DNA of 64,000 bases from Gammaproteobacteria bacterium. GTDB taxonomy: Bacteria > Pseudomonadota > Gammaproteobacteria > Pseudomonadales > Azotimanducaceae. Below the pieces are notes generated by a model. The model was not told where the DNA came from, searched no databases, and saw only the letters and a list, made by a program, of their open reading frames with translations. Positions within the stretch are counted from its first letter, which is position 1, and each line of letters opens with the position of its first letter. This document shows, piece after piece, positions 1 through 64,000 of this stretch. Location of the stretch: the NCBI GenBank assembly GCA_009840545.1, contig VXNM01000011.1, positions 62,001 to 126,000 on the forward strand. Reading direction: 5' to 3'. Position numbers and translations under genes: made by a program.

Positions 1-1559
1 CTGTTTGCGACAGCCCATGCCAACGGCATGGCCAACGGAAACGCAACGGCATATGTGCCCCAACTCGTTCCCGTGGAGAACGCTATTGTCATCGTCATAA
101 GTTGCAGCAAGACAGGCAGCAAGAACCAAGGTATCGCAGACCCGAGTAGCTGGACTAGGTAGGTTCCACCGCCAGTTTGAGTGCTAACGCCGCCGATGGT
201 AACTGCCAACAGAAGAATCACCGAGCCCCCAACCACACTGCGTATACCTTGTGAGAATCCGTCTACAAGTTCGCGAAGTGTCAAGCCTTTGAGCAACGCC
301 ATGCCTCCGGCTACTAGCAACGCCAGGCCGAATGCCCAATGTACGTTTGGAGATCCAAAGGCAACAAACGTTCCGACTGCAACGGAAATGAGCAAAATCA
401 ACGGAAGTATGAACTCAAGCGGACTGGCTGTATAGCCCACTGGCGCCTGACTCTGTGAGTCTTCAGGCAACGCCAGAGGAGCCGCATCTTCGGCGTCTAA
501 TTGGCCTGTGGAACGTGCACGCTCCATAGCGGCTTTCATCTTCTTTCCGAGGAAGAGGGGTTTCTCGATACTCAGGAGAAATGTCCCGAGTACTGCAAAA
601 ATGGCGTAAAAGCAAAAGGGCACACTCGCAAAGAAGAACGCAATTCGGTCCGCTTCTGTTGCGAGAAATGTCACGCCGGAGACAAAGATGAATGCTTGCA
701 CGTAGGCTGGCCACGCATTGAAGGCCAGTTGGGATGCTATGGGAGATGCTGTCGAATCTACGATGTAAGCTAGTTCTTCGTGGCTTATGTTCTCTTTGTC
801 GGCTATAGGTCGGACGGTGGTACCAACGAGCACCGTACTTACAGTTCCACCTTGAAAGAACGTAATTCCGAGCATCCAGGCAACAAGCTTTGCGGTACGA
901 GGACCACGTACAACCGCCTTGGTGATCCACTCGGCAAAGGCCAAGGCTGCGCCTGACTTCGACCAAATGCCAAGCAATCCCCCCAGCAACCACAAATACA
1001 AGATCAAAATTCCTGCGACACTGGTTGTACCCAAGGCTGGAATCAAGACAGAGCCGGTTAGGTCATACTGTCCTAAAATTAGTGCCCCCGACACTATTCC
1101 GCCCAGCAAGGCGGTGATGGGCTCTTTTGTAATCCAGCACAGTACTACAGCACACAGTGCGGGAAGAAGAGACCAGAAACCCCAATGTTGGAGGGCACGC
1201 AGCCGATAAATAGACGTTTCACCGTTCTCATTCGTCTCCCGCACATATTCCTCTGTAACCTCAATGTCGCCGACTAACAAGTCGGGGTCGGCACGGAACA
1301 AGAACGATTCCTCTTCAGAGATCGGTTCAATGATTACGGGTTTTCCTCGAGCAGAGTAGTAGAGTTCTCCCTTTTCATTAGTTTGTACATCCAATGTCGT
1401 TTGTTCTACGTTCCATTTGGGAGGCACTAACATTCCTATCGCTAAGGAAAGCCCAATGAGTCCAGCAAATACGGCCAGATTTATGAAAGCACGTCGTGAG
1501 AATGGAACGCTTCGAAACGGCATATGACTGTTACGTAAAGAACTTGAATGGAATTTCAT
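1..1559 (-). CDS. NhaC-type Na+/H+ antiporter family protein, C-terminus beyond window
   Basis: The reverse strand is open from an ATG at 1559 to the window edge, about 519 codons with no stop, so the C-terminus is missing. The translation is strongly hydrophobic with many membrane segments. A soluble insert of about 70 residues follows the first helix near the N-terminus (roughly residues 40-110). Two family signatures are visible: FFQGGTVSTVLVGTTVRP followed by ADKENISHEELAYIVDSTAS, and FSTGTSWGTYAVAFP close to the window edge. Both resemble NhaC-type antiporters of the inner membrane, which exchange Na+ for H+. The exact substrate cannot be read from sequence. No clear Shine-Dalgarno precedes 1559, and an in-frame ATG at 1523 is an alternative start. 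It is divergent from the phenylalanine hydroxylase gene. Confidence 0.8.
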   Translation of the reverse strand, partial: MKFHSSSLRNSHMPFRSVPFSRRAFINLAVFAGLIGLSLAIGMLVPPKWNVEQTTLDVQTNEKGELYYSARGKPVIIEPISEEESFLFRADPDLLVGDIEVTEEYVRETNENGETSIYRLRALQHWGFWSLLPALCAVVLCWITKEPITALLGGIVSGALILGQYDLTGSVLIPALGTTSVAGILILYLWLLGGLLGIWSKSGAALAFAEWITKAVVRGPRTAKLVAWMLGITFFQGGTVSTVLVGTTVRPIADKENISHEELAYIVDSTASPIASQLAFNAWPAYVQAFIFVSGVTFLATEADRIAFFFASVPFCFYAIFAVLGTFLLSIEKPLFLGKKMKAAMERARSTGQLDAEDAAPLALPEDSQSQAPVGYTASPLEFILPLILLISVAVGTFVAFGSPNVHWAFGLALLVAGGMALLKGLTLRELVDGFSQGIRSVVGGSVILLLAVTIGGVSTQTGGGTYLVQLLGSAIPWFLLPVLLQLMTMTIAFSTGTSWGTYAVAFPLAMPLAWAVAN

Positions 1560-1635
1560 TGTACGAATCGAGTCAAATTGGTATAAACGCTGTTTAATTG
1601 CAATCTGAACGTAATTTCTCGCATAAAAGGAAGCT

Positions 1636-2514
1636 ATGAAAGCGCTTGAAGTAACCCGTGATATCGATGGAGTCGTAGAACAATTTGGTGTCGATCAGGA
1701 CTACGGCCGATATACGGAGGAAGATCAAGACACGTGGCGCATTGCAATGGCGAACTTGGAACGCGTGCTGATAAACAACACTGCTGTCGACTATGTTCAA
1801 GCTTGCAGGCTATCCGGAATGTCGAAAGATCAGATACCAACTCTCGAGTCTGTCAACGATGCACTCGGAGAATTTGGATGGAGCGCAATCGTAGTCGCTG
1901 GGTTCATACCACCAGATGTCTTCATGGCATTGCAAGCGAATTCGATACTGCCCATTACGCGGACTATCCGAACTAGAAGCCAAATGGGCTATACACCTGT
2001 ACCCGATATCGTGCACGAAGCTGCTGGACATTTGCCAATGCTCTCGTGCCCTGAATACAGGGGCTTCTTACAACGTTTAGGTGAAATAGGGGCGAATACT
2101 TCCATGAATGCACTGGACATGAAGCTCTACACACGTCAAAAGCAACTAGCCGAGCTACTCGCGGAAGATGATGCGGACTCCAACCTTGTGGCAGAGGCGA
2201 AGAGGGCAGTTCACGAGGCAGTGCTGGAAGCAAGAGGTTCAGCTGTTTCACCGGCGCGCCGGGTTGCTCGCTTTCACTGGTGGACGGTAGAGTATGGCCT
2301 GATCGGAAACTCTCACGACATCTATGGCGCAGGGCTGCTTTCCTCGGTTGCGGAGGCAAGGGACTTTCGCAAGGTGCCACACACGAGGCTTTCCGTGGAT
2401 TGCTGTAATCAATCATTCGAAATCGACCACGTTCAGCCACAGTACTTTGTAGCTGAATCGTGGGATCACCTGATGGATGAAGTGTTTGCCTTGGAACGAG
2501 TGGTGTTGAACTGA
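1636..2514 (+). CDS. phhA: Phenylalanine-4-hydroxylase (aromatic amino acid hydroxylase)
   Basis: Predicted to hydroxylate phenylalanine to tyrosine with O2, non-haem iron and a pterin cofactor in the cytoplasm. The iron site is explicit: PDIVHEAAGH starts at residue 123, giving ligands His127 and His132, and FHWWTVEYGLIG starts at residue 213, giving ligand Glu219. At 292 residues it is slightly longer than the compact bacterial enzymes and lacks the regulatory ACT domain of animal enzymes. It stands alone, divergent from the antiporter gene. A GTP cyclohydrolase I gene lies about 10 kb away and could feed pterin synthesis, but that link is inference. Tyrosine or tryptophan hydroxylation is less likely but cannot be excluded by eye. 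Confidence 0.92.
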   Translation: MKALEVTRDIDGVVEQFGVDQDYGRYTEEDQDTWRIAMANLERVLINNTAVDYVQACRLSGMSKDQIPTLESVNDALGEFGWSAIVVAGFIPPDVFMALQANSILPITRTIRTRSQMGYTPVPDIVHEAAGHLPMLSCPEYRGFLQRLGEIGANTSMNALDMKLYTRQKQLAELLAEDDADSNLVAEAKRAVHEAVLEARGSAVSPARRVARFHWWTVEYGLIGNSHDIYGAGLLSSVAEARDFRKVPHTRLSVDCCNQSFEIDHVQPQYFVAESWDHLMDEVFALERVVLN

Positions 2515-2549
2515 GTTACAGCGCGTTCTGCGCCGACTAGCAGATCCCA

Positions 2550-2768
2550 CTATTTTGGTACGACTACGTGGGTCGAAGATTGGCTAAAGACATGCTTTGC
2601 AACGACCCCATGTACGTGACCACATTGATCACAATAAATCACGAAGAACCAAGGATCTCGCGTTCGACTATGTTGTTGGCTCTCTTGACTAGCAAAGTGC
2701 TCGATTCCTGAAACACCACAGTTTGGGCACATGGGTTCAACTTCTTCGTTCTGCATTTGATCGTTCAT
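2550..2768 (-). CDS. Small zinc-ribbon protein
   Basis: A 72-residue protein with two CxxC knuckles, CPNCGVSG near residue 14 and YCDQCGHVHG near residue 45, spaced as in a zinc ribbon. A short hydrophobic strand (WFFVIYC) leads into the second knuckle, as is usual in these folds. The Gln/Glu-rich N-terminus and the tail after the ribbon show nothing recognisable. It is convergent with phhA. The paired CxxC motifs and their spacing support a real gene despite its size. Function is unknown; similar small ribbons occur as nucleic-acid or protein-binding modules. Confidence 0.6.
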   Translation of the reverse strand: MNDQMQNEEVEPMCPNCGVSGIEHFASQESQQHSRTRDPWFFVIYCDQCGHVHGVVAKHVFSQSSTHVVVPK

Positions 2769-2906
2769 GGGGGTCCTACGACATTGCCAGTCGGTGGGTA
2801 GAAGAATTCACTCTAGGTTCAAAGCAACAAACTGATCTAAAGAGTTTGGTATTGATTCTCTCAGCAGTCAATTAGTACCATTGTTCGCAGAGCCATGTGA
2901 GCACAA

Positions 2907-3854
2907 GTGCTGTGCAAATCTGGCTCACAGAGTGAACGAAACCAATCCGTCGGCTCAAGATTGACGAAAAATGATTTTAGTGTCGTGGGGCTAGTAGGAC
3001 GCCACGACAAGCCAATGATTGCAGATTCCTTGCACACTGTGCTTGAAGTTCTTCATGCTGCTGATCGAACCGTGCTGATTGAACAGCAGACAGCTTCTCT
3101 GATTCCAACAGTCATTGATGAGGTAATTACACGGTCGGATCTTGAGAGATGCGATTTGGTAGTCGTTGTGGGCGGCGACGGCAGTATTCTTGGGGTAGCC
3201 CGTGACTTAGCGCACACCAACGTCCCTGTATTGGGGGTGAACAGAGGCGGTCTTGGGTTTCTCGCGGATATATCGCCTGATCAGATCGAATCAAGACTTA
3301 ATGACGTGCTTGCAGGGCAGTTTCGCCTCGAGATCCACTTCTTGCTGGAGCACAAAGTCGTTCGAGAAGGAAAAGTTGTTCACTCTTCTCCCGCTTTGAA
3401 CGATGTGGTTGTCAACTCGGGATCCATCACTCGAATGATGGACTTTGAGCTGTACGTAAACGACGAGTTTGTATACGAGCAGCGATCGGATGGGCTCATC
3501 GTTTCCACGCCGACAGGTTCAACCGCATATGCGTTGTCGGCGGGTGGACCCATCATGCACCCAACGTTAAATGCTCTCGCAATCGTACCGATGTTTCCTC
3601 ACACCCTGACATCAAGACCACTGGTGATTGGTGGCGACTCCAAGGTGAGCGTAATGATCAACGCTGAGAACCAATATCCACTAGTCAGTGCAGATTCACA
3701 GGTCTCGTACGTTCTTCATCCACGAGACGAAGTGCATATTCAGAAATTCCCTCACGGATTGAACATTGCATATCCCTCTACTCACAGCTTCTACGAAGCA
3801 TGCAGAAGCAAGTTGGATTGGGGTTCACGTTTAGGGGGATCAGGAACTCAGTAA
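2907..3854 (+). CDS. nadK: NAD kinase
   Basis: Phosphorylates NAD+ to NADP+ with ATP in the cytoplasm. The diagnostic GGDG motif (VVVVGGDGSILGVARDLA) lies near residue 89, followed by LGVNRGGLGFLADI. Later motifs are RSDGLIVSTPTGSTAYALS with AGGP, and the MFPHTLTSRPLVI segment, all in the order of the E. coli enzyme. Length (315 residues) is a little above usual because the GTG start at 2907 gives a loose N-terminal extension. A TTG at 2961, just before the conserved KNDFSVVGLVGRHDKP block, is a plausible shorter start. It appears monocistronic. Confidence 0.93.
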   Translation: MLCKSGSQSERNQSVGSRLTKNDFSVVGLVGRHDKPMIADSLHTVLEVLHAADRTVLIEQQTASLIPTVIDEVITRSDLERCDLVVVVGGDGSILGVARDLAHTNVPVLGVNRGGLGFLADISPDQIESRLNDVLAGQFRLEIHFLLEHKVVREGKVVHSSPALNDVVVNSGSITRMMDFELYVNDEFVYEQRSDGLIVSTPTGSTAYALSAGGPIMHPTLNALAIVPMFPHTLTSRPLVIGGDSKVSVMINAENQYPLVSADSQVSYVLHPRDEVHIQKFPHGLNIAYPSTHSFYEACRSKLDWGSRLGGSGTQ

Positions 3855-4223
3855 CAGTTCATCTTGCGCAGTTCAACTGATCCTTAATCGCCGACACTAG
3901 TAGACCGGTTTGCTGCAGTACGGCGTCCAATTTGACTACGCTTAGATGTCGCGCTGAGATTTGGTCTCACTGCAAAGGAGCTTTCATTGGATTTTGTAGA
4001 AGCTGTTCGGCTTAATTCACAAGCGTTGGCAAGTTCGATCACTCAGACAAGACGAGACTTGGAGTATGGCGAGTGTTGGCTTGGATCCCGAATCAACTTT
4101 GTTTTGTAAGACACGTCCATAAAACCCCTCTATGAATTGGTGGTGGAATGGAGACTAATTTTGCTTCAATGGATGCGGGCTAGTGTATAAACGGTTTAGT
4201 AACCCGGAACCAAACGGACTCGG
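3855..4223. other. Intergenic region after nadK
   Basis: About 370 bases lie between nadK and the next gene. The only structure seen is a short reading frame with a good ribosome binding site (listed separately at 3987-4109). No terminator hairpin with a T-run, no RNA gene and no mobile-element ends were recognised. Confidence 0.5.
3987..4109 (+). CDS. Possible 40-residue small ORF
   Basis: A TTG codon at 3987 is preceded by AAAGGAG at 3974-3980 with a 6-base spacer, a near-ideal ribosome binding site. The frame runs 40 codons to TAA. The peptide begins MDFVEAVRLNSQALA and ends with a hydrophobic NFVL. It has no signal peptide, membrane helix or recognised motif. It could be a genuine small protein, the start of a decayed gene, or chance. 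The binding site is the only positive evidence. Confidence 0.2.
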   Translation: MDFVEAVRLNSQALASSITQTRRDLEYGECWLGSRINFVL

Positions 4224-4847
4224 ATGGAGGAGCGAGCACTGCAACTTGATTTGGTAAGGACCTGTCTCTTGATTGCGTGTTTGGTGTCGTGCCACTCACT
4301 AGCACCCAGCTGCCTCAGAGTCACGGTGGAGGAAAACTTCGATCGGAGCGATATCGTCTTTACCGGAAGCGTTTTAAGTAAGAGCGAAGCTCCAGAAAAG
4401 TACAGTCAACGTTCGCTTTATGGAAACGAAGAAGACGAACGCTCTGGAGCACTCGAAGTTCTTTTCAAGGTAGAAACCAATTGGAAGGGCAAACTGGATG
4501 AACCTGTCCTCTTGTACACGGTTAACCCTGAAGAGGATAGTTCTCTTGGCTACCACTTTGAGGTTGAGGGAAAGTACGTTGTGTTTGCCCGCTATTGGGA
4601 TCTCGAAGAGGACGGAGACGGTGAAGAAACAGAGACTAACCTTTGGACTGAGTTGTGCTCCCAGAATATCAACCTAGAGAGCGTCGAGAACAAGAACTCG
4701 CTGATTCGGAAGCTTGCTCTTCTCAAATCTAAATCGGAAATATCGGAGAAGACGAGTGAAGAAGGAGAAATCTCGGAACAAGACACAAAGACCCCAGAGT
4801 CCGCTGACCTGACTGATCCAAGCAAGAGTCAACAGGCTCGTAACTGA
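4224..4847 (+). CDS. Predicted lipoprotein with a TIMP/NTR-like domain
   Basis: A 207-residue exported protein. The N-terminus has a hydrophobic segment ending LIACLVSC, which fits a lipobox with Cys23 as the lipidated residue. The body (about residues 30-150) reads DIVFTGSVLS, then VETNWKGKLDEPVLLYT, then a glycine/tyrosine turn and KYVVFARYW, ending near a conserved-looking LCSQN. This is the pattern of bacterial TIMP/netrin-like domains, which usually sit at the cell surface and whose roles are mostly unknown. The last 50 residues are rich in Ser, Glu and Lys and look disordered. A GGAGGAG follows the ATG, so a downstream start is possible. Assigned from motif pattern only. Confidence 0.55.
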   Translation: MEERALQLDLVRTCLLIACLVSCHSLAPSCLRVTVEENFDRSDIVFTGSVLSKSEAPEKYSQRSLYGNEEDERSGALEVLFKVETNWKGKLDEPVLLYTVNPEEDSSLGYHFEVEGKYVVFARYWDLEEDGDGEETETNLWTELCSQNINLESVENKNSLIRKLALLKSKSEISEKTSEEGEISEQDTKTPESADLTDPSKSQQARN

Positions 4848-5169
4848 TGGGTAAGTTTGACCAATGAAGCGCTCACGAAGACTATCATTCACATGGTCTT
4901 GATTCTAAGATTGGATATTGAGGTGGACTGACGGAATCAGAAAGCGGGTTGAACTATCGATGAACTTAGCAAGAATCTCGCGGTAGTTCTTGCCCACTGA
5001 TTTTTGACTCAATAGCGGTTACTCATTCCAAAAAACGACCTAAACGACCAACACTCCTTCATTAGATGCACACCGCATAGTCCACATCCCAACTTGGGTA
5101 CCTGAAACAAGAAGGTAGGAGACCCGCGGAAACATCATCTGATTTGCGTTAGCACGGTTGCGAGCTCGG
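4848..5169. other. Intergenic region with no recognised feature
   Basis: About 320 bases between the convergent lipoprotein and mocA-like genes. I found no hairpin with a T-run, RNA gene, repeat or convincing reading frame. Confidence 0.5.
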
Positions 5170-5760
5170 CTAACAATCCGTCTGTGCTTGTAAGTCGTCT
5201 GGATGGTCCAGATCCACAAGAATCCCTGGATCGTCGACAACCAAAACCTGACTTTTAAGTGACCCAGATTCCAGCAGTGCTTTAGCACCGTTATCGCCGG
5301 TCAAACCAAGCAGACTGTCGAAGTACTTAGAGGGAAATCCCACGGGATTTCCGACTCGATCAGAGTGTTTCAGACGAACCACGTGCTCGTTGCATGTTTC
5401 TAGCGTGCTTCGAAGTAACCCCAATGTCGACTTCTTTACATACGGCATGTCTCCAAGTGCAACGACGATCCATGGAGAGTCTATTGCCGCTCTCACTCCA
5501 GCGACAAGACTCCGCGAAATACCCTCTATTGCACGGGTCGAAGGTACGACTTCCACAGACTCGGGGAGGAGCGACGCTATCTCAAATTCGCCTGGTCGCA
5601 ATACCGCGACAACCCGGTCAAATATGGCGGTGTAGAGTCTGCAAGTGTGTGTAAGAAGTGTGTCTTGACCTAGTGGTTCGAGTCGCTTGTCACGTCCGAA
5701 TCGACGAGAGAATCCGGCCGCCAGCACAATTGCCGAGCCAGCTTTGGCGTCATCCGACAC
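5170..5760 (-). CDS. MobA/MocA-like molybdopterin nucleotidyltransferase
   Basis: A nucleotidyltransferase of the NTP_transf_3 type, probably transferring CMP or GMP to molybdopterin. The nucleotide-binding signature IVLAAGFSRRFGRDKRLEPL is at the N-terminus, VVALGDMPYV supplies the metal-binding Asp, and NPVGFPSKYF with LTGDNGAKALL matches the MocA branch. I chose the GTG at 5760: it overlaps the end of xdhC (GTGTCGGATGA holds both start and stop), and the fold begins directly after it. An ATG further upstream at 5847 would overlap xdhC by about 100 bases. Pairing with xdhC is typical of molybdenum hydroxylase maturation, but no xanthine or CO dehydrogenase subunit is present in the window. 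Confidence 0.75.
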   Translation of the reverse strand: MSDDAKAGSAIVLAAGFSRRFGRDKRLEPLGQDTLLTHTCRLYTAIFDRVVAVLRPGEFEIASLLPESVEVVPSTRAIEGISRSLVAGVRAAIDSPWIVVALGDMPYVKKSTLGLLRSTLETCNEHVVRLKHSDRVGNPVGFPSKYFDSLLGLTGDNGAKALLESGSLKSQVLVVDDPGILVDLDHPDDLQAQTDC

Positions 5761-6757
5761 GGTGCGCGACCGAGTCTTCAGCAGAATGCTTCGTTGCTCG
5801 AATAGAGTTCCTAATTGCTGTGATTTGAGCAATGACGGAGATTGCAATTTCCGGTGGTGTCTTGCTGCCGATAGGGATTCCTATGGGCGCATGCAATCGT
5901 TCTAACTGTTCCGTTGTTACATCAAGGGCGAGCAATCGTTTGCGACGGTTCGCTGATGTTCGGTCCGAACCCATAGCTCCGATGTAAAAGGCCTCAGTCT
6001 CGAATGCACCCAATAAACCCATGTCGTCTATTCTCGGGTCATGGGACAGGGCAACAATTGCTGACTGAGAATCGTTGGCACGTGCGCGGATGACATCATC
6101 GGGCATTTCGCACACCTTGATTGCTCCAGGTGCACGAAGGCCATTGAGGTTTTCCTCGCGTGGATCGATGACCGTGACCTGATAGTCGAGCGTTTGAGCA
6201 AACGAGGCGACATACTCACTAACCATTCCCGTACCGATGATGAACAGTTGATAGCGTGGACCATAAGTCTGTTCCATAACGAAACTCTCATGGTCATAGG
6301 AAAAAGGCACGTAGGATGTTGTTCGTGTCACGTCCATTAAGCCTGATGCCAATTCGACACGACGGGTAACAAGAACGCGACTCTCTAGACACTTCGTTAT
6401 TTCTTTGAACGCATGAGTCAGAGCTGGGTTTGATGTGAGTGGCTCAACAACAATGTCCAAGTGGCCACCACAGGGGAGGCCAAGCTGTTCGGCCTCCTCT
6501 TCGGACTCACCATACCTAAAGAACTGCGGCACGGAGGATGCGAGATCGCCCTTGGCTAGCTTTTCCTTGAGATCATCTTCGACACATCCTCCAGAAAGAG
6601 AACCCACAATATCTTGGTCGAAATTGCAGGCCATCAGGGATCCTTCCGGTCGAGGCGAAGAACCGTATGTGGCTACGACTGTAGCCAACCAACATTGCTG
6701 ATTTTCATGAAGCCAAAGCCTCACTTGATTCAGGACTTCTTGATCTACAGACTGCAA
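5750..6757 (-). CDS. XdhC/CoxI family molybdoenzyme accessory protein
   Basis: A 335-residue XdhC-family protein, thought to bind molybdenum cofactor and promote its sulfuration and insertion into xanthine dehydrogenase-type enzymes. The N-terminal domain reads LATVVATYGSSPRPEGSLMA, then GSLSGGCVEDDL, then GLPCGGHLDIVVEPL. The C-terminal Rossmann domain has LFIIGTGMVSEYVASFA near residue 170, then VIDPREEN and YIGAMGSDRTSANRRKRL, ending with GIPIGSKTPPEIAISVIAQI. It is the first gene of a two-gene unit with the mocA-like gene. Assignment to the family is secure; the client enzyme is unknown. Confidence 0.9.
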   Translation of the reverse strand: MQSVDQEVLNQVRLWLHENQQCWLATVVATYGSSPRPEGSLMACNFDQDIVGSLSGGCVEDDLKEKLAKGDLASSVPQFFRYGESEEEAEQLGLPCGGHLDIVVEPLTSNPALTHAFKEITKCLESRVLVTRRVELASGLMDVTRTTSYVPFSYDHESFVMEQTYGPRYQLFIIGTGMVSEYVASFAQTLDYQVTVIDPREENLNGLRAPGAIKVCEMPDDVIRARANDSQSAIVALSHDPRIDDMGLLGAFETEAFYIGAMGSDRTSANRRKRLLALDVTTEQLERLHAPIGIPIGSKTPPEIAISVIAQITAIRNSIRATKHSAEDSVAHRVG

Positions 6758-7000
6758 TGGAAATGGCTAACGTATGAGTATTTGCGCACGAAATTATATT
6801 GTGGCGAATGGCGGTGTTCGAGGAGGCAGTCAACTCCGCGACGTCGCTAACATTGAGGCGTTTCGGCGATTCATGCTTGGCTCTCCCGACCGAATGTGGC
6901 AAGACAATACAATTTGCACGGTGTTCAAACCACACGAACATCGAAACCACACCGACTTGGGCTTACTTTCGAGCTCGCGCAGACTCTTGTTAGGAGAGAT

Positions 7001-9685
7001 ATGAAAGATACGGAAGGAACAATCGTTCGACTGGAAGACTACAGACCGTTGGGATGGAAACCAAACTCGACGGAGCTCTCTTTTGAGCTTCATGACGATC
7101 AGACGATAGTTACATCGCGACTAAGCATCGCGCGAGAGTCAACCGAAGAGTCAAATATTCGGTTATTTGGAGAACGGCTCGAGCTTCTTGAACTGTCAGT
7201 GGACGGCCGACAACTGTCCAACAACGAATATAGCGTTGACGACGAGGGACTAACGTTGTTCGACGTGCCAAGGGCTTTCGAACTCTCTGTCAAAAATCGA
7301 ATCCACCCCGAGACCAACACGGAGCTTCAGGGACTCTACAAGTCTTCGACATTGTTCTGCACACAGTGTGAAGCCGAGAGCTTTCGAAGAATTACCTATT
7401 ACCCTGATCGACCGGATGTTCTCTCCGTCTTTACCACAACCATTGAGGCGGACAAAGATGCATTTCCAGTACTGCTATCCAATGGAAATAGAGTTTCTCA
7501 TGAAGAACTAGGAAACAATCGACATCGTGCGACGTGGCACGACCCGCATCCAAAGCCTTCTTACTTGTTTGCTCTTGTCGCCGGAAACCTCAGTTCTTTG
7601 GAAGACTCCTTTACCACGATGTCTGGAAAGAATGTTCGTTTGACCATCTATTCAGAACCCGAGAATATCGGGAAGTGTTCTTGGGCAATGGAGTGCTTGA
7701 AGCAAGCCATGAAGTGGGACGAAGAGGTTTACGGACGCGAATACGATCTCGAACGATTCATGATCGTTGCAGTTGCAGACTTCAACTTCGGAGCAATGGA
7801 GAACAAGGGTCTCAATATTTTCAATGTTAGTGCTTTGCTTGCTTCTGCGGATACTGCGACGGATAGCGCATTCCAACGAATCGCTGCAATCATTGCGCAC
7901 GAGTATTTCCACAACTGGTCTGGAAACCGTGTTACCTGTCGCGACTGGTTCCAGTTGAGTCTCAAGGAGGGTTTCACGGTTTTTCGTGACACTCAGTTCA
8001 GCGAATCGATCGAAGGAGAAACCAAAAAGCGAGTCGAGACCGTTGCAGATCTTCGATCCGGACAATTTTCGGAAGACGCAGGCAAACTCTCGCACTCCGT
8101 GAGACCAAACCAGTACGCCGACATCACAAACTTCTACACAGCAACCATCTACGAGAAAGGCGCTGAAGTACTCAGAATGATGTATACGATGGCCGGCAAG
8201 AAGAAGTGGCGCGAAGCTACTGATTTGTACTTCACAAGACATGACGGAACTGCGGCTACAGTCGAGGACTTTGTACGTGCGGTCAGCGATGCTACGGATC
8301 TTGATCTAAGCCAATTCTTCCTTTGGTATACCCAAGCAGGGACTCCTCGTTTGTCAGTCCAAGAAACTCGGAACGAAGACACTCTGACTCTTAATATTCG
8401 ACAGAGGTGCGCACCAACTCCCAATCAGCCTGTCAAAGAGCCGTTTCATATACCGATAGCGATTGGATTGATCGACAGTGACGGACATGAGGTATTGGGC
8501 GAGGAGGGTAGGAACAACGGCTACAACACCCATTGTGATGCCGACATGCACATAGAAAATCCCAATCGGGATGGGACATTGATATTGCACTTGAAGAAAG
8601 AAGAGAGCCAGCTTCAAATCAGAGGTGTTGCCAAGAACTCAGCTGTGAGCTTTCTCAGAGGGTTTTCCGCTCCGGTTTATGTCGAGTACTCGCAGGATTC
8701 ATCACAGCTGAAGACACTCGCTCTTCATGACACCGACGGCTTTTCGCGTTGGAATTCGGCTCAAGATCTGTACGTTCGGTACATGCTAAGCAAGGATGGC
8801 GAAATCGATCTTATCTGCGAATTGGTTGCAGAGATTGCGAATCGCGTGCTTAGTTCCGGAGATGGGGATGAGGAAAAATCGGTGTTAATGTCTGCGCTGT
8901 CACTTCCATCGCCCTTGACGGTTTTGCAGGAGTATCCAGGATCCGATTTTGACTCCATCGTGGCAAGTAGAGATCGACTAGCAAATGAACTCTCGCAAAG
9001 GCTTCTTGATACCTGGAAAGAGATGCTGGACGAGCATCGTGTTGAAGAGCCGTATAGCGTAACTAAGTCGCAAGTTAACCGTAGATCGGCTCGCAACATC
9101 GCGCTTTCTCATATCAGAAGAGCTTTTGCTGAAGAAAGACCACACGAAATCGCTGAGACTCTTGCCCAAAACTTTAGAGAGGCTGACAACCTCACTGACA
9201 GGCTCGCAAATGCAGTTCAACTTCTCGAACTTCCCGATCTAGTTCGAGAGACCAAGGAGTCGGTATTAAGGGAATTCCACAACAGATTTGAAAATGAACA
9301 GTTGGTCATTGACACTTGGTTCAGAATTCAGGCTACCTGTACGCTTCCAGGCGTACTGAACAAAGTGAAAGAATTGGAAGGGCATCCTTCTTTCAACAGC
9401 AAGAATCCGAATCGATTGCGTAGTCTCATCTACGCGTTTGCTTTCGGCAATTGGAGAAACTTCCATAGTTCTGATGGAAGTGGCTATTCCTACATTGCGG
9501 AAAAGGTCGTAGAAATTGAGACTTGGAATTCTCAAGTTGCGGCGCGACTGGCAACAGAATTGACGAATTGGACCGTCTTTGATGTTGGTCGACAGCGGCT
9601 CATGAAGAGCGCTCTCGGCTACATCAATGATCGACTGACGTCAAAGAGTGTTAGGGATGTGGTCGGACGGGGACTAGCTGACTAG
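7001..9685 (+). CDS. pepN: Aminopeptidase N (M1 family)
   Basis: A cytoplasmic zinc metallo-aminopeptidase that trims N-terminal residues from peptides. The substrate-anchoring GAMEN motif is at residues 264-268 and the zinc site HEYFHNWSGNRV starts at His300, with the third ligand in LKEGFTVFRD near residue 323. These positions match the E. coli enzyme closely. Length from the chosen start is 894 residues, as usual for PepN. I chose ATG 7001 because AGGAG stands just upstream and homology begins soon after it (LEDYRPLGWKPNSTELSFEL). The open frame extends upstream to 6896 but that part has no family features. It ends 4 bases before the convergent SDR gene. Confidence 0.95.
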   Translation: MKDTEGTIVRLEDYRPLGWKPNSTELSFELHDDQTIVTSRLSIARESTEESNIRLFGERLELLELSVDGRQLSNNEYSVDDEGLTLFDVPRAFELSVKNRIHPETNTELQGLYKSSTLFCTQCEAESFRRITYYPDRPDVLSVFTTTIEADKDAFPVLLSNGNRVSHEELGNNRHRATWHDPHPKPSYLFALVAGNLSSLEDSFTTMSGKNVRLTIYSEPENIGKCSWAMECLKQAMKWDEEVYGREYDLERFMIVAVADFNFGAMENKGLNIFNVSALLASADTATDSAFQRIAAIIAHEYFHNWSGNRVTCRDWFQLSLKEGFTVFRDTQFSESIEGETKKRVETVADLRSGQFSEDAGKLSHSVRPNQYADITNFYTATIYEKGAEVLRMMYTMAGKKKWREATDLYFTRHDGTAATVEDFVRAVSDATDLDLSQFFLWYTQAGTPRLSVQETRNEDTLTLNIRQRCAPTPNQPVKEPFHIPIAIGLIDSDGHEVLGEEGRNNGYNTHCDADMHIENPNRDGTLILHLKKEESQLQIRGVAKNSAVSFLRGFSAPVYVEYSQDSSQLKTLALHDTDGFSRWNSAQDLYVRYMLSKDGEIDLICELVAEIANRVLSSGDGDEEKSVLMSALSLPSPLTVLQEYPGSDFDSIVASRDRLANELSQRLLDTWKEMLDEHRVEEPYSVTKSQVNRRSARNIALSHIRRAFAEERPHEIAETLAQNFREADNLTDRLANAVQLLELPDLVRETKESVLREFHNRFENEQLVIDTWFRIQATCTLPGVLNKVKELEGHPSFNSKNPNRLRSLIYAFAFGNWRNFHSSDGSGYSYIAEKVVEIETWNSQVAARLATELTNWTVFDVGRQRLMKSALGYINDRLTSKSVRDVVGRGLAD

Positions 9686-9689
9686 TTGG

Positions 9690-10520
9690 CTAGGCGGGCC
9701 ATAACTGTGCACCACCGTCTACGCGCAAGACCTGCCCTGAAACATAGGAAGAATCTGAAGTAACGAAGAATTCCACGGCTCTAGCTACTTCAATGGGCCA
9801 ACCGTAGCGAGTGAGGGGTCCTGCTGTAACCTTTCGGTCTTCTCGGGTGGGACGACTTGCTTCGAATCTTGCGGTAATAATTTCTCCGGGTGCGATGACG
9901 TTCGCATATACACCGTGTGGTCTCAGTTGAGCAGCCAAACACTTCGTGTACTCATGGACAGCAGCTTTTGCTGTTCCATATATGACCTCGGAACGATGTC
10001 CCGTTAGACCTGCAATGCTTCCGATGGTCACAATCCAACCTCTATTACGTTCAATCATGCTTGGAACAGCGGCTTTGCAGACGAGTATGCAACTCATTAG
10101 GTTGCGCTCAAGTATCGTTCTGACATCTTCCAATGCCACCTCGAGAGCGTCATTCACAAGCGGTTTGCCGGCATTGGGACCGGAAGTTCCGGTTGATCCG
10201 ATGTCTCCGCCTGCATTGTTAATCAGAACATCGACTGGACCTAATTTGTCGCATATCTCGTCAAAATTGGATTGCACCGTATAGGGATCAGTTAAGTCGC
10301 CATGAACCGAAACTACGTCTGCCTCATGACGTTCGGAGATTTCGGTTGCTACTTGAGCGAGCGAATCCGCTTCATTGAACGCACGGGTGGAGTGGGGGCC
10401 CGTACCATGCACTGCAACCTTTGCGCCTAGAGAAGCCAAGTGATCGGCAACAACCCGGCCTATACCTCGCGAAGATCCCGTGACCCAAGCCACTCTCCCT
10501 TCTAGTTTCTTTTCTGTCAT
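9690..10520 (-). CDS. SDR family oxidoreductase
   Basis: A short-chain dehydrogenase/reductase using NAD(P)H. The cofactor motif TGSSRGIG is near residue 14 of the chosen start, followed by NNAGG, the active-site SIAGL with YGTAKAA (the YxxxK pair), and VIAPGEI. The C-terminal YVSGQVLRVDGGAQLWPA is classical. The family covers many substrates, including 3-oxoacyl-ACP reductases and sugar dehydrogenases, so the substrate is unknown. ATG 10520 is chosen since CAGGGA precedes it and the fold starts at once. In-frame starts at 10541 and 10607 would add unconserved residues. The stop is 4 bases from the pepN stop. Confidence 0.88.
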   Translation of the reverse strand: MTEKKLEGRVAWVTGSSRGIGRVVADHLASLGAKVAVHGTGPHSTRAFNEADSLAQVATEISERHEADVVSVHGDLTDPYTVQSNFDEICDKLGPVDVLINNAGGDIGSTGTSGPNAGKPLVNDALEVALEDVRTILERNLMSCILVCKAAVPSMIERNRGWIVTIGSIAGLTGHRSEVIYGTAKAAVHEYTKCLAAQLRPHGVYANVIAPGEIITARFEASRPTREDRKVTAGPLTRYGWPIEVARAVEFFVTSDSSYVSGQVLRVDGGAQLWPA

Positions 10521-10823
10521 CTGAAATCCCTGGAATACCATCTCACCGCGTGTGAGACCGCACACAATTGTAGATCCAACATCTCTTTGTTTTTTTTGGT
10601 AAATCAATTCATGCTAAAGGACAGCCAATCGAGTTTCTCCGAGGGTTCGATGCAAGGTCCATATCCCAGACGAGATCACTATCAGAGTAAGGTCTAGTCC
10701 ATTAAGTTAGATTCAAGCCACTGTGTCGAACCCGTGTAGAAGTGTTCCCAATAGCACTTTTTTCGAAAAATCTGTCCAAGACTCTGATGCACAATTTGCG
10801 CAATTCATACAGGGAGTGAATTC

Positions 10824-11066
10824 ATGAAACGAGTTTCAAGGTACGCGGGTATAGTTCTGGTGGTAGCTCTGGCCGTGGTGGCTCCGTTTACGGTTTGGGT
10901 GTTGGCTCAAGAATCTGAAACGGAATCGGAAGACTCTTGCGAATGGAAATTCGTAGGCAATCACACAAGTACAGACGCTAAAGGTCACTTCTGGAACGAA
11001 TGCACTGGAGAGCTCTACTATGTTGTGGGCACGTCTGCTGAACGTGCAAACGTGAACCTCGACTAG
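10824..11066 (+). CDS. Small exported protein of unknown function
   Basis: An 80-residue protein with a clear N-terminal signal or anchor: positive charges (MKRVSRY), then a long hydrophobic stretch ending VWVLAQ, which could be cleaved after LAQ. The mature part is about 50 residues with two cysteines (SCEWKF and NECTGELYY) that could form a disulfide in the periplasm, and it is acidic at its start. AGGGAG stands about 8 bases before the ATG. It is a single gene, convergent with the putative selenoprotein gene. No family recognised. Confidence 0.65.
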   Translation: MKRVSRYAGIVLVVALAVVAPFTVWVLAQESETESEDSCEWKFVGNHTSTDAKGHFWNECTGELYYVVGTSAERANVNLD

Positions 11067-11101
11067 TCAAGTAGACGTCAGTCTGCTTCGCACGCTTAGA
11101 T

Positions 11102-11980
11102 CTAAGGGGAATCGCCACCTTTCAGGCTTTGACGACTTTTGAAAGCGCTCCGATTTCTTCGTCGCTGTTCTCCCATAGATCGAAGCTTTTCCCGGTCGCT
11201 CGGGTCGACCTTCATGTATTTTTCGCGCCAGGACTGATCTTCTCCCCACATGTGCGAAGTTTCTGCTGTTGTTTGAGGACGAACAGCGTTTTCGAGCAAT
11301 GTCAGTCCTGATCGAACGACCTCTTCTTGCATTTGACTGTCATATGGTCGTCCGATCGGATTTCCTAGCGGAAAGTTGGTGAAGAGAAATCGAGGTACGG
11401 CGCATTTCTCAACAATATCTCTTGCAGAACCAATGATGATGGTCGGAATGCCGTTTTCTTCGAGTACTCTCGCTGTCAGACTCACGGTCTGATGACATAC
11501 GGGTCACAGAGGCACCAGCAGCAACGCGTCGATCTTATCCTCTTGACAGAGTTGAAGTACCAGCTGAGCGTCGGTTTGAGATGTCTTTCGCTGACTGTAC
11601 TCCGTTGGAAGAAAATACGAACGCCGAGCAATCTCACCGATGAAGCGTTTTGCCACGAGACTCTGGAGCACTTCGAGGGGAAAGAAGCTCCCCCGATCGT
11701 TAAGGTGTGTGGCTTCGCGATCCCAAGCTAAGTCTTCAGCATAGAGTTTGGTCGGTAGCTCTTCGTTTGATCTTGCCTCAACCTTTCTGTGATCAAGCAA
11801 CTTACTAGGATAGGTCGATGCTGTGCTGGCAAGTGCGATTCTCGATTTTGCGAGTGGTTTTCGCAACGTTGTGAAAGGTGCGGCGTCATGGTGCGCCCAC
11901 CGGTAGGGCACATCGAATCCTTGAGCTTCGTAGTAAATCTTCGTTTTCTCGATGTATCTGACTGAATCGAAGGAGGTCAT
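11102..11980 (-). CDS. GrdB/PrdB-like reductase family protein, probable selenoprotein (in-frame TGA)
   Basis: Two open frames separated only by a TGA (11504-11506) lie in the same phase and read as one protein of 292 residues. The junction translates ALLLVPL-[TGA]-PVCHQTVSL, so the TGA is residue 159 and makes a UxxC motif if read as selenocysteine. This matches the glycine/betaine/sarcosine/D-proline reductase selenoprotein B family; sequence after the TGA stays conserved-looking (ARVLEENGIPTIIIGSARDI, then FLFTNFPLGNPIGRPYD). No frameshift is needed. A hairpin just downstream (separate entry) resembles a bacterial SECIS. ATG 11980 is used; a GTG at 11989 is an alternative. Complete Grd or Prd reductases are anaerobic amino-acid enzymes, but stand-alone homologues like this have no established role. 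A plain nonsense mutation is the alternative reading. Confidence 0.78.
11476..11492 (-). promoter_or_regulatory. SECIS-like hairpin downstream of the in-frame TGA
   Basis: On the coding strand the sequence TCAGAC-CGTGA-GTCTGA forms a perfect 6-bp stem with a 5-base loop. The loop occupies bases 18-22 after the TGA and carries GU at positions 19-20. In the E. coli fdhF SECIS the loop GGU sits about 19-21 bases after the UGA, so both distance and loop content agree. A weak lower stem (U-G, G-C, U-G) extends it after a small internal mismatch. SelB would bind such a loop to deliver Sec-tRNA. Confidence 0.65.
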
Positions 11981-12021
11981 TTGGCTCACTCAAGTACGTG
12001 GACTAACGAACGTGCTCTAGG

Positions 12022-12810
12022 TTAAACCCCAGGAGCAAAGTGAAAGTATTTGTTCTCTTCCACATCAGTCGGAGCGGGAACTTCTCGTTTTTCAAGCGTG
12101 ACACGTCCATCTTGAAGCGTCAGCAAAGCAAAGAAACCACCTCTCGTGGTTGCAAATGCCTTGACGGGCGATCCTGGATAGCAGGCAACTGTATTGCCGA
12201 GATCGTAGTCCTGCCAGACATGAACATGACCTAGGGCAAGATAATCGAATCCAGATTCTTTGATTTCGTCCTCAGAGATTGTTGAGGATACGTACTCTGT
12301 GGGTGTGTTCACAACCTGCCCATGTGCAAGACCGATGTTCCACGTCGCGTTCGGTTTAGCTCCTGCTCCTTGTAACGGCTTGTTTTCGGGAGTGTGCTCG
12401 GTCATCGCTCTTCCCCATATGCTGAGGTCCAAGTCAGATAGGTCGATTCGCGTACCCTCGGCATCGAGTAGGAAGTGCACATTCTTACCTAGTCTGTCGG
12501 TTTCAAATCTCTTCCAGACTGAATGGTCATCGTGTACATCGTGGTTCCCGGGAATCACAACGACATGACAATCCAACTTGTTGAACTGATCGCAGACGAA
12601 GTCTATGTCGTGTGCCTTGACGCGAGAATGATCGAACAAGTCTCCAACAACCAAGAAAAGATCACATTGTTCGTCTCGAACAGAATCGACGACGAAGGCA
12701 AAGGCCGCTTCTGCAACATTGCGATAGCCATTGATTGAGTTCGACCGGGCGTTTCCGTCCAAGTGCACATCAGATGTATGTGCAATTCGGATTGGCTTGA
12801 GTGAAGACAA
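12022..12810 (-). CDS. SbcD-like metallophosphoesterase
   Basis: A 262-residue calcineurin-like phosphoesterase. All metal-binding motifs are visible in order: HTSDVHLDG near residue 11, VVGDLFDHS near 54, IPGNHDVHD near 87, then GLAHG and LALGHVHVWQD in the second half. The arrangement matches the SbcD/YkuE-type DNA repair phosphoesterases, but the SbcD C-terminal capping domain is missing or short and no sbcC-like ATPase is adjacent. It starts immediately after the folE stop codon, so the two are probably co-transcribed. The substrate is unknown. Confidence 0.82.
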   Translation of the reverse strand: MSSLKPIRIAHTSDVHLDGNARSNSINGYRNVAEAAFAFVVDSVRDEQCDLFLVVGDLFDHSRVKAHDIDFVCDQFNKLDCHVVVIPGNHDVHDDHSVWKRFETDRLGKNVHFLLDAEGTRIDLSDLDLSIWGRAMTEHTPENKPLQGAGAKPNATWNIGLAHGQVVNTPTEYVSSTISEDEIKESGFDYLALGHVHVWQDYDLGNTVACYPGSPVKAFATTRGGFFALLTLQDGRVTLEKREVPAPTDVEENKYFHFAPGV

Positions 12811-12811
12811 A

Positions 12812-13363
12812 CTAAGTACCTACTAACTGCAGAAATTCTGAACGAGTTGCGGAATCCGATCTAAACGCACCTAGCAAGACGGATGTCTTCATGAGGGAGT
12901 GCTGTTTTTCCACCCCTCGCATTTGCATACAGAGGTGCTGCGCTTCGACAAGAACACCAACACCACTGGCTCCGGTTACATCCAACATTGTTTGTGCAAT
13001 TTGCTGGGTGAGCCGCTCTTGAATTTGCAAGCGACGGGCGAACATTTCTACGATTCGAGCAATCTTTGATAGTCCCAAGACCTTTCCGTTGGGAAGATAT
13101 CCGACATGGCATTTACCAATGAATGGGAGAATGTGGTGCTCGCAGAGTGAATAAAGTTCGATGTCTTTGACGATGATGATTTCGTCGATGTCCGACTGAT
13201 ACAGAGCGTTATTTACAATCGAGTCAATGTCGTCGCGATATCCTTTTGTTAAGAATTCGATGGCGTTTGCGGCGCGACGCGGCGTATCCCGTAATCCCTC
13301 ACGGCCGGGATCTTCTCCAATGAAGTTGATGAGTTCTCGGAATGCAGTGTCAATGGCTTTCAT
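12812..13363 (-). CDS. folE: GTP cyclohydrolase I
   Basis: Converts GTP to 7,8-dihydroneopterin triphosphate, the first step of folate and pterin synthesis, in the cytoplasm. The zinc and catalytic motif [20 protein letters not shown] is near residue 70, followed by [25 protein letters not shown] and later [18 protein letters not shown] with the second zinc Cys. Length of 183 residues is normal for the FolE1 type. It is the first gene of a two-gene unit with the phosphoesterase. Besides folate, the product could support the pterin-dependent phenylalanine hydroxylase encoded near the left end. Confidence 0.95.
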
Positions 13364-13606
13364 AGTCGAGTCGAAGTGCTGAAAGGGCGTTCTGGATTAA
13401 GTGGCGAGTCTGACTCCGGACACGGATGTTTTGAAAATAAGCAGTACAACATTTTCGAAGAATTATTCCCAATCTCGATTTAGATACTAGATTCATCGGT
13501 CGTTCGTGTCAGCATATTCTTTCGCACAGTATTCCAATCCGTCCGGTAATTTACACAAATGCTTCCTCCACCACGATCACGTGATGTTGTCAATAGAATT
13601 GGGAAG

Positions 13607-13639
13607 CTCCGAGAGCCCAAATATTTCGGGCTCTCGGAG
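13607..13639 (-). terminator. Strong hairpin after the amidohydrolase gene
   Basis: CTCCGAGAGCCC and its exact complement GGGCTCTCGGAG form a 12-bp perfect stem around a 9-base A/T-rich loop. It lies 10 bases past the stop codon of the minus-strand amidohydrolase. The U-tract on that strand is weak (CTTCCCAATT), so it may be an imperfect intrinsic terminator or an mRNA 3'-end stabiliser. Confidence 0.7.
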
Positions 13640-13648
13640 AACTAGGAT

Positions 13649-15289
13649 CTAGTTTGCAAGGCGGAGCACGGTGCCTTTTCTGGTACCTGTGTGTTCTCCA
13701 TCCTCTACTGTGACGTTTCCGTTTACGATGGTTGCCTTGTAGCCGAGCGACTTTTGAATGTATCGCGGAGCTCCTCCGGGGAAGTCGTGAACTAGCTCTG
13801 GCTGTCGTTCTGCCACGCTATCCGGATCGAACACATTCACATCGGCTTCCATGCCGACTTCAAGTGTTCCTCGATCTGTCAGTCCAAGTACACGTGCGGG
13901 AGCTGAAGTCAACCGACGTACTCCCTCGCTCAATGAATAGAGTCCCGATTCACGTACCCAATACGCTAGGGTGAAACTAGGCCATCCAGCGTCCATGATT
14001 TGAGATACATGCGCGCCGGCATCTCCCAGACTTGGGAAACAATGTTCACTCTTGAACAAGTCTCCCAGTTCATTGAGGCTCTGATTGAACATACGCAGAT
14101 TGAACAGCCCCTTTCCTTTGCTCTCAAGTGAGAGTCTCAAAAAGGTCTCTACCCAATGTTCATTGTTTGCTTCAGCGATCGCACCGATGTTCTCTTCAGC
14201 AGACGAGGTGTAGTTCGGCGTTTCATCGGAACCTAGATAGAAGACATTGTTCATTGGGAAACGACGTTCGGCACTCTTTCCTTCCGAAACCAACTTGGCG
14301 TAGGTTTCTGGATTGTTGATAGCCGCCAGTCGCCCCTCAAAGTTCATCTTGCGCAGTTCGTTCCACGTCTCTCCGGACATCGGCAAATTGGATTGAAGTC
14401 CAAACATAAATCCGGAGCCACGGACTTGTGTGATGGCAGTTATGTCACGGTCCTTGCATAATTCCGCCAATCGCTCTGCTTGGGCACGACCCGATCCGGG
14501 CTGAGGCCCCGTTCCGTAGCTAAACAGAACACGACCCTTTGTTGTATCGGATATCTGTCGCAAGACACTGAAATCAGCACCCACTGCTTGCATAAGCCCA
14601 TTACGAGGACCAACTTCCTTGGCTATCTCCACCAACTCCTTGGGGTCCGCAAAAGTTCCAGGAATAGATCTACCATCTGGTAGCTTGTGAGGTGGATATC
14701 TGTTGGTTGAGAATCCTATAGCTCCACGATCAAGAGAGTGGCCAACTACCTCTGCCATCTTCTTGAGTTCTTCGGGTGTGGCTTGCTCCTCTACAGCTCG
14801 TTCGCCCATTACATAGAATCGAACGGCACAGTGCCCAACCATTCCGCACACGTTGACTGCAGGTTGCAACCGTTCGATCGCATCCAGATAGCCTCCGTAG
14901 TCTTCCCAATCCCACGGAAGTCCCGTCAGAATTGCATGTTTTGGAATGTCTTCGACTGTTTCCATCATTCCTGCGAGCAATTCGCGATCCGTTGGTTTGC
15001 ATGGTGCGAAAGTGACTCCGCAATTACCCATGAGTGCAGTAGTTACGCCGTGCCAGCTCACTGGCGTCATGAAGGGGTCCCAACCGATTTGTGCGTCGAG
15101 ATGGGTATGCAAGTCAACGAATCCTGGCGTGACCGCTCGTCCCTCCGCTTTGATTTCTCGGTTACCGGAACCGTCCACTTCTCCGACTTGTGAAATCACG
15201 CCGTCGTCGATGGCCAAGTCGCCTTCGACTGGGTCGTTTCCCAATCCGTCGAACAAGTTTCCGTTGCGTATCACGAGATCGTGTGACAT
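13649..15289 (-). CDS. N-acyl-D-amino-acid deacylase family amidohydrolase
   Basis: A 546-residue metal-dependent amidohydrolase. The start of the barrel carries the metal motif FVDLHTHLDAQIGWDP (HxH) near residue 60, followed by GVTTALMGNCGVTFAP, the hallmark of the D-aminoacylase/N-acyl-D-amino-acid deacylase branch. Later come FPSLGDAGAHVSQIMDAGW with the catalytic Asp region, and the usual C-terminal beta sandwich (GTLEVGMEADVNVFDPD). GGGAGGA lies just upstream of ATG 15289, so this start is preferred over 15343. Cytoplasmic, no signal peptide. It follows an LLM-type oxidoreductase gene in the same direction, 78 bases away. The true substrate is unknown. Confidence 0.85.
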   Translation of the reverse strand: MSHDLVIRNGNLFDGLGNDPVEGDLAIDDGVISQVGEVDGSGNREIKAEGRAVTPGFVDLHTHLDAQIGWDPFMTPVSWHGVTTALMGNCGVTFAPCKPTDRELLAGMMETVEDIPKHAILTGLPWDWEDYGGYLDAIERLQPAVNVCGMVGHCAVRFYVMGERAVEEQATPEELKKMAEVVGHSLDRGAIGFSTNRYPPHKLPDGRSIPGTFADPKELVEIAKEVGPRNGLMQAVGADFSVLRQISDTTKGRVLFSYGTGPQPGSGRAQAERLAELCKDRDITAITQVRGSGFMFGLQSNLPMSGETWNELRKMNFEGRLAAINNPETYAKLVSEGKSAERRFPMNNVFYLGSDETPNYTSSAEENIGAIAEANNEHWVETFLRLSLESKGKGLFNLRMFNQSLNELGDLFKSEHCFPSLGDAGAHVSQIMDAGWPSFTLAYWVRESGLYSLSEGVRRLTSAPARVLGLTDRGTLEVGMEADVNVFDPDSVAERQPELVHDFPGGAPRYIQKSLGYKATIVNGNVTVEDGEHTGTRKGTVLRLAN

Positions 15290-15367
15290 GGTTTTCCTCC
15301 CAATGGTGAGATACCAACTCGATTCATTGTACGAGTTGGACATTTGTTAGCTCGTAGGTCCGCATGT

Positions 15368-16291
15368 CTAGCGGAACGCAGAGACTATTTCCTCTTCAAC
15401 TCTTTGTAGTGCTTCAGCGTCGCCAGTCTGAATCCCGCCAAACATGATTTCGGAAACACCTTCTTTTTCAAACTCTCCGATTCGATCAATTACGAAATTT
15501 CGGGGTCCAGCCATAGATCCTCTGCCAAGTCCGCGCTGAAAACGTTCAATTGCTTCTTTGTCCTCTGTTATCAACAGAGGCATCAGCAAAGTACGTTCGA
15601 TTTCGGCTGGGTCTCTACCAACGTCGGCACAGTGCTTCTCTAGGACTCCCACTTTGTGTCGATAAATTTCCATGGACATACCTTGTCCGGCCCAGCCGTC
15701 CATGTTCATGATGTCACCGAACATCGCAAGGGTTCTGAGCGTTCTACGTTCACCTGTTCCACCAACCATAATGGGAGTGTGTGGCTTTTGAAAACACCCA
15801 GGTGCTAAGGGGGCTTGATCTAGCTTGTAGTACTTGCCATCGTAATCGACGGGTTCGTCGGACGTGAACAGTTTTCGGATGAGTTCACAAGCTTCCTGGA
15901 ATCGATCTTGTCGTTCCTTCATTGACGGAAAGTTCCAACCGTACGCCTCATGTTCTCGCTTGAACCATGCCGCACCCAACGCTAGTGTGAATCGTCCCTG
16001 TGAAGCTTGGTCAAGAGTTGCAGCCATCTTCGCCAACAACGCGGGATTCCTGTATGTGTTGCCGAGCACCAAATGGCCAAAATGAAGCCGCTTAGTCATG
16101 CCTGCAGCAAATGCGATGAGGGTATAGCCTTCGAAAGCTGTAAAGGGTTCATCCTGTCTGCGTCCTGGAGGCGGCAAGAAATGGTCTGCGAACCAAAGAC
16201 TATCCCATGTCCCAGCCTCCATCGATTCAATGGAAGTCTGAATTGCTTCCCAGTTCGTTCGATAGCAGTTGACTTGTACGCCAAATTTCAT
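15368..16291 (-). CDS. LLM-class flavin-dependent oxidoreductase
   Basis: A luciferase-like monooxygenase-fold protein of 307 residues. Typical features are MKFGVQV at the start, DSLWFADHFLPP near residue 30, LHFGHLVLGNTYRNPALLAKMAATLDQASQGRFTLALGAAW in the middle (shown here only as family markers LVLGNTYRNPALLAKM and GRFTLALGAAW), then PIMVGGTGERRTLR. The family uses F420 or FMN; the arrangement resembles F420-type members common in environmental bacteria, but the cofactor cannot be settled by eye. It probably forms a unit with the downstream amidohydrolase. Confidence 0.85.
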   Translation of the reverse strand: MKFGVQVNCYRTNWEAIQTSIESMEAGTWDSLWFADHFLPPPGRRQDEPFTAFEGYTLIAFAAGMTKRLHFGHLVLGNTYRNPALLAKMAATLDQASQGRFTLALGAAWFKREHEAYGWNFPSMKERQDRFQEACELIRKLFTSDEPVDYDGKYYKLDQAPLAPGCFQKPHTPIMVGGTGERRTLRTLAMFGDIMNMDGWAGQGMSMEIYRHKVGVLEKHCADVGRDPAEIERTLLMPLLITEDKEAIERFQRGLGRGSMAGPRNFVIDRIGEFEKEGVSEIMFGGIQTGDAEALQRVEEEIVSAFR

Positions 16292-16433
16292 AGGGAGTTT
16301 CCTTGCTCGATAGGTTAGAGGAGTTTGGCACCGGCACTTCCCAACCGTCGAGCCGATGCTCTTTCGATTTTAGCAACTCTCAATCGCCAAGATAGAAGGC
16401 CATGCCAGCCCGGCATTAGGGCTTTCGAGCTAC

Positions 16434-16904
16434 CTACAGAATGTCTTGCTTGGATGAAGTGTTCGATTCAACACTTGCCTTCAATTGGAACTCGCGACGC
16501 TTCTTGTCAAGCCAACTCACTGTCTCTTCAAGTCTTATCGGCGACTTGAGCTCGCACTCCCAGAGGACAATGACCTCATATCCAGCATCTTTCAGTTCCT
16601 TCAAGTTCTTTCGGTCTCGTTGCACGTTTCTCTCAAACTTTTCTAGCCAGAACTCGGTATTAGATTTTGGAATAGAGGAGTGTCGGCAGTCCTGGTGGCG
16701 ATGCCAGAAACAGCCGTGGACAAGAATCACAGTCCGGTACTTCGAAAGCACGATGTCTGGAGTGCCTGGTAGGTTCTTGTTGTGAATGCGAAACCTGAAT
16801 CCGTTGGCATGCAAAACCGAACGCACTCGAACTTCAGCTTTCGAATTCGTGCTCCGAATACTCTGCATGATCTTACGCCGGGTTTCGGAAGATACGATGT
16901 CCAT
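16434..16904 (-). CDS. vsr: Very short patch repair endonuclease (Vsr)
   Basis: A 156-residue Vsr-type endonuclease, which nicks next to T:G mismatches made by deamination of 5-methylcytosine. The N-terminal SSETRRKIMQSIRSTNSKAE is diagnostic. The catalytic and zinc region reads LPGTPDIVLSKYR and VHGCFWHRHQDC, followed by WLEKFERNVQRDR and VIVLWECEL, as in the E. coli enzyme. Vsr genes usually sit beside a cytosine-5 methyltransferase (dcm-like). None is adjacent here: the neighbours are an LLM oxidoreductase and PPK2. The last 25 residues are not conserved. Confidence 0.93.
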   Translation of the reverse strand: MDIVSSETRRKIMQSIRSTNSKAEVRVRSVLHANGFRFRIHNKNLPGTPDIVLSKYRTVILVHGCFWHRHQDCRHSSIPKSNTEFWLEKFERNVQRDRKNLKELKDAGYEVIVLWECELKSPIRLEETVSWLDKKRREFQLKASVESNTSSKQDIL

Positions 16905-16975
16905 CTAGATGCTCACAGGCTGTACAGGAGAGATCGTGCAAAGACCTGTTGCCGATTGGATGAGCTCTTCAAATC

Positions 16976-17785
16976 TCAATAGATTTCAGGAATCAAGTTC
17001 TGGGACTCAAAAGGGGGTCGCGTGTAGGATTCGTCTTTGGGCCGAGGCGGGAGTTCAAGCTTGATGCTCTCGACTCTCTTGTACTTGACCATGCTCAAGA
17101 GATGACTTATGCAGTTTAGCCTGGCGTGACTCTTTACGTCTCCGTTGACCACAAACCAAGGTGCTTCCGCAATTGAAGTCCTCGCTAGCATGATGTCTTT
17201 CGCCTTCGAGTAGTCAACCCAACGAGTTCGAGACTGAAGATCCATATTGCTCAACTTCCATGCTTTGTGCGGTTGCGTCAATCGAGCTTGAAACCGTTTC
17301 TCTTGAACTGCATCGGAAACGGAAAACCAATATTTAATCAGTTGAATGCCTGATCGGACAAGCATTCGCTCGAATTCTGGCGCGGCATGAAAAAACTCTT
17401 CGTATTCCTTGTCGGTGCAGAAGCCCATGACTTTCTCGACGCCAGCGCGGTTATACCAACTACGGTCAAAAATGACGAGTTCTCCGGCGGCTGGAAGGTG
17501 TTCAATGTAGCGTTGAAAGTACCATTGAGACCGTTCCTCTTCGTTGGGAGCTGGCAAAGCTACAACTCGAGTGTGACGTGGACGCAAGTACTCCGTGATT
17601 CGTTTGATACAGCTGCCTTTGCCAGCAGCATCTCGACCTTCGAAGACTACAACCACCTTTTTCTTTTCTGTAATGATCCATTCGAGCATATAGGTAAGCT
17701 CGGTTTGTAGTCTTAGCAATTCCACCTCGTATTGAGCTTTGGAGAGTCGCTTTCGCTTGTTCGACTTGGCGCGGTTCTTGTCCAT
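16976..17785 (-). CDS. ppk2: Polyphosphate kinase 2
   Basis: A 269-residue PPK2-family enzyme that transfers phosphate between polyphosphate and nucleoside diphosphates in the cytoplasm. Walker A is VFEGRDAAGKGSCIKRI near residue 48, the lid region is PRHTRVVALPAPNEEERSQW, and Walker B is VIFDRSWYNRAGVEKVMGF near residue 104. The later KYWFSVSDAVQEKRFQAR and TRWVDYSKAKDIML segments are also typical. Length and the basic N-terminal tail (KSNKRKRLSK) fit class I, which phosphorylates ADP or GDP, though single-domain classes are hard to separate by eye. It lies upstream of vsr in the same direction. Confidence 0.92.
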   Translation of the reverse strand: MDKNRAKSNKRKRLSKAQYEVELLRLQTELTYMLEWIITEKKKVVVVFEGRDAAGKGSCIKRITEYLRPRHTRVVALPAPNEEERSQWYFQRYIEHLPAAGELVIFDRSWYNRAGVEKVMGFCTDKEYEEFFHAAPEFERMLVRSGIQLIKYWFSVSDAVQEKRFQARLTQPHKAWKLSNMDLQSRTRWVDYSKAKDIMLARTSIAEAPWFVVNGDVKSHARLNCISHLLSMVKYKRVESIKLELPPRPKDESYTRPPFESQNLIPEIY

Positions 17786-17942
17786 TGTTGAAGCATGCTC
17801 CTCTATCCCACGTTGATTGTAGAAAGAGTCAACGATACTTGCTAATTGCTATTGTTGAGAAAGAGTTTCTATTCACAAAGTAATGACTACAAGGTAGACA
17901 AGCTCGGTTGCTCGTACAGAGTGTTTAGATTGGATTGAGCAG

Positions 17943-19610
17943 TTAAGATGCAGAGCTCAAACCTGTCCCCATTTCTTCATAGATATTTAAGAATGACTGT
18001 GAACTAATCTCTTTATTCTTTTCATTATTAACAATTTTTCTTAAAACACTCTTCAGATCACGACTGCTGACCAAGGGAGTGTACTGCCTTTCATTAAAAA
18101 TAGATTCATTAAGATGATTGAGTATTCTCTCTGCTTCGACATTTGAGCTCAAGATTTGTAAGGCTTCGACTCTGGTAACTTGCAAGTGTGCGACCAGCCA
18201 GTCTGCCATTGCATTCTTGACCTCGCTTGGATGTCGGCTCTTTAGTCGTTTTCTGATCAGTCCAATTGCTGGCGCCATTGGTTCTTTGCCAAAAGGCCAG
18301 TGGCGTCTAGAAACGAATAGAACGAGAAGCGCAACCATTAAACCGAGGAATACGCACAAGAACACAAGCACCTGCCACGGTGGAAGTAAGAATCGGGAGC
18401 TCGCTAAATTCTCTGCATCTTGTTCGGACCCTAGGGGTACGTTTGCACCAACAGCTTGATCTTCTACCGAATCTCCAAGCAATCCTGACGCCACATTGAT
18501 GACTCGCGGTTCAATTATTGTCTGCTTGATCTGCTTATCTTGAGGGTCCCACCAAGTAACTTCAGTTTGAGGTATCTCTACTGCTCCTGGTTTGGTCAAA
18601 AGCAGGGTTTCCGACTGGACACGCTTTCCAACGACGCTATCGACCAATGCCGCATCACTCAATTGTGGTGGGTCGGGGTACTGTCGAATGGAATCGTGAG
18701 TGTTGAGTACGACCTCAGGTATGCCCGTACTGTGTGAATCGATGGCGGTTATCTCGACCTCCCGCAGAATAGAGTCACCTACACTGAGCCCTTCCAAGTC
18801 TGAAGTATCTAGGCTGTCCGAGATTCGAACATCTGAAGCAGGGAACCAATTTTGGTCAACAGGGTAGTCATTGGGAATCGGAAGAATTCGGAGCACTTTT
18901 GACTCGCTAAAGATAGGGAGCGTGACATCTCGTGTACCAATAGACAGGCGAACAAGCACTTGCGATGCGGGTATTGTTAGCTCGCCACTTCGCTCCGCAA
19001 ACACTACAGAACGGCGAATGAGCACGTTATGGTGGCTATCTCCTCGCACTGAGAAGCTTCTTTTGACATCGCCAATTTCTACCACCAGAGCTTCTTCAAT
19101 GCTGAGTGGTCCGAATTGCTCGGGGCGAACTTGTACGCTGTTGGAGTAGTAAAGTCGGCGAGTAACGTGGATTGCCGCTTGGACATATGGTTCTTGGGGC
19201 GTAATGGTGGTTTCGAAGAAGACGTGCTCATTGATCTGCCTTCTCAGTTCTGGATCAATTTCGCTGACCACAATCGTAATAGGATCCGTCTCTTCATTCC
19301 CAAATCGAAATGAGGGAATGGTCAGACTCCCCGCTCTCTTGGGTATCAAATAGACTTCCCAAGACAGAATTCTCTTGACACGCCCATTGACAATCTCCAC
19401 GTTCTCACGATGCTGAGATCTTGCCGCCAAGTGGAAATCATTGTCTAGAACCGTCCAATCTGGTTCTGAGTAGTTTTGACTACCCGACACCGCAACTGAC
19501 AGCATGACAACTTGTGTCTCATCAATTTTGTCCTGGTCAACCATCGCACTGACGGCAGCCAACAAAGGAGCGGAAATAGTGAGAAGAACTGCCGTAAATG
19601 CAATCTTCAC
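17943..19610 (-). CDS. batD: BatD-like oxygen-tolerance protein
   Basis: A 555-residue exported membrane protein and the last gene of the moxR-bat operon. It has an N-terminal signal peptide (IAFTAVLLTISAPLLAAVSA), a long periplasmic part made of beta-sandwich repeats (for example ILSWEVYLIPKRAGSLTIPSF and later SGELTIPASQV), and one transmembrane helix near residue 415 (WQVLVFLCVFLGLMVALLVL) before a cytoplasmic tail. This is the BatD layout. BatD is thought to work with BatA and BatB at the inner membrane, possibly in envelope stress or aerotolerance; the mechanism is unknown. GTG 19610 overlaps the batB stop (GTGA) and is preferred over TTG 19613. The 3' end is noticeably A/T-rich. Confidence 0.8.
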   Translation of the reverse strand: MKIAFTAVLLTISAPLLAAVSAMVDQDKIDETQVVMLSVAVSGSQNYSEPDWTVLDNDFHLAARSQHRENVEIVNGRVKRILSWEVYLIPKRAGSLTIPSFRFGNEETDPITIVVSEIDPELRRQINEHVFFETTITPQEPYVQAAIHVTRRLYYSNSVQVRPEQFGPLSIEEALVVEIGDVKRSFSVRGDSHHNVLIRRSVVFAERSGELTIPASQVLVRLSIGTRDVTLPIFSESKVLRILPIPNDYPVDQNWFPASDVRISDSLDTSDLEGLSVGDSILREVEITAIDSHSTGIPEVVLNTHDSIRQYPDPPQLSDAALVDSVVGKRVQSETLLLTKPGAVEIPQTEVTWWDPQDKQIKQTIIEPRVINVASGLLGDSVEDQAVGANVPLGSEQDAENLASSRFLLPPWQVLVFLCVFLGLMVALLVLFVSRRHWPFGKEPMAPAIGLIRKRLKSRHPSEVKNAMADWLVAHLQVTRVEALQILSSNVEAERILNHLNESIFNERQYTPLVSSRDLKSVLRKIVNNEKNKEISSQSFLNIYEEMGTGLSSAS

Positions 19611-21430
19611 CAACTTGGCTCCGCCGAATCGTAGGTGATTTCTCCGTTGCGAACCCGTTGAATCGACTCGTGCCTGAACTTGTTAGATAACAGGCTTCCA
19701 GGATCGTCTGGAATTCGTCTTAGCCAGCGATCGAACGCATCCTCAGTTTCCCGCTCGTCATTTGCTTGAGTTTCAGCATCGGAGTTACTCTCCTCTTGGT
19801 CCCCTTGGTCTGATCCATCGTCTTCCGAGTCGTCTTCTTCTGACTCGTCAGCAAGCGACTGATCTTCCCTGGATTCTTGCGGCTCTGTTTGGTCCGGAGA
19901 CGTTGAACCGCTTTCGTCGCTCTCTTGATCTTGAGGTTCTCCAGACTGTTGCTGGCTCTGTTCTTGAGACTCATCGGAATTCTGTTCACTCTGTTCCGGC
20001 GACTGCTGCGACTCCGAATCCTGTTGCGACTCGCCTTGTTGCTGCTGTTCGCTCTGCTGCTGTAACTCGTTTAGCAACTCCTCCAAGACTTGTTTGTTAT
20101 GTTTGGCATCTTCATGTGTTGGGTCATCTTTCAACACGTTCTCGTACACTTCGATGGCATCTTCCAAGAGACCGTCCTTTGCCAGAGCATTCCCAAGGTT
20201 GTAGCGGGAGCTTAGAGACTCTTCTTCTTGGAACATCTCTGCTGCTTCTTCAAACTTTCCGCTCCTGTACTTGGCAACCGCTTGCCATCCCGAATCTTCA
20301 AAAAGCTCCTCCGCATCTTCAGTCCGTCCTTCATTGAGTGCTTCGTAGCCTTGTAGGTCTCGGGGTATCCAAATGTCGTCTTTCCAATCAGCTTTGACAC
20401 TTGGAGCTACCACAATTAGGACGACCACAACAATTCCTCTCCGCAGTCCAAGAAGGGCGAGAATGGCTATAGGTACGAGGAGCAAGTATCCTGCATCGTG
20501 CCAAACGTCAAATTCACGATTCTCGACACGTATCGTGTCGGAGTCGCCCAACCATCCTGCGTCAAAGAAGCTTGCAACATCGGAGTCATCAAGTGTTATC
20601 TCATGGTAAGCCCCGCCCGTGGATTGAGCGTACTTCCGAAGCTTTGCACCATCAAGTATTGGACGGATGACATTGCCGTTTTCATCGCGTAGGAACTCGT
20701 ACTCGTTGCTTACCGGAATAGGACCTCCCTTTTTGGTACCTATTCCGAGAATGTGAACGGGTGCGTTACCGACTTCGGGTTTCAATAATTCCGATGGCTC
20801 TTCGATGTCGTCTGTGACAAGCAAGATTCTTCCTTGTCCATTGGTGCCTTTTTCAATCAATTGATTAGCTAGCATCAAGGCATCGCTGGTATTGCTACCA
20901 GGTATGGGCATCATACCCGGGTTTAGGGATGAAACAAGGTGCTCAATTGTGCCGGTATCGTTGGTAAGCGGAGTCACGATGTGCGCATCGCCGGCGTAAG
21001 CAATCATTCCGGTCGTGCCTTCTTCGCGATTCCGAAGGATGTCTGTTATCTTTTGCCTTGCACGAACAAATCGAGAAGGAGGGACGTCCGCAACGTACAT
21101 GCTATAGGAGAGATCCCAGACAAGAACAAGATTGTCATCCTTACGATCAACTGGTTGCGGTAACTTCTCCCAAGACGGTCCGGCGAGAGCCAAGAATGCC
21201 AGGGCAAATGCTGCAGCTACAACTATATCCACGATCCTATATTGCTTCGAGGTGACCTTTTGTGGCATCAATACTTCAAGCAGCTCGGCCGATACTACGG
21301 ACTCCCATCCGCTCGATCCTCGTCGAAATCTCTTTCTCAACAAATAGGCAACCGGAACTAAGAACAAGCACAAGAGCCACCACGGGCGAATGAAATGGAG
21401 CTGTTGAATCCACTGAATCAAGTCGTTCAC
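19607..21430 (-). CDS. BatB/BatC fusion: VWA domain plus TPR and Gln-rich tail
   Basis: A 607-residue inner-membrane protein. Two helices flank the N-terminal part (WWLLCLFLVPVAYLL; VVAAAFALAFLALAG), followed by a von Willebrand A domain with a MIDAS-like VWDLSYSMYVADVPPSR near residue 95 and ILLVTDDIEE. Another helix pair follows near residue 325 (YLLLVPIAILALLG). The remainder is a TPR-like region (GRTEDAEELFEDSGW, YRSGKFEEAAEMF, DAIEVYENVLKDDPTHEDA), then about 110 residues very rich in Gln, Glu, Ser and Asp. This looks like BatB fused to BatC. GTG 21430 overlaps the batA stop as GTGA, so it is taken as the start instead of ATG 21484. Confidence 0.82.
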   Translation of the reverse strand: MNDLIQWIQQLHFIRPWWLLCLFLVPVAYLLRKRFRRGSSGWESVVSAELLEVLMPQKVTSKQYRIVDIVVAAAFALAFLALAGPSWEKLPQPVDRKDDNLVLVWDLSYSMYVADVPPSRFVRARQKITDILRNREEGTTGMIAYAGDAHIVTPLTNDTGTIEHLVSSLNPGMMPIPGSNTSDALMLANQLIEKGTNGQGRILLVTDDIEEPSELLKPEVGNAPVHILGIGTKKGGPIPVSNEYEFLRDENGNVIRPILDGAKLRKYAQSTGGAYHEITLDDSDVASFFDAGWLGDSDTIRVENREFDVWHDAGYLLLVPIAILALLGLRRGIVVVVLIVVAPSVKADWKDDIWIPRDLQGYEALNEGRTEDAEELFEDSGWQAVAKYRSGKFEEAAEMFQEEESLSSRYNLGNALAKDGLLEDAIEVYENVLKDDPTHEDAKHNKQVLEELLNELQQQSEQQQQGESQQDSESQQSPEQSEQNSDESQEQSQQQSGEPQDQESDESGSTSPDQTEPQESREDQSLADESEEDDSEDDGSDQGDQEESNSDAETQANDERETEDAFDRWLRRIPDDPGSLLSNKFRHESIQRVRNGEITYDSAEPSW

Positions 21431-22407
21431 CTTCGTACCCACCAAGCTAGGGCAAACAAGACGAGCGAAGCAATCAGGGGCCAATGAAACAAGGACTTTA
21501 CAGGCCGGAGCATTTCAGGATCCTGATCGATGGGTTCGATCGCAGCTATGTGCGCATATATCCTTTCCAATCCTTGGGTATCGTTTGCACGAAAGAACAA
21601 GCCGCCTGTTTTTTCCGAGATTTCTTCGAGTGCCTTGGTATTCATAGGCGGACCTCTAAACCTGAAAGTTCGTCGCCCTAGTCCCAATTGTGCAGAAGAA
21701 TCGGAGCCAATTCCGATAGTGTGAATGCGGACGTTGGATTCCACTGCTAAGCGAGTAGCCTCTTCAGGCGAGAGCACTCCTTCGTTGTGTGAACCGTCGG
21801 TCATGAGAATGAGAATTCGGTGATCGATGGGACGTTCAATCAGTCTCTTGACCGCTAGTCCTATCGTATCCCCGATTGCCGTTTGGCCGCCCGCAATTCC
21901 TGCGGATGATTCCTGCAACATTTCGTTAACGGTCTCGACATCGAAAGTCAAGGGTACGTAGACGTAGGCTCGTGTTCCAAACAGAATGAGCCCTATTCGA
22001 TCACCGTGCCGTGACAAAATAAACGGTTCGACTACATGCTTGAGAGATTCGAGACGTGTGACCTTGTCCCGCTCGATAAACATGTCGTCGGTATTCATGC
22101 TGCCTGAGATATCCACCGCTAAGAACATGTCGCGTCCCAGGGTTGGAAGCGGAGTAAGTTCGCCCGTCCACTGAGGACGGGCGAGGGCAGTGATCAACGA
22201 TGCCCATGCAAGAAACAGAACAATGAGCCTCGCCCATCGTGTCGGATCTCTCCACGTTGCAGATGCGTCAGATGAGAACTCAAACGCACCAATGTCTGGA
22301 ACGGTCAACGCTGCCCGTTTTCGGTCGAAGTGTGGGATGGAGACACGCAATATTGGAAAAAGGAGAATAAGGGTGAAGACCCAAGGCCAAAGAAATTCAA
22401 GCATCAT
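21427..22407 (-). CDS. batA: BatA-like VWA domain membrane protein
   Basis: A 326-residue inner-membrane protein with helices at the N-terminus (FLWPWVFTLILLFPIL), near residue 60 (LIVLFLAWASLITALA), and at the C-terminus (WPLIASLVLFALAWWV). Between them is a von Willebrand A domain with a full MIDAS motif, AVDISGSMNTDD near residue 96, then GGQTAIGDTIGLA and ILMTDGSHNEG. The intact DxSxS distinguishes it from the neighbouring BatB-like protein, which has DLSYS. It overlaps the upstream DUF4381 gene by 11 bases and the downstream gene by 4. Confidence 0.87.
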   Translation of the reverse strand: MMLEFLWPWVFTLILLFPILRVSIPHFDRKRAALTVPDIGAFEFSSDASATWRDPTRWARLIVLFLAWASLITALARPQWTGELTPLPTLGRDMFLAVDISGSMNTDDMFIERDKVTRLESLKHVVEPFILSRHGDRIGLILFGTRAYVYVPLTFDVETVNEMLQESSAGIAGGQTAIGDTIGLAVKRLIERPIDHRILILMTDGSHNEGVLSPEEATRLAVESNVRIHTIGIGSDSSAQLGLGRRTFRFRGPPMNTKALEEISEKTGGLFFRANDTQGLERIYAHIAAIEPIDQDPEMLRPVKSLFHWPLIASLVLFALAWWVRR

Positions 22408-22924
22408 TCTTCACCTTAAGCGGTGCCACCCTCAGCAGCGTCTTATCTATGAGATCCTTCAAGCCAGCATCTGAGAAAGGTTCGTTAAGATATCTAGTGG
22501 ATCCGAGGCATCGACCAACACCTTCTACGAATTCTCGCTCATTGAATCGTTCGGCAAGCAACTCCAACCAATTGGATCCATGAAGTTGTGCGGCCTCCTG
22601 CTGCCCTTCGATTCGTACAACAAGCTCTTTGAACAGCAGATTGAGCCGAGTAGCATATTCTCGACCATCAATCTGACCTTCATTCCGTATACGGTTCAGT
22701 CTCATTGCAGCGGCTCGAATCGCCGTGTATGGTGCTTGCTTTCGCCGCTCTGTGATTACGATCCAAATAAGCACGCTGAGCATTGCAAGGACAAGACCCA
22801 CAACAGCCCACCATCCGACAGGAATAGGCCACCAGCCAGGAACAGCCGGTTCATGAATGTCGCGAAGTCGCTGAAGTGCTTCAGTTACTCGGCTGTCAAT
22901 GGAAATTGAAGGAATCCAATTCAT
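22397..22924 (-). CDS. DUF4381 family membrane protein
   Basis: A 175-residue protein with one transmembrane helix near residues 38-57 (WWAVVGLVLAMLSVLIWIVI), preceded by a proline-rich LRDIHEPAVPGWWPIP and followed by a cytoplasmic helical domain (LNLLFKELVVRI). DIHEP followed by PGWWPIPVGWW is characteristic of the DUF4381 proteins found between DUF58 and BatA genes in gammaproteobacteria. It is thought to be part of the MoxR-Bat complex; its role is unknown. It overlaps genes on both sides, which supports translational coupling. Confidence 0.85.
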   Translation of the reverse strand: MNWIPSISIDSRVTEALQRLRDIHEPAVPGWWPIPVGWWAVVGLVLAMLSVLIWIVITERRKQAPYTAIRAAAMRLNRIRNEGQIDGREYATRLNLLFKELVVRIEGQQEAAQLHGSNWLELLAERFNEREFVEGVGRCLGSTRYLNEPFSDAGLKDLIDKTLLRVAPLKVKNDA

Positions 22925-23801
22925 TGTCGGTTGATATTGAGGTAAACGATACGTTACTTCGGATGCAAAGAGATCTCAATTCATTGATCTTAGAAGAAAA
23001 TCTTGTTGAGTATTCATCGCGCAAGGACTGGCGCCCGCTGTGAAACATTACATGGGAAACACCATTTGTAACGTTGTAGAAATCTGCGGGAGGGAGTGTT
23101 CTTTCGATTTCGTCGTATACGTGGATTGCTTGCATTTCATGATGGTGTCCACGATTAAGAAGCTCCTCCACTGCCTCAATCTCGAGCGCGGCAAAGTCGC
23201 TGACAACAAATATTCTGTGGTGTGCCGGAGCAATTCGGCGAAGCCGAAGAAGAAGGCTCTTCCATCTCTCACTCTTGTTGCGCTCAGAGCGGACCCGACT
23301 GTCCAACACGTTGAGTTTTCTATTGGCATTTACAACAGCACTCAGTACTTTCACGACTGCAGTTCCGTTTCGAAATGGCTTGATGACATCAATTTGGTCG
23401 GTACCGAACACAAGCCCGCCGACTCGATCACGTTCCGCTAGCGTTTGCCAAGCAATGCGCGCTGCAATCTCCGCCGCCGCAACCGACTTCAGTCGCTTGT
23501 TACTTCCAAGAAACATAGATCGTGATTGGTCGACAACGATCAGCGTAGGCCGTTCACGTTCCTCGGTATAAACCTTTGTATGAGGAAGTTGTTTCCTCGC
23601 AGTGACCTTCCAATCAATGTTTCTCACATCGTCACCGGGCTGATAGAGGCGAACCTCTTCGAAATCAACTCCTCGTCCACGATGAACCGAAACTCGTTCA
23701 CCTGACATTGGACTCTTGCTTCTTCGACTTCGCGCCCGTGCGGAACTGGTTTTCGACAGTTCTACAAGGTCTTGAAGCGAAACATAGGCACCACGAAGCA
23801 T
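22896..23801 (-). CDS. DUF58 family protein
   Basis: A 301-residue soluble protein of the DUF58 family, a partner of MoxR ATPases. Characteristic segments are HRGRGVDFEEVRLYQPGDDV followed by RNIDWKVTARKQLPHTKVYTEERE, and LIVVDQSRSMFLGS, a degenerate VWA metal site (DQSRSM). It has no membrane helices. It begins 10 bases after the moxR stop and overlaps the DUF4381 gene by 29 bases. DUF58 proteins are likely adaptor or substrate-binding subunits for the ATPase. Confidence 0.9.
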   Translation of the reverse strand: MLRGAYVSLQDLVELSKTSSARARSRRSKSPMSGERVSVHRGRGVDFEEVRLYQPGDDVRNIDWKVTARKQLPHTKVYTEERERPTLIVVDQSRSMFLGSNKRLKSVAAAEIAARIAWQTLAERDRVGGLVFGTDQIDVIKPFRNGTAVVKVLSAVVNANRKLNVLDSRVRSERNKSERWKSLLLRLRRIAPAHHRIFVVSDFAALEIEAVEELLNRGHHHEMQAIHVYDEIERTLPPADFYNVTNGVSHVMFHSGRQSLRDEYSTRFSSKINELRSLCIRSNVSFTSISTDNELDSFNFH

Positions 23802-23811
23802 CGTTTAGAGT

Positions 23812-24810
23812 CTAGGGAACAGGAACCATCTTGAGAGACTCGTCCACTACGGCATCCGGTGTAATACCTTGGGCTTCAGCTTCGAACGAGAGAATAATGC
23901 GGTGTCTCATGACATCATGGACAACGTTGTGAACATCTTCCGGAGACACGTATGCTCGACCATCCAACCAAGCGACCGTACGACAACCAAGGTCCAGTGC
24001 AATAGTGGCACGAGGGCTTGCCCCGTACTCGACCCCTTCTACACCGGCTGATCGTGTGTATGTGACAAGTGCGACGATGTAGCGTTCAATCGAATCTGCC
24101 ATGTGCAACTCTGAAATCTCCTTACGAGCTTCAAAGATCTCTTCTTCTTCGAGAACCAGTGGAGGTGGATCTTCGTCCTTCAAGATTTCGTCACGTGCAA
24201 TTCTGAGAATACGCAGCTCTTGAGGAGGAGGTGGATAGCCAACTTGGATGTGCATCAAGAATCGGTCTAACTGCGCTTCAGGAAGGGGATAGGTTCCTTC
24301 TTGTTCTATAGGGTTTTGAGTAGCCATCACGAGAAATAGTTCGGGCAGCTTGAAGGTCTCTCGACCTTGTGTCACTTGGTGTTCGGCCATACCCTCCAAA
24401 AGTGCGGATTGCACTTTAGCCGGCGCGCGATTGACTTCGTCGGCCAAGAGCAAATTGTGGAAAATAGGACCTTGTTGAAAGTGGAACGTTCCATCCTCTG
24501 GGCGAAAGACTTCGGTACCTGTAACGTCACTGGGTAACAAATCGGGAGTGAACTGAATTCGATGAAACTCTCCGCGTACGCCTCGTGCGAGTTCTTTGAT
24601 TACACGAGTCTTGGCTAAGCCAGGTGCGCCTTCCACAAGCAAATGTCCACCGCATAGGAGCGCGATAACCAAGCGTTGCGTAAGAATCGGCTGACCAACA
24701 ACTCGAGTGTTTAGCCATTCATTTAGTTTGCGTACACGGTCGAGTGTAGAAGTCACTTCATTCCTAACAGGGTGTTTGCGATGAACAGGGGCGATTGTAT
24801 TCATGGTCAT
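23812..24810 (-). CDS. moxR: MoxR-family AAA+ ATPase
   Basis: A 332-residue AAA+ ATPase, first gene of the bat operon, thought to act as a chaperone that matures or inserts partner proteins such as the VWA-domain subunits. Walker A is LLVEGAPGLAKTRVIKELA, Walker B is NLLLADEVNRAPAKVQSALL, and sensor 1 is LVMATQNPIEQEGTYPLPEAQ; LDRFLMHIQVGYP contains the arginine finger region. ATG 24810 has AGGAGC about 9 bases upstream and is preferred over the upstream ATG at 24849. A second ATG follows two codons later. Confidence 0.93.
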   Translation of the reverse strand: MTMNTIAPVHRKHPVRNEVTSTLDRVRKLNEWLNTRVVGQPILTQRLVIALLCGGHLLVEGAPGLAKTRVIKELARGVRGEFHRIQFTPDLLPSDVTGTEVFRPEDGTFHFQQGPIFHNLLLADEVNRAPAKVQSALLEGMAEHQVTQGRETFKLPELFLVMATQNPIEQEGTYPLPEAQLDRFLMHIQVGYPPPPQELRILRIARDEILKDEDPPPLVLEEEEIFEARKEISELHMADSIERYIVALVTYTRSAGVEGVEYGASPRATIALDLGCRTVAWLDGRAYVSPEDVHNVVHDVMRHRIILSFEAEAQGITPDAVVDESLKMVPVP

Positions 24811-24916
24811 GCGAAAATTGCTCCTAAGTTCACAGATCGCGCTTGACACAGTGCTTTTCTCTATTGATCATTCTTCTCGCGTGTCGGCAGCTCGTCATGT
24901 TATTTAACATAGCGTT

Positions 24917-25933
24917 GTGTACTCAGTAATTCGTTCTCTCTTATTCGCACTTCCACCTGAATGGGCGCACTTGGTAGTGCTCAAGATGTTAGGGTTGTAC
25001 CACGGTGTCTCCTCTCAAAGTGATGCCAGTCAAGCAGTGATTGTGGGACGAATGAAATGCAAGAATCGAGTGGGACTTGCGGCAGGATTTGATAAGGATG
25101 GCCTAGCGATTGACGGTCTCTCCCAATTGGGCTTCGGATTCTTGGAATTCGGGGCCGTGACACCGCGATTACAACCCGGAAATCCACAGCCCAGAATCTT
25201 TCGCCTCAAGGACGATCTCGCTCTCATTAACCGATTAGGCTTCAATAACAATGGAGTCGATGCTCTTGCAGAAAAACTCGATTGGGCACGCAATAGTGTT
25301 ACAATTCCAATTGGTGTCAACATCGGTAAGAATACAGATACATCAAACGCCGATGCGGTTACAGATTACGTCTATTGTTTCGATCGGGTAAAATCAGTAT
25401 CCGACTTCGTTACTGTCAACATTTCATCGCCTAACACGTCCCAACTTCGAGACCTGCAGACTGACGAGAGCATCGTCAGACTGCTTGGCAGATTAGTCGG
25501 TGCGCGAGATGCTCACTTCGCGCAATCAAGTTGCTACGTTTCTTTGTTTGTCAAGATATCTCCTGATATAGGGGATAACGAAATCGTGACGTTATGCCAA
25601 CGAATTAAGGAGGTAGGATGCGACGGAATAGTTGCGACGAATACAACAACCGAGAGGCCAGCCATACGGGATAGACGTCGAGACGAAAAAGGCGGATTGA
25701 GTGGAAAACCTCTCTTTCCGTTGGCACTTCGAACGGTTCGGACTGTTCGATCAGTAGTAGGTCCCGACTTTCCAATAATTGGGTGTGGTGGTGTGTGGGA
25801 TGCGGAAAGCGCGACTCAGATGACTGAGGCCGGAGCGGATTTGGTTCAGCTCTATACGGCTCTGATTTTTCGTGGACCGCGATGCATCGCTGAAGTGGCG
25901 GCTGCTTTGGCTGAGAATAAACATATCAATTGA
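24917..25933 (+). CDS. pyrD: Dihydroorotate dehydrogenase (quinone), class 2
   Basis: Oxidises dihydroorotate to orotate in pyrimidine synthesis, passing electrons to quinone at the inner membrane. The N-terminal helices (YSVIRSLLFALPPEWAHLVV) are the membrane/quinone module of class 2 enzymes. FMN and substrate motifs follow: GLAAGFDKDGLAIDGLSQLGFGF near residue 52 (family markers GLAAGFDKDG and LGFGFLEFGAVTPR), NRLGFNNNG, NISSPNTSQLRDLQ with the catalytic Ser, and ATNTTTERPAI. The C-terminal GCGGVWDAESA and GADLVQLYTALIFRGP are also typical. The start is a GTG at 24917; it is divergent from the moxR operon. Confidence 0.95.
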   Translation: MYSVIRSLLFALPPEWAHLVVLKMLGLYHGVSSQSDASQAVIVGRMKCKNRVGLAAGFDKDGLAIDGLSQLGFGFLEFGAVTPRLQPGNPQPRIFRLKDDLALINRLGFNNNGVDALAEKLDWARNSVTIPIGVNIGKNTDTSNADAVTDYVYCFDRVKSVSDFVTVNISSPNTSQLRDLQTDESIVRLLGRLVGARDAHFAQSSCYVSLFVKISPDIGDNEIVTLCQRIKEVGCDGIVATNTTTERPAIRDRRRDEKGGLSGKPLFPLALRTVRTVRSVVGPDFPIIGCGGVWDAESATQMTEAGADLVQLYTALIFRGPRCIAEVAAALAENKHIN

Positions 25934-25995
25934 GAGCGACCGACCAAGAATCTCACTAGTATTCGAACAATCGGTCGTGGGAGGGAATTGGAAGC

Positions 25996-27312
25996 ATGAA
26001 ACGTCTTGAGAACGCCAGGTGGTGGGTTTTGCTGCTGATCGCAGCGCTTACACCAACCGCGCTGGCACAAACACTGGATACGGGAGATACGTCTTGGCTC
26101 TTAACGAGTACCGCATTAGTACTCTTCATGACCATTCCCGGACTTTCGCTCTTCTACGCTGGATTGGTGCGCCAAAACAACGTTTTGAGCGTGTTCATGC
26201 AGTGTTTTTCGATTACGTGTCTCGTAACCATTCTCTGGTTGGTTTTGGGATATAGCCTTGCGTTTGGAGAAGGCAGTCAGTTTGTCGGTGATTTATCGAA
26301 ATTCCTGTTTAACAACATCGAGGAAGGAACAATGTCTGGCACGATTCCCGAGTCGAATTTCGCCACTTTCCAACTGACGTTCGCCATCATTACGCCCGCT
26401 TTAATCGTCGGTGGATTTGCCGAGAGAATGCGATTTTCCGCGATTCTCATCTTCACTACACTTTGGACGATCATTGTGTACTCGCCACTGTGTCACTGGG
26501 TTTGGGGAGGTGGATTCCTGAGCGCAGACGGTTGGTTAGGTACTTTCACTGGCGGCTTAATGGATTTTGCTGGCGGAACCGTCGTACACATTTCAGCTGG
26601 AACTGCGGCTTTAGTGGCAGCTCTCTACCTTGGTCCGCGACGGGGATTTCCTACAACTGCAATGATTCCACATAACCTTCCGTTTACTGTTGTCGGCGCT
26701 GGTATGCTGTGGGTTGGTTGGTTCGGATTCAACGGTGGTAGCGCACTAGCCGCTAACGGCGATGCCGCAATGGCAATTACTGTTACCCATATTTCCGCGG
26801 CTACTGCAGCGTTTACTTGGATGGTAGTCGAGTGGATTAGATTCGGAAAACCCAGTGTGCTTGGTGTGGTTACAGGAATGGTTGCTGGTTTGGGATCAAT
26901 AACTCCAGCATCCGGATATGTTGGACCCGCTGGGGCTTTAGTGATTGGGCTGCTAGCAGGACTCGTTTGCTTCATTGCAACCAACTTCCTGAAACGAACG
27001 CTTAAGATCGATGACTCGCTGGACGTATTCCCAGTTCACGGTATCGGCGGAATCTTAGGAACACTACTTACCGCAGTCTTCGCAAGTTCTGCACTTGGAG
27101 TTTTTGGAGGCCAGGAAGACATCAATATAGGAAATCAGCTACTCGCACAATTCATTGGCGTCGTAGTCACTGTGATTTGGGTGGGCGCAGTTACGTGGTT
27201 GATCCTCAAAGTGACCGATATGATGGTCAAGGTTCGAGTAACCGAAGATGACGAGATAGAAGGTCTCGACCTCTCAACGCACAATGAACGCGGCTACAAC
27301 ATTAACTACTAG
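25996..27312 (+). CDS. amtB: Ammonium transporter
   Basis: An Amt-family inner-membrane channel for ammonium, 438 residues with a cleavable signal peptide (VLLLIAALTPTALAQ) and about 11 helices. The family markers are GLSLFYAGLVRQNNVLSV, GGFAERMRFSAI, and the pore histidines in FAGGTVVHISAGTAALVAAL and DVFPVHGIGGILGTLLTA. The cytoplasmic tail is short (ending NERGYNINY). A glnK gene usually accompanies amtB, but the neighbours here are pyrD and ddl, so any PII regulator must be encoded elsewhere. A terminator hairpin follows directly. Confidence 0.95.
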   Translation: MKRLENARWWVLLLIAALTPTALAQTLDTGDTSWLLTSTALVLFMTIPGLSLFYAGLVRQNNVLSVFMQCFSITCLVTILWLVLGYSLAFGEGSQFVGDLSKFLFNNIEEGTMSGTIPESNFATFQLTFAIITPALIVGGFAERMRFSAILIFTTLWTIIVYSPLCHWVWGGGFLSADGWLGTFTGGLMDFAGGTVVHISAGTAALVAALYLGPRRGFPTTAMIPHNLPFTVVGAGMLWVGWFGFNGGSALAANGDAAMAITVTHISAATAAFTWMVVEWIRFGKPSVLGVVTGMVAGLGSITPASGYVGPAGALVIGLLAGLVCFIATNFLKRTLKIDDSLDVFPVHGIGGILGTLLTAVFASSALGVFGGQEDINIGNQLLAQFIGVVVTVIWVGAVTWLILKVTDMMVKVRVTEDDEIEGLDLSTHNERGYNINY

Positions 27313-27323
27313 AACTCAATAGT

Positions 27324-27355
27324 GCGTAGTCCGGAAATATCCGGACTACGCTTTT
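27324..27355 (+). terminator. Intrinsic terminator of amtB overlapping the ddl stop
   Basis: GCGTAGTCCGG and CCGGACTACGC form a perfect 11-bp stem around the loop AAATAT, followed by TTTT. It sits 11 bases after the amtB stop and is a textbook Rho-independent terminator for the plus strand. The minus-strand ddl stop codon (27346-27348) lies within the right arm. The minus-strand side lacks a T-run. Confidence 0.9.
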
Positions 27356-28290
27356 CTCAGTCCTCGATTGAATGCACTGTTAACCAGCTTCGCAGTTAGT
27401 TCGACTAGATCCATGCCCTCCGCACGACAAGCGTCAGGATAGAGGCTAGTTGGAGTCATGCCCGGCATGGTGTTCACTTCGAGGATCCAAAATTCTCCTG
27501 ATGGTTCCAAAACGAAGTCTGCCCGCGAAAGGTCTTCAGCACCGAGAGAAAGATGGGCCTCTAAAGCAGCATCTTGCAATCGTGTGTAGACATCCGGGTC
27601 AACCTCAGCGGGTATTACGTGAGTGCTACGTCCAGGCGTATAGCGGTTTGTGAAGTCGTACCATTCGTCATTTGCAACAAGAATCTCAGTGACATGTAGA
27701 GCTTTTGCTGCTTGTTTGTGAAGATCGAGCACACCCACTGTAATTTCCCTCCCTGTCACGAAGGGTTCAACAAGCATATATTCGTCGTACTCAAAACCGG
27801 TTCTAAGCGCAGCAGCGACATCGCCACCATCGGGAAGCAAGGTGGTGCCAAGTGCGGAACCCTGAAAACGCGGTTTACATACCACTCTATTTGAGAATCG
27901 TTCACTAATCTCAGATAGGGCTTCGTCAAAATTTCTCTCGTTTACAACGATCTCATGCAGTACAGGAAGGTTTGCAAATTGAAACTGCCGCTTCGCAGCG
28001 ACTTTATCGAGGGCTAATACACTAGCCCTTACACCGCAACCGACATACGGATACTCGAGAATAGTTAGGAGTCCTTGAATAGTTCCGTCTTCCCCTGGAG
28101 AGCCGTGCAATACCGGAAAAACGACATCTGGATGAAAATTGCCGAGTTCGCGTGATATCTCCGTGTTGAGTTCGATGTACTGTACATCGAAATTTTCTTG
28201 CAATGCTGCGAATACCTGCGAGGCAGATGATCTTGAGATATCGGCTTCGTGAGAACTTCCACCTCCGATGACGGCTACTCTTAGAGCCAT
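27346..28290 (-). CDS. ddl: D-alanine--D-alanine ligase
   Basis: An ATP-grasp enzyme that makes D-Ala-D-Ala for peptidoglycan in the cytoplasm. Signatures in order: VIGGGSSHEADISRSSASQV at the N-terminus, VFPVLHGSPGEDGTIQGLL near residue 57, PYVGCGVRASVLALDKVAAKRQF, VVCKPRFQGSALGTTL, and LEVNTMPGMTPTSLYPDAC at the C-terminus. At 314 residues it matches DdlB-type enzymes. It is not in a dcw/mur cluster; it overlaps the end of the S9 peptidase gene by 10 bases, suggesting translational coupling. DdlB versus DdlA cannot be decided by eye. Confidence 0.94.
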   Translation of the reverse strand: MALRVAVIGGGSSHEADISRSSASQVFAALQENFDVQYIELNTEISRELGNFHPDVVFPVLHGSPGEDGTIQGLLTILEYPYVGCGVRASVLALDKVAAKRQFQFANLPVLHEIVVNERNFDEALSEISERFSNRVVCKPRFQGSALGTTLLPDGGDVAAALRTGFEYDEYMLVEPFVTGREITVGVLDLHKQAAKALHVTEILVANDEWYDFTNRYTPGRSTHVIPAEVDPDVYTRLQDAALEAHLSLGAEDLSRADFVLEPSGEFWILEVNTMPGMTPTSLYPDACRAEGMDLVELTAKLVNSAFNRGLRKA

Positions 28291-30209
28291 CGTGCGTTAG
28301 CCACTTTGGCCGTCTTGAAACAGTCGTTTGTGAGTCCGTCCGGTTCTATACCGAAGACACGTGAAAAGAAGACAAACTCAGATTGAAGAGCCAGTCGAAT
28401 GTTCTCTGACATCCGGAAGCCGTGCCCTTCGCCTTCGAACATGAACAAAGCAGTTGTTATTCCTTTTCCTGCAAGTGCTTCAAACATCTTGTTAGATTGA
28501 TTCGGAGGAACGATTGCGTCTTCCGTTCCCTGATAGAAAACGACGGGACTGGACAATCTATCTGAATCATGAATTGGGGAACGAGAGTCTATGGCATCTT
28601 CTGGAATCAAGCCATCTATGTAGCGCGATTCAAACTTATGGGTGTCGTTTACGAGTGCTCGCACATCAGCGACACCGTAGTAGCTCGCGCCAGCCTTAAA
28701 TGTAGCTGTCGTGGTCAATGCTCGGAGAGTGGTGTAGCCGCCGGCACTCCCGCCGCGGATCGCTATGCGATTGGGATCGACGAGGTTTTGTGCAACGAGG
28801 TAACGAACCCCCGCGACACAATCTTCCACATCCACGATACCCCATTGACCTAGTAGTCTATTTCTATAGTCGCGGCCATATCCGGTGCTCCCTCCGTAAT
28901 TGACGTCTAAGACTGCCCATCCGCGCGTTGTAAAGAATTGAACGATAAAGCTGAAATTTGCACTTGACTTGGAAGTGGGGCCGCCGTGCGAAAGAACGAG
29001 CAAAGGTGGTCGTTCATGCTGTGGCGCATCCACTTTTGGATGGGTTGGCGAGTAGTAGTTTGCATAAACGAGTTCTTCGTTGGAGTTCCTGTACTTGATG
29101 GCTTGCGCAATTGACACGTACGACTTGGGAACTGGAAGTTCGCCCTGAGACCGAATTGTTTCGATTGCTTGGTTATGGACCGACAATCGAACAAGAGAAC
29201 TCAGATCATCAGATTGTCCACCAATGAAAATGACATCTTCTAGGTGCTTTGTCATAGCTGCAAAGCTGCAGAACGTATCCACGCATGGTGTCTCCAGCTG
29301 AGTATCGCAGTCCACAAAGACAAGCTCTTGGCCCGATTCTGTGTTTTTCGCTGCCAGAAGTACGCTCTCGTTTAAGGCAACGAGGCTACGCATACCGAAA
29401 TTCCATAGAGGAAATCCGTACTCGGCTGCCTCGTTGGTTACAGCGTAACTACCGCCTGTCTCGTGCACGAAGATATTCCAGAATCCAGATTCGTCGGAAA
29501 CGTATGCAAACCGCCCATTACTTAACCAAATTGGCTGAACGATTGACTCCTCGGTTCCCCCTGCAACTATGGTGGTGTTCTCAAGTTCGCCTGAGATCTT
29601 GAAGCTTCCTAGGTAGAGCTGGGTGCCATCCCAAGGCATATTGGGATGATCCCATGCGAGAAACACGATTTGGTTTCCATTTGGAGAGATTCGTGGTGAT
29701 GCATAGAAGTCATGGCCGTGATGTAAGACTGAAACCTCACCTGAAATGCTATCGATATGGACAAGATCGTTGGTTGGTTCGGTTTCTTCATGATGCAGTT
29801 CACGCACACAAATCAGATTATTCGCCGAGTCAATGATCAAATCTGCAAATCGTTCGCCAAGACCAGAGTCTGTAATCTGCTTGATTGTCGTTCCATGGGC
29901 TGGATCAACTTGGTAGATATCTTGGTTGGACTTGTTAACAAAAAACGCTATACCGTTTGCAACTGCATATGCGCCACCTCCGTACTCGTGGACCATGGTT
30001 CGGACATCGAATCCGTCGTTAGTGACTTCGAAGCACTCTTCCGCCGAACGCCACAACATGAGCGCGGTTCTTCCTCTCTCGGACGGTCTTGACTCCAAGA
30101 AATACAGATCTTCTCCATCTGACTGTAATTCGCCGAATGAAACGAATGCCGAAGCAACAAGATCTGCGGTAATAGGAGAGGGCCATGTGCCAAAAGGTTT
30201 AGTTTGCAT
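28281..30209 (-). CDS. S9 family peptidase (prolyl oligopeptidase type)
   Basis: A 642-residue serine peptidase with an N-terminal beta-propeller (repeated blades such as ASPRISPNGNQIVFLAWDHP and LSNGRFAYVSDESGFWNIFV) and a C-terminal alpha/beta-hydrolase. The triad is visible: Ser in IRGGSAGGYTTLRAL, Asp in FYQGTEDAIVPPNQS, and His in FEGEGHGFRMSEN. It resembles the acylaminoacyl-peptidase/dipeptidyl aminopeptidase branch. No signal peptide is seen, so cytoplasmic. It lies between a GNAT gene (16 bases upstream) and ddl (overlapping), which suggests one transcript. Confidence 0.9.
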   Translation of the reverse strand: MQTKPFGTWPSPITADLVASAFVSFGELQSDGEDLYFLESRPSERGRTALMLWRSAEECFEVTNDGFDVRTMVHEYGGGAYAVANGIAFFVNKSNQDIYQVDPAHGTTIKQITDSGLGERFADLIIDSANNLICVRELHHEETEPTNDLVHIDSISGEVSVLHHGHDFYASPRISPNGNQIVFLAWDHPNMPWDGTQLYLGSFKISGELENTTIVAGGTEESIVQPIWLSNGRFAYVSDESGFWNIFVHETGGSYAVTNEAAEYGFPLWNFGMRSLVALNESVLLAAKNTESGQELVFVDCDTQLETPCVDTFCSFAAMTKHLEDVIFIGGQSDDLSSLVRLSVHNQAIETIRSQGELPVPKSYVSIAQAIKYRNSNEELVYANYYSPTHPKVDAPQHERPPLLVLSHGGPTSKSSANFSFIVQFFTTRGWAVLDVNYGGSTGYGRDYRNRLLGQWGIVDVEDCVAGVRYLVAQNLVDPNRIAIRGGSAGGYTTLRALTTTATFKAGASYYGVADVRALVNDTHKFESRYIDGLIPEDAIDSRSPIHDSDRLSSPVVFYQGTEDAIVPPNQSNKMFEALAGKGITTALFMFEGEGHGFRMSENIRLALQSEFVFFSRVFGIEPDGLTNDCFKTAKVANARWL

Positions 30210-30225
30210 AGGTTCTAGCTCGTTC

Positions 30226-30786
30226 TTAGGGTCTTGTTAATGAAACTCGTTTGTCGATAAGAGCCCATCGTTCGTGATCACGCCACTTCCCGTCGATGAA
30301 CAGCAGGTCCGAACTCAATCCTTCCAACGTGAATCCACAGCGCTTGACGAGGTCTTTGGAGGGTTGGTTACCGGGTTGAATTGCAGCTTCCAGTCTATGC
30401 AACCCGAAGACTTCGAAAGACAATCGGATGACATGCCGCAATGCTTCGGTCATATAACCTTTTCCCTGTTGATCAGAATCGACGTAATAGGAGAGATTGG
30501 CGCTCATGAATGAACCTCGCACGATGTCGTTAAGATTCACGACTCCAACAATTTGATCCGTTGCGCGAAGACAAACGACAAATCCATCTGCATCCTCTCG
30601 TTGGGTTCGCTTCAAGTAGAGACGAAACATGTGATTGGTAAGAGGTGGGGTAATCCAAGGGTGGTGCAGTTTCTGACTTGCCTGTGCCATCGAAACAAGC
30701 GCATTCCTGTCGCTTCCCCGAACCGGACGAACATAGACCCTACTTGAAGTTGATTGAAATTCTGCAAGTTTGTGCTGATCTGCCAC
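30226..30786 (-). CDS. GNAT family N-acetyltransferase (RimJ/RimL-like)
   Basis: A 186-residue acetyltransferase of the RimJ/RimL type. The N-terminal VYVRPVRGSDRNALVSMAQ, central VGVVNLNDIVRGSFMSANLSYYVD, the acetyl-CoA motif QQGKGYMTEALRHVIRLSFE (Q/R-x-x-G-x-G/A pattern, QQGKGY) and HRLEAAIQPGNQPSKDLVKRCGFTLEG form the standard order (shown here by markers DSDQQGKGYMTEALRHV and NQPSKDLVKRCGFTLEG). The target may be a ribosomal protein or another N-terminal amine, but it cannot be named. First gene of the GNAT-S9-ddl unit. Confidence 0.9.
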   Translation of the reverse strand: MADQHKLAEFQSTSSRVYVRPVRGSDRNALVSMAQASQKLHHPWITPPLTNHMFRLYLKRTQREDADGFVVCLRATDQIVGVVNLNDIVRGSFMSANLSYYVDSDQQGKGYMTEALRHVIRLSFEVFGLHRLEAAIQPGNQPSKDLVKRCGFTLEGLSSDLLFIDGKWRDHERWALIDKRVSLTRP

Positions 30787-31052
30787 GCCTAAAACCCAAC
30801 AGTTTGGTCGTACGATGCTATGAGGACTGACACCTCAGGTGAGTTTGCACCCGTGCTGAACCGCTAATAGTACCCACAACGATAATCTGGCCTCGTTTGA
30901 GTAGCACAAGAGCAAGTCTTGTGCGGGAAACTCGCCGTTTTGACACATTCCGACGAGAAATGTTGTCGGCTAATCTCACCTTCCCACGGACTAATTTTGA
31001 AGTGCCAGTTTGATAAGATTAGCGACGAAACCCCACTCAAGAAGGTGTTATT

Positions 31053-31847
31053 GTGAGCCTAGTTCACTCAGTTCGCGTTTTTTTGGTACTCCTCTGTAGT
31101 TTGACCTGCGGCACTCTCTTGGCTCAGCTTTCCGGGGTCTATGTTGGAGTCCAAGGAGCAATAACCCCATCCGAGGCCACCTACTCGAAAACTATTGACA
31201 ATTCGCACCCAGACAATGCAACGACGGTAGCCGGTATGATCTTCAATACCAGAAATACAGGTGACGGCAATCTCGGTAGCGTTGGGGTTGTTGCTGGATA
31301 CCGGATGGCTCTCGAGACAGGCTTTCTAAGTTTACAGTTGGAGGCAAGCAGAGGTTCGGGAAGAGTATCGGGTTTTGTTCTGGGAGATGGACCTTCTCAG
31401 CACCGCGCACAGTACGGAGAGGCGTGGCCGGAAACCTTTGAAGTAGGATCCAACACTGAACTTGGTCTCACCGTTCAATGGGGAAACGAACTTGACACGC
31501 CGAATTGGACGGCTATCACGGGGTACTACTTCCTGGTAGGAGCGAAGCAGGTAACTGTTGACCTAGACACTCGCTACGAATTGGGGTGTTTTACTACGAT
31601 AATGTGCACCAGCCTTCAGTTTGATACGGGTAGCTTCAATTACGAGGCAACTGGCCAGGTTTTTTCATTCGGCGGTGGACTCGAACATGCCTTTAGCGAG
31701 AAATTCGTTGCTCAACTCGAACTACGCCTTGAGACTTCGATAGAAGACGATTGGGAGGATTTGTACGAAGAAGGAACGATTCGAGTCATCCCAGAACTTG
31801 AAATGAAGAACTTTCGGATCACTCTTAGTCTGTCAAGATTTCTCTAG
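31053..31847 (+). CDS. Outer-membrane beta-barrel-like protein
   Basis: A 264-residue exported protein. A signal peptide (VRVFLVLLCSLTCGTLLAQ) is followed by GVYVGVQGAI and alternating hydrophobic/polar strands with glycine-aromatic turns, for example LGSVGVVAGYRMALETGFLS, FSFGGGLEHAFSEKFVAQLE and NFRITLSLSRFL at the end. This is the look of a small 8-strand OmpA/OmpW-type barrel, and a terminal aromatic-containing strand fits BAM recognition. Two cysteines (LGCFTTIMCTS) may form a surface disulfide. The start is a GTG at 31053. Divergent from the GNAT gene. Function unknown. Confidence 0.65.
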   Translation: MSLVHSVRVFLVLLCSLTCGTLLAQLSGVYVGVQGAITPSEATYSKTIDNSHPDNATTVAGMIFNTRNTGDGNLGSVGVVAGYRMALETGFLSLQLEASRGSGRVSGFVLGDGPSQHRAQYGEAWPETFEVGSNTELGLTVQWGNELDTPNWTAITGYYFLVGAKQVTVDLDTRYELGCFTTIMCTSLQFDTGSFNYEATGQVFSFGGGLEHAFSEKFVAQLELRLETSIEDDWEDLYEEGTIRVIPELEMKNFRITLSLSRFL

Positions 31848-32156
31848 ACTTTCCAGGGAAATATCCTGATAAGCTAATACTTTGCTTTAATTTGGGACCG
31901 GAAGCTATAGTTCGGTTCAGTCTCTACAGTGTTTTAGTCCTTCTTCACCACCAGAGTGTAGAGTTGTTAGTGGCTTTGATTCACGTTAGACGGCCAATGG
32001 CTCACTCTAAGTGACCCCGTCTCCCCAATTCTAGAAATGCGGGTGCAAACCACGTTCTGCGGATACGCTCGAAATTTCTCTTTATTGGTTAGAATTCGAA
32101 AGCGTTCGGAAGATCTTCGAGTGTTGCGTCGATTCTGATATGACAGCTCCGACAGA
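31848..32156. other. Intergenic region with no recognised feature
   Basis: About 310 bases between the outer-membrane barrel gene and the glutaredoxin-like gene. I looked for tRNA arms, T-run hairpins and short frames with ribosome binding sites and saw nothing convincing. Confidence 0.5.
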
Positions 32157-32390
32157 ATGCAGATAGTACTCTTTGTCACAGACGCCTGTTCAATGTGCGA
32201 CGAAGCCTTAGATATGGTGTTTGAATCGGACCAACTCTCAGGGCACATTCTCGATGTCGTGGACATCATGTCCGATGCGGAGTTGTTCAATAGGCTGGCA
32301 CAGAAGATTCCAGTAGCCCAGATTGGCGACTATGAACTCGACTGGCCATTCACGGATCAACAAATTGCAGAATTAGCCAATAGCGAATAG
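32157..32390 (+). CDS. Glutaredoxin-like thiol-redox protein
   Basis: A 77-residue thioredoxin-fold protein of the YruB/glutaredoxin-like group (DUF836 type). The redox motif is in VTDACSMCDEALDM (CxxC), and the cis-proline region is QKIPVAQIGDYELDWPF. This is a short cytoplasmic protein; partners are unknown. Its 3' end overlaps the end of the convergent tatD gene by 18 bases. Confidence 0.8.
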   Translation: MQIVLFVTDACSMCDEALDMVFESDQLSGHILDVVDIMSDAELFNRLAQKIPVAQIGDYELDWPFTDQQIAELANSE

Positions 32391-33149
32391 AGACTTTGCA
32401 TTGTTCGTGGTAAATCGGACGACTTCTTCAGGTGTCTGTTGACGTGCTGCAGCTAGGACCTCTATTACGTAGTGAAGATTGGCTGGTTCATTTCGTCTAC
32501 TCTTTGGCTTTGGAGAGATGTTTCTCGGCATAAGGTACGGAGCATCTGTTTCAACAAGCAATTTGTCGTCCGGGATCAGGTGAACTGCCTTGCGAAGCGT
32601 CAATCCTCTACGTTCGTCGCAGACCCATCCTGTGATTCCTATGTATAGACCAAGCTCTAAGTAGCTGATAAGAAGGTCTTGAGATCCTGTGAAGCAGTGG
32701 ATAACGGCTTTGAGCTGCTTGAAGTCTGAGACGATTTGCAATAGGTCGCCTTGAGAGTCCCGATCGTGAATAAACACAGGCATATTCACGTTAGACGCCA
32801 ATTCGAGCTGCGCATAGAAGATCTTTCGTTGGTCCGATCGGGGAGAGAAGTCTCGAAAGTAATCCAAGCCCGTCTCGCCCACAGCTACCACACATTCAGT
32901 TTGAGTGATTGCTTCGATTTCATCGATCCAGCCGCTAGAGACTCTGCCAGCACTATGTGGATGAACTCCTGCGGTTGAAGATAGATATCCGGGGTATTGG
33001 GCACACAAATCAACTGCATGACGACTGGTAGCAACATCGGTTCCTGTAACCATCACGTGTCTCACTCCACTCGACTTTGCACGGTCCACCACCGCATCTA
33101 GGTCATGCAAGAAGGATTTGTCGGTGAGATTAGCTCCGACATCGATCAT
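32373..33149 (-). CDS. tatD: TatD family metal-dependent hydrolase/DNase
   Basis: A 258-residue TIM-barrel hydrolase with 3'-5' DNase activity in characterised members. The N-terminus reads MIDVGANLTDKSF; in many relatives it is DxHxH, here the first motif is DVGANL as in true TatD proteins. Then GVHPHSA, VAVGETGLDYFRD, PVFIHDRDSQGD, AVIHCFTGS and LVETDAPYLMPR follow with the metal ligands in place. The gene precedes slt in the opposite order of a typical operon: slt ends 29 bases upstream of its start, so they are likely co-transcribed. Confidence 0.92.
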   Translation of the reverse strand: MIDVGANLTDKSFLHDLDAVVDRAKSSGVRHVMVTGTDVATSRHAVDLCAQYPGYLSSTAGVHPHSAGRVSSGWIDEIEAITQTECVVAVGETGLDYFRDFSPRSDQRKIFYAQLELASNVNMPVFIHDRDSQGDLLQIVSDFKQLKAVIHCFTGSQDLLISYLELGLYIGITGWVCDERRGLTLRKAVHLIPDDKLLVETDAPYLMPRNISPKPKSRRNEPANLHYVIEVLAAARQQTPEEVVRFTTNNAKSLFAIG

Positions 33150-33178
33150 ATGAGGCTTCTCCGGATCGGGCCGAAAGA

Positions 33179-35068
33179 CTAAGGAATAACGGTTTCGTTT
33201 TCGGCAAGAACAGGAACTGGTATATTCAATATTTGTCCGTAGACTTGGGCAAACGAGATTACGTTTTTCACGTAGTTACGGGTTTCGTGAAATGGAATCG
33301 TTTCGATCCACACACGTATATCCATGCCGCTTGCATCCTTTATCCATTGATCTACGCGATGCGACCCTGCGTTGTATGCAGCGTAAGCCAAGACATGACT
33401 GTCAAATTCCTCAATGAGTTCTAACAAGTGGTGAGAACCGATGTAGACGTTAATTGAGGGATTTAGCAACGATGAGGAAGAAGGACGAGAAGCACGAAGA
33501 TTGCTGGCGGTCCGTCGAGCTGTGGCCAACATCAGCTGCATGAGCCCTCGAGCACCGACGGGAGAGATTGCCCGCGCATTAAATGCACTCTCTTGACGTG
33601 CAATCGCAAGCAAGATCGGCAGACTAATGTTTGTCATGTGTGCATTGCGCTTGAATTCATCAATGTACAGCATGGGGAACCTTGCATCGATTAGGTCGAG
33701 CGCATCGGCAGAGAAAGCTGCCTGGATCGCGTCGTAGGTCCAACCAATGTTTGCTATTTCGTGGGCAACCCATGCCTTAGCGTCCTGCTCAAGTTGCGGA
33801 ATTAGCCACTTCCACTCTTTCTTTGCGCTAGCTTCATCTCCAACAGCATAGAGCTCAAAGATCCGTGCGATGCGCGGATCGCTCATGTACTCAATACGCT
33901 TGTCATGGGGATTGTCCCATGTGTGGCCGTTTAGTTGAATGGGTAAACCTAGTTGATGCGCGGCTAGAAATCCGTAATAGGTACGCAGCTCTGCTAATTC
34001 TTCGAGGGTTGCGATTGCATCGACATTTCCGAGGTTCAGGTTGACGACTCCCCACCAGAATCTCCACTTGTAATTTGATCGTTCTGACTCAGGGTACACC
34101 GATAGCCACTCATTGGCTAATTCCCAGTCTCGTTGTGCCATTGCCGTATCGGCGATTCGCTCTATCGTCGCCGCATCGAAATTTGGGTCGACGGGACGAA
34201 TCAACACACCCTCTCGTGCAGCCCAGAAAGCCAGGTCGCCATCTAGCTGAGAAGTTTCTGTCGAATCAAAGTCGTACTGCATACGATATTCAGCCCATAG
34301 TTCTCGAGCTTTCCTTCCTTCGTCCTTTGCGTATTCGCGGAGACCGTGTGCTAGAGCAACTCGTCCCCACTCGTTGTCTGCAAAGCGTCGCTTGTCTCGG
34401 ACGAGACTGGGTCGAACGTGAACGTCATACAGCAATTGCGCTTTGGAACGATCCGATTGGTTGAAGAATCGCATCAGATAGCGTGCTAGAACTCTCGAAT
34501 TTTCCTGCACTGCAAGTTGCAAGCGTTGCCAAGCGATATCGAATGTGACGTTTCCATTGCTAATCCAAGTGCCAAAAATTGGGTCGCACTCCTTAGGTTG
34601 CGATACGCCCACATTCCAAAGATCGGGGACCAACGACATCGCTTTGTCAGTTTGGCCGATTCGATGAAGAGCATGCACATACTTGCATTGATCGATAGGA
34701 TCGCCTGATGGAGTGTAGTGTTGTGTATAGGTCGACCACCTGCCTGCCTTTGCCTGGGCATTCAACCATCTCTGGAAGAACTCTTCTGACAGCACTGAGT
34801 TCTTTAGCTGGTCGCGGATACTCATCGCCTGCTCGGCGGAGTGTAACGACAATCTGCGAACGCCGTCTTGATATACGAGGTACTCGTACAACGGGTATTC
34901 GCGGAGTTCCTCTTTGAGACGTTCGAACTCGCGAATGCGTCCGGAGTCACGGGCGTGTTTTGCTTGCTTGTACTTTTGTCTTAGGTCGATCAGCTCGTCG
35001 TAGTAGGCACTGGTGTTAGCTGTAAACAGCAGAGCAACTATACAAACGCACGAAGCAAGTAGCTTCAT
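33179..35068 (-). CDS. slt: Soluble lytic murein transglycosylase
   Basis: A 629-residue periplasmic enzyme cleaving peptidoglycan glycan strands. It starts with a signal peptide (LLASCVCIVALLFTANTSA) and a long alpha-superhelical U-domain, as in E. coli Slt70 (about 618 residues mature). The catalytic domain is at the C-terminus: LLAIARQESAFNARAISPVG with the catalytic Glu near residue 485, GARGLMQLM, then YAAYNAGSHRVDQWI and PFHETRNYVKNV. Located between uspA and tatD on the same strand. SltY-type identity is likely. Confidence 0.93.
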   Translation of the reverse strand: MKLLASCVCIVALLFTANTSAYYDELIDLRQKYKQAKHARDSGRIREFERLKEELREYPLYEYLVYQDGVRRLSLHSAEQAMSIRDQLKNSVLSEEFFQRWLNAQAKAGRWSTYTQHYTPSGDPIDQCKYVHALHRIGQTDKAMSLVPDLWNVGVSQPKECDPIFGTWISNGNVTFDIAWQRLQLAVQENSRVLARYLMRFFNQSDRSKAQLLYDVHVRPSLVRDKRRFADNEWGRVALAHGLREYAKDEGRKARELWAEYRMQYDFDSTETSQLDGDLAFWAAREGVLIRPVDPNFDAATIERIADTAMAQRDWELANEWLSVYPESERSNYKWRFWWGVVNLNLGNVDAIATLEELAELRTYYGFLAAHQLGLPIQLNGHTWDNPHDKRIEYMSDPRIARIFELYAVGDEASAKKEWKWLIPQLEQDAKAWVAHEIANIGWTYDAIQAAFSADALDLIDARFPMLYIDEFKRNAHMTNISLPILLAIARQESAFNARAISPVGARGLMQLMLATARRTASNLRASRPSSSSLLNPSINVYIGSHHLLELIEEFDSHVLAYAAYNAGSHRVDQWIKDASGMDIRVWIETIPFHETRNYVKNVISFAQVYGQILNIPVPVLAENETVIP

Positions 35069-35098
35069 GTGAGCCCATCACACTGATTGGAAATCGAG

Positions 35099-35533
35099 CT
35101 AGTCGCCAACACGTACTGCAAGAACGTCGCAGGTTGCCTTTTGCAGTACTCCGTTGAGTGTCGAACCAAATAGGATGGCCAAACCGTGCCGTCCGTGGCT
35201 CCCGACAACAATGACGTCAATGTCCTTTTCATCTGCAATGCGACGAATTTCAGTGTCAATTCGCCCGAAAGCGAGATGCTGCCTCGTCCTTGGTATGTCG
35301 AACCCCTGTGACAGCTCTCGCAGAAACGATTCTGCTTGATCGTAAATAGCCTGATGCAGCGAGGAGAGATCCATGGGTATTTCGTCGCCATATGCGAGAC
35401 TCTGTGGCTCTATAACATGTACGATGTGTAGCTGAGCATTATAGAGTTGGGCCAGTATAGAAGCATGCTCTGCTACATGTCGGCAATCTTCCGTCAAGTC
35501 GACGGCAAGCAGAACTCGAGAATACTTGCTCAT
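35099..35533 (-). CDS. Universal stress protein (UspA family)
   Basis: A 144-residue single Usp domain. The N-terminal YSRVLLAVDLTEDCRHVAEHA and C-terminal VIVVGSHGRHGLAILFGSTLNGVLQKATCDVLAV (marker GSHGRHGLAILFGSTLNGVL, with the G-2x-G-9x-G-S pattern of ATP-binding members) are clear. Acts in the cytoplasm in stress survival; specific role unknown. It lies upstream of slt on the same strand and divergent from the next small membrane protein. Confidence 0.92.
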   Translation of the reverse strand: MSKYSRVLLAVDLTEDCRHVAEHASILAQLYNAQLHIVHVIEPQSLAYGDEIPMDLSSLHQAIYDQAESFLRELSQGFDIPRTRQHLAFGRIDTEIRRIADEKDIDVIVVGSHGRHGLAILFGSTLNGVLQKATCDVLAVRVGD

Positions 35534-35606
35534 AATTGAGACTAAACCATCACGGCAATCAACAAGAAATTATGTATCAAATTGATGCTTTGAACCACTA
35601 GCAATA

Positions 35607-36167
35607 ATGTTCTGGATTCTATTGACAACAGCGTTTCTTGTAGTCTTCGGTGGAATACTCTTGGTACTGCCATCGAAGAGCGAGAGACAGATAGGACGAA
35701 TGCGCATTGATGCCAGAAAGTACGGTTTACAAACTCAGGGTATTGTGGTAACTGACGTCAATGCACCCGCTATTGAGAGAGTCACAGCAGGAGGAAAGAT
35801 TAAAACCCCAAAGGTACAGTGCATAGCGTGGGAGAAGCTTTATGAGGAGGAATACACCGAAATTCCTACATGGACTCTTTACAAATCCACAAAGGAATAT
35901 GGTCCGGTCGAAGGCTACGTCATCGAACCTCAGCTGAAAGAGGTTGGATTGGAGCTACAAGTGGAGTATTGGAGAAGAGTAGGTCAAGCGATAGAACAGC
36001 TACCGGACAGGGTGGTTGCTGTCAAGAGCGATCGCAACGGAGTTGCATGGATTGGCCAGGAACGACTGGACTCTCCACCCAGTGAATTTGTCCAAGAAAT
36101 GTTGGCAGGTCTGGCAGATCTTTCTAAGGCAAATGTTGAACTGGTACGAGACAGAATCAACGAATAA
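35607..36167 (+). CDS. Hypothetical single-span membrane protein
   Basis: A 186-residue protein with one N-terminal helix (FWILLTTAFLVVFGGILLVL) and a mostly hydrophilic body. The region after the helix (SERQIGRMRIDARKYGLQTQ) is basic, so the body probably faces the cytoplasm. The middle has WEKLYEEEYTEIPTWTLY and the end is helical (VQEMLAGLADLSKANVELV). No family recognised. It precedes topA by about 250 bases in the same direction. Confidence 0.6.
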   Translation: MFWILLTTAFLVVFGGILLVLPSKSERQIGRMRIDARKYGLQTQGIVVTDVNAPAIERVTAGGKIKTPKVQCIAWEKLYEEEYTEIPTWTLYKSTKEYGPVEGYVIEPQLKEVGLELQVEYWRRVGQAIEQLPDRVVAVKSDRNGVAWIGQERLDSPPSEFVQEMLAGLADLSKANVELVRDRINE

Positions 36168-36421
36168 GCACCATATGATGGGTGAATCGACGTGACTTCT
36201 TTGGTAACGAAAAGAGGTCTCATTGAACCAATCAATTCTGACTGTGTCTATGCGTATTGGCATAGAGTCCTCGGTGCTTCCCTTCGCCGAGTGTCGATGC
36301 TCGATTTGAGAGCGATCAGTTAGGTTGCCAAAATATCTAGAAATCGAATCGTGTATATATATATGTGTACCAGCCAATCATCGATTGAAGCTAGGAAGCA
36401 AATCGCTCAACAAGGAGAGTA

Positions 36422-39094
36422 ATGAGCAAATCATTGGTAATTGTCGAATCGCCTAACAAGACCAAGACTATCAGCAGGTATCTTGGCAAGGAGTTCGTGG
36501 TGAAATCAAGCCGCGGGCACATACGCGATCTTCCGACGAGTTCAACACAGATCGGTGAGTCGAAAGCAAAGCGTGTAGCGAAGAATCTTAGCCCCGCGCA
36601 AAAGGAGAAAGCTCGGGAACGACGCGCGAGATTGGCTCGAGTCCGAAGTATGGGCGTTGATCCCGATAACGATTGGGTTGCGAATTGGATAGTCTCAGTA
36701 GGAAAGGAATCTGTTGTCAACGACTTGCAGAAAGCAGCGCAAGGATCCGACCTAATCTATCTGGCTACCGACCGAGATCGAGAAGGGGAGGCTATTGCCT
36801 GGCATCTGCAGGAGATCATTGGAGGAGACTCCCAGAAATTTCGTCGAGTTGTCTTCAATGAAATAACCAAGAACGCGATCGACGATGCGTTTGCAAATCC
36901 AGGAAGTGTCAACACTGATCGAGTCAATGCATATAAAGCACGAAGATTTCTTGATCGAGTCGTGGGTTTCGAACTGTCTCCGCTGCTTTGGAAAAAGATT
37001 GCTAGGGGACTCTCAGCCGGACGGGTTCAATCGGTGGCAGTACGGCTTGTAGTTGAAAGAGAACGAGAAATCCGGGCGTTTAACGTCGAAGAATACTGGG
37101 AGCTCTTTGCCTATCTAACTCGGTCAACGAACGGTTCGAACGATTCTGGCGATTCGTATCGATTCAAGGTTGTAGCTCACTTGGGAGATTCACTCTCGCT
37201 GAAGAATGAGGTCGAAGCCCAATCTGCACTCGAAGAGCTGAATCAGCAAGAGTATAAGGTGGTGCGGCATGAGAAAAAGCCTACCGGGTCGAGACCTCAG
37301 CCGCCGTTCATTACATCGACGTTACAACAAGCTGCTTCTTCCAGGTTGGGCTACAACGTTGCCCGAACGATGAGGATCGCCCAAAGCTTGTACGAGAGCG
37401 GATTGATTACGTATATGCGTACGGACTCGACAAACTTGGCTAGCGATGCTGTCAACAATGTTCGTCAATTCCTGAACAAAGAGATGGGTCCTCGGTACGT
37501 TCCTGAATCTCCGGCAGTCTATCGGACCAAATCAAAGGCCGCACAAGAAGCCCATGAAGCTATAAGACCTTCGGATGTATCAGTCAAAGCTACTGACTTA
37601 AAGTCCCTCGACGACAGTCAACTCAAGCTGTATGACCTCATCTGGAGACGATTTGTCGCATGTCAGATGACCAACGCCAAGTATGAGAGTGTGACCACGA
37701 GAGTTCAAGCGGGCGACTTCGAACTTAGGATTCAAGGTCGAGTGGTTGTCTTTGATGGATTCACTAGAGTCTGGAGTCCTCCGTCTAGAGGCGAAGACGA
37801 CCAAGTCGTACCAGATTTTCAAGTGGGAGAGATACTTCGCAAGTTGGAAGTGGAGAAGACGCAGCACTTCACAAAGCCTCCAGCACGTTATCGCGAGGCA
37901 AGCTTGGTACGTGAACTTGAGGAACGCGGCATTGGACGTCCGAGTACCTACGTACCGATCATTTCAACGATTCAAGAACGGGGCTACGTTTCCTTGCGAC
38001 AGAAACGGTTTCATGCAGAGAGGATAGGCGAGCTGGTCACAGATCGACTTACCGAAAGTTTTGCTTCTCTCATGGACTATGAGTTCACTTCGAAAATGGA
38101 GCAAGATGAGCTCGACCTTATCGCACTAGGCAAGAAGGACTGGTTAGACGTACTGAATACCTTCTACAGGACTTTTACCGATCAGCTCAAGGCGGCCGAC
38201 GACGAAATGCGCCGAAACGAGCCTATCCCTACATCAATCGAATGCGGTGAATGTGGAAAGAAAATGCTGATTCGAGTTGCAAAGTCTGGTGCGTTCCTGG
38301 GATGTGCTGGATATGACCTGCCGCCAAAGGAGAGATGCAAGCACACGATGAATCTCTCACTGCAGGAAGACTCTTTCGACGTCGGGGACGATGAAGCAGA
38401 AAGCAAGATATTGCGCCTGAAGAAGAAGTGCCCAATTTGCCAGACTGCCATGGAGTCTTTTCTTCTTGATAGGACGCGAAGGGTTCATATTTGTGGCAAT
38501 CAAGACTGTAGTGGGCACGAAGTAGAAATCGGAGAGTTTCAGCTCAAGGAATATGAAGGTCCCTCAATCGAGTGTGATCGTTGTCAAGGAGAGATGCAAC
38601 GCCGTAACGGGAGATTTGGTCCGTTTTTCGCATGCACAAACGAGTCCTGCGGAAATACGCGCAAGATCTTGGCAAGCGGTAAGGTTGCGCCTCCCCGTGC
38701 AGACCCTATTCCGATGCCGGAATTGCTTTGCGACGGTATTGACGATCATTTTGTGCTTCGTGATGGCGCTGCTGGTATATTCTTGGCCGCTAGCAAGTAT
38801 CCACGCAATCGCCAGACTCGCGCTCCGCTTGTTAAGGAACTTCTACCTCATTCAAACGAGATCGATCCAAAATTTAGGCACTTGTTGAGTGCCCCTGTTG
38901 AAGATCCGTCAGGTCGCGAAACAACTGTAAGGTTTTCGCGAAAGACACAGCAGCATTACATACGTGTGGACGCCAAGGGAAAACCCTGGAGTGCGCACTA
39001 TGAGAACGGGAAGTGGGTGGAGAGTAGGGATCCCCCAAAGAAGTCTCCGGCTAGAAGACGGTCGAAGCTATTCGAAGACACGAAGCCAGTTTGA
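36422..39094 (+). CDS. topA: DNA topoisomerase I
   Basis: Relaxes negatively supercoiled DNA as a type IA enzyme. The Toprim domain starts at SLVIVESPNKTKTISRYLG and has TDRDREGEAIAWHL near residue 117. The active-site Tyr is Tyr331 in LITYMRTDSTNLA, close to Tyr319 of E. coli; IARGLSAGRVQSVAVRLVVE and ERGIGRPSTYVPIISTIQERGYV are also diagnostic. Three C-terminal zinc-finger-like repeats follow (CGECGKKML, CPICQTAME, CDRCQGEMQRRNGRFGPFFAC), then a basic tail. GGAGAG lies just before the ATG. Length 890 is typical. It is convergent with lexA. Confidence 0.96.
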   Translation: MSKSLVIVESPNKTKTISRYLGKEFVVKSSRGHIRDLPTSSTQIGESKAKRVAKNLSPAQKEKARERRARLARVRSMGVDPDNDWVANWIVSVGKESVVNDLQKAAQGSDLIYLATDRDREGEAIAWHLQEIIGGDSQKFRRVVFNEITKNAIDDAFANPGSVNTDRVNAYKARRFLDRVVGFELSPLLWKKIARGLSAGRVQSVAVRLVVEREREIRAFNVEEYWELFAYLTRSTNGSNDSGDSYRFKVVAHLGDSLSLKNEVEAQSALEELNQQEYKVVRHEKKPTGSRPQPPFITSTLQQAASSRLGYNVARTMRIAQSLYESGLITYMRTDSTNLASDAVNNVRQFLNKEMGPRYVPESPAVYRTKSKAAQEAHEAIRPSDVSVKATDLKSLDDSQLKLYDLIWRRFVACQMTNAKYESVTTRVQAGDFELRIQGRVVVFDGFTRVWSPPSRGEDDQVVPDFQVGEILRKLEVEKTQHFTKPPARYREASLVRELEERGIGRPSTYVPIISTIQERGYVSLRQKRFHAERIGELVTDRLTESFASLMDYEFTSKMEQDELDLIALGKKDWLDVLNTFYRTFTDQLKAADDEMRRNEPIPTSIECGECGKKMLIRVAKSGAFLGCAGYDLPPKERCKHTMNLSLQEDSFDVGDDEAESKILRLKKKCPICQTAMESFLLDRTRRVHICGNQDCSGHEVEIGEFQLKEYEGPSIECDRCQGEMQRRNGRFGPFFACTNESCGNTRKILASGKVAPPRADPIPMPELLCDGIDDHFVLRDGAAGIFLAASKYPRNRQTRAPLVKELLPHSNEIDPKFRHLLSAPVEDPSGRETTVRFSRKTQQHYIRVDAKGKPWSAHYENGKWVESRDPPKKSPARRRSKLFEDTKPV

Positions 39095-39231
39095 GCTTTT
39101 GCTAGGTCTACCTAAGAGAGCTCAGGTAGAGTTCTGTCCTGCTTGTTATGTGAAAGCAGTTGTCTAGCAGCGAGAGTCGCTAGCACGTTGGTATTAGTGA
39201 GCGTAGCCGCCTATTTATATTGAACCAAAGA

Positions 39232-39849
39232 CTAGTCGAGCCTGACGAGACCCACCTTGATTCCCTCGATGTCTAGTCTCTGTGTGTTCAGGTCAACAAT
39301 GATTGGATCGACGGTTGGGTTTTCGGCAATAAGCTCAACTTTGGAGTCATTTGGACGACGGTAGAAACGTTTTACTGTCACTTCATCTTCCACCCTAGCC
39401 ACCACAATCTGATTGTTCCTGACATCGGTCGTCTTGTGAACGGCCAACAGGTCCCCGTCCATGATTCCGGCTCGGACCATACTGTCTCCCTGAACTTTTA
39501 GAAAGTAGTCGGCTTTTGGCGAAAACAAAGTGTGAGGAACCTGAACGGTTCGCTCGATGTGTTCCTCCGAGAGTATCGGACTTCCAGCTGCCACTCTCCC
39601 AACTACAGGAATAGACTGTGCGTCGTACTCGTGGGTGAGCCGAATGCCCCGTGAGGTGTTGCGATTGACCTTGATTACACCTTTGCGTTCCAGCGCTTTG
39701 AGGTGTTCTTCAGACGCGTTGGGAGAGCGAAATTCGAAATGATCTGCAATGTCACGTCGTGTTGGAGGGTAACCCGAAGTCGAAATCCAATTTCGGATCA
39801 AATCGAGCACTTCCTGTTGCCGATTTGTAAGTTTTACAGGCTTTGGCAT
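39232..39849 (-). CDS. lexA: LexA repressor
   Basis: The SOS master repressor, 205 residues. The N-terminal winged helix reads LTNRQQEVLDLIRNWISTSG and PPTRRDIADHFEFRSPNASEEHLKAL. The self-cleavage site is the Ala-Gly in VVGRVAAGSPI near residue 87; the catalytic Ser is in KVQGDSMVRAGIMDGDLLAV and the catalytic Lys in VEDEVTVKRFYRR. A matching operator lies about 38 bases upstream (separate entry), consistent with autoregulation. Next to topA, as in Pseudomonas-type chromosomes, though here the two genes are convergent. Confidence 0.95.
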   Translation of the reverse strand: MPKPVKLTNRQQEVLDLIRNWISTSGYPPTRRDIADHFEFRSPNASEEHLKALERKGVIKVNRNTSRGIRLTHEYDAQSIPVVGRVAAGSPILSEEHIERTVQVPHTLFSPKADYFLKVQGDSMVRAGIMDGDLLAVHKTTDVRNNQIVVARVEDEVTVKRFYRRPNDSKVELIAENPTVDPIIVDLNTQRLDIEGIKVGLVRLD

Positions 39850-40157
39850 TTTGTGTAATTCCTATGTACACGTTCAGTAGTGTTAATGTATACATATGGA
39901 TACAAAATTGCAAGTGTTTTTGTTCAGTATTTTGTTTGGTCAGTCTCACTTAGTTTGGTACTGACTTCGGATGACGGTATGCAGATGCAATCAAGCATGT
40001 GTACGCGAGCAATCGTATCGGGACACACTTAGATCAGTACAAAGAACATAGCTGTAGTGGTCTCTTTCTAACTAGTACTGAGTTGGTACGAATTGGGTCT
40101 CACGGTCACACAGTCGTTGACATCTAACCAATGACCGGTCGACTTCCATCAATTGAA
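39850..40157. other. Intergenic region upstream of lexA
   Basis: About 310 bases between the lexA start and the end of the first PH-domain gene. It contains the LexA operator described separately. The remainder shows no other hairpin, RNA gene or coding frame that I trust. Confidence 0.5.
39887..39904 (-). promoter_or_regulatory. Probable LexA operator (SOS box) upstream of lexA
   Basis: TGTAT-ACATATGG-ATACA is an 18-base interrupted palindrome with a CATATG centre, 38 bases before the lexA start codon. It has the TGTAT-N8-ATACA form close to the gammaproteobacterial LexA box (CTGT-N8-ACAG). Its place in front of lexA supports autoregulation. Assigned by pattern and context. Confidence 0.7.
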
Positions 40158-40826
40158 TCAATCCGTATCTTGCACTCCATTATCTTTGATCGTTCCACCA
40201 TCTCCTTCTGGATGCTCATTTTCTTGGTACTTGGAGATCTGTTCCAGAACATGGTCACGGAGTGCTTCAGCCGTCTCGGGACTCAGCCCTTCAATTCGAA
40301 AAGCCCTTCCCGCGGCAGTAAATACCTCCAACGTGGACAAATTGAACATTCGTTCAAACAGATTCCGGTGGGTTGAAGCATGCTGGATACGCCTGAACGG
40401 CGCACATGAAGCAACATTCTTGAAAAGGCCACGACGATAGTTGAGATCCTCTTGTCTGACTGCGTACGATCTTCTTGGCACTTCCAACAAAGGCGCGACG
40501 TAGGCTACGAACAGGAAAACAGGGACTAGTGCTGCCAGAAAGACCGACACAGCCCCAAGCCAAACCATTACCAGTTGTTCCATCCAATCAAGCTCAGGGA
40601 ATTCTTCGGGTATTGTCAACCATCCTGCGACCCCAAGAAACACGATTAGAGAGCAAGGGATGAGATAGAGGAGATTCCCACACAGGATCATCGATCTCAA
40701 GCGTATCTCTACGGGCACCCAAGAGAATTTTCGAGCTCTGGGTATCTGATCAATGGGTACTTGAGGATTCTTGAACGATGTTGTCGCCACTACCCTTTCT
40801 CTTTTCGTCCCACTCCCTTCTGCCAT
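40158..40826 (-). CDS. PH-domain (bPH2/YdbS-like) membrane protein, copy 1
   Basis: A 222-residue protein with two transmembrane segments (ILCGNLLYLIPCSLIVFLGV; MVWLGAVSVFLAALVPVFLF) followed by a bacterial PH (bPH2, formerly DUF304) domain with the markers YAVRQEDLNYRRGLF, APFRRIQHASTHRNLFERMF and LSTLEVFTAAG. It is clearly paralogous to the next gene (41035-41667): the PH domains align across their length, for example LNYRRGLF against LNYQRGLF and RIQHAST in both. The C-terminal tail is short and hydrophilic. A separate 208-base gap parts it from copy 2, so a shared promoter is uncertain. Role unknown; the YdbS/YdbT pair in Bacillus has been linked to resistance to a bacteriocin. Confidence 0.82.
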   Translation of the reverse strand: MAEGSGTKRERVVATTSFKNPQVPIDQIPRARKFSWVPVEIRLRSMILCGNLLYLIPCSLIVFLGVAGWLTIPEEFPELDWMEQLVMVWLGAVSVFLAALVPVFLFVAYVAPLLEVPRRSYAVRQEDLNYRRGLFKNVASCAPFRRIQHASTHRNLFERMFNLSTLEVFTAAGRAFRIEGLSPETAEALRDHVLEQISKYQENEHPEGDGGTIKDNGVQDTD

Positions 40827-41034
40827 AAAGCTCCAAGAGTTGAGTCCAGCCTTGCTCTTTCATAGATCTCTCTCAAGCTTTCTTGTTGGTCATGCTTGAG
40901 ATTGCATCTATTAAATGCCCCTCTACAGAGACCAAATTGAGGAATCCCTCTCCACGAACTGTTAATTTTCTGGAGTAATGACATCACAGCCTCTTTCCGT
41001 ATGTTCTTGTGTGGTTAGACATCGTCTCGCCGGA

Positions 41035-41667
41035 TCACTCGAGATCCCCATCTCGTTCCTCGTCAGAGGACGCCAGATTCTCCTCGGACTCTCCATGTTG
41101 CTTGAACTGTGAGACTTGAGCGAGGACGTGGTCTCTGAGATTCCGTGCAATCTTGGGATCTAGTCCAGTAATTTGAACTGCTTGTCCAGCAGCCGTATAG
41201 ACCTCAAGGGATGCTAGATTAAACATCCGTTCCAAGAAATATTGCTGCGTTGAAGCATGTTGAATGCGATTGAACGGCGCACTGGATACGGTTGTAGTAA
41301 AAAGACCTCGTTGATAGTTCAAATCTTCAAGCCGAACGGCGTACTTTCTCTTGGGCACTTCAAATATTGGTACAACAAACCAACGAAATGGGAGCAACGG
41401 AGTTAGCACCAGTAGCCCGATTGCAAGGGACGATTGGAATAAGAACGTCCACCCTTGAAAGCCTCCTACAGGTTCAATGCTATCCATATAGAGCCACACC
41501 GATGTTGCAAGAAGAAATGCCGGGATGAACCAGAGCAAATGGAGTAGATTTCTGACGAAAATCTGCAGTTTGAGGCGAGGCTCCACAGGATGCCAGGCGA
41601 TTTCTTCTATGGAAGGAATCTGATTAATGGGAACCGGGGAATTGTCGAACATGAACCTCATCGCCAT
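41035..41667 (-). CDS. PH-domain (bPH2/YdbS-like) membrane protein, copy 2
   Basis: A 210-residue protein with the same plan as copy 1: two membrane helices (NLLHLLWFIPAFLLATSVWL; LFQSSLAIGLLVLTPLL) and one bPH2 domain with YAVRLEDLNYQRGLF, APFNRIQHASTQQYFLERMF and LASLEVYTAAG. Its start overlaps the end of the larger PH gene by 10 bases, so these two are likely translated together as a YdbS/YdbT-type pair, and copy 1 is the extra. The last 20 residues are acidic. Confidence 0.85.
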   Translation of the reverse strand: MAMRFMFDNSPVPINQIPSIEEIAWHPVEPRLKLQIFVRNLLHLLWFIPAFLLATSVWLYMDSIEPVGGFQGWTFLFQSSLAIGLLVLTPLLPFRWFVVPIFEVPKRKYAVRLEDLNYQRGLFTTTVSSAPFNRIQHASTQQYFLERMFNLASLEVYTAAGQAVQITGLDPKIARNLRDHVLAQVSQFKQHGESEENLASSDEERDGDLE

Positions 41668-43217
41668 TCCTCGTCGCTAGACTCTATACAGTACAACAGG
41701 TAGTCTCTAAAAGCCGAAGCCATCTCATACTCGAGATACGGAATTTCGATTCGAGCTGTTGGGTTTTTCAAAACCAAGGAAGCCCGATGCCTCCATTTCT
41801 GAATGATGTTTTGTGTGATATCGACCGACTGCAGCTTGGAATACTTCAAAGATCTAAGTACGTACGAGAGTACTCCGGAACGATACACAATCGCCTCTTG
41901 GTTGCACAGATAGCCTGCCTTACGCCAACGTAAGTACGCAACAGCGCTTGAAGGCACAATCCAAGCCAATGCCAATAAACCATAGGCGAGCCCGAAATGA
42001 AGCGCGACTACTACATAACCAATAACTGAAATCGCTACCCCTCGGCAAAACGGAACCCAGAACAGTGGAGAGGCGATTGCAGTGAAGTCGCTCGAGTTCG
42101 GGTCAAATGCTAGCCCCTTCGCCGCATCTTGCATGACAGTTTGGCCGAGCAATGAGTTTGTAGGCAAGTCCGAGAGAGGAATTTGCAGCATATGCTCAGC
42201 GTCGCTAGCTGACTGCTCTGCTCGAACTCTAAAGCACGATAGCCATCTACTGCGAAGGTTCTGGTGAAAGGTTAGCGACTGAATCTTCGGGATATCCAAC
42301 TGAATCTCGCGTACTGTAAATAGTCCAGCAACTGATTTCAGCCTTCCGTTCTCGATGAACGTGCGGAAACCTTTCCATCTGATGTAGGCTCCGATCACTT
42401 GAAGGATCCAAGCAACCGAGCCGATGCAAACCAACAACATCAGGACCGTCACAACCGTTGCCACTGTGTTCCCAACACTTGGAGACAATGACAAATGGAT
42501 CTGAAGAATGAAATCGACTATGGATTTAAGAGGGCCAATGGACTCGAGTGAAACTCGGTTCAAAATGGATGTAACAGTAAAAGGAATAGCAATTGTGAAG
42601 AGCGAAACCAATCCTACAGTTGAGCCACTACCGCAGGTTCCAATCTTCACAATTTGAGCCAGCGAGAGTGAAGTGATCAAGTTCACATGGTTTGCAGAGT
42701 CTTCCGCACCAGGCTCTGGATCTTCTTCGTCCTCTAACTTGCGCTCTTGATCGATTCGTGCTCTTAGACTTTCAGCGAAACCAAGAGAGACGGCGGGGAC
42801 CGTGGCTTCTGCGGTGCCCGTCCCAGCCGTATCGAAGCTGATTCCTGTCAATCCCAACCAGCGATCCACCGGGCCACGCTCAAAGTTAATGGCTCGGATT
42901 CGGTCGAATTGCAGGTCGATGTGCTTCAAGTTGATCACTCCCTCTCTTACAGAGATGCTATTGGGGGACAACTTAAACCTGAAACGGAGAAACTTGGCAA
43001 GGGCAACAACAGAGATCACAGCCAGCCAAAAGACACCAATAAGACCTACGATCAACCAGTTTTCGCCAGCGGCGAACCAAGCGAGAAGGGCACCGTTTGA
43101 AAGAACTAGAGTCTTGAGCTGATTCCAAATTTGATGAGTTGCCTTACCAAAGAAGAAGATGAGAGATATCGGAGACGCTCGATACCATCGGTCAATGTCA
43201 TAGGTCTTGAGAAACAT
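41658..43217 (-). CDS. Multi-PH-domain (YdbT-like) membrane protein
   Basis: A 519-residue inner-membrane protein with several bPH2 repeats separated by paired helices (LLAWFAAGENWLIVGLIGVF; AISVIGYVVVALHFGLAYGL and others). PH markers are LSPNSISVREGVINLKHIDL, FDRIRAINFERGPVDRWLG and, in the C-terminal repeat, EAIVYRSGVLSYVLRSLKYSK with LQSVDITQNIIQKW. Size and repeat layout match Bacillus YdbT. First gene of the group. Divergent from the DUF4011 helicase across a 497-base gap. Confidence 0.85.
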   Translation of the reverse strand: MFLKTYDIDRWYRASPISLIFFFGKATHQIWNQLKTLVLSNGALLAWFAAGENWLIVGLIGVFWLAVISVVALAKFLRFRFKLSPNSISVREGVINLKHIDLQFDRIRAINFERGPVDRWLGLTGISFDTAGTGTAEATVPAVSLGFAESLRARIDQERKLEDEEDPEPGAEDSANHVNLITSLSLAQIVKIGTCGSGSTVGLVSLFTIAIPFTVTSILNRVSLESIGPLKSIVDFILQIHLSLSPSVGNTVATVVTVLMLLVCIGSVAWILQVIGAYIRWKGFRTFIENGRLKSVAGLFTVREIQLDIPKIQSLTFHQNLRSRWLSCFRVRAEQSASDAEHMLQIPLSDLPTNSLLGQTVMQDAAKGLAFDPNSSDFTAIASPLFWVPFCRGVAISVIGYVVVALHFGLAYGLLALAWIVPSSAVAYLRWRKAGYLCNQEAIVYRSGVLSYVLRSLKYSKLQSVDITQNIIQKWRHRASLVLKNPTARIEIPYLEYEMASAFRDYLLYCIESSDEEWR

Positions 43218-43714
43218 TAGTAGCTAGCTATGCGGAATATCGAGAGACTGGGTAACCCGCCGCCGTAGATCATTTTCCACAGTCCAGATTCTCTATACAC
43301 AGAAGGGCGATTTCGCAGTCGGCATCACCTTATAGCGTGTTAGCCGGACAAATTTTAGGGACTGAAAGGAACTAAAGCACTTCAGCATCTTCATGGGTCT
43401 CTTCTTCCTACTTTCAGCTTGAACTCCAGCTCGGTTCAATTTGGGGTGTACGGCTGCATCCAACATACCTCCGGATGCAGAGATATGACGTCTACTAAAA
43501 AATAGAGACCGTGCCGTTAAGGATAACGGAACCTCGTCATGGGAAGATTCTGCTAGCGTTACTGTTCGTTGCAACTAGCTCGTCGTACATTTACCCAATT
43601 CCTTCGTGCGTTAAACTCACTCGATTCGATGCCAATCAACGCGTTCCGGTTGTGTCAAATCGAACGGAAATGCAGGTGAATTGGTAAGTCGCAAAGTTGC
43701 GCAAGAGAGAAGCC
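43218..43714. other. Divergent intergenic region with two perfect inverted repeats
   Basis: About 500 bases between the divergent PH and helicase genes. Two hairpin-forming inverted repeats are present: CTGCATCC (43454-43461) with GGATGCAG (43473-43480), 8 bp with an 11-base loop, and CCGTTA (43514-43519) with TAACGG (43524-43529), 6 bp with a 4-base loop. Neither has a T-run, so they are more likely operators or remnants than terminators. A 93-codon minus-strand frame here has no family features. Confidence 0.45.
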
Positions 43715-46700
43715 ATGAGTGAATCTACATTGCAACAGACCACGGCTGAACAGCCTATATCGCCAAGCAGTGCGTTGCTGGAAGCACTTGATCTTCAAAG
43801 ACACAACCTGCTCGACATACGGAAACGGAACCCACTAACCAATGCGCCAATACGCACGTTTCGACGCAACCAGCTTCTCATTGCACATGAACTCTCCGAT
43901 GAGATCTACAGGATTCTGTACGTAGAAGGAAAGAAATTTACGTTTTTGCCCGCTAAGGGAATTGATGCAGATGCCCGTAGCGTAGAAGAAGCCATGAATT
44001 TATCTGGCGATCTCTTCGTTCCCGATGAACTTGTCGGGGAGGTGCATTTGGCGCATACCGACACAAAGCTGCAAACCCTGCTCACGCCCGCCGCGCTTCA
44101 GAAAAAGCTTCTCTACATCTATCGAGAAGCGAAAAGCATTGAGGAGGAACAAGGCATCAGTGTGTTGTTCCTAGCGCTTGGATTCCTGTGCTACTTCGAG
44201 TCCGAATCTTCGGAAGTCGAGCGATGTGCACCACTCATACTCCTCCCAGTAGAGCTGACACGAGATTCAAGAAAGGGTGTCTTCCGATTGGCCAAGAGGG
44301 ACATGGATCTGGAGTCAAACAAGTCATTGGCAATGTTGTTGCATGAGGACTTTCAGCTGACTCTGCCTGATTTTCCCGACAACGACAGCTGGAGGCCAAC
44401 GGAGTATTTCAACGAAGTGAGGGAGGCCGTAGCATCGAAACCGCGATGGAATATAGAACCAGATTCAATGGCTCTGAGCTTTTTTTCGTTTGCGAAGTTC
44501 TTGATGTATCGCGACCTAGAGCTCGAAAACTATCAATCTGACGATGTGGATATCACGGGAGTACGCCTTATCGAGGATCTCTTGACAGGCGGCCACTCTA
44601 GCGCGGAGGATTCACCAAAAGTATCGATCACAGCCCCTGAGCAGATTCCGAATCTTGATGCAAAGTTCAGCAATCCTAAAGAACTTGGTCACATTCTGGA
44701 TGCCGATTCTTCCCAAACTCAGGTGATCTCTTCTGCGATGGATGGGAAGAATATCGTCGTTCAAGGACCTCCTGGAACCGGCAAGTCACAGACTATCGCC
44801 AATTTAATCGCTGGTGCTGTGAATTGTGGCAAGCGGGTCCTATTCATTGCCGAGAAGAGGGCAGCTCTCGAGGTTGTTATGAAGCGCTTGGTGCAGTGCG
44901 GACTGGGTCCTCTATGTCTGGAATTGCACTCCCACAAGGCAAACAAGGCACAAGTCTATGGGAGTTTGAGAGAGACTTGGGAGCTCAATCGCCCTGTGGA
45001 TGTAGCGGAAACTGAGTACGACGAACTTCGACAGCTTCGGGACCGACTGAACCGAGTTTCAGATCTTGTTCACACTCAAGATTCCACCACAGGAAATACT
45101 GCATTTCGATTGATGGGCAAGATCTCAAGATTGTCAGGCAAGCGTACTCCACCGGCAGATTTTGATATATCCGAGATTGATTCTTGGTCCATTCAGGAAT
45201 TTGACGAGCGATGTAGCTTGGTAGCTCGATTTGCCGAAGCAACCACGAAACATGGTCCTGAGCACCAACACATCTGGCGGGGCGTAGAGAACAGACTTTC
45301 GCCTATCGACAGACAACGCATGGAAAACTTGATAGATCAAGCATCAACTACGTTCGATGAACTGAGTGATCGATTTGAACAGGGTAGGACCGCGGCAAGT
45401 GTGAGCTGGAATCTCACCGAGTATCGAGTTCACCAGCTGGTAGAACAGTTGGTACAGATCCAATCGATGCCAACGAATGCGCCCGAACTGCTACGACAAG
45501 AGGTGGTTGTCGATCACTGCGAAGCAGCAATCGAGCTGTGTGAATTGCTGGAACAGGTTCGAATCGCGGAGACTGCACTTGAGGGTACAGTAATTTCTCA
45601 AGCATTTGAGAGCAAATGGGAACTGCACCTGAATGCCGTGGCTAAAGAAGGCACGAGCATTTTCCGACTGTTCAAGTCTTCTTATCTGAATGCTATTTCA
45701 GACTTGAAGGAAGTTTGCACAGCGAAATTACCTGGTAAGCAGCAGGAGCGTTTCGAACTACTCGAGAAACTGGTTCATGTGGAGAAGTTGCGAACAAAAA
45801 TAGACAACCGAGAGGTACTGGGACGCGAGTGTTTCGGTATTCAGTGGCAACAATCCAAGACGTCGTATGAAAGCGTATATGGTGCACTTAGTTGGATTGG
45901 TCAACAGGCCAAATCATTGGGTGATATTGGAAGCGTACAAGAGCAAGTTGCAAATCTGAACGAATCTGTTGATTTCGAGAATGTCAAGATCCAATTGCTT
46001 GATGTCTGGAATACCTGGTCCGCCCTGTGGAAGCAAGTCACAGAACTCACCGGATTGGACAACACCAAAGCATTTGGAAGCCAAGACCTATCGAGTGTCG
46101 AAATAGAGGAGATTAGCCAAAGGCTTAGTGCATGGGCTGAACATCCCACTGAACTTGCCGGCTATCACGAACTGCTGAGCATCGGCGACCTACTGAAGGA
46201 CAAAGGATTGGTAGAAATTCGCAATCAGATTGGGACTGGACATCTGGCATGTTCAACTGCTGTAGACACATTCTCGCTTCTTCGTTCAGAACGGGTACTG
46301 AAGAACATATTGAACGAACACCCCGAGCTTGAGTCTCTCAGTGGCTCTGACCGTACTGCGATGGTAGAAAAGTTCAAGGAAAAGGACGAAGAGTTGCGAC
46401 TCCTAACTGCGCGTGAAGTCTCGCTCAAGCACTACGAGAGCATCCCGCGTGGCTCAACGGGAATGGTAGGTGTTGTTCGAGGTGAGCTAGCCAAGAAACG
46501 TCGTCACATGCCGATACGAAAGTTGCTTGACACAGCAGGAGATGTTGTCGCAGCACTCAAACCCGTTTTCCTTATGAGTCCGATGTCAGTAGCGCAATAT
46601 CTGAAGCCAGGAGGGCTTCAATTCGACCTCTTGTTGATAGATGAAGCCAGTCAAGTCAAGCCGCAGGAGGCGTTGGGCGCAATGTTGCGGGCCAAGCAAG

Positions 46701-48655
46701 TTGTCGTGGTGGGGGATCAGAAGCAGATGCCTCCAACGTCATTCTTTGATCGACAAATGTCAGGTGACGATGAGAGTGGCACCGACGAAAGCGAGACCGA
46801 GATTGAGCTGGACACTTCAGCTCAGATGGCACAGCAATCCACTGACATGGAAAGCATTTTGGCGCTTTGTGATGCGCGCTTTGGAAATCGAGCAATGCTT
46901 AGTTGGCACTACCGATCCGAGCATCCCTCCCTTATCGACGTATCGAATCACGAGTTTTATTCAGGAAAGCTCTTGTACCCACCATCTGCCGAGTTTGCTG
47001 GGACCATCAATGGAATGAAGTTCGTGCATGTCACAGATGGAGTCTATGATCGCAGCAGAAGAAGACACAATGAAGTTGAAGCGGACACCATCTGTGAGCA
47101 CATTCTTGCGCATGTTCGCGACCATCCGAATTGGACGCTTGGTGTAGTGGGATTGTCGGTCGCACAACGTAATCTCATGCAAACTAAGGTGGAAGCTCTG
47201 TGTCGTGAGCATCCCCATGTGGAACGATTCTGCGACGAATCCAACGAAGAACCATTCTTTGTCAAGAACCTCGAGAACGTTCAAGGAGACGAACGAGATG
47301 TGATCTTCGTCTCAATTGGATACGGCAAAGATGCCAACGGGTATTTTGGACAATCGTTCGGCCCAGTGTCACAGAAAGGTGGAGAACGGAGACTTAACGT
47401 CTTATTCACTAGAGCTCGGAAGCGATGCGTGATCTTCGCGTCGATCACCCCTGACGACATTCGAGTTGATGCAGCCCAACATCAGGGCCCCAGAGTTTTG
47501 AAGCGATTCATGAAGTATGCCGCAACGGGCGATCTGGATATCCCTGTAGAGACGGGCGATGAAATGGATAGTCCATTCGAGGAGGACGTTGCCAGTGTGC
47601 TGGAGGAACATGGCTATGTCGTGCACCCTCAGGTTGGAGCATCAGGTTTCAAGATTGACCTAGCCATAGTCGATCCGGACAACGACAATCACTACGTACT
47701 AGCCATTGAGTGTGATGGTGCGCGCTACCACTCGTCAAGTTGGGCACGGGAAAGGGATAGGTTGCGCCAGCAAGTTCTTGAGAGGAAAGGTTGGCGATTT
47801 CACAGAATTTGGAGTACGGATTGGTTTTACAGCCGAGCCGCTGAAATTCAAAAGTTAGTACGTGCGGTTGAAGAGGCTAGACAGTTTTTCAAGTCCCAAC
47901 ACGCTAGCGATAGCAATTTTGCTACAAGTGCGGGCAAAGGAAAAGTTGAATCAAGTTCGAACAATGATCGCCTCGACGAAGAGGATCCCAATACTTCTCT
48001 GTCAGAGGGCGATTCATCCCGTGCATCCAGGTCGCCCAGTGAGCGTCTTGTTGAGCGATCGGAGGAGTCCCACCAAACATTGCAATCCTCACCCTACAGG
48101 GAACTCATAATTGACGTTGACGACGAATTGCTCACAAATGAGATCCATGAATTGGAACCGTCCTTCTTCGTGGAAATCACGGTCAAAATGGTCGATGCGG
48201 AGGGTCCCGTTCATTCCGACGCAATTGCGGCGAGAATTGCAAGAAGCTGGGGAAAGTCTCGAGTAGGGTCGCGGATACGGTCCACTATCCAACAGAGCAT
48301 AGAACTTGCTCTTGAACACGGCCAAATTCTTAGATCAGATTCAGACGGAGAGGAGTTCTTCGTTTCCAAGGACTACTCCGAGTCAAATGAAATTCGTGAT
48401 CGTTCAAGCGTTCAGCTGTCGAAGCTAAAGTTCCCAGATGTAATTCCAAGATCCGAAATTCGTGCCGCAGTACGAGTTGCAGTCGATGACAATGTGTCCT
48501 TGACAATTGAAGAGTGCCGGAAGGAAGTCCAACGAATGCTGGGCACCAATTTAGGACGTGACAAGATGGATGAGATCATTTCAAGCGAAGTCCTAACCCT
48601 TGCAGAAAAGGGGAGTATTAGACTTTCCGGTGAGATGCTATCCAAAGTCAGCTAG
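43715..48655 (+). CDS. DUF4011-SF1 helicase-nuclease-DUF3320 protein (defence-type)
   Basis: A 1646-residue protein. In order: a DUF4011 region (LDLQRHNLLDIRKRNPLTNA near residue 25), a superfamily 1 helicase with Walker A QGPPGTGKSQTIANLIAGA (K357), a roughly 600-residue mostly helical insertion, Walker B LLIDEASQ (D976-E977), QVVVVGDQKQMPPTSF, and late helicase motifs ENVQGDERDVIFVSIGYG and RRLNVLFTRARKRC. A PD-(D/E)xK-type nuclease of the DUF559/MTES_1575 kind follows: GFKIDLAI (D1315) and AIECDGARYHSSSWARERDR (E1332). The C-terminus has a DUF3320-like winged helix (IAARIARSWGKSRVGSRIR). Proteins with this plan (Hhe-like) have been reported as anti-phage. ATG 43715 has AAGAGAGA upstream and is preferred over TTG 43697. 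Stands alone as a transcription unit. Confidence 0.9.
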   Translation: MSESTLQQTTAEQPISPSSALLEALDLQRHNLLDIRKRNPLTNAPIRTFRRNQLLIAHELSDEIYRILYVEGKKFTFLPAKGIDADARSVEEAMNLSGDLFVPDELVGEVHLAHTDTKLQTLLTPAALQKKLLYIYREAKSIEEEQGISVLFLALGFLCYFESESSEVERCAPLILLPVELTRDSRKGVFRLAKRDMDLESNKSLAMLLHEDFQLTLPDFPDNDSWRPTEYFNEVREAVASKPRWNIEPDSMALSFFSFAKFLMYRDLELENYQSDDVDITGVRLIEDLLTGGHSSAEDSPKVSITAPEQIPNLDAKFSNPKELGHILDADSSQTQVISSAMDGKNIVVQGPPGTGKSQTIANLIAGAVNCGKRVLFIAEKRAALEVVMKRLVQCGLGPLCLELHSHKANKAQVYGSLRETWELNRPVDVAETEYDELRQLRDRLNRVSDLVHTQDSTTGNTAFRLMGKISRLSGKRTPPADFDISEIDSWSIQEFDERCSLVARFAEATTKHGPEHQHIWRGVENRLSPIDRQRMENLIDQASTTFDELSDRFEQGRTAASVSWNLTEYRVHQLVEQLVQIQSMPTNAPELLRQEVVVDHCEAAIELCELLEQVRIAETALEGTVISQAFESKWELHLNAVAKEGTSIFRLFKSSYLNAISDLKEVCTAKLPGKQQERFELLEKLVHVEKLRTKIDNREVLGRECFGIQWQQSKTSYESVYGALSWIGQQAKSLGDIGSVQEQVANLNESVDFENVKIQLLDVWNTWSALWKQVTELTGLDNTKAFGSQDLSSVEIEEISQRLSAWAEHPTELAGYHELLSIGDLLKDKGLVEIRNQIGTGHLACSTAVDTFSLLRSERVLKNILNEHPELESLSGSDRTAMVEKFKEKDEELRLLTAREVSLKHYESIPRGSTGMVGVVRGELAKKRRHMPIRKLLDTAGDVVAALKPVFLMSPMSVAQYLKPGGLQFDLLLIDEASQVKPQEALGAMLRAKQVVVVGDQKQMPPTSFFDRQMSGDDESGTDESETEIELDTSAQMAQQSTDMESILALCDARFGNRAMLSWHYRSEHPSLIDVSNHEFYSGKLLYPPSAEFAGTINGMKFVHVTDGVYDRSRRRHNEVEADTICEHILAHVRDHPNWTLGVVGLSVAQRNLMQTKVEALCREHPHVERFCDESNEEPFFVKNLENVQGDERDVIFVSIGYGKDANGYFGQSFGPVSQKGGERRLNVLFTRARKRCVIFASITPDDIRVDAAQHQGPRVLKRFMKYAATGDLDIPVETGDEMDSPFEEDVASVLEEHGYVVHPQVGASGFKIDLAIVDPDNDNHYVLAIECDGARYHSSSWARERDRLRQQVLERKGWRFHRIWSTDWFYSRAAEIQKLVRAVEEARQFFKSQHASDSNFATSAGKGKVESSSNNDRLDEEDPNTSLSEGDSSRASRSPSERLVERSEESHQTLQSSPYRELIIDVDDELLTNEIHELEPSFFVEITVKMVDAEGPVHSDAIAARIARSWGKSRVGSRIRSTIQQSIELALEHGQILRSDSDGEEFFVSKDYSESNEIRDRSSVQLSKLKFPDVIPRSEIRAAVRVAVDDNVSLTIEECRKEVQRMLGTNLGRDKMDEIISSEVLTLAEKGSIRLSGEMLSKVS

Positions 48656-48828
48656 CTGTTCTCGCCTGTTTGACTTTGCTACTCGAACTCACGGCTTGTT
48701 AGACGGTTTAGTACGTGAACGACAAGCCCTTCAAGTCATTCGGTTCTCTTTCTATGAGGATATTCAAGCTTCCAAGTCTCGGGTGTGGCGAAAATGACAA
48801 ATCCAGACCGTTCATTCGTATTTACGTC

Positions 48829-50205
48829 TCAATCAATGTGCTCTGAAATCCATTGCTTTTGTTTAGCGGTTAGTCGTGACTTTTGCCACGGGACGGTCTC
48901 ATTGATCTTCTTGAGGTCATATCGATAGACTCTTCCGTTCCAACTTGCGATCAAATCATTCTCGCTTGTAATCATGATGTCGTCGATCCTATGGGTCGTA
49001 GAGTCAATCACTTTATACACTCCGGCGTTACTCAGCTGAATCACCCTGTAGCCACAATTTGTCCATCTACACCAGTCACCCCATACCCTAGTAAGCACGA
49101 CTGCCGATATACCATTGGAACTCGAGGTGGATGGGGGAATGTTGATCCACTTCAGAATGTCTCTGACCCTTTCGCGACGTTTGAAATTCCACCAATTTTT
49201 GAGTTGTCCCTCGACATTCCATTGAAGGAGCAGCTGGCCCTTGAAAATCACGTTGTTAAGCAGCAATTCACCATGGAGGTAGACCTTGCTGTACAGAAAC
49301 CGAGCGACTTCGTGAGTTTCATAGGAATCTGCCATCGGGATTGCCTCATCGAGCCTACCAACTAATTCATGCTCATTGTTTTGCTCGATCACAAAAGTAA
49401 CGCTGCTGATTGACCGTGAGACTCCACATTGCGAAATAGCCCAACCTTCACGACATCTGTATAGTGAACGCGGATCAAAGGAAAGCAAGACCAATGATTG
49501 TCTTCCCACACCTTGCTCCCCAATGAGTGCACCGGTGGCAGGAAAAGGGACTACGATCTTCTTAACTGCTCCGCGATTGAGATCTACGACATTGGCATAG
49601 TGGCTGTCTTTTCCGTCCCAGCACAGTGTTACTAGACTTGGTAGTTCATCCCCGCCAAAGTCAACTACTTGATAGCCGACGTACTCAGCCACGCCTACCG
49701 AAGTGCATTGAAACGAAAAACTGAGTTCTGTACCTTCGAGCCTCAATATTTCGTGGTGTTCTTCAATGGGTTGCCGAGACAAGCTAGTTGTTCGATCAAT
49801 TCGTCCGTGGATCCAAACTGAATCCCTAGCAGGGATGACTTGAACGTCATCGTATGGATGGTCGAACACATAGGAACTAAGTACTTTCTCTACGCCTGTA
49901 TCGAACGTTAGAACCCCAGTGCGACTGGCAATGAATATTCTTCCATCCGGACTCTCGGCAAAATCTTCAGTCTGATTACCAAGTAACGAGACAAGTGCTG
50001 GATCAACGGATTTGGAAGGAAATACTTGAACTTTGTTCGAGAGTGCTTGATTGTTTTCGAACGTAGAGGGTTCATTTGCCTCAGATAGCGTTGGAGCAGT
50101 AACGGCGAGGCCACATACCAAGAGCCAAACAAGCTTGATTCCCAGTAAACTCCAGTCGTTGGGACTTAGTGATGGACTAAAGTAACTTCCAAACAAGAAA
50201 GGCAT
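48829..50205 (-). CDS. Exported protein of unknown family, paralogue A
   Basis: A 458-residue protein with an N-terminal hydrophobic segment (LLGIKLVWLLVCGLAVTAP) that may be a signal peptide, then a mostly beta-strand body: TEDFAESPDGRIFIASRTGVL, VVDFGGDELPSLVTLCW, VWGDWCRWTNCGYRVIQLSN, and DIMITSENDLIASWNGRVYR. It reads like a propeller with FG-GAP-like turns. Paralogue of 50261-51616: both share WG-x-WC-x-W-x-x-CGY and the closing YDL-x-x-I-x-x-x-x-PWQKS motif. Convergent with the helicase gene, 173 bases from its stop. I do not recognise a described family. Confidence 0.7.
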   Translation of the reverse strand: MPFLFGSYFSPSLSPNDWSLLGIKLVWLLVCGLAVTAPTLSEANEPSTFENNQALSNKVQVFPSKSVDPALVSLLGNQTEDFAESPDGRIFIASRTGVLTFDTGVEKVLSSYVFDHPYDDVQVIPARDSVWIHGRIDRTTSLSRQPIEEHHEILRLEGTELSFSFQCTSVGVAEYVGYQVVDFGGDELPSLVTLCWDGKDSHYANVVDLNRGAVKKIVVPFPATGALIGEQGVGRQSLVLLSFDPRSLYRCREGWAISQCGVSRSISSVTFVIEQNNEHELVGRLDEAIPMADSYETHEVARFLYSKVYLHGELLLNNVIFKGQLLLQWNVEGQLKNWWNFKRRERVRDILKWINIPPSTSSSNGISAVVLTRVWGDWCRWTNCGYRVIQLSNAGVYKVIDSTTHRIDDIMITSENDLIASWNGRVYRYDLKKINETVPWQKSRLTAKQKQWISEHID

Positions 50206-50260
50206 AGAGATTCGAGCTTACAGCAATTGCTCAGCGCAAATTTGTCTCGATATGTCTGTT

Positions 50261-51616
50261 TCACTCATCGGAAATTTCGTATGATTCTCGAATTTCTGAT
50301 TCCGATAAGCCAGATCTCTCGGACATCCATGCCAGGTGTTTCGAAGGAATGAACGACTTTTGCCACGGGATGTCATTGCGGATGGTGTCGAGATCGTACT
50401 CGTAGATCTTGCCTCCCCATGTGGTCACAAGTCGGTAATCGGTGGTTACAAGAATCGAGTCGACTGAATCTATTGTGAAGTCAATTAGTTTGTAGTCTCC
50501 ATTGTTATTCAGTTGAAGAATTGCATAGCCACACGGAGCCCACTGACACCAGTGTCCCCAGCCGTAGAGAACGGCTATCATCGACTGGTCTTCGAATTCA
50601 GCACGCTCGGAAAGGTCCAACCACTTGCCTACAGATCGAAAATTTCGCTCTAGATCGAAGTACCACCAGTCTCTTAAATCACCATCGAATTCCCAACGCA
50701 GGATAATATTTCCCGGATATACTGAATCGTATATTACTAAGTCTTTATCGTTCATACTTTTCAAAGATAAGAACTTATCAATTGTCGAAAGTTTCTTCTT
50801 ATACACTCCTGATAAAGTTTCTTCAATTGACAAAATAACTTTATTATACTTTTGAGTATTGAGAGACCGATAAATAGGAGAGGGCGTATCAATATCGCGA
50901 GCATAGTGCACCAAAGGATAGCTTCGCATTAAGTTAAGTGTCCGTCTTCCATTCGATGCCTCACTCAAGAATGCTCTCAAAGGACTAAAGGGAACTTCGA
51001 CTTCTGAGACTCTGCCATCTCGCAGATTCATGAACGCAACGTAGTCGTGGAGCTCATCTCTCCGGCACGGCAGAGCAAGGCTTGAGTGCCCGTCGCCGTC
51101 TAGGTCGACTACGTAAGTAGACCACCATACTCGAGCAGTACTACACTGGTATGTGTAAACGGGTGTAGGATCGTTTAGTCGGTATATATGATGCTCACTC
51201 AAGGACTCTTCTACACTCGAAGGTCTTGATCCGTACACCCATAGTGCCTGCCCAGTAGCAATAGCTCTAGTTGAGGTGTACTTCTGACTGAACTGCACTG
51301 AGTTCTGCACACGGAACTCTCGATCGAATAACAGCCATCCGTTCTCCGTTGCAGCGAGAAACATTCCATCGGGCGTCTCGATCAAACTCTTAATAGTCGA
51401 ATCGGTTAAAGGCGCGTGCAGTTCATTTTCGGTATCGGGAATGAATACTGGTTCGGACGTGGACTGATATCCCACTGATTTATAGTGCGAAACTATATTT
51501 CCAAGGCAACCATGCAGCAGTGTGAGAGTTGCAATCAGGAACAAGCAATAGCACGTCTTAAAAAATTCCAAGAGCTCAGATACTCTCCGTGATATGTCCA
51601 TGGGCTTGTCAAGCAT
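50261..51616 (-). CDS. Predicted lipoprotein of unknown family, paralogue B
   Basis: A 451-residue protein with a lipoprotein-like signal (CLFLIATLTLLHGC, lipobox LHGC near residue 37), so probably anchored in the envelope. The body mirrors paralogue A: LIETPDGMFLAATENGWLLF, YVVDLDGDGHSSLALPC (an FG-GAP-like DxDGDG turn), YGWGHWCQWAPCGYAILQLN, ILVTTDYRLVTTWGGKIYEY and PWQKSFIPSKHLAWM. The central part (about 50700-50870) is strikingly A/T-rich relative to its neighbours and codes the least conserved stretch. The two genes are on the same strand, 55 bases apart, and may form an operon. Function unknown. Confidence 0.72.
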   Translation of the reverse strand: MLDKPMDISRRVSELLEFFKTCYCLFLIATLTLLHGCLGNIVSHYKSVGYQSTSEPVFIPDTENELHAPLTDSTIKSLIETPDGMFLAATENGWLLFDREFRVQNSVQFSQKYTSTRAIATGQALWVYGSRPSSVEESLSEHHIYRLNDPTPVYTYQCSTARVWWSTYVVDLDGDGHSSLALPCRRDELHDYVAFMNLRDGRVSEVEVPFSPLRAFLSEASNGRRTLNLMRSYPLVHYARDIDTPSPIYRSLNTQKYNKVILSIEETLSGVYKKKLSTIDKFLSLKSMNDKDLVIYDSVYPGNIILRWEFDGDLRDWWYFDLERNFRSVGKWLDLSERAEFEDQSMIAVLYGWGHWCQWAPCGYAILQLNNNGDYKLIDFTIDSVDSILVTTDYRLVTTWGGKIYEYDLDTIRNDIPWQKSFIPSKHLAWMSERSGLSESEIRESYEISDE

Positions 51617-52130
51617 GTTTCTTGATTGTGATGTTGTTTTGAATGATGTAATTGGACTTAATACTATACAAATTTATGAACCATAAAGACTTTCACTTAG
51701 TCACAAATTTACTAGTCTAATGCTATCAAAATGAAAGTTTATGTTCGTTTCGATATTCGACAAATATTATTTCTTTGTACATAGAAAAAAGTAGCTGCAT
51801 TTAGGGTCTCACGATTTAGCCTGCCGCCATTATTCAGTTGGCATTGTTTTGCTGTCTGAAACTCCACATCAAAAGTCTGTCGGATTGAGGATTCTGCGGG
51901 CAAACTCGGAGACAACCGTAAATCACGAGTTGCCGATCGGAATGCTTCGCGAATTTACCCAAGAAGCCAGACTTGGATTGTATCCTCCCCTTGTGTAGCG
52001 ACTCTAACTCTTGGATTAGTCTGAGAGGAGGAAGTTCATGACGTTGACCCAATTGGAACGTGCCCATGGTGTGCATTAGGCACAATTTACAATTAGCAGA
52101 CTTTGCTCGCTGTCTTCCACTATCGCTCTG
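51617..52130. other. A/T-rich intergenic region upstream of mscS
   Basis: About 510 bases. The first 160 or so (51640-51800) are very A/T-rich, as is the middle of the neighbouring lipoprotein gene. A 104-codon minus-strand frame (51834-52148) gives no recognisable family. A 13-codon frame with a strong ribosome binding site lies at 52038-52079 and is listed separately. No insertion-sequence ends were seen. Confidence 0.5.
52038..52079 (+). CDS. Possible 13-codon leader ORF before mscS
   Basis: AGAGGAGGAAG at about 52024-52034 is followed 4 bases later by an ATG at 52038 that opens a 13-codon frame (MTLTQLERAHGVH) ending TAG. It is 51 bases from the mscS start, which itself has no obvious ribosome binding site. 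It could be a leader peptide, a relic of a former gene start, or chance. Confidence 0.2.
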   Translation: MTLTQLERAHGVH

Positions 52131-53237
52131 ATGCTTGAAACATTCCAAAATCTAATAAGCGAACACGGTACCTGGATGCTGCAGGTTTTCCTGATTGTCA
52201 CCGCAACAGTGACTGCACATCAAGTCGCTCGTGTTGCGATGCGTCGGCTTCGTCGTTCCATTGAAGACACCGAAACTCTTTGGGATGACGCAATTTTTGA
52301 CGCGGCGAGTAAGCCCCTTACATGGGCTATATGGGCCGTAGGAATGACCTGGGCTGGAAAGGTCATTTATGGCGCTACGAGGGCGCACCCGGACGCCCCC
52401 ACCCAGATTTTTGCGCATGTAGACACGATACGCGAAGTCCTAATCATTTTTCTGGTTGCTTGGTTCTTTACACGTCTAATCGGTGCTTTTGAACGGGTCG
52501 TTAGCGATGAAGAACAGCGCGATAGGTATCAACGTTGGGATGTTGCTACAGCCACTGCTGTCGGAAAAGTACTCCGTGCCTCAGTGGTCATCACTGCATG
52601 CCTAATCATGATGCAGATCTTCGGACTCCCAGTCGAAGGTGTACTTGCATTTGGAGGACTTGGTGGGATCGCCGTGGGATTTGCGGCAAAAGACCTGCTT
52701 GCAAACTTCTTTGGAGCACTGATGTTGTTCATCGATAAACCGTTTACCAAAGGGGATTGGATTCGCTCTCCTGATCAAGAGATCGAAGGAACGGTAGAGG
52801 AGATCGGTTGGAGATTGACCCGAATTCGCACATTTGACCAAAGACCTCTCTATGTACCCAATGCGACATTTGCCCAAATATCTGTCGAAAATCCGTCTAG
52901 AATGCGGAACCGTAGGATTTACGAGACCTTTGGGGTCCGATACGGTGATTTGTCTTCAGTCAAACTGATTGTGGACGATGTCCGTCAGATGCTTAAGAAC
53001 CATCCTGACATTGATCTGACTCGCACTCTGATGGTGAATGTTGTGTCCTATGGCGACTTCTCAGTGGATTTCTTTGTATACACCTTCACGAGGACTACGG
53101 TTTGGACGGAATTTCACGAAATCAAGGAGGACGTGTTGTTGAAGATCGGAGACATTGTTCAGAAGCACGGCGCAGACTTTGCGTTTCCGACACAAACCTT
53201 GCATCTTGCAGAACAGATTGAAGCGGATAGTCAATGA
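52131..53237 (+). CDS. MscS-family mechanosensitive channel
   Basis: A 368-residue inner-membrane channel that opens under membrane tension to release solutes. The pore helix TM3 (VLAFGGLGGIAVGFAAKDLLANFFGALML; marker GGLGGIAVGFAAKDLLANFF) is unmistakable near residue 170. It is followed by the beta domain (FTKGDWIRSPDQEIEGTVEEI, GWRLTRIRTFDQRPLYVPNA). Four N-terminal helices and an extended tail make it longer than E. coli MscS (286). The stop overlaps the hpt start (ATGA). Confidence 0.93.
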   Translation: MLETFQNLISEHGTWMLQVFLIVTATVTAHQVARVAMRRLRRSIEDTETLWDDAIFDAASKPLTWAIWAVGMTWAGKVIYGATRAHPDAPTQIFAHVDTIREVLIIFLVAWFFTRLIGAFERVVSDEEQRDRYQRWDVATATAVGKVLRASVVITACLIMMQIFGLPVEGVLAFGGLGGIAVGFAAKDLLANFFGALMLFIDKPFTKGDWIRSPDQEIEGTVEEIGWRLTRIRTFDQRPLYVPNATFAQISVENPSRMRNRRIYETFGVRYGDLSSVKLIVDDVRQMLKNHPDIDLTRTLMVNVVSYGDFSVDFFVYTFTRTTVWTEFHEIKEDVLLKIGDIVQKHGADFAFPTQTLHLAEQIEADSQ

Positions 53238-53749
53238 ACATTCTTCCTCCCAATGCCAAGCTCTTGTTCTCAGAGGAAGAAATCGAACGCACCATTGATC
53301 GTCTTGCAGTACGCTTGGGCCTTGAGTTGCAGGACGAGTCGCCGGTGTTTGTGTGTGTACTTAAAGGTGCAATACCGATTACGTGGGATCTCATGCGACG
53401 AATGCAAGTGGACGTTGCTTTGTCCTACATGAGGGTTCGCCGATTTGACGGAATGAAAGGCGGAACACCTCAGGTAACCGACTTTGATCCTGAGGAGTTT
53501 AAGGGCAAGACGGTCGTTGTTGTAGACACGGTTCTTGACGAAGGTCATACGCTTGAGCTAGTTCGCGAAAAACTCGAGCCTCTAGTGACCAGACTGCTGA
53601 CAGTAGTGTTGGTGCGGAAGCAAACAGCTTACGAGGGATCAGCCGACCTCATTGGTCTCGTAGCACCGGACAAGTTCCTGATTGGCCGCGGCATGGACAT
53701 GAGCGGCAAGTATCGGGGTCTCCCAGCAATTTACACCCTCGAAGACTAG
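53234..53749 (+). CDS. hpt: Hypoxanthine-guanine phosphoribosyltransferase
   Basis: Salvages hypoxanthine and guanine with PRPP to IMP and GMP. A 171-residue type I PRTase with VFVCVLKGAIPITWDLMRRM near residue 37 and the PRPP-binding loop VVVVDTVLDEGHTLELVREK near residue 93 (in many relatives VDDIxDTGxT). The C-terminal LVAPDKFLIGRGMDMSGKYRG is HPRT-like. Overlaps mscS by 4 bases and the next gene by 1 (TAGTG), so the three are likely translationally coupled. It stands beside a nucleoside phosphorylase that produces hypoxanthine, a coherent purine-salvage pair. Confidence 0.92.
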   Translation: MNILPPNAKLLFSEEEIERTIDRLAVRLGLELQDESPVFVCVLKGAIPITWDLMRRMQVDVALSYMRVRRFDGMKGGTPQVTDFDPEEFKGKTVVVVDTVLDEGHTLELVREKLEPLVTRLLTVVLVRKQTAYEGSADLIGLVAPDKFLIGRGMDMSGKYRGLPAIYTLED

Positions 53750-54480
53750 TGCTCGCTCTTATAACGGGAACTGCACTGCAGTCCGTGCTTCCCCGTCCGA
53801 ATGAGCTCATCTACCGTAATACTCCGTATGGTGCGCCTTCTGGACCCCTTCTGGAAGTGCAACTAGGTGGAAAATCTGTCTACTGCCTCAATCGTCATGG
53901 CATTGAAGGTCAGACTGCTGCGCATCTAGTCAACTACCGAGCGAATATTTGGGCACTCAAGGAGTTGGGGATTCAAGAAGTAATCGCAACCGCAACCGTC
54001 GGTGGTATCAATCCGGCCCTAGCCCGTGGAGCCCTCGTTGTTCCGGACCAAGTCATCGATTACACGTATGGTCGCGATCAGACCTTTGTGGGCATTCAAA
54101 GGATTGACCACTATGACTTCACCTTACCATTTGATACGGATTTAAGGGACATTCTCGTGAGAGCTTTGCCGAATGAGTTTCAGTCCGATGAATATCGTCA
54201 CGGATGCTATGGAGTGACTCAAGGTCCGCGTTTCGAAACTGCTGCAGAAATAAAACGATTCAATCAGGATGGTTGCGACCTTGTAGGAATGACACTGATG
54301 CCTGAAGCTTCCCTAGCTCGAGAGGCGAAGATCCGTTACGCGGCTCTTTGCCTTGTCGTCAATCCCGCTGCGGGAGTCGAAGACGGCGAGGTGGATATCG
54401 AAGACACAGCAGTTGTGACGAAGAAAGCTCTTAGTGCTCTCGAAGGAGTGCTAGAACGCGCTGTCGAGTTGCTCCAATAG
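53749..54480 (+). CDS. S-methyl-5'-thioinosine phosphorylase (MTA phosphorylase family)
   Basis: A 243-residue PNP/MTAP-family enzyme, probably acting on S-methyl-5'-thioinosine as in Pseudomonas PA3004, the gene in the equivalent place beside csiV and mfd. Motifs: VYCLNRHGIEGQTAAHLVNYRANIWALKELG (marker RHGIEGQTAAHLVNYRANIW), IATATVGGINPALARGALVV, YGVTQGPRFETAAEI and LVGMTLMPEASLARE. The product hypoxanthine can be used by the upstream hpt. The start is a GTG overlapping the hpt stop. Its end overlaps the convergent csiV-like gene by 30 bases. MTA specificity cannot be fully excluded. Confidence 0.86.
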   Translation: MLALITGTALQSVLPRPNELIYRNTPYGAPSGPLLEVQLGGKSVYCLNRHGIEGQTAAHLVNYRANIWALKELGIQEVIATATVGGINPALARGALVVPDQVIDYTYGRDQTFVGIQRIDHYDFTLPFDTDLRDILVRALPNEFQSDEYRHGCYGVTQGPRFETAAEIKRFNQDGCDLVGMTLMPEASLAREAKIRYAALCLVVNPAAGVEDGEVDIEDTAVVTKKALSALEGVLERAVELLQ

Positions 54481-55614
54481 AGATACAAGTCGTTCCGGGA
54501 CGGGAAGCCGTTGAACCCGAACAAGCATGCCGAACTTCGGGTGGTCGAAATAGTGGGTCTTGCCGAGAGTCAATCTTCGACTTTCTTGCATGGAGTAGTA
54601 GAGCAGTCTAGGTTTGTTGTCGATTTCAGTTGGACTTTCTTGAGGCTTGACAGATTTCCAGAGATCGATGTCCAAGTGAAGGAAGCGAGCTGAACTGAGG
54701 ACAATAGTGCCTTCGACCTCGAAACTGTTGTCGGATTGAACCTCGCCTAACTGAACTAAGAACGGTTTGTTGGTACCCCGTTCCAAAGCGTCTTGATGCC
54801 ACGCTGCATGGTCAATAATCCGATAGCCCTCACTTCTCATTCGACTTGCAGCGCGAGCAAGAGTCCAGTTTTTGGGGTCCCTTCTAGTACCTGCATCTCC
54901 ATAGAGTTCCCTCTCGTACTCGGCATATTCCTGTTCAATCATATGTGCAGTTAGCGGAGTCTCTTCCGAGTCTTCACCTCGAATCTCTAACTCCAAGACT
55001 TGCGATGCGATCATCGCCGTTACGTCTTCGTCGCATAGTCCGAGGATGTTTCCGACGCGGTGCATGATCACTTCGTCGGTTTCCCAATCATCGGGAAGCC
55101 AGTCGGGCAACAAGGGATTTCGGATTGCTTGTGTCAGGTCCGCATTGATCACGGACTGATCATTGAATAGGTCGGGTTTTTCTGAACTTTCCGTCAGTTC
55201 AATCGTAATTTCATCCACGTCGGTTCTCTGCGAGTTGAAGATTTCTGCAGATATCGTAGATTGATGAAGCCAACACCCATGGGTGGGAATTGTGGATTTC
55301 GTAGATAGAGATTGGTCGGTTGTTGATTCATCGAATGCTAGTCGTGAATCCCTATTTGAGTGAGCTTGAACAATCTCTTCCAGCTTCTGTTGCTGGAGTT
55401 CTGAAGGACTGATTGATCGAAGATCAGCCGAATAGACTCGATATTCTGCGCCATGGACAAGGTGTTCGGGCGAAGGTGGTGCATCGATCCTCTCAAAAAC
55501 GACCATCTCTACGACATACCAGTCGTGTTGAAGATAGATCCGAGGATCTGGTGCTGCAAGTAGGAAGACGCAAGAAAAACAAGCGATTGCAACCGACACT
55601 CGGAATTTAGGCAT
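54451..55614 (-). CDS. CsiV-like periplasmic protein
   Basis: A 387-residue protein with a signal peptide (VSVAIACFSCVFLLAAPDP) and the CsiV pattern: WYVVEMVVFERIDAPPSPEHL near the start and, at the end, RLLYYSMQESRRLTLGKTHY followed by FDHPKFGMLVRVQRL. CsiV is a periplasmic peptidoglycan-binding protein that activates LpoA/PBP1a in Acinetobacter-type bacteria. The location next to mfd is conserved in Pseudomonas-like genomes (PA3003). The middle region is poorly conserved. It overlaps mfd by 8 bases and is probably co-transcribed with it. Confidence 0.8.
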   Translation of the reverse strand: MPKFRVSVAIACFSCVFLLAAPDPRIYLQHDWYVVEMVVFERIDAPPSPEHLVHGAEYRVYSADLRSISPSELQQQKLEEIVQAHSNRDSRLAFDESTTDQSLSTKSTIPTHGCWLHQSTISAEIFNSQRTDVDEITIELTESSEKPDLFNDQSVINADLTQAIRNPLLPDWLPDDWETDEVIMHRVGNILGLCDEDVTAMIASQVLELEIRGEDSEETPLTAHMIEQEYAEYERELYGDAGTRRDPKNWTLARAASRMRSEGYRIIDHAAWHQDALERGTNKPFLVQLGEVQSDNSFEVEGTIVLSSARFLHLDIDLWKSVKPQESPTEIDNKPRLLYYSMQESRRLTLGKTHYFDHPKFGMLVRVQRLPVPERLVSLLEQLDSAF

Positions 55615-58600
55615 AGGCCTTCAGTGGTGCTTCGTCCTGTAATTCATCGATCAGATTCCGGACGAAATCGAACCTTTCCTGCACATCTATCGGTGTTCGG
55701 AGAACTCTGAGAGTTGTTTCTCCTGACATTTGAAATGCATCTGATTGGGACTGCAGCAATCTTACAAGTGCTGCCGGTGCGACTTGGTTTTGTTCCAGAA
55801 ACTCGATTCTTCCACCTTCGAGGTTAAGCTCAATTTTCGAAATTCCAGCCTTTTGTGCTTTCAGTTTTACTTGAGAGAGTTCGAAGAGATTGGCTGCCAA
55901 TTCGGGAAGGGGACCGCAACGGTCAATCAACTCTATTTTAAGTTCGTCTAATTCCTCGATGCTGCTAGCTGCGGATATACGTTTGTACGTCACAAGTCGA
56001 CCATGGATATCGGGCAAGTATGTATCCGGAATCAATGCGGAAACATTGAGATTGACCTCATGAACCATCGGTATCGGATCTTCGAAATTCGGAACCACGC
56101 CACTTTTCAACGTGTTGACCGCTCTATTCAGCAATTGCATGTAAAGAGTAAATCCAATCGTCTCGAGCTGACCAGACTGTTCTTTGCCCAACAGCTCTCC
56201 CGCACCGCGTATTTCGAGATCGTGCACTGCGAGCGTGAATCCGCTGCCCAACTCTCCTGCAGATTCAATTGCATCTAGTCGTTTCTTTGCATCCACCGTC
56301 ATCGCAGACTCTTCAGGAGTCAGTAGGTAGGCATACGCTTGTCGTGTAGAGCGGCCTACACGTCCGCGCAACTGGTGAAGCTGCGCTAGTCCAAACTTGT
56401 CTGCACGTTCAATGACAATTGTGTTCGCATTTGGTATATCGATGCCGCTCTCGATGATGGTTGAGCAGATGAGTACATTGCATCGTCTGTGGTAGAAGTC
56501 GGACATGACCCGTTCTAGTTCTACTTTCCGCATCTGTCCGTGACCCACACCTAGCCTGGCGTCGGGTACCAATGCCTTGAGACCTTCATAGATGTCGTGC
56601 ATCGAGCGAACATCGTTGTGCAGGTAAAACACCTGACCTCCGCGGGCCAGTTCACGTTGTATTGCGTCTCGAACAACAACACGATCGTAAGGAACGATGA
56701 ACGTCTTCACAGAAAGCCGTTTGGCTGGAGGTGTCGCAATGATCGATAGATCACGTAATCCCCCCATCGACATATTGAGAGTGCGTGGGATCGGAGTGGC
56801 GGTTAAGGAGATGGTGTTTGTCGATGTCCGAAGATTCTTGATTCGTTCTTTGTCGCGAACTCCAAAGCGATGCTCTTCGTCAACAATAAGCAATCCGAGC
56901 TGAGAGAAGTCCAGAGTCGCATGTAGCAATTTGTGGGTACCGATGAGAACGTCGATTTTCTGTTCGGCTACCCTGCTGGTTATCTCCTCCAATTCCTTCG
57001 CGGATCTGAAGCGGGACATCAAATCGATTATGACGGGCCAACTTGCGAATCTATCTCGGAAGGTTTCGTAGTGTTGTTGAGCAAGTATCGTCGTTGGAAC
57101 TAGAACCACCACTTGGTGCCCGGATTGAACCGCATGAAATGCAGCTCGCATGGCCACTTCAGTCTTTCCGAATCCAACATCTCCGCAAACAAGTCGATCA
57201 GTTGCACGAACTCTCGACAAGTCTCCCAAGACTGCTTCTGTGGCCAATGATTGGTCTTCAGTTAGTTCAAAGTCACATTGGTCACAAAATAGTTCGTAGT
57301 CATCGTCGACATCTGGAAGCGTCACAGATCGAGATGCTTCCCGTCGAGCGTAGATGTTCAACAGTTCCGCTGCTACGTCATAGATGCGCTGTGCGGCACG
57401 TGACTTGGCTTTTGACCAAGCGTCCGTGCCCAATTTGTGAAGCGGAGCGTTTTCTTCGTCTGCGCCCGTATATCGAGAGATTAGGTCGAGCGACGAGACG
57501 GGAACATAGAGCTTGTCGCCATCTGCGTACTCCAAGGTTACAAAGTCCATCAGTTGCGATCGAATCTTGAGTGTTTCGAGTCCTACATAGCGTCCTATCC
57601 CGTGATCCAAGTGAACAACCGGCGCCCCTGGATGAAGTTCTGTGAGATTTCGAATAATGGTTTCTGGATCAACTTGCTTGCGGTGAGCTCGTATCCGTTG
57701 GCTAACCGACCTGTCTCCTAGAATCTCGGTTTCGGTCAAGACCACACAATCGCGAGCCCAAAATCCACGAGAGACAGGGCTTATGGTGGTTGTTAACGCG
57801 AGAGAACTAGTGATGAATTCGTCGTAGGAATCAACCTCTTTGGAAAAAATACGAGCTCGTCCAAGAATTTCGTGCAAGTGCTGCAATCGGCCGATCGATT
57901 CTGCTGTGAGGAGCACTGGAACTCCCACATTGCTTACGAAGTCTCGAAATCGGCGAACCGGATCCGACTTACGCGGTTCGAGCGCGATATTCGGCAGTTC
58001 CTGTCCCTGAAGAGACGTCAAGTGTTTGAGATTGGAGTTCTTTTCGACAAGCTGAATTCGCGAATGTTGATTCCACTGGTGGTGCAACTCCTCAATGCGA
58101 TAGTAGAGACTATGCGGAGGCAAGAGCGGTCGATCCACTGAAGCTTGATGAGCTTCGAAACGGCTCTTTACTTCGTCAAGAAACGAGACTGCTGCTTCTT
58201 CAACATTTCGATCTAAGAAAACTATGGAATTTGATGGGACATAGTCAAGCAGTGAATTGGTTTCTTCGAAAAACAGGGGCAGATAACACTCAGCTCCCTC
58301 TACAGCGTTGCCAGCGCTAATGTCTTCATAAATGGGATTTGTCCAATGCTTAGCGTCGAAACTCTCATTCCATCTATTTCGGAATCTCACAATCGACGAT
58401 TCGTCCAGGGGATACTCGTGAGCTGGGAGAATGTGAACTGAATCAGCTTTCTCTATGGTGCGTTGTGTCTCTGCGTCAAATATGCGCAGGCTATCTACAA
58501 CATCATCAAACAGATCAATTCGAATAGGATTTTCAGATCCAAGCGGAAACAGATCAAGAACAGAGCCTCTTGATGCGTACTCGCCGTGCTCAAATACGGT

Positions 58601-59071
58601 GTCTACCCGTCTATAGCCTCCCTGGGCCAAGAGTTGCCGTCTTCTCTCTAGATTTAATTGGTCTCCTGACTTCAATCTAAGAGATCGTGCGAGCAAGTAA
58701 TCCTTTGGTGGAATTTTTTGAACCAGCGCTTGAACTGAAGCTACTACTGCGCCATGAGTAAAGCTGTGTAGCTCGGCCAGAGTTCCCAGGCGTTGCGAGA
58801 CAATCCCAGCTTGGGGAGAAAAATTGTCGTACGGCAATGTTTCGTAATCTGGAAAGGACTTAACAGGGCATTCAGGATTGAAGAATTTCAGTTCGTCTGC
58901 GACGTTACGAGCGTTCTCGGAATTCGAAGCAACTACGACACATACTCTATGTTCAACGCTCATTAATCGAGCTAATCTTGCGATACCTAGACTTCCGTCG
59001 CCATCCTCCCATCGATGAATCTGTCGATTCGACGGAAGAGCAATCTTTGTACTTACCGGGGACTTGGACAT
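55607..59071 (-). CDS. mfd: Transcription-repair coupling factor
   Basis: An SF2 DNA translocase that removes stalled RNA polymerase and recruits UvrA. At 1154 residues it is full length. The N-terminal UvrB-like part has SFPDYETLPYDNFSP; the RNAP-interacting region has VHLDHGIGRYVGLETL; the translocase has Walker A LVCGDVGFGKTEVAMRAAF near residue 628 and LLIVDEEHRFGVRDKERIK near residue 729; the C-terminal TRG motif region is LRGRVGRSTRQAYAYLL with AGELLGKEQSGQLETIGF. Start ATG 59071. The upstream region of about 1.15 kb is gene-poor. Confidence 0.96.
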   Translation of the reverse strand: MSKSPVSTKIALPSNRQIHRWEDGDGSLGIARLARLMSVEHRVCVVVASNSENARNVADELKFFNPECPVKSFPDYETLPYDNFSPQAGIVSQRLGTLAELHSFTHGAVVASVQALVQKIPPKDYLLARSLRLKSGDQLNLERRRQLLAQGGYRRVDTVFEHGEYASRGSVLDLFPLGSENPIRIDLFDDVVDSLRIFDAETQRTIEKADSVHILPAHEYPLDESSIVRFRNRWNESFDAKHWTNPIYEDISAGNAVEGAECYLPLFFEETNSLLDYVPSNSIVFLDRNVEEAAVSFLDEVKSRFEAHQASVDRPLLPPHSLYYRIEELHHQWNQHSRIQLVEKNSNLKHLTSLQGQELPNIALEPRKSDPVRRFRDFVSNVGVPVLLTAESIGRLQHLHEILGRARIFSKEVDSYDEFITSSLALTTTISPVSRGFWARDCVVLTETEILGDRSVSQRIRAHRKQVDPETIIRNLTELHPGAPVVHLDHGIGRYVGLETLKIRSQLMDFVTLEYADGDKLYVPVSSLDLISRYTGADEENAPLHKLGTDAWSKAKSRAAQRIYDVAAELLNIYARREASRSVTLPDVDDDYELFCDQCDFELTEDQSLATEAVLGDLSRVRATDRLVCGDVGFGKTEVAMRAAFHAVQSGHQVVVLVPTTILAQQHYETFRDRFASWPVIIDLMSRFRSAKELEEITSRVAEQKIDVLIGTHKLLHATLDFSQLGLLIVDEEHRFGVRDKERIKNLRTSTNTISLTATPIPRTLNMSMGGLRDLSIIATPPAKRLSVKTFIVPYDRVVVRDAIQRELARGGQVFYLHNDVRSMHDIYEGLKALVPDARLGVGHGQMRKVELERVMSDFYHRRCNVLICSTIIESGIDIPNANTIVIERADKFGLAQLHQLRGRVGRSTRQAYAYLLTPEESAMTVDAKKRLDAIESAGELGSGFTLAVHDLEIRGAGELLGKEQSGQLETIGFTLYMQLLNRAVNTLKSGVVPNFEDPIPMVHEVNLNVSALIPDTYLPDIHGRLVTYKRISAASSIEELDELKIELIDRCGPLPELAANLFELSQVKLKAQKAGISKIELNLEGGRIEFLEQNQVAPAALVRLLQSQSDAFQMSGETTLRVLRTPIDVQERFDFVRNLIDELQDEAPLKAYA

Positions 59072-59488
59072 CTTGATTCGAACGGGCGTGACGTTTACTC
59101 GTTCTAGAGGAAGTTGGATGGGTCAGCTAGATGCTTGGAAGAAGCAGCTAACGGTTAACCTAATTCGAGCGATGAGGATTTTAGCGAGTTTGAAGGGACT
59201 CTCAGGGGAAAGATATCTTCCAACCATCAGAATGTAAGAATTTCAGGTTAAGAACTGCGATTTTCAGCTCGGGTCAACCCATATTTTGGCGTACGCACTA
59301 AGGCAAAATCTGGACAATTAATCATGTAGTTAAGCCTCAATCAGCATACGATAATAGGATTAGTTTCAGTATTTGTAGAACTAGGTCCTCCTTCATACCA
59401 AGTTGGTAGAAACATTAGACTTCTAGTGATTACCTTGCAGCGCGGGACTTCGTGCGGGATACTTCAAAATCTGTGAGTTCTTGGGTCG
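59072..59488. other. Intergenic region upstream of mfd
   Basis: About 415 bases between the mfd start and the decayed toxin-antitoxin genes. It must contain the mfd promoter, but I could not place one with confidence. No tRNA, repeat or short gene was seen. Confidence 0.4.
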
Positions 59489-59718
59489 TGACGACATTCC
59501 CACTTAATCGTCCGGATGATCGCGTAGGACGTCTTCAAGCTCTGAGAGAACTCACCGGGCAAACTGAAGACACCTCTTGATTCAAGCCATACGAGATTAC
59601 TTGCAGAATTTGGAAGATCTCTGCGTAGCAAAGCAAGTCATCCGAGACTTGGAATCAGGCAAGACTCGCACTGTCCCTCTGGAGTCCGTTCTAAAGAAGT
59701 ACCGCTTGGTTGCTTAGG
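59489..59718 (+). pseudogene. Decayed ribbon-helix-helix antitoxin gene (RelB-type)
   Basis: From GTG 59489 the frame reads VTTFPLNRPDDRVGRLQALR, then ELTGQTEDTS and a TGA at 59579-59581. One base of shift later the sequence continues as LIQAIRDYLQNLEDLCVAKQ, then VIRDLESGKTRTVPLESVLK and KYRLVA with a TAG at 59716-59718. Together they are a nearly complete RHH antitoxin of the RelB/DUF6290 type, whose usual form is a PDD-x-V-x-R-L-x-A-L helix, then a LEDLY-A block and a GKTxT-x-P-LEEV tail. A single-base deletion near 59576 explains the break. It directly precedes the toxin remnant. Confidence 0.75.
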
Positions 59719-59719
59719 A

Positions 59720-59976
59720 TTGAGGCCTACGTTATTTCAAAGCAACTTCGTAGTTTGAGCCGTTCAGACGCCGAACGCGTCTTGATTTAGTTGCGCGACC
59801 ATATTGCAAATCAAGATAATCCCTGCCAGGTAGGGCGCTTCATAATGAATGACCTTGGCGTTACGGCGTAGGAGACTATCGGATTGTTTGTCGTGTTCAG
59901 GATCAAGAAAACCTTATAGAGGCACTTCTGACTAAGCACCGTAGTCGAGTGTATAGATCCATGAATCAAATTTGAG
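59720..59976 (+). pseudogene. Decayed RelE-type toxin gene
   Basis: Immediately after the antitoxin stop, the frame from 59720 reads IEAYVISKQLRSLSRSDAER then VLI and a TAG (59789-59791), then LRDHIANQDNPCQVGR in the same frame. A shift of frame then gives WRYGVGDYRIVCRVQDQENL (from 59857) and LLTKHRSRVYRSMNQI to TGA 59974-59976. WRYGVGDYRIVC and HRSRVYR are canonical for RelE/ParE toxins. The start codon is not evident, one nonsense codon and one frameshift are present, so no active toxin is expected. Confidence 0.75.
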
Positions 59977-60225
59977 TCCCCATGTGATGGACTCCTATCG
60001 GAACGAGAGTCGAACTTGATGCAAAATCGCTTGTTGTTCCAACCAAAAGCAGGAATCCAGCGCACTTCAGTTGTGATATTATTCAGTGAGTCACACGGCG
60101 TAGAAGGTCTTGGGAGTTCGGATCGTTCTGTCGCCTACAGCTAACAAACCCACATCCGGTCTAACAAGATTTCAATTAAGAAATAGAGACTAAGCGCTCC
60201 ACTCGCTCACGGACGAGTGATACTC
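59977..60225. other. Intergenic region upstream of the oxidoreductase operon
   Basis: About 250 bases between the toxin remnant and the GltD-like gene. No -10/-35 pair stands out strongly and no hairpin with a T-run was seen. Confidence 0.4.
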
Positions 60226-62007
60226 ATGAAAGCAACTAACATCTACGACCCTAACTATTTCCACAAGGTGGTGGATTGCCAATGGGCTTGTCCTGCTCAC
60301 ACTCCGGTTCCGGAGTACATTCGACTTATCGCCCAGGAACGATATACGGAAGCGTATATGGTGAACTGGGAATCGAATGTTTTTCCCGGGATTTTGGGAA
60401 GAACGTGTGACCGCCCCTGTGAACCGGCATGTAGGCGAGTGCGAACAGAAGAAAAACCAGTAGCCATATGTCGTCTCAAGCGTGTAGCGGCAGACTTCAA
60501 AGGCGATATTTCTTCCTATCTTCCCAATGTTCCTAAGCAAAAGAACGGAAAACGGATTGCGTTGTTAGGTGCAGGTCCTGCATCTTTGGCAGTTGCGCGC
60601 GACCTACTCCCTCTAGGCTACGAAATCGACATGTTCGATCGCGACCCGGGTGGAGGAGGCATGATGAGAAGCCAGATTCCCGCTTTTCGGCTTCCCGCAG
60701 ACGTTCTCGAGGAGGAGGTCGATCTCATCGTAAACATGGGGATTAACGCCCAGTACGACTATGAAATCACGAGCATGAAGGCTATGCTCGACATGGACTA
60801 CGACGCATATTTTGTGGGTACTGGTGCTCCGAGAGGACGAGACCTTGATCTCCCTGGCCGCAAGGAAGTTTCAGATCATATTTCGATTGGTATTGACTGG
60901 CTTTCGAGTGTTGCTTTTGGTCACACAACTGAAATATCGGGCAACGTGATCGTTATGGGTGGCGGAAACACGGCAATGGATTGCTGCAGAACCTCAAAAA
61001 GGCTAGGGGCGGAAACAGTAACCGTTGTTGTGCGTTCCGGTTTTCATGTCATGAAGGCTAGCGAATGGGAGAAAGAGGACGCACAAGCGGAAGGAATTCC
61101 CATTCTGAACAATCGGCCACCAAAAGAGTTTGTTCATGACAACGGAAAGCTCAAAGGCGTTGTTTTTGAAAGAGTGAAACCCGTCGAGGAGAATGGTCGA
61201 TTGAAATACATTCCGACCGGAGAAGACGACGTCTTTATGGAAGCAGACCATATATTGATGGCGATCGGTCAGGAAAACCACTGCCCATGGATCGAACGCG
61301 ATATCGGCATCGAGTTTGACAAATGGGACTGTCCAATACTGGACGAAAACACATTGCAATCGACCCACCCTAAAATTTTCTTTGGCGGCGACTCGGCATT
61401 CGGTCCCGAGAACATCATCTGGGCATCAGCTCATGCCCACAAAGCCGCGATTTCAATTCATTTGCTGTGTCAAGGCAAGGATCCAAGCAAGGATCGACCT
61501 CCAGAGGGAGTCAATCTCATCAGCCAAAAGATGGGGATACATGAATGGAGCTATGACGCAGAGCATGACCCTTCTAAGCGCTATATCGTGCCGCATGCGA
61601 ACCTTCGACGCTCTTTAGACAACATCAAGGTGGAAGTTGAGCTCGGATTCGATGAAGACTTGGGATATCAAGAGGCTCAGCGCTGTCTAAATTGTGACGT
61701 GCAAACGGTGTTTACCGAGAAACTCTGCATTGAGTGTGATGCCTGCGTTGATATTTGTCCCATGGACTGCATCACGTTTACAGAAAATCAAGACGAACCG
61801 GATCTACGAAGTTCTCTCATGGTCCCGGCAGAAAATCCGGAACAGGATCTCTACGTCTCGGAAGACTTGCCGACAGGACGTGTGATGGTCAAGGATGAAG
61901 ATCTTTGTCTGCATTGTGGACTGTGTGCGGAGCGCTGTCCGACTAACGCTTGGGACATGCAGAAATCCATAGTGCACAATCCACAAATTGGTTCATATTC
62001 CGAATGA
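60226..62007 (+). CDS. GltD-like FAD/NAD(P) oxidoreductase with C-terminal 2x[4Fe-4S] ferredoxin domain
   Basis: A 593-residue flavoprotein related to the glutamate synthase small subunit. The N-terminal cysteine region is VDCQWACPAHTPVPEYIRL and GRTCDRPCEPACRRV; the FAD motif is LLGAGPASLAVARDLLPLG near residue 113; the NAD(P) motif is VIVMGGGNTAMDCCRTSKRL near residue 242; the FAD closing motif is FFGGDSAFGPENIIWASAHA. A C-terminal ferredoxin domain carries CIECDACVDICPMDC and CLHCGLCAERCP, the pattern for two [4Fe-4S] clusters. It overlaps korA by 4 bases (ATGA), so it probably moves electrons between NAD(P)H and the 2-oxoacid:ferredoxin oxidoreductase. ATG 60226 is chosen over GTG 60217. 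Confidence 0.88.
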   Translation: MKATNIYDPNYFHKVVDCQWACPAHTPVPEYIRLIAQERYTEAYMVNWESNVFPGILGRTCDRPCEPACRRVRTEEKPVAICRLKRVAADFKGDISSYLPNVPKQKNGKRIALLGAGPASLAVARDLLPLGYEIDMFDRDPGGGGMMRSQIPAFRLPADVLEEEVDLIVNMGINAQYDYEITSMKAMLDMDYDAYFVGTGAPRGRDLDLPGRKEVSDHISIGIDWLSSVAFGHTTEISGNVIVMGGGNTAMDCCRTSKRLGAETVTVVVRSGFHVMKASEWEKEDAQAEGIPILNNRPPKEFVHDNGKLKGVVFERVKPVEENGRLKYIPTGEDDVFMEADHILMAIGQENHCPWIERDIGIEFDKWDCPILDENTLQSTHPKIFFGGDSAFGPENIIWASAHAHKAAISIHLLCQGKDPSKDRPPEGVNLISQKMGIHEWSYDAEHDPSKRYIVPHANLRRSLDNIKVEVELGFDEDLGYQEAQRCLNCDVQTVFTEKLCIECDACVDICPMDCITFTENQDEPDLRSSLMVPAENPEQDLYVSEDLPTGRVMVKDEDLCLHCGLCAERCPTNAWDMQKSIVHNPQIGSYSE

Positions 62008-63827
62008 CCAAATACAACGATTTCGTAATTCGATTTGCGAATGTCAATGGATCGGGTTCTGCTAGTGCGAACAGCATGTTTGCAAAAGCGCTCTTTCGCA
62101 TGGGTGTGCCTGTGGCAACCCGCAACATTTTCCCTTCCAATATTCAAGGACTTCCAACTTGGTTCGAAGTCCGGGCGACCGAGAAGGGCTACTTCGGTCG
62201 ACGTGAAGACGTGGACATCATGGTTGCCATGAATGCGGAAACCTACGAGGAAGATGTTGAGTGTCTGGCTAGCGGAGGCTACTTGGTATACGACAACACT
62301 CGTCCACGCCCGCGGACACTCGAACGACAGGATGTTGTCGACGTCGGAATCCCTATCACTAAACTGATTTTGCCCGAATTCAGCGATCCGAAACAGCGGC
62401 AACTATTTAAGAACATTGTGTACTTGGGTGCGTTGTCGGCACTATTGAACATAGACTTCAAAGTGCTTACAGGAATGGTGTCGATGCAATACAAGGGCAA
62501 GGATGCACTCATTCAGCCCAATATTCATGCGATGGAGATTGGACGAAACTATGCGTTCAAGTATCTGGACTGTCCATTTGAGTTTCAAGTAAGGTACTCC
62601 GAATTGGCCAAGGACAAAATCTTGGTTGACGGCAATGAATCAGCGGCCCTAGGCGCTATCTATGGGGGCGCAACGTTTTGCGCTTGGTATCCCATCACGC
62701 CATCCACTTCGGTTGCAGAGGCCTTTGAGAAACACGCGCAAAAGCTTCGTGTTGATGAAGATACAGGCACCAAAAAGTATGCCGTGATCCAATCTGAGGA
62801 CGAACTAGCCGCGCTCGGAATGGTGATTGGTGCGGGATGGAATGGTGCTCGTGCCTTTACTGCCACATCAGGACCCGGAATATCTCTCATGAACGAGTTC
62901 TTGGGTTTGGCTTACTTTGCGGAAATACCTGCGGTGTTGTTCGACATTCAGAGAGTAGGACCTTCGACCGGTATGCCGACGCGAACGCAACAGTCCGACC
63001 TGTTGAGCGTTGCCTTCGCTTCCCACGGCGATACAAGGCATCCAATGCTTTTTCCGTCAACGCCCAAAGAGTGCTTCGACTTCGCCGCTGATGCCTTCGA
63101 CATCGCGGAACGCATTCAATCGCCAGTTGTAGTGATGAGCGACCTCGAACTGGGCATGAATGAATTGACATCGGATCAGTTCGAATGGGAAGACATTCGT
63201 AAGTACGATCGCGGAAAAGTCCTAACGGCTGATGACTTGGATCAAGTCGAGGACTATGGCAGATATGTCGACGTTGATTCGGATGGCATTGGGTATCGTA
63301 CGCTGCCTGGCACACATCCGAGTAAAGGTTCTTTCTTCACGCGAGGAACTTCGCGCGACGAGTATGCCGTATATACCGAAGCTCCGGATGCCTATAGCCA
63401 AAACATGGATCGTCTGAACCGGAAGTGGGAAACAATTCGAGCCCTGCTGCCTCGGAGCGAAGTCTCTTCAGCAAGCTATCGTGCTGGAATCATGTACTAC
63501 GGAACAACTGCAACGCCAATGAGTGAATCGTTGGCTTTGCTTGACGATTACGGTATTGAACTCGACACTTTGCGAATACGCGCATTTCCGATAGGTCACG
63601 AAGTCCGAGAGTTTATCGCCCAACACTCTATCGTTTTCCTTGTGGAACAGAATCGAGACGCACAGATGAAGACACTCATCGTCAATGATCTCGAACTAAA
63701 TGCCGATCAAATTTGCTCTATCTTGTACTACGGCGGCATGTCCATTTCAGCGGACTTCATCGTTAGCGAAGTACTGAACTACTACGAGCAAAACAAGGTG
63801 CCTCGGCTCAAAGAGGTTTCGTCATGA
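62004..63827 (+). CDS. korA: 2-oxoacid:ferredoxin oxidoreductase, gamma-alpha fusion subunit
   Basis: A 607-residue subunit in which the gamma domain (residues 1 to about 190; FVIRFANVNGSGSASANSMF, GREDVDIMVAMN-type region read as GRREDVDIMVAMN) is fused to the alpha domain (from about 205: GNESAALGAIYGGATFCAWY, PITPSTSVAEAFEK). Later markers are AFTATSGPGISLMNEFLGLA and RVGPSTGMPTRTQQSD. This is the KorA layout of two-subunit enzymes that oxidise 2-oxoglutarate or another 2-oxoacid to an acyl-CoA with ferredoxin. Start ATG 62004 overlaps the previous stop; its own stop overlaps korB (ATGA). The specific 2-oxoacid is not fixed by sequence alone. Confidence 0.88.
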   Translation: MTKYNDFVIRFANVNGSGSASANSMFAKALFRMGVPVATRNIFPSNIQGLPTWFEVRATEKGYFGRREDVDIMVAMNAETYEEDVECLASGGYLVYDNTRPRPRTLERQDVVDVGIPITKLILPEFSDPKQRQLFKNIVYLGALSALLNIDFKVLTGMVSMQYKGKDALIQPNIHAMEIGRNYAFKYLDCPFEFQVRYSELAKDKILVDGNESAALGAIYGGATFCAWYPITPSTSVAEAFEKHAQKLRVDEDTGTKKYAVIQSEDELAALGMVIGAGWNGARAFTATSGPGISLMNEFLGLAYFAEIPAVLFDIQRVGPSTGMPTRTQQSDLLSVAFASHGDTRHPMLFPSTPKECFDFAADAFDIAERIQSPVVVMSDLELGMNELTSDQFEWEDIRKYDRGKVLTADDLDQVEDYGRYVDVDSDGIGYRTLPGTHPSKGSFFTRGTSRDEYAVYTEAPDAYSQNMDRLNRKWETIRALLPRSEVSSASYRAGIMYYGTTATPMSESLALLDDYGIELDTLRIRAFPIGHEVREFIAQHSIVFLVEQNRDAQMKTLIVNDLELNADQICSILYYGGMSISADFIVSEVLNYYEQNKVPRLKEVSS

Positions 63828-64000
63828 CCTTTGTCAAAAAGCCCGAAATTCATCATCCATTGTTGACCGTAAATGAATTGGGACTGAAACGTCGTGACTA
63901 CGAAGGACTGGTGTCTACGTTATGTGCAGGTTGTGGGCACGATTCCGTGAGTGCCGCAATAATCCAAGCGTGTAGTGAATTGTCACTCCCTCCACATCGT
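63824..64000 (+). CDS. korB: 2-oxoacid:ferredoxin oxidoreductase beta subunit, N-terminus only
   Basis: The first 59 codons of a KorB-like subunit run off the right edge of the window. It starts MTFVKKPEIHHPLLTVNELG and reaches the thiamine-diphosphate enzyme signature STLCAGCGHDSVSAAI, as expected for the beta subunit. The ATG overlaps the korA stop as ATGA, so korA and korB are translationally coupled. Confidence 0.85.
   Translation, partial: MTFVKKPEIHHPLLTVNELGLKRRDYEGLVSTLCAGCGHDSVSAAIIQACSELSLPPHR

Follow-up and report, generated by a model that had tools for sequence, protein, structure and literature searches.

The window, by which we mean the whole 64,000-nucleotide stretch of DNA analysed here, carries a gene that bears the marks of a selenoprotein gene, and the sequence evidence that its in-frame UGA is read as selenocysteine (Sec) is strong. 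The features by which bacterial selenoproteins are recognised, namely sel genes in the genome, a 3' SECIS with a G(U) loop, and homologues having cysteine (Cys), were all found. In the best explanation that we can offer, which we consider reasonably probable, the product, encoded by a single gene, is related to PrdB, the D-proline reductase subunit that bears Sec, and acts as a stand-alone selenol/thiol (UxxC) reductase.

The ORF finder that we used splits the gene into two minus-strand ORFs of the same frame (11504-11989 and 11102-11485), as an initial annotation of this DNA had said gene callers would; ordinary annotation may split it likewise. Only the TGA parts the two, and reading it as U carries the frame on to the TAG, giving a product of 292 residues (Table 1). 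Thus, the earlier claim of a single in-frame TGA at the UxxC position, with the frame open on both sides, is confirmed on the minus strand. The ATG at 11980 is the start that best fits the aligned homologues, and it makes U residue 159, in agreement with the number first given. TGA terminates 17 of the 40 long ORFs of the window and is an ordinary stop there; hence, we see no sign of a reassigned code. A scan of the window for further frames that read through a TGA and have both redox motifs and hairpins yielded no second convincing recoded gene, the other listed frames being judged by eye, and a gathering-level search of the window returned no Rfam match. Elsewhere in the window, a gene for a Vsr mismatch endonuclease (PF03852) lies at 16434-16904 on the minus strand.

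Table 1. Positions in the window of the selenoprotein gene, its recoding features and its upstream neighbour
Feature	Position	Strand	Remarks
PrdB-like selenoprotein gene	11102..11980	(-)	292 codons; ATG 11978-11980, stop TAG 11102-11104
In-frame TGA, predicted Sec codon (residue 159)	11504..11506	(-)	motif LVPL-U-PVCHQTV
Partner Cys codon of the UxxC motif (residue 162)	11495..11497	(-)	invariant in alignments A1 and A5
SECIS-like hairpin UCAGAC-CGUGA-GUCUGA, apical-loop GU	11476..11492	(-)	14-30 nt from the U of UGA
Calcineurin-like phosphoesterase gene, upstream neighbour	12022..12810	(-)	~40 nt before the ATG

The UxxC motif shows no variation in alignment A1 (24 rows) or A5 (67 rows). Of the loci then collected, 23 were aligned with the window gene in A1 and 12 in A2; A5 combines it with 66 of 75 full-length loci. 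Locus L050 was left out of A1-A3 as too distant, and L038 out of A3 because of unread bases. L050 (motif UPNC) and other matches, whose open frames approach 400 amino acids and hold one TGA each, are more distant relatives of GrdB size.

The SECIS-like hairpin just downstream of the TGA folds modestly better than its shuffles when taken alone (z -1.4). Because the window hairpin is not exceptional by itself, the case for a SECIS rests on covariation. In alignment A3 (28 sequences), 97.9% of the 140 cells of the five-pair core are paired, against at most 35% for slid controls of the stem. An A-U pair becomes U-A in 8 of the 28 rows and a G-C pair becomes A-U in 2; RNAalifold finds an extra outer pair, with U-A replaced by C-G in 10 rows. 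The number of covarying pairs is equalled in 88 of 500 shuffles, and none of the 500 reaches the covariation score, the paired cells or the both-side-changed cells of A3. In several rows, the version of the stem is coupled to the amino acids, TVS going with one version and SVG with the other.

The contrast between Sec and Cys genes points the same way. Of 121 Sec genes, 109 have the five pairs with loop GU, whereas none of 11 Cys genes does, counted as distinct loci with one copy per identical stretch and with Cys loci L142, L143, L197 and L198 outside the 11 (Fisher p 4e-10, relatedness among loci uncorrected). Thus, genes that have given up Sec have given up the hairpin too; the GU persists, without the stem, in two of the 11 Cys genes. 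One Sec gene of the set has a wholly different yet paired stem (CGCGC/GCGCG).

The gene's own genome (G000; 14 contigs, 3.39 Mb, 96.5% complete) is equipped to decode such a codon. A search for selA, selB, selC and selD had been proposed at the outset, and all four are there, each over its family cut-off. The tRNA-Sec model RF01852 scores 72.7 bits (cut-off 47) at C3:398849-398938, ten further matches all falling under 47, and ARAGORN calls the same locus tRNA-SeC with anticodon tca. On contig C2, the matches to SelA (522.7 bits; cut-off 267.9) and SelB (388 bits; cut-off 242) lie 11 bases apart, and that to SelD (261.6 bits; cut-off 125) is on C3, about 3.6 kb from the tRNA-Sec. SelD here (G000:C3:402560-403456; loci L021 and L012) is the C-terminal part of an open frame of 726 amino acids whose N-terminal half resembles, by eye, an NADH dehydrogenase-type flavoprotein; fusions of SelD with such flavoproteins are known. 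The genome also holds two COX1-family matches over cut-off, which make aerobic life likely. The host is thus probably an aerobe, as the initial annotation had supposed from the look of it.

The recoded codon is shared by relatives of the host. In a search of 58 genomes, own included, the gene was found in 29 (56 matches), and every match has at least one TGA; a second TGA occurs in two of the 56, one also with a TAA. The position of the TGA was read in 30 of the 56 matches (29 and the own copy), the other 26 resting on the search tool's stop count, and it falls within a U-P-x-C motif in 30 of 30. A SelA match was present in all 29 gene-bearing genomes, in two as fragments below cut-off only, and the gene was found in 0 of 17 genomes without a SelA match (Fisher p 5e-7, relatedness uncorrected). 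Many of the 58 genomes have several paralogues; up to 6 TGA-bearing matches occur in one genome (G036, 8% contamination) and up to 5 in the others.

Beyond these genomes, a scan of named genomes gave at least 563 relatives, the best 80 of which were examined. At the site, 79 of these carry TGA and one carries TGT (L131, a Hyphomicrobiaceae MAG); these loci were chosen by nearness to a Sec query, so 79:1 does not describe the family as a whole. Going by record titles, the best 80 represent six phyla or more: Pseudomonadota (50), Myxococcota (13), Chloroflexota (6), Actinomycetota (4), Thermodesulfobacteriota (2) and Acidobacteriota (1), with 4 unplaced. Two of the loci, L101 and L118, are on MAG contigs titled Bordetella parapertussis and Klebsiella pneumoniae, names that may be wrong. 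A sample of the host phylum gave 14 matches in 12 of 299 genomes, 3 with TGA and 11 with TGC or TGT at the same position. A sample of the host order gave 41 matches in 27 of 390 genomes, 39 with TGA; the two non-TGA matches are a Cys gene (L189) and a fragment ending before the site (L191).

We built a tree of 131 rows, 120 with Sec and 11 with Cys, leaving out eight loci that lack a recognisable motif (L069, L142, L143, L188, L190-L193) as well as near-copies. The Sec/Cys label changes on it at least five times, and four of these changes are forced by well-supported branches. Thus, Sec and Cys replace each other in this family. No residue other than these two was found at the site among the homologues inspected there, which is what the alignment of residue 159 suggested by the initial annotation was to reveal.

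A single in-frame stop resembles a nonsense mutation, and one could ask whether the gene is simply broken, with a chance stop or a sequencing error at this codon. That account has almost nothing left to recommend it when set against the finding that 79 of the best 80 named loci share this TGA, the covariation of the SECIS, the presence of the Sec machinery and the substitution rates. Six congeneric pairs of homologues give a dN of 0.08-0.14 for the part before the TGA and of 0.08-0.13 for the part after it, their dS being saturated or above 1; two more distant pairs that include the window gene have dN of 0.23-0.33, with dS of 1.4 or saturated. These values indicate that purifying selection holds on both sides of the TGA. 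A different residue at the site together with decay elsewhere in the gene had been named as grounds for abandoning the selenoprotein reading; we see no decay in the rest of the gene.

An important question regarding this protein is whether it has a partner. The initial annotation called the gene a stand-alone copy, and the searches bear this out: neither PrdA nor GrdA has a match in the own genome, at its 96.5% completeness, and no conserved partner gene was found. Among the 58 genomes, PrdA has one weak match, below cut-off, and GrdA matches in one genome (G031). The PrdA and GrdA searches matched in 0 of 14 control genomes, so that their reach is shown only by the hits in this relative. In G031, a member of the host family, a GrdA gene with a TGA lies ~1.7 kb from the weak PrdA-like match (L166 and G031:C195:54990-55409). 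Such genes can thus be found in the host lineage, and G031 may encode a true Stickland-type reductase. Separation from prdA is not decisive alone, since prdA is likewise absent from the 10.6 kb shown for the annotated PrdB of Peptoclostridium acidaminophilum.

The neighbourhoods were compared by clustering, on neighbour similarity, 98 loci (80 named, the window and 17 other), which include duplicate contigs such as L123/L162 and L075/L164. The commonest clusters within ~7 kb, those of an acyl-CoA synthetase and of a CoA-transferase III (raw counts of 16 and 13 loci, uncorrected for background), owe a good deal to loci sharing gene order. Of the 57 same-strand adjacent neighbours, 50 were searched against Pfam and NCBIfam, and the commonest was an HpcH/HpaI aldolase (6 of 50, all of one cluster). 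No steady partner family was found among the neighbours of the 98 loci, and we therefore make no functional claim from context, the neighbourhoods pointing only loosely to catabolism.

Even within the host genus, the gene has at least two surroundings. In the first, phosphoesterase and GTP cyclohydrolase genes lie upstream (the window, L052, and L075, which is the same stretch as L164); the phosphoesterase-upstream arrangement is absent from the other clustered loci. In the second, a GlcD-type oxidase gene lies downstream (L163 and L165). In three Cys-bearing relatives (L149, L151 and L152), a CoA-transferase III gene is directly downstream. Eight of the loci with the acyl-CoA synthetase cluster (L065, L068, L069, L072, L103, L113, L123, which equals L162, and L126) also encode, close to the selenoprotein, a conserved protein of ~123 amino acids, whose L113 copy has no Pfam match. 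A 1359-codon frame preceding the homologue of G193 was considered as a fusion and rejected by eye: it has the look of a chance reading frame in GC-rich DNA, and the protein has a normal start.

An AlphaFold2 model of the protein, made from A5, has a pLDDT of 95.5. Foldseek found no match for it at E <= 0.001 in the PDB or among viral proteins, which is no proof of a new fold, and PDB sequence searches gave no credible relative. With no PDB match, the structure offers no clue to the substrate. An Asp/Glu racemase fold was not borne out among the 50 listed of 895 weaker Foldseek matches.

These structural results bear on another account, in which this selenoprotein would have a general role in thiol-disulfide or peroxide redox chemistry, for antioxidant defence or repair, and would not be a substrate-specific reductase. 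Its invariant UxxC and probably aerobic host would suit such a role, and a passage of a 2026 review (PMC13188914) takes most uncharacterised selenoproteins to be probably redox proteins. Nothing points to a thioredoxin fold, the PDB having given no match at E <= 0.001; further, no Pfam redox family is among the matches of the 67 A5 members. The patchy presence of the gene (29 of 58 genomes) and its diverged paralogues would also better suit an accessory catabolic than a core redox role. We thus deem a general redox function unlikely, if by no means far-fetched.

If the protein is instead a stand-alone selenol/thiol reductase, its production and action could be pictured as follows. SelB carrying Sec-tRNA(Sec) would decode the in-frame UGA, recruited by the hairpin just downstream, with SelA, SelD and the tRNA for Sec supplied by the same genome. 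The selenolate of U159 would then, by analogy with PrdB and GrdB, attack a small electrophilic substrate at a carbon adjacent to a carbonyl or carboxylate group, so that an amine, halide or thiol-type group is expelled or the substrate is reduced. C162 of the UPVC motif would resolve the Se adduct as a selenenyl-sulfide, which thioredoxin or a low-molecular thiol could reduce in turn. Substrate specificity may be set by the more variable N-terminal half, an arrangement that would explain several Sec paralogues per genome; these paralogues and the patchy presence of the gene fit an accessory, substrate-specific role.

The known PrdB and GrdB reactions involve a carbonyl partner, whether pyruvoyl or other. 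Reductive chemistry is inferred here by analogy with those enzymes, whose carbonyl partner was not found in this genome. Since no PrdA was found, the protein may activate its substrate alone, its substrate may need no activation, or some partner may provide it. The chemistry of PrdB and GrdB is treated in part of the review PMC13188914, and a GrdB-like cleavage of C-F bonds is proposed in a portion of PMC10838667.

How close, then, is the protein to PrdB and GrdB themselves? The initial annotation placed it in the GrdB/PrdB family. The homology is real, as the match to TIGR04483 (PrdB, NCBIfam) and the alignment attest, but the protein is a relative of PrdB and not PrdB itself. It scores 66 bits against TIGR04483, over window residues 36-231, where the equivalog cut-off is 300; all 67 A5 members match the model at E <= 0.001, the best at 1e-31. 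Of the properties of a PrdB, it has the UxxC in the Sec column, and it has neither a score at the 300-bit cut-off nor a PrdA match in the genome. In the wide sense, the protein does belong to the GrdB/PrdB superfamily, with homology across the Sec-bearing region.

It is less like GrdB. The GrdB-type NCBIfam models score 21-30 bits against it; TIGR01917 reaches 27.9 bits (cut-off 602) over profile positions 281-429 of 431. The protein has no Pfam match at E <= 0.01, and hence none to PF07355, a model that matches 26 of the 67 A5 members at that threshold. A match to PF07355 or TIGR01917 over most of the profile and above cut-off, as expected of a GrdB, is thus wanting. The GrdB models (PF07355, TIGR01917/8) are ~430 positions long, and it is their C-terminal third that aligns with ~145 window residues around Sec (E 3e-7 to 1e-4).

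We also compared the protein with two annotated PrdB proteins, from Terrisporobacter glycolicus, where prdA and prdC lie beside the gene, and from P. acidaminophilum. The TGA of each of these genes aligns with that of the window gene, and the proteins share with ours a similar stretch after the UxxC, P.G...G.P.....Q. This common column, the TIGR04483 homology of 67 of 67 members and the filing of marine UxxC sequences as PrdB in portions of ocean surveys (below) would accord with a genuine PrdB subunit at work in D-proline reduction, as the survey label implies. That reading is nonetheless very improbable. The score is far under 300 bits, and identity with PrdB is 24% over the alignment and 28% over residues 34-235 (Terrisporobacter). 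The UGTCHR of PrdB is UPVCHQ in the window protein, and its SHGGYDN is also replaced; ~30 N-terminal and 45 C-terminal residues that are partly conserved in the family have no counterpart in the two PrdB proteins, which lack its N-terminal YxxRTRxYYxAxG and C-terminal W....W stretch. PrdA has no match in the own genome and is represented among the 58 genomes by the one weak, sub-cut-off match, and the several paralogues in many of the genomes speak against a genuine PrdB. Given the missing PrdA match and the distance from the PrdB cut-off, we regard the protein as a relative of PrdB, and probably not a D-proline reductase subunit. Four loci (L046-L049), with MGGIYS where PrdB has MGGGGN or MGGGGD, look intermediate.

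The plasmid-encoded homologues of Roseomonas haemaphysalidis and Haematobacter massiliensis are closer, with 36-39% identity over most of their length. They have Cys at the Sec position and no reductase partner among the listed neighbours. RefSeq labels both a "glycine/sarcosine/betaine reductase selenoprotein B family protein", in records that give no function.

Proteins of this kind have probably been seen before. In the portion of it that bears on this family, the 2005 survey of the Sargasso Sea (PMC1088965) lists a "proline reductase PrdB" with UxxC as the third most abundant known selenoprotein family, with 42 sequences. The corresponding part of the 2008 GOS survey (PMC2398784) counts 235 Sec and 110 Cys sequences of PrdB, and an excerpt of a later survey (PMC9402790) has proline reductase as 6.4% of marine selenoprotein genes. 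The 2026 review, in its relevant passage, places D-proline reductase under TIGR04483 (PMC13188914). As far as these portions go, the find itself is probably not new, marine UxxC "PrdB" selenoproteins having been reported in 2005 and 2008. Among the open-licence papers listed by our literature searches, we recognised none that gives stand-alone PrdB-like proteins of aerobes a function.

What we suggest is a different view of the group. Its customary PrdB name is probably wrong. There is, in our estimation, about an even chance that these stand-alone selenoenzymes form a large clade of their own, found in several phyla and in many genomes as several paralogues, which has been filed for twenty years as "proline reductase PrdB", and that its members, lacking the pyruvoyl partner, are different enzymes: pyruvoyl-independent selenol reductases with a fold for which we found no match among solved structures. 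The matter has weight, since the marine surveys, in the parts cited, rank "PrdB" among the commonest selenoproteins while taking its function from the clostridial name. The group is here set apart from D-proline reductase, its members with Sec and with Cys form a clean set, and its SECIS disappears together with Sec; this makes its function directly testable. Judged by the survey descriptions available in those parts, the "PrdB" of the Sargasso and GOS data (PMC1088965, PMC2398784), with its UxxC, its occurrence in marine bacteria, its excess of Sec over Cys forms and a function assigned by name, is probably the same group as the gene described herein.
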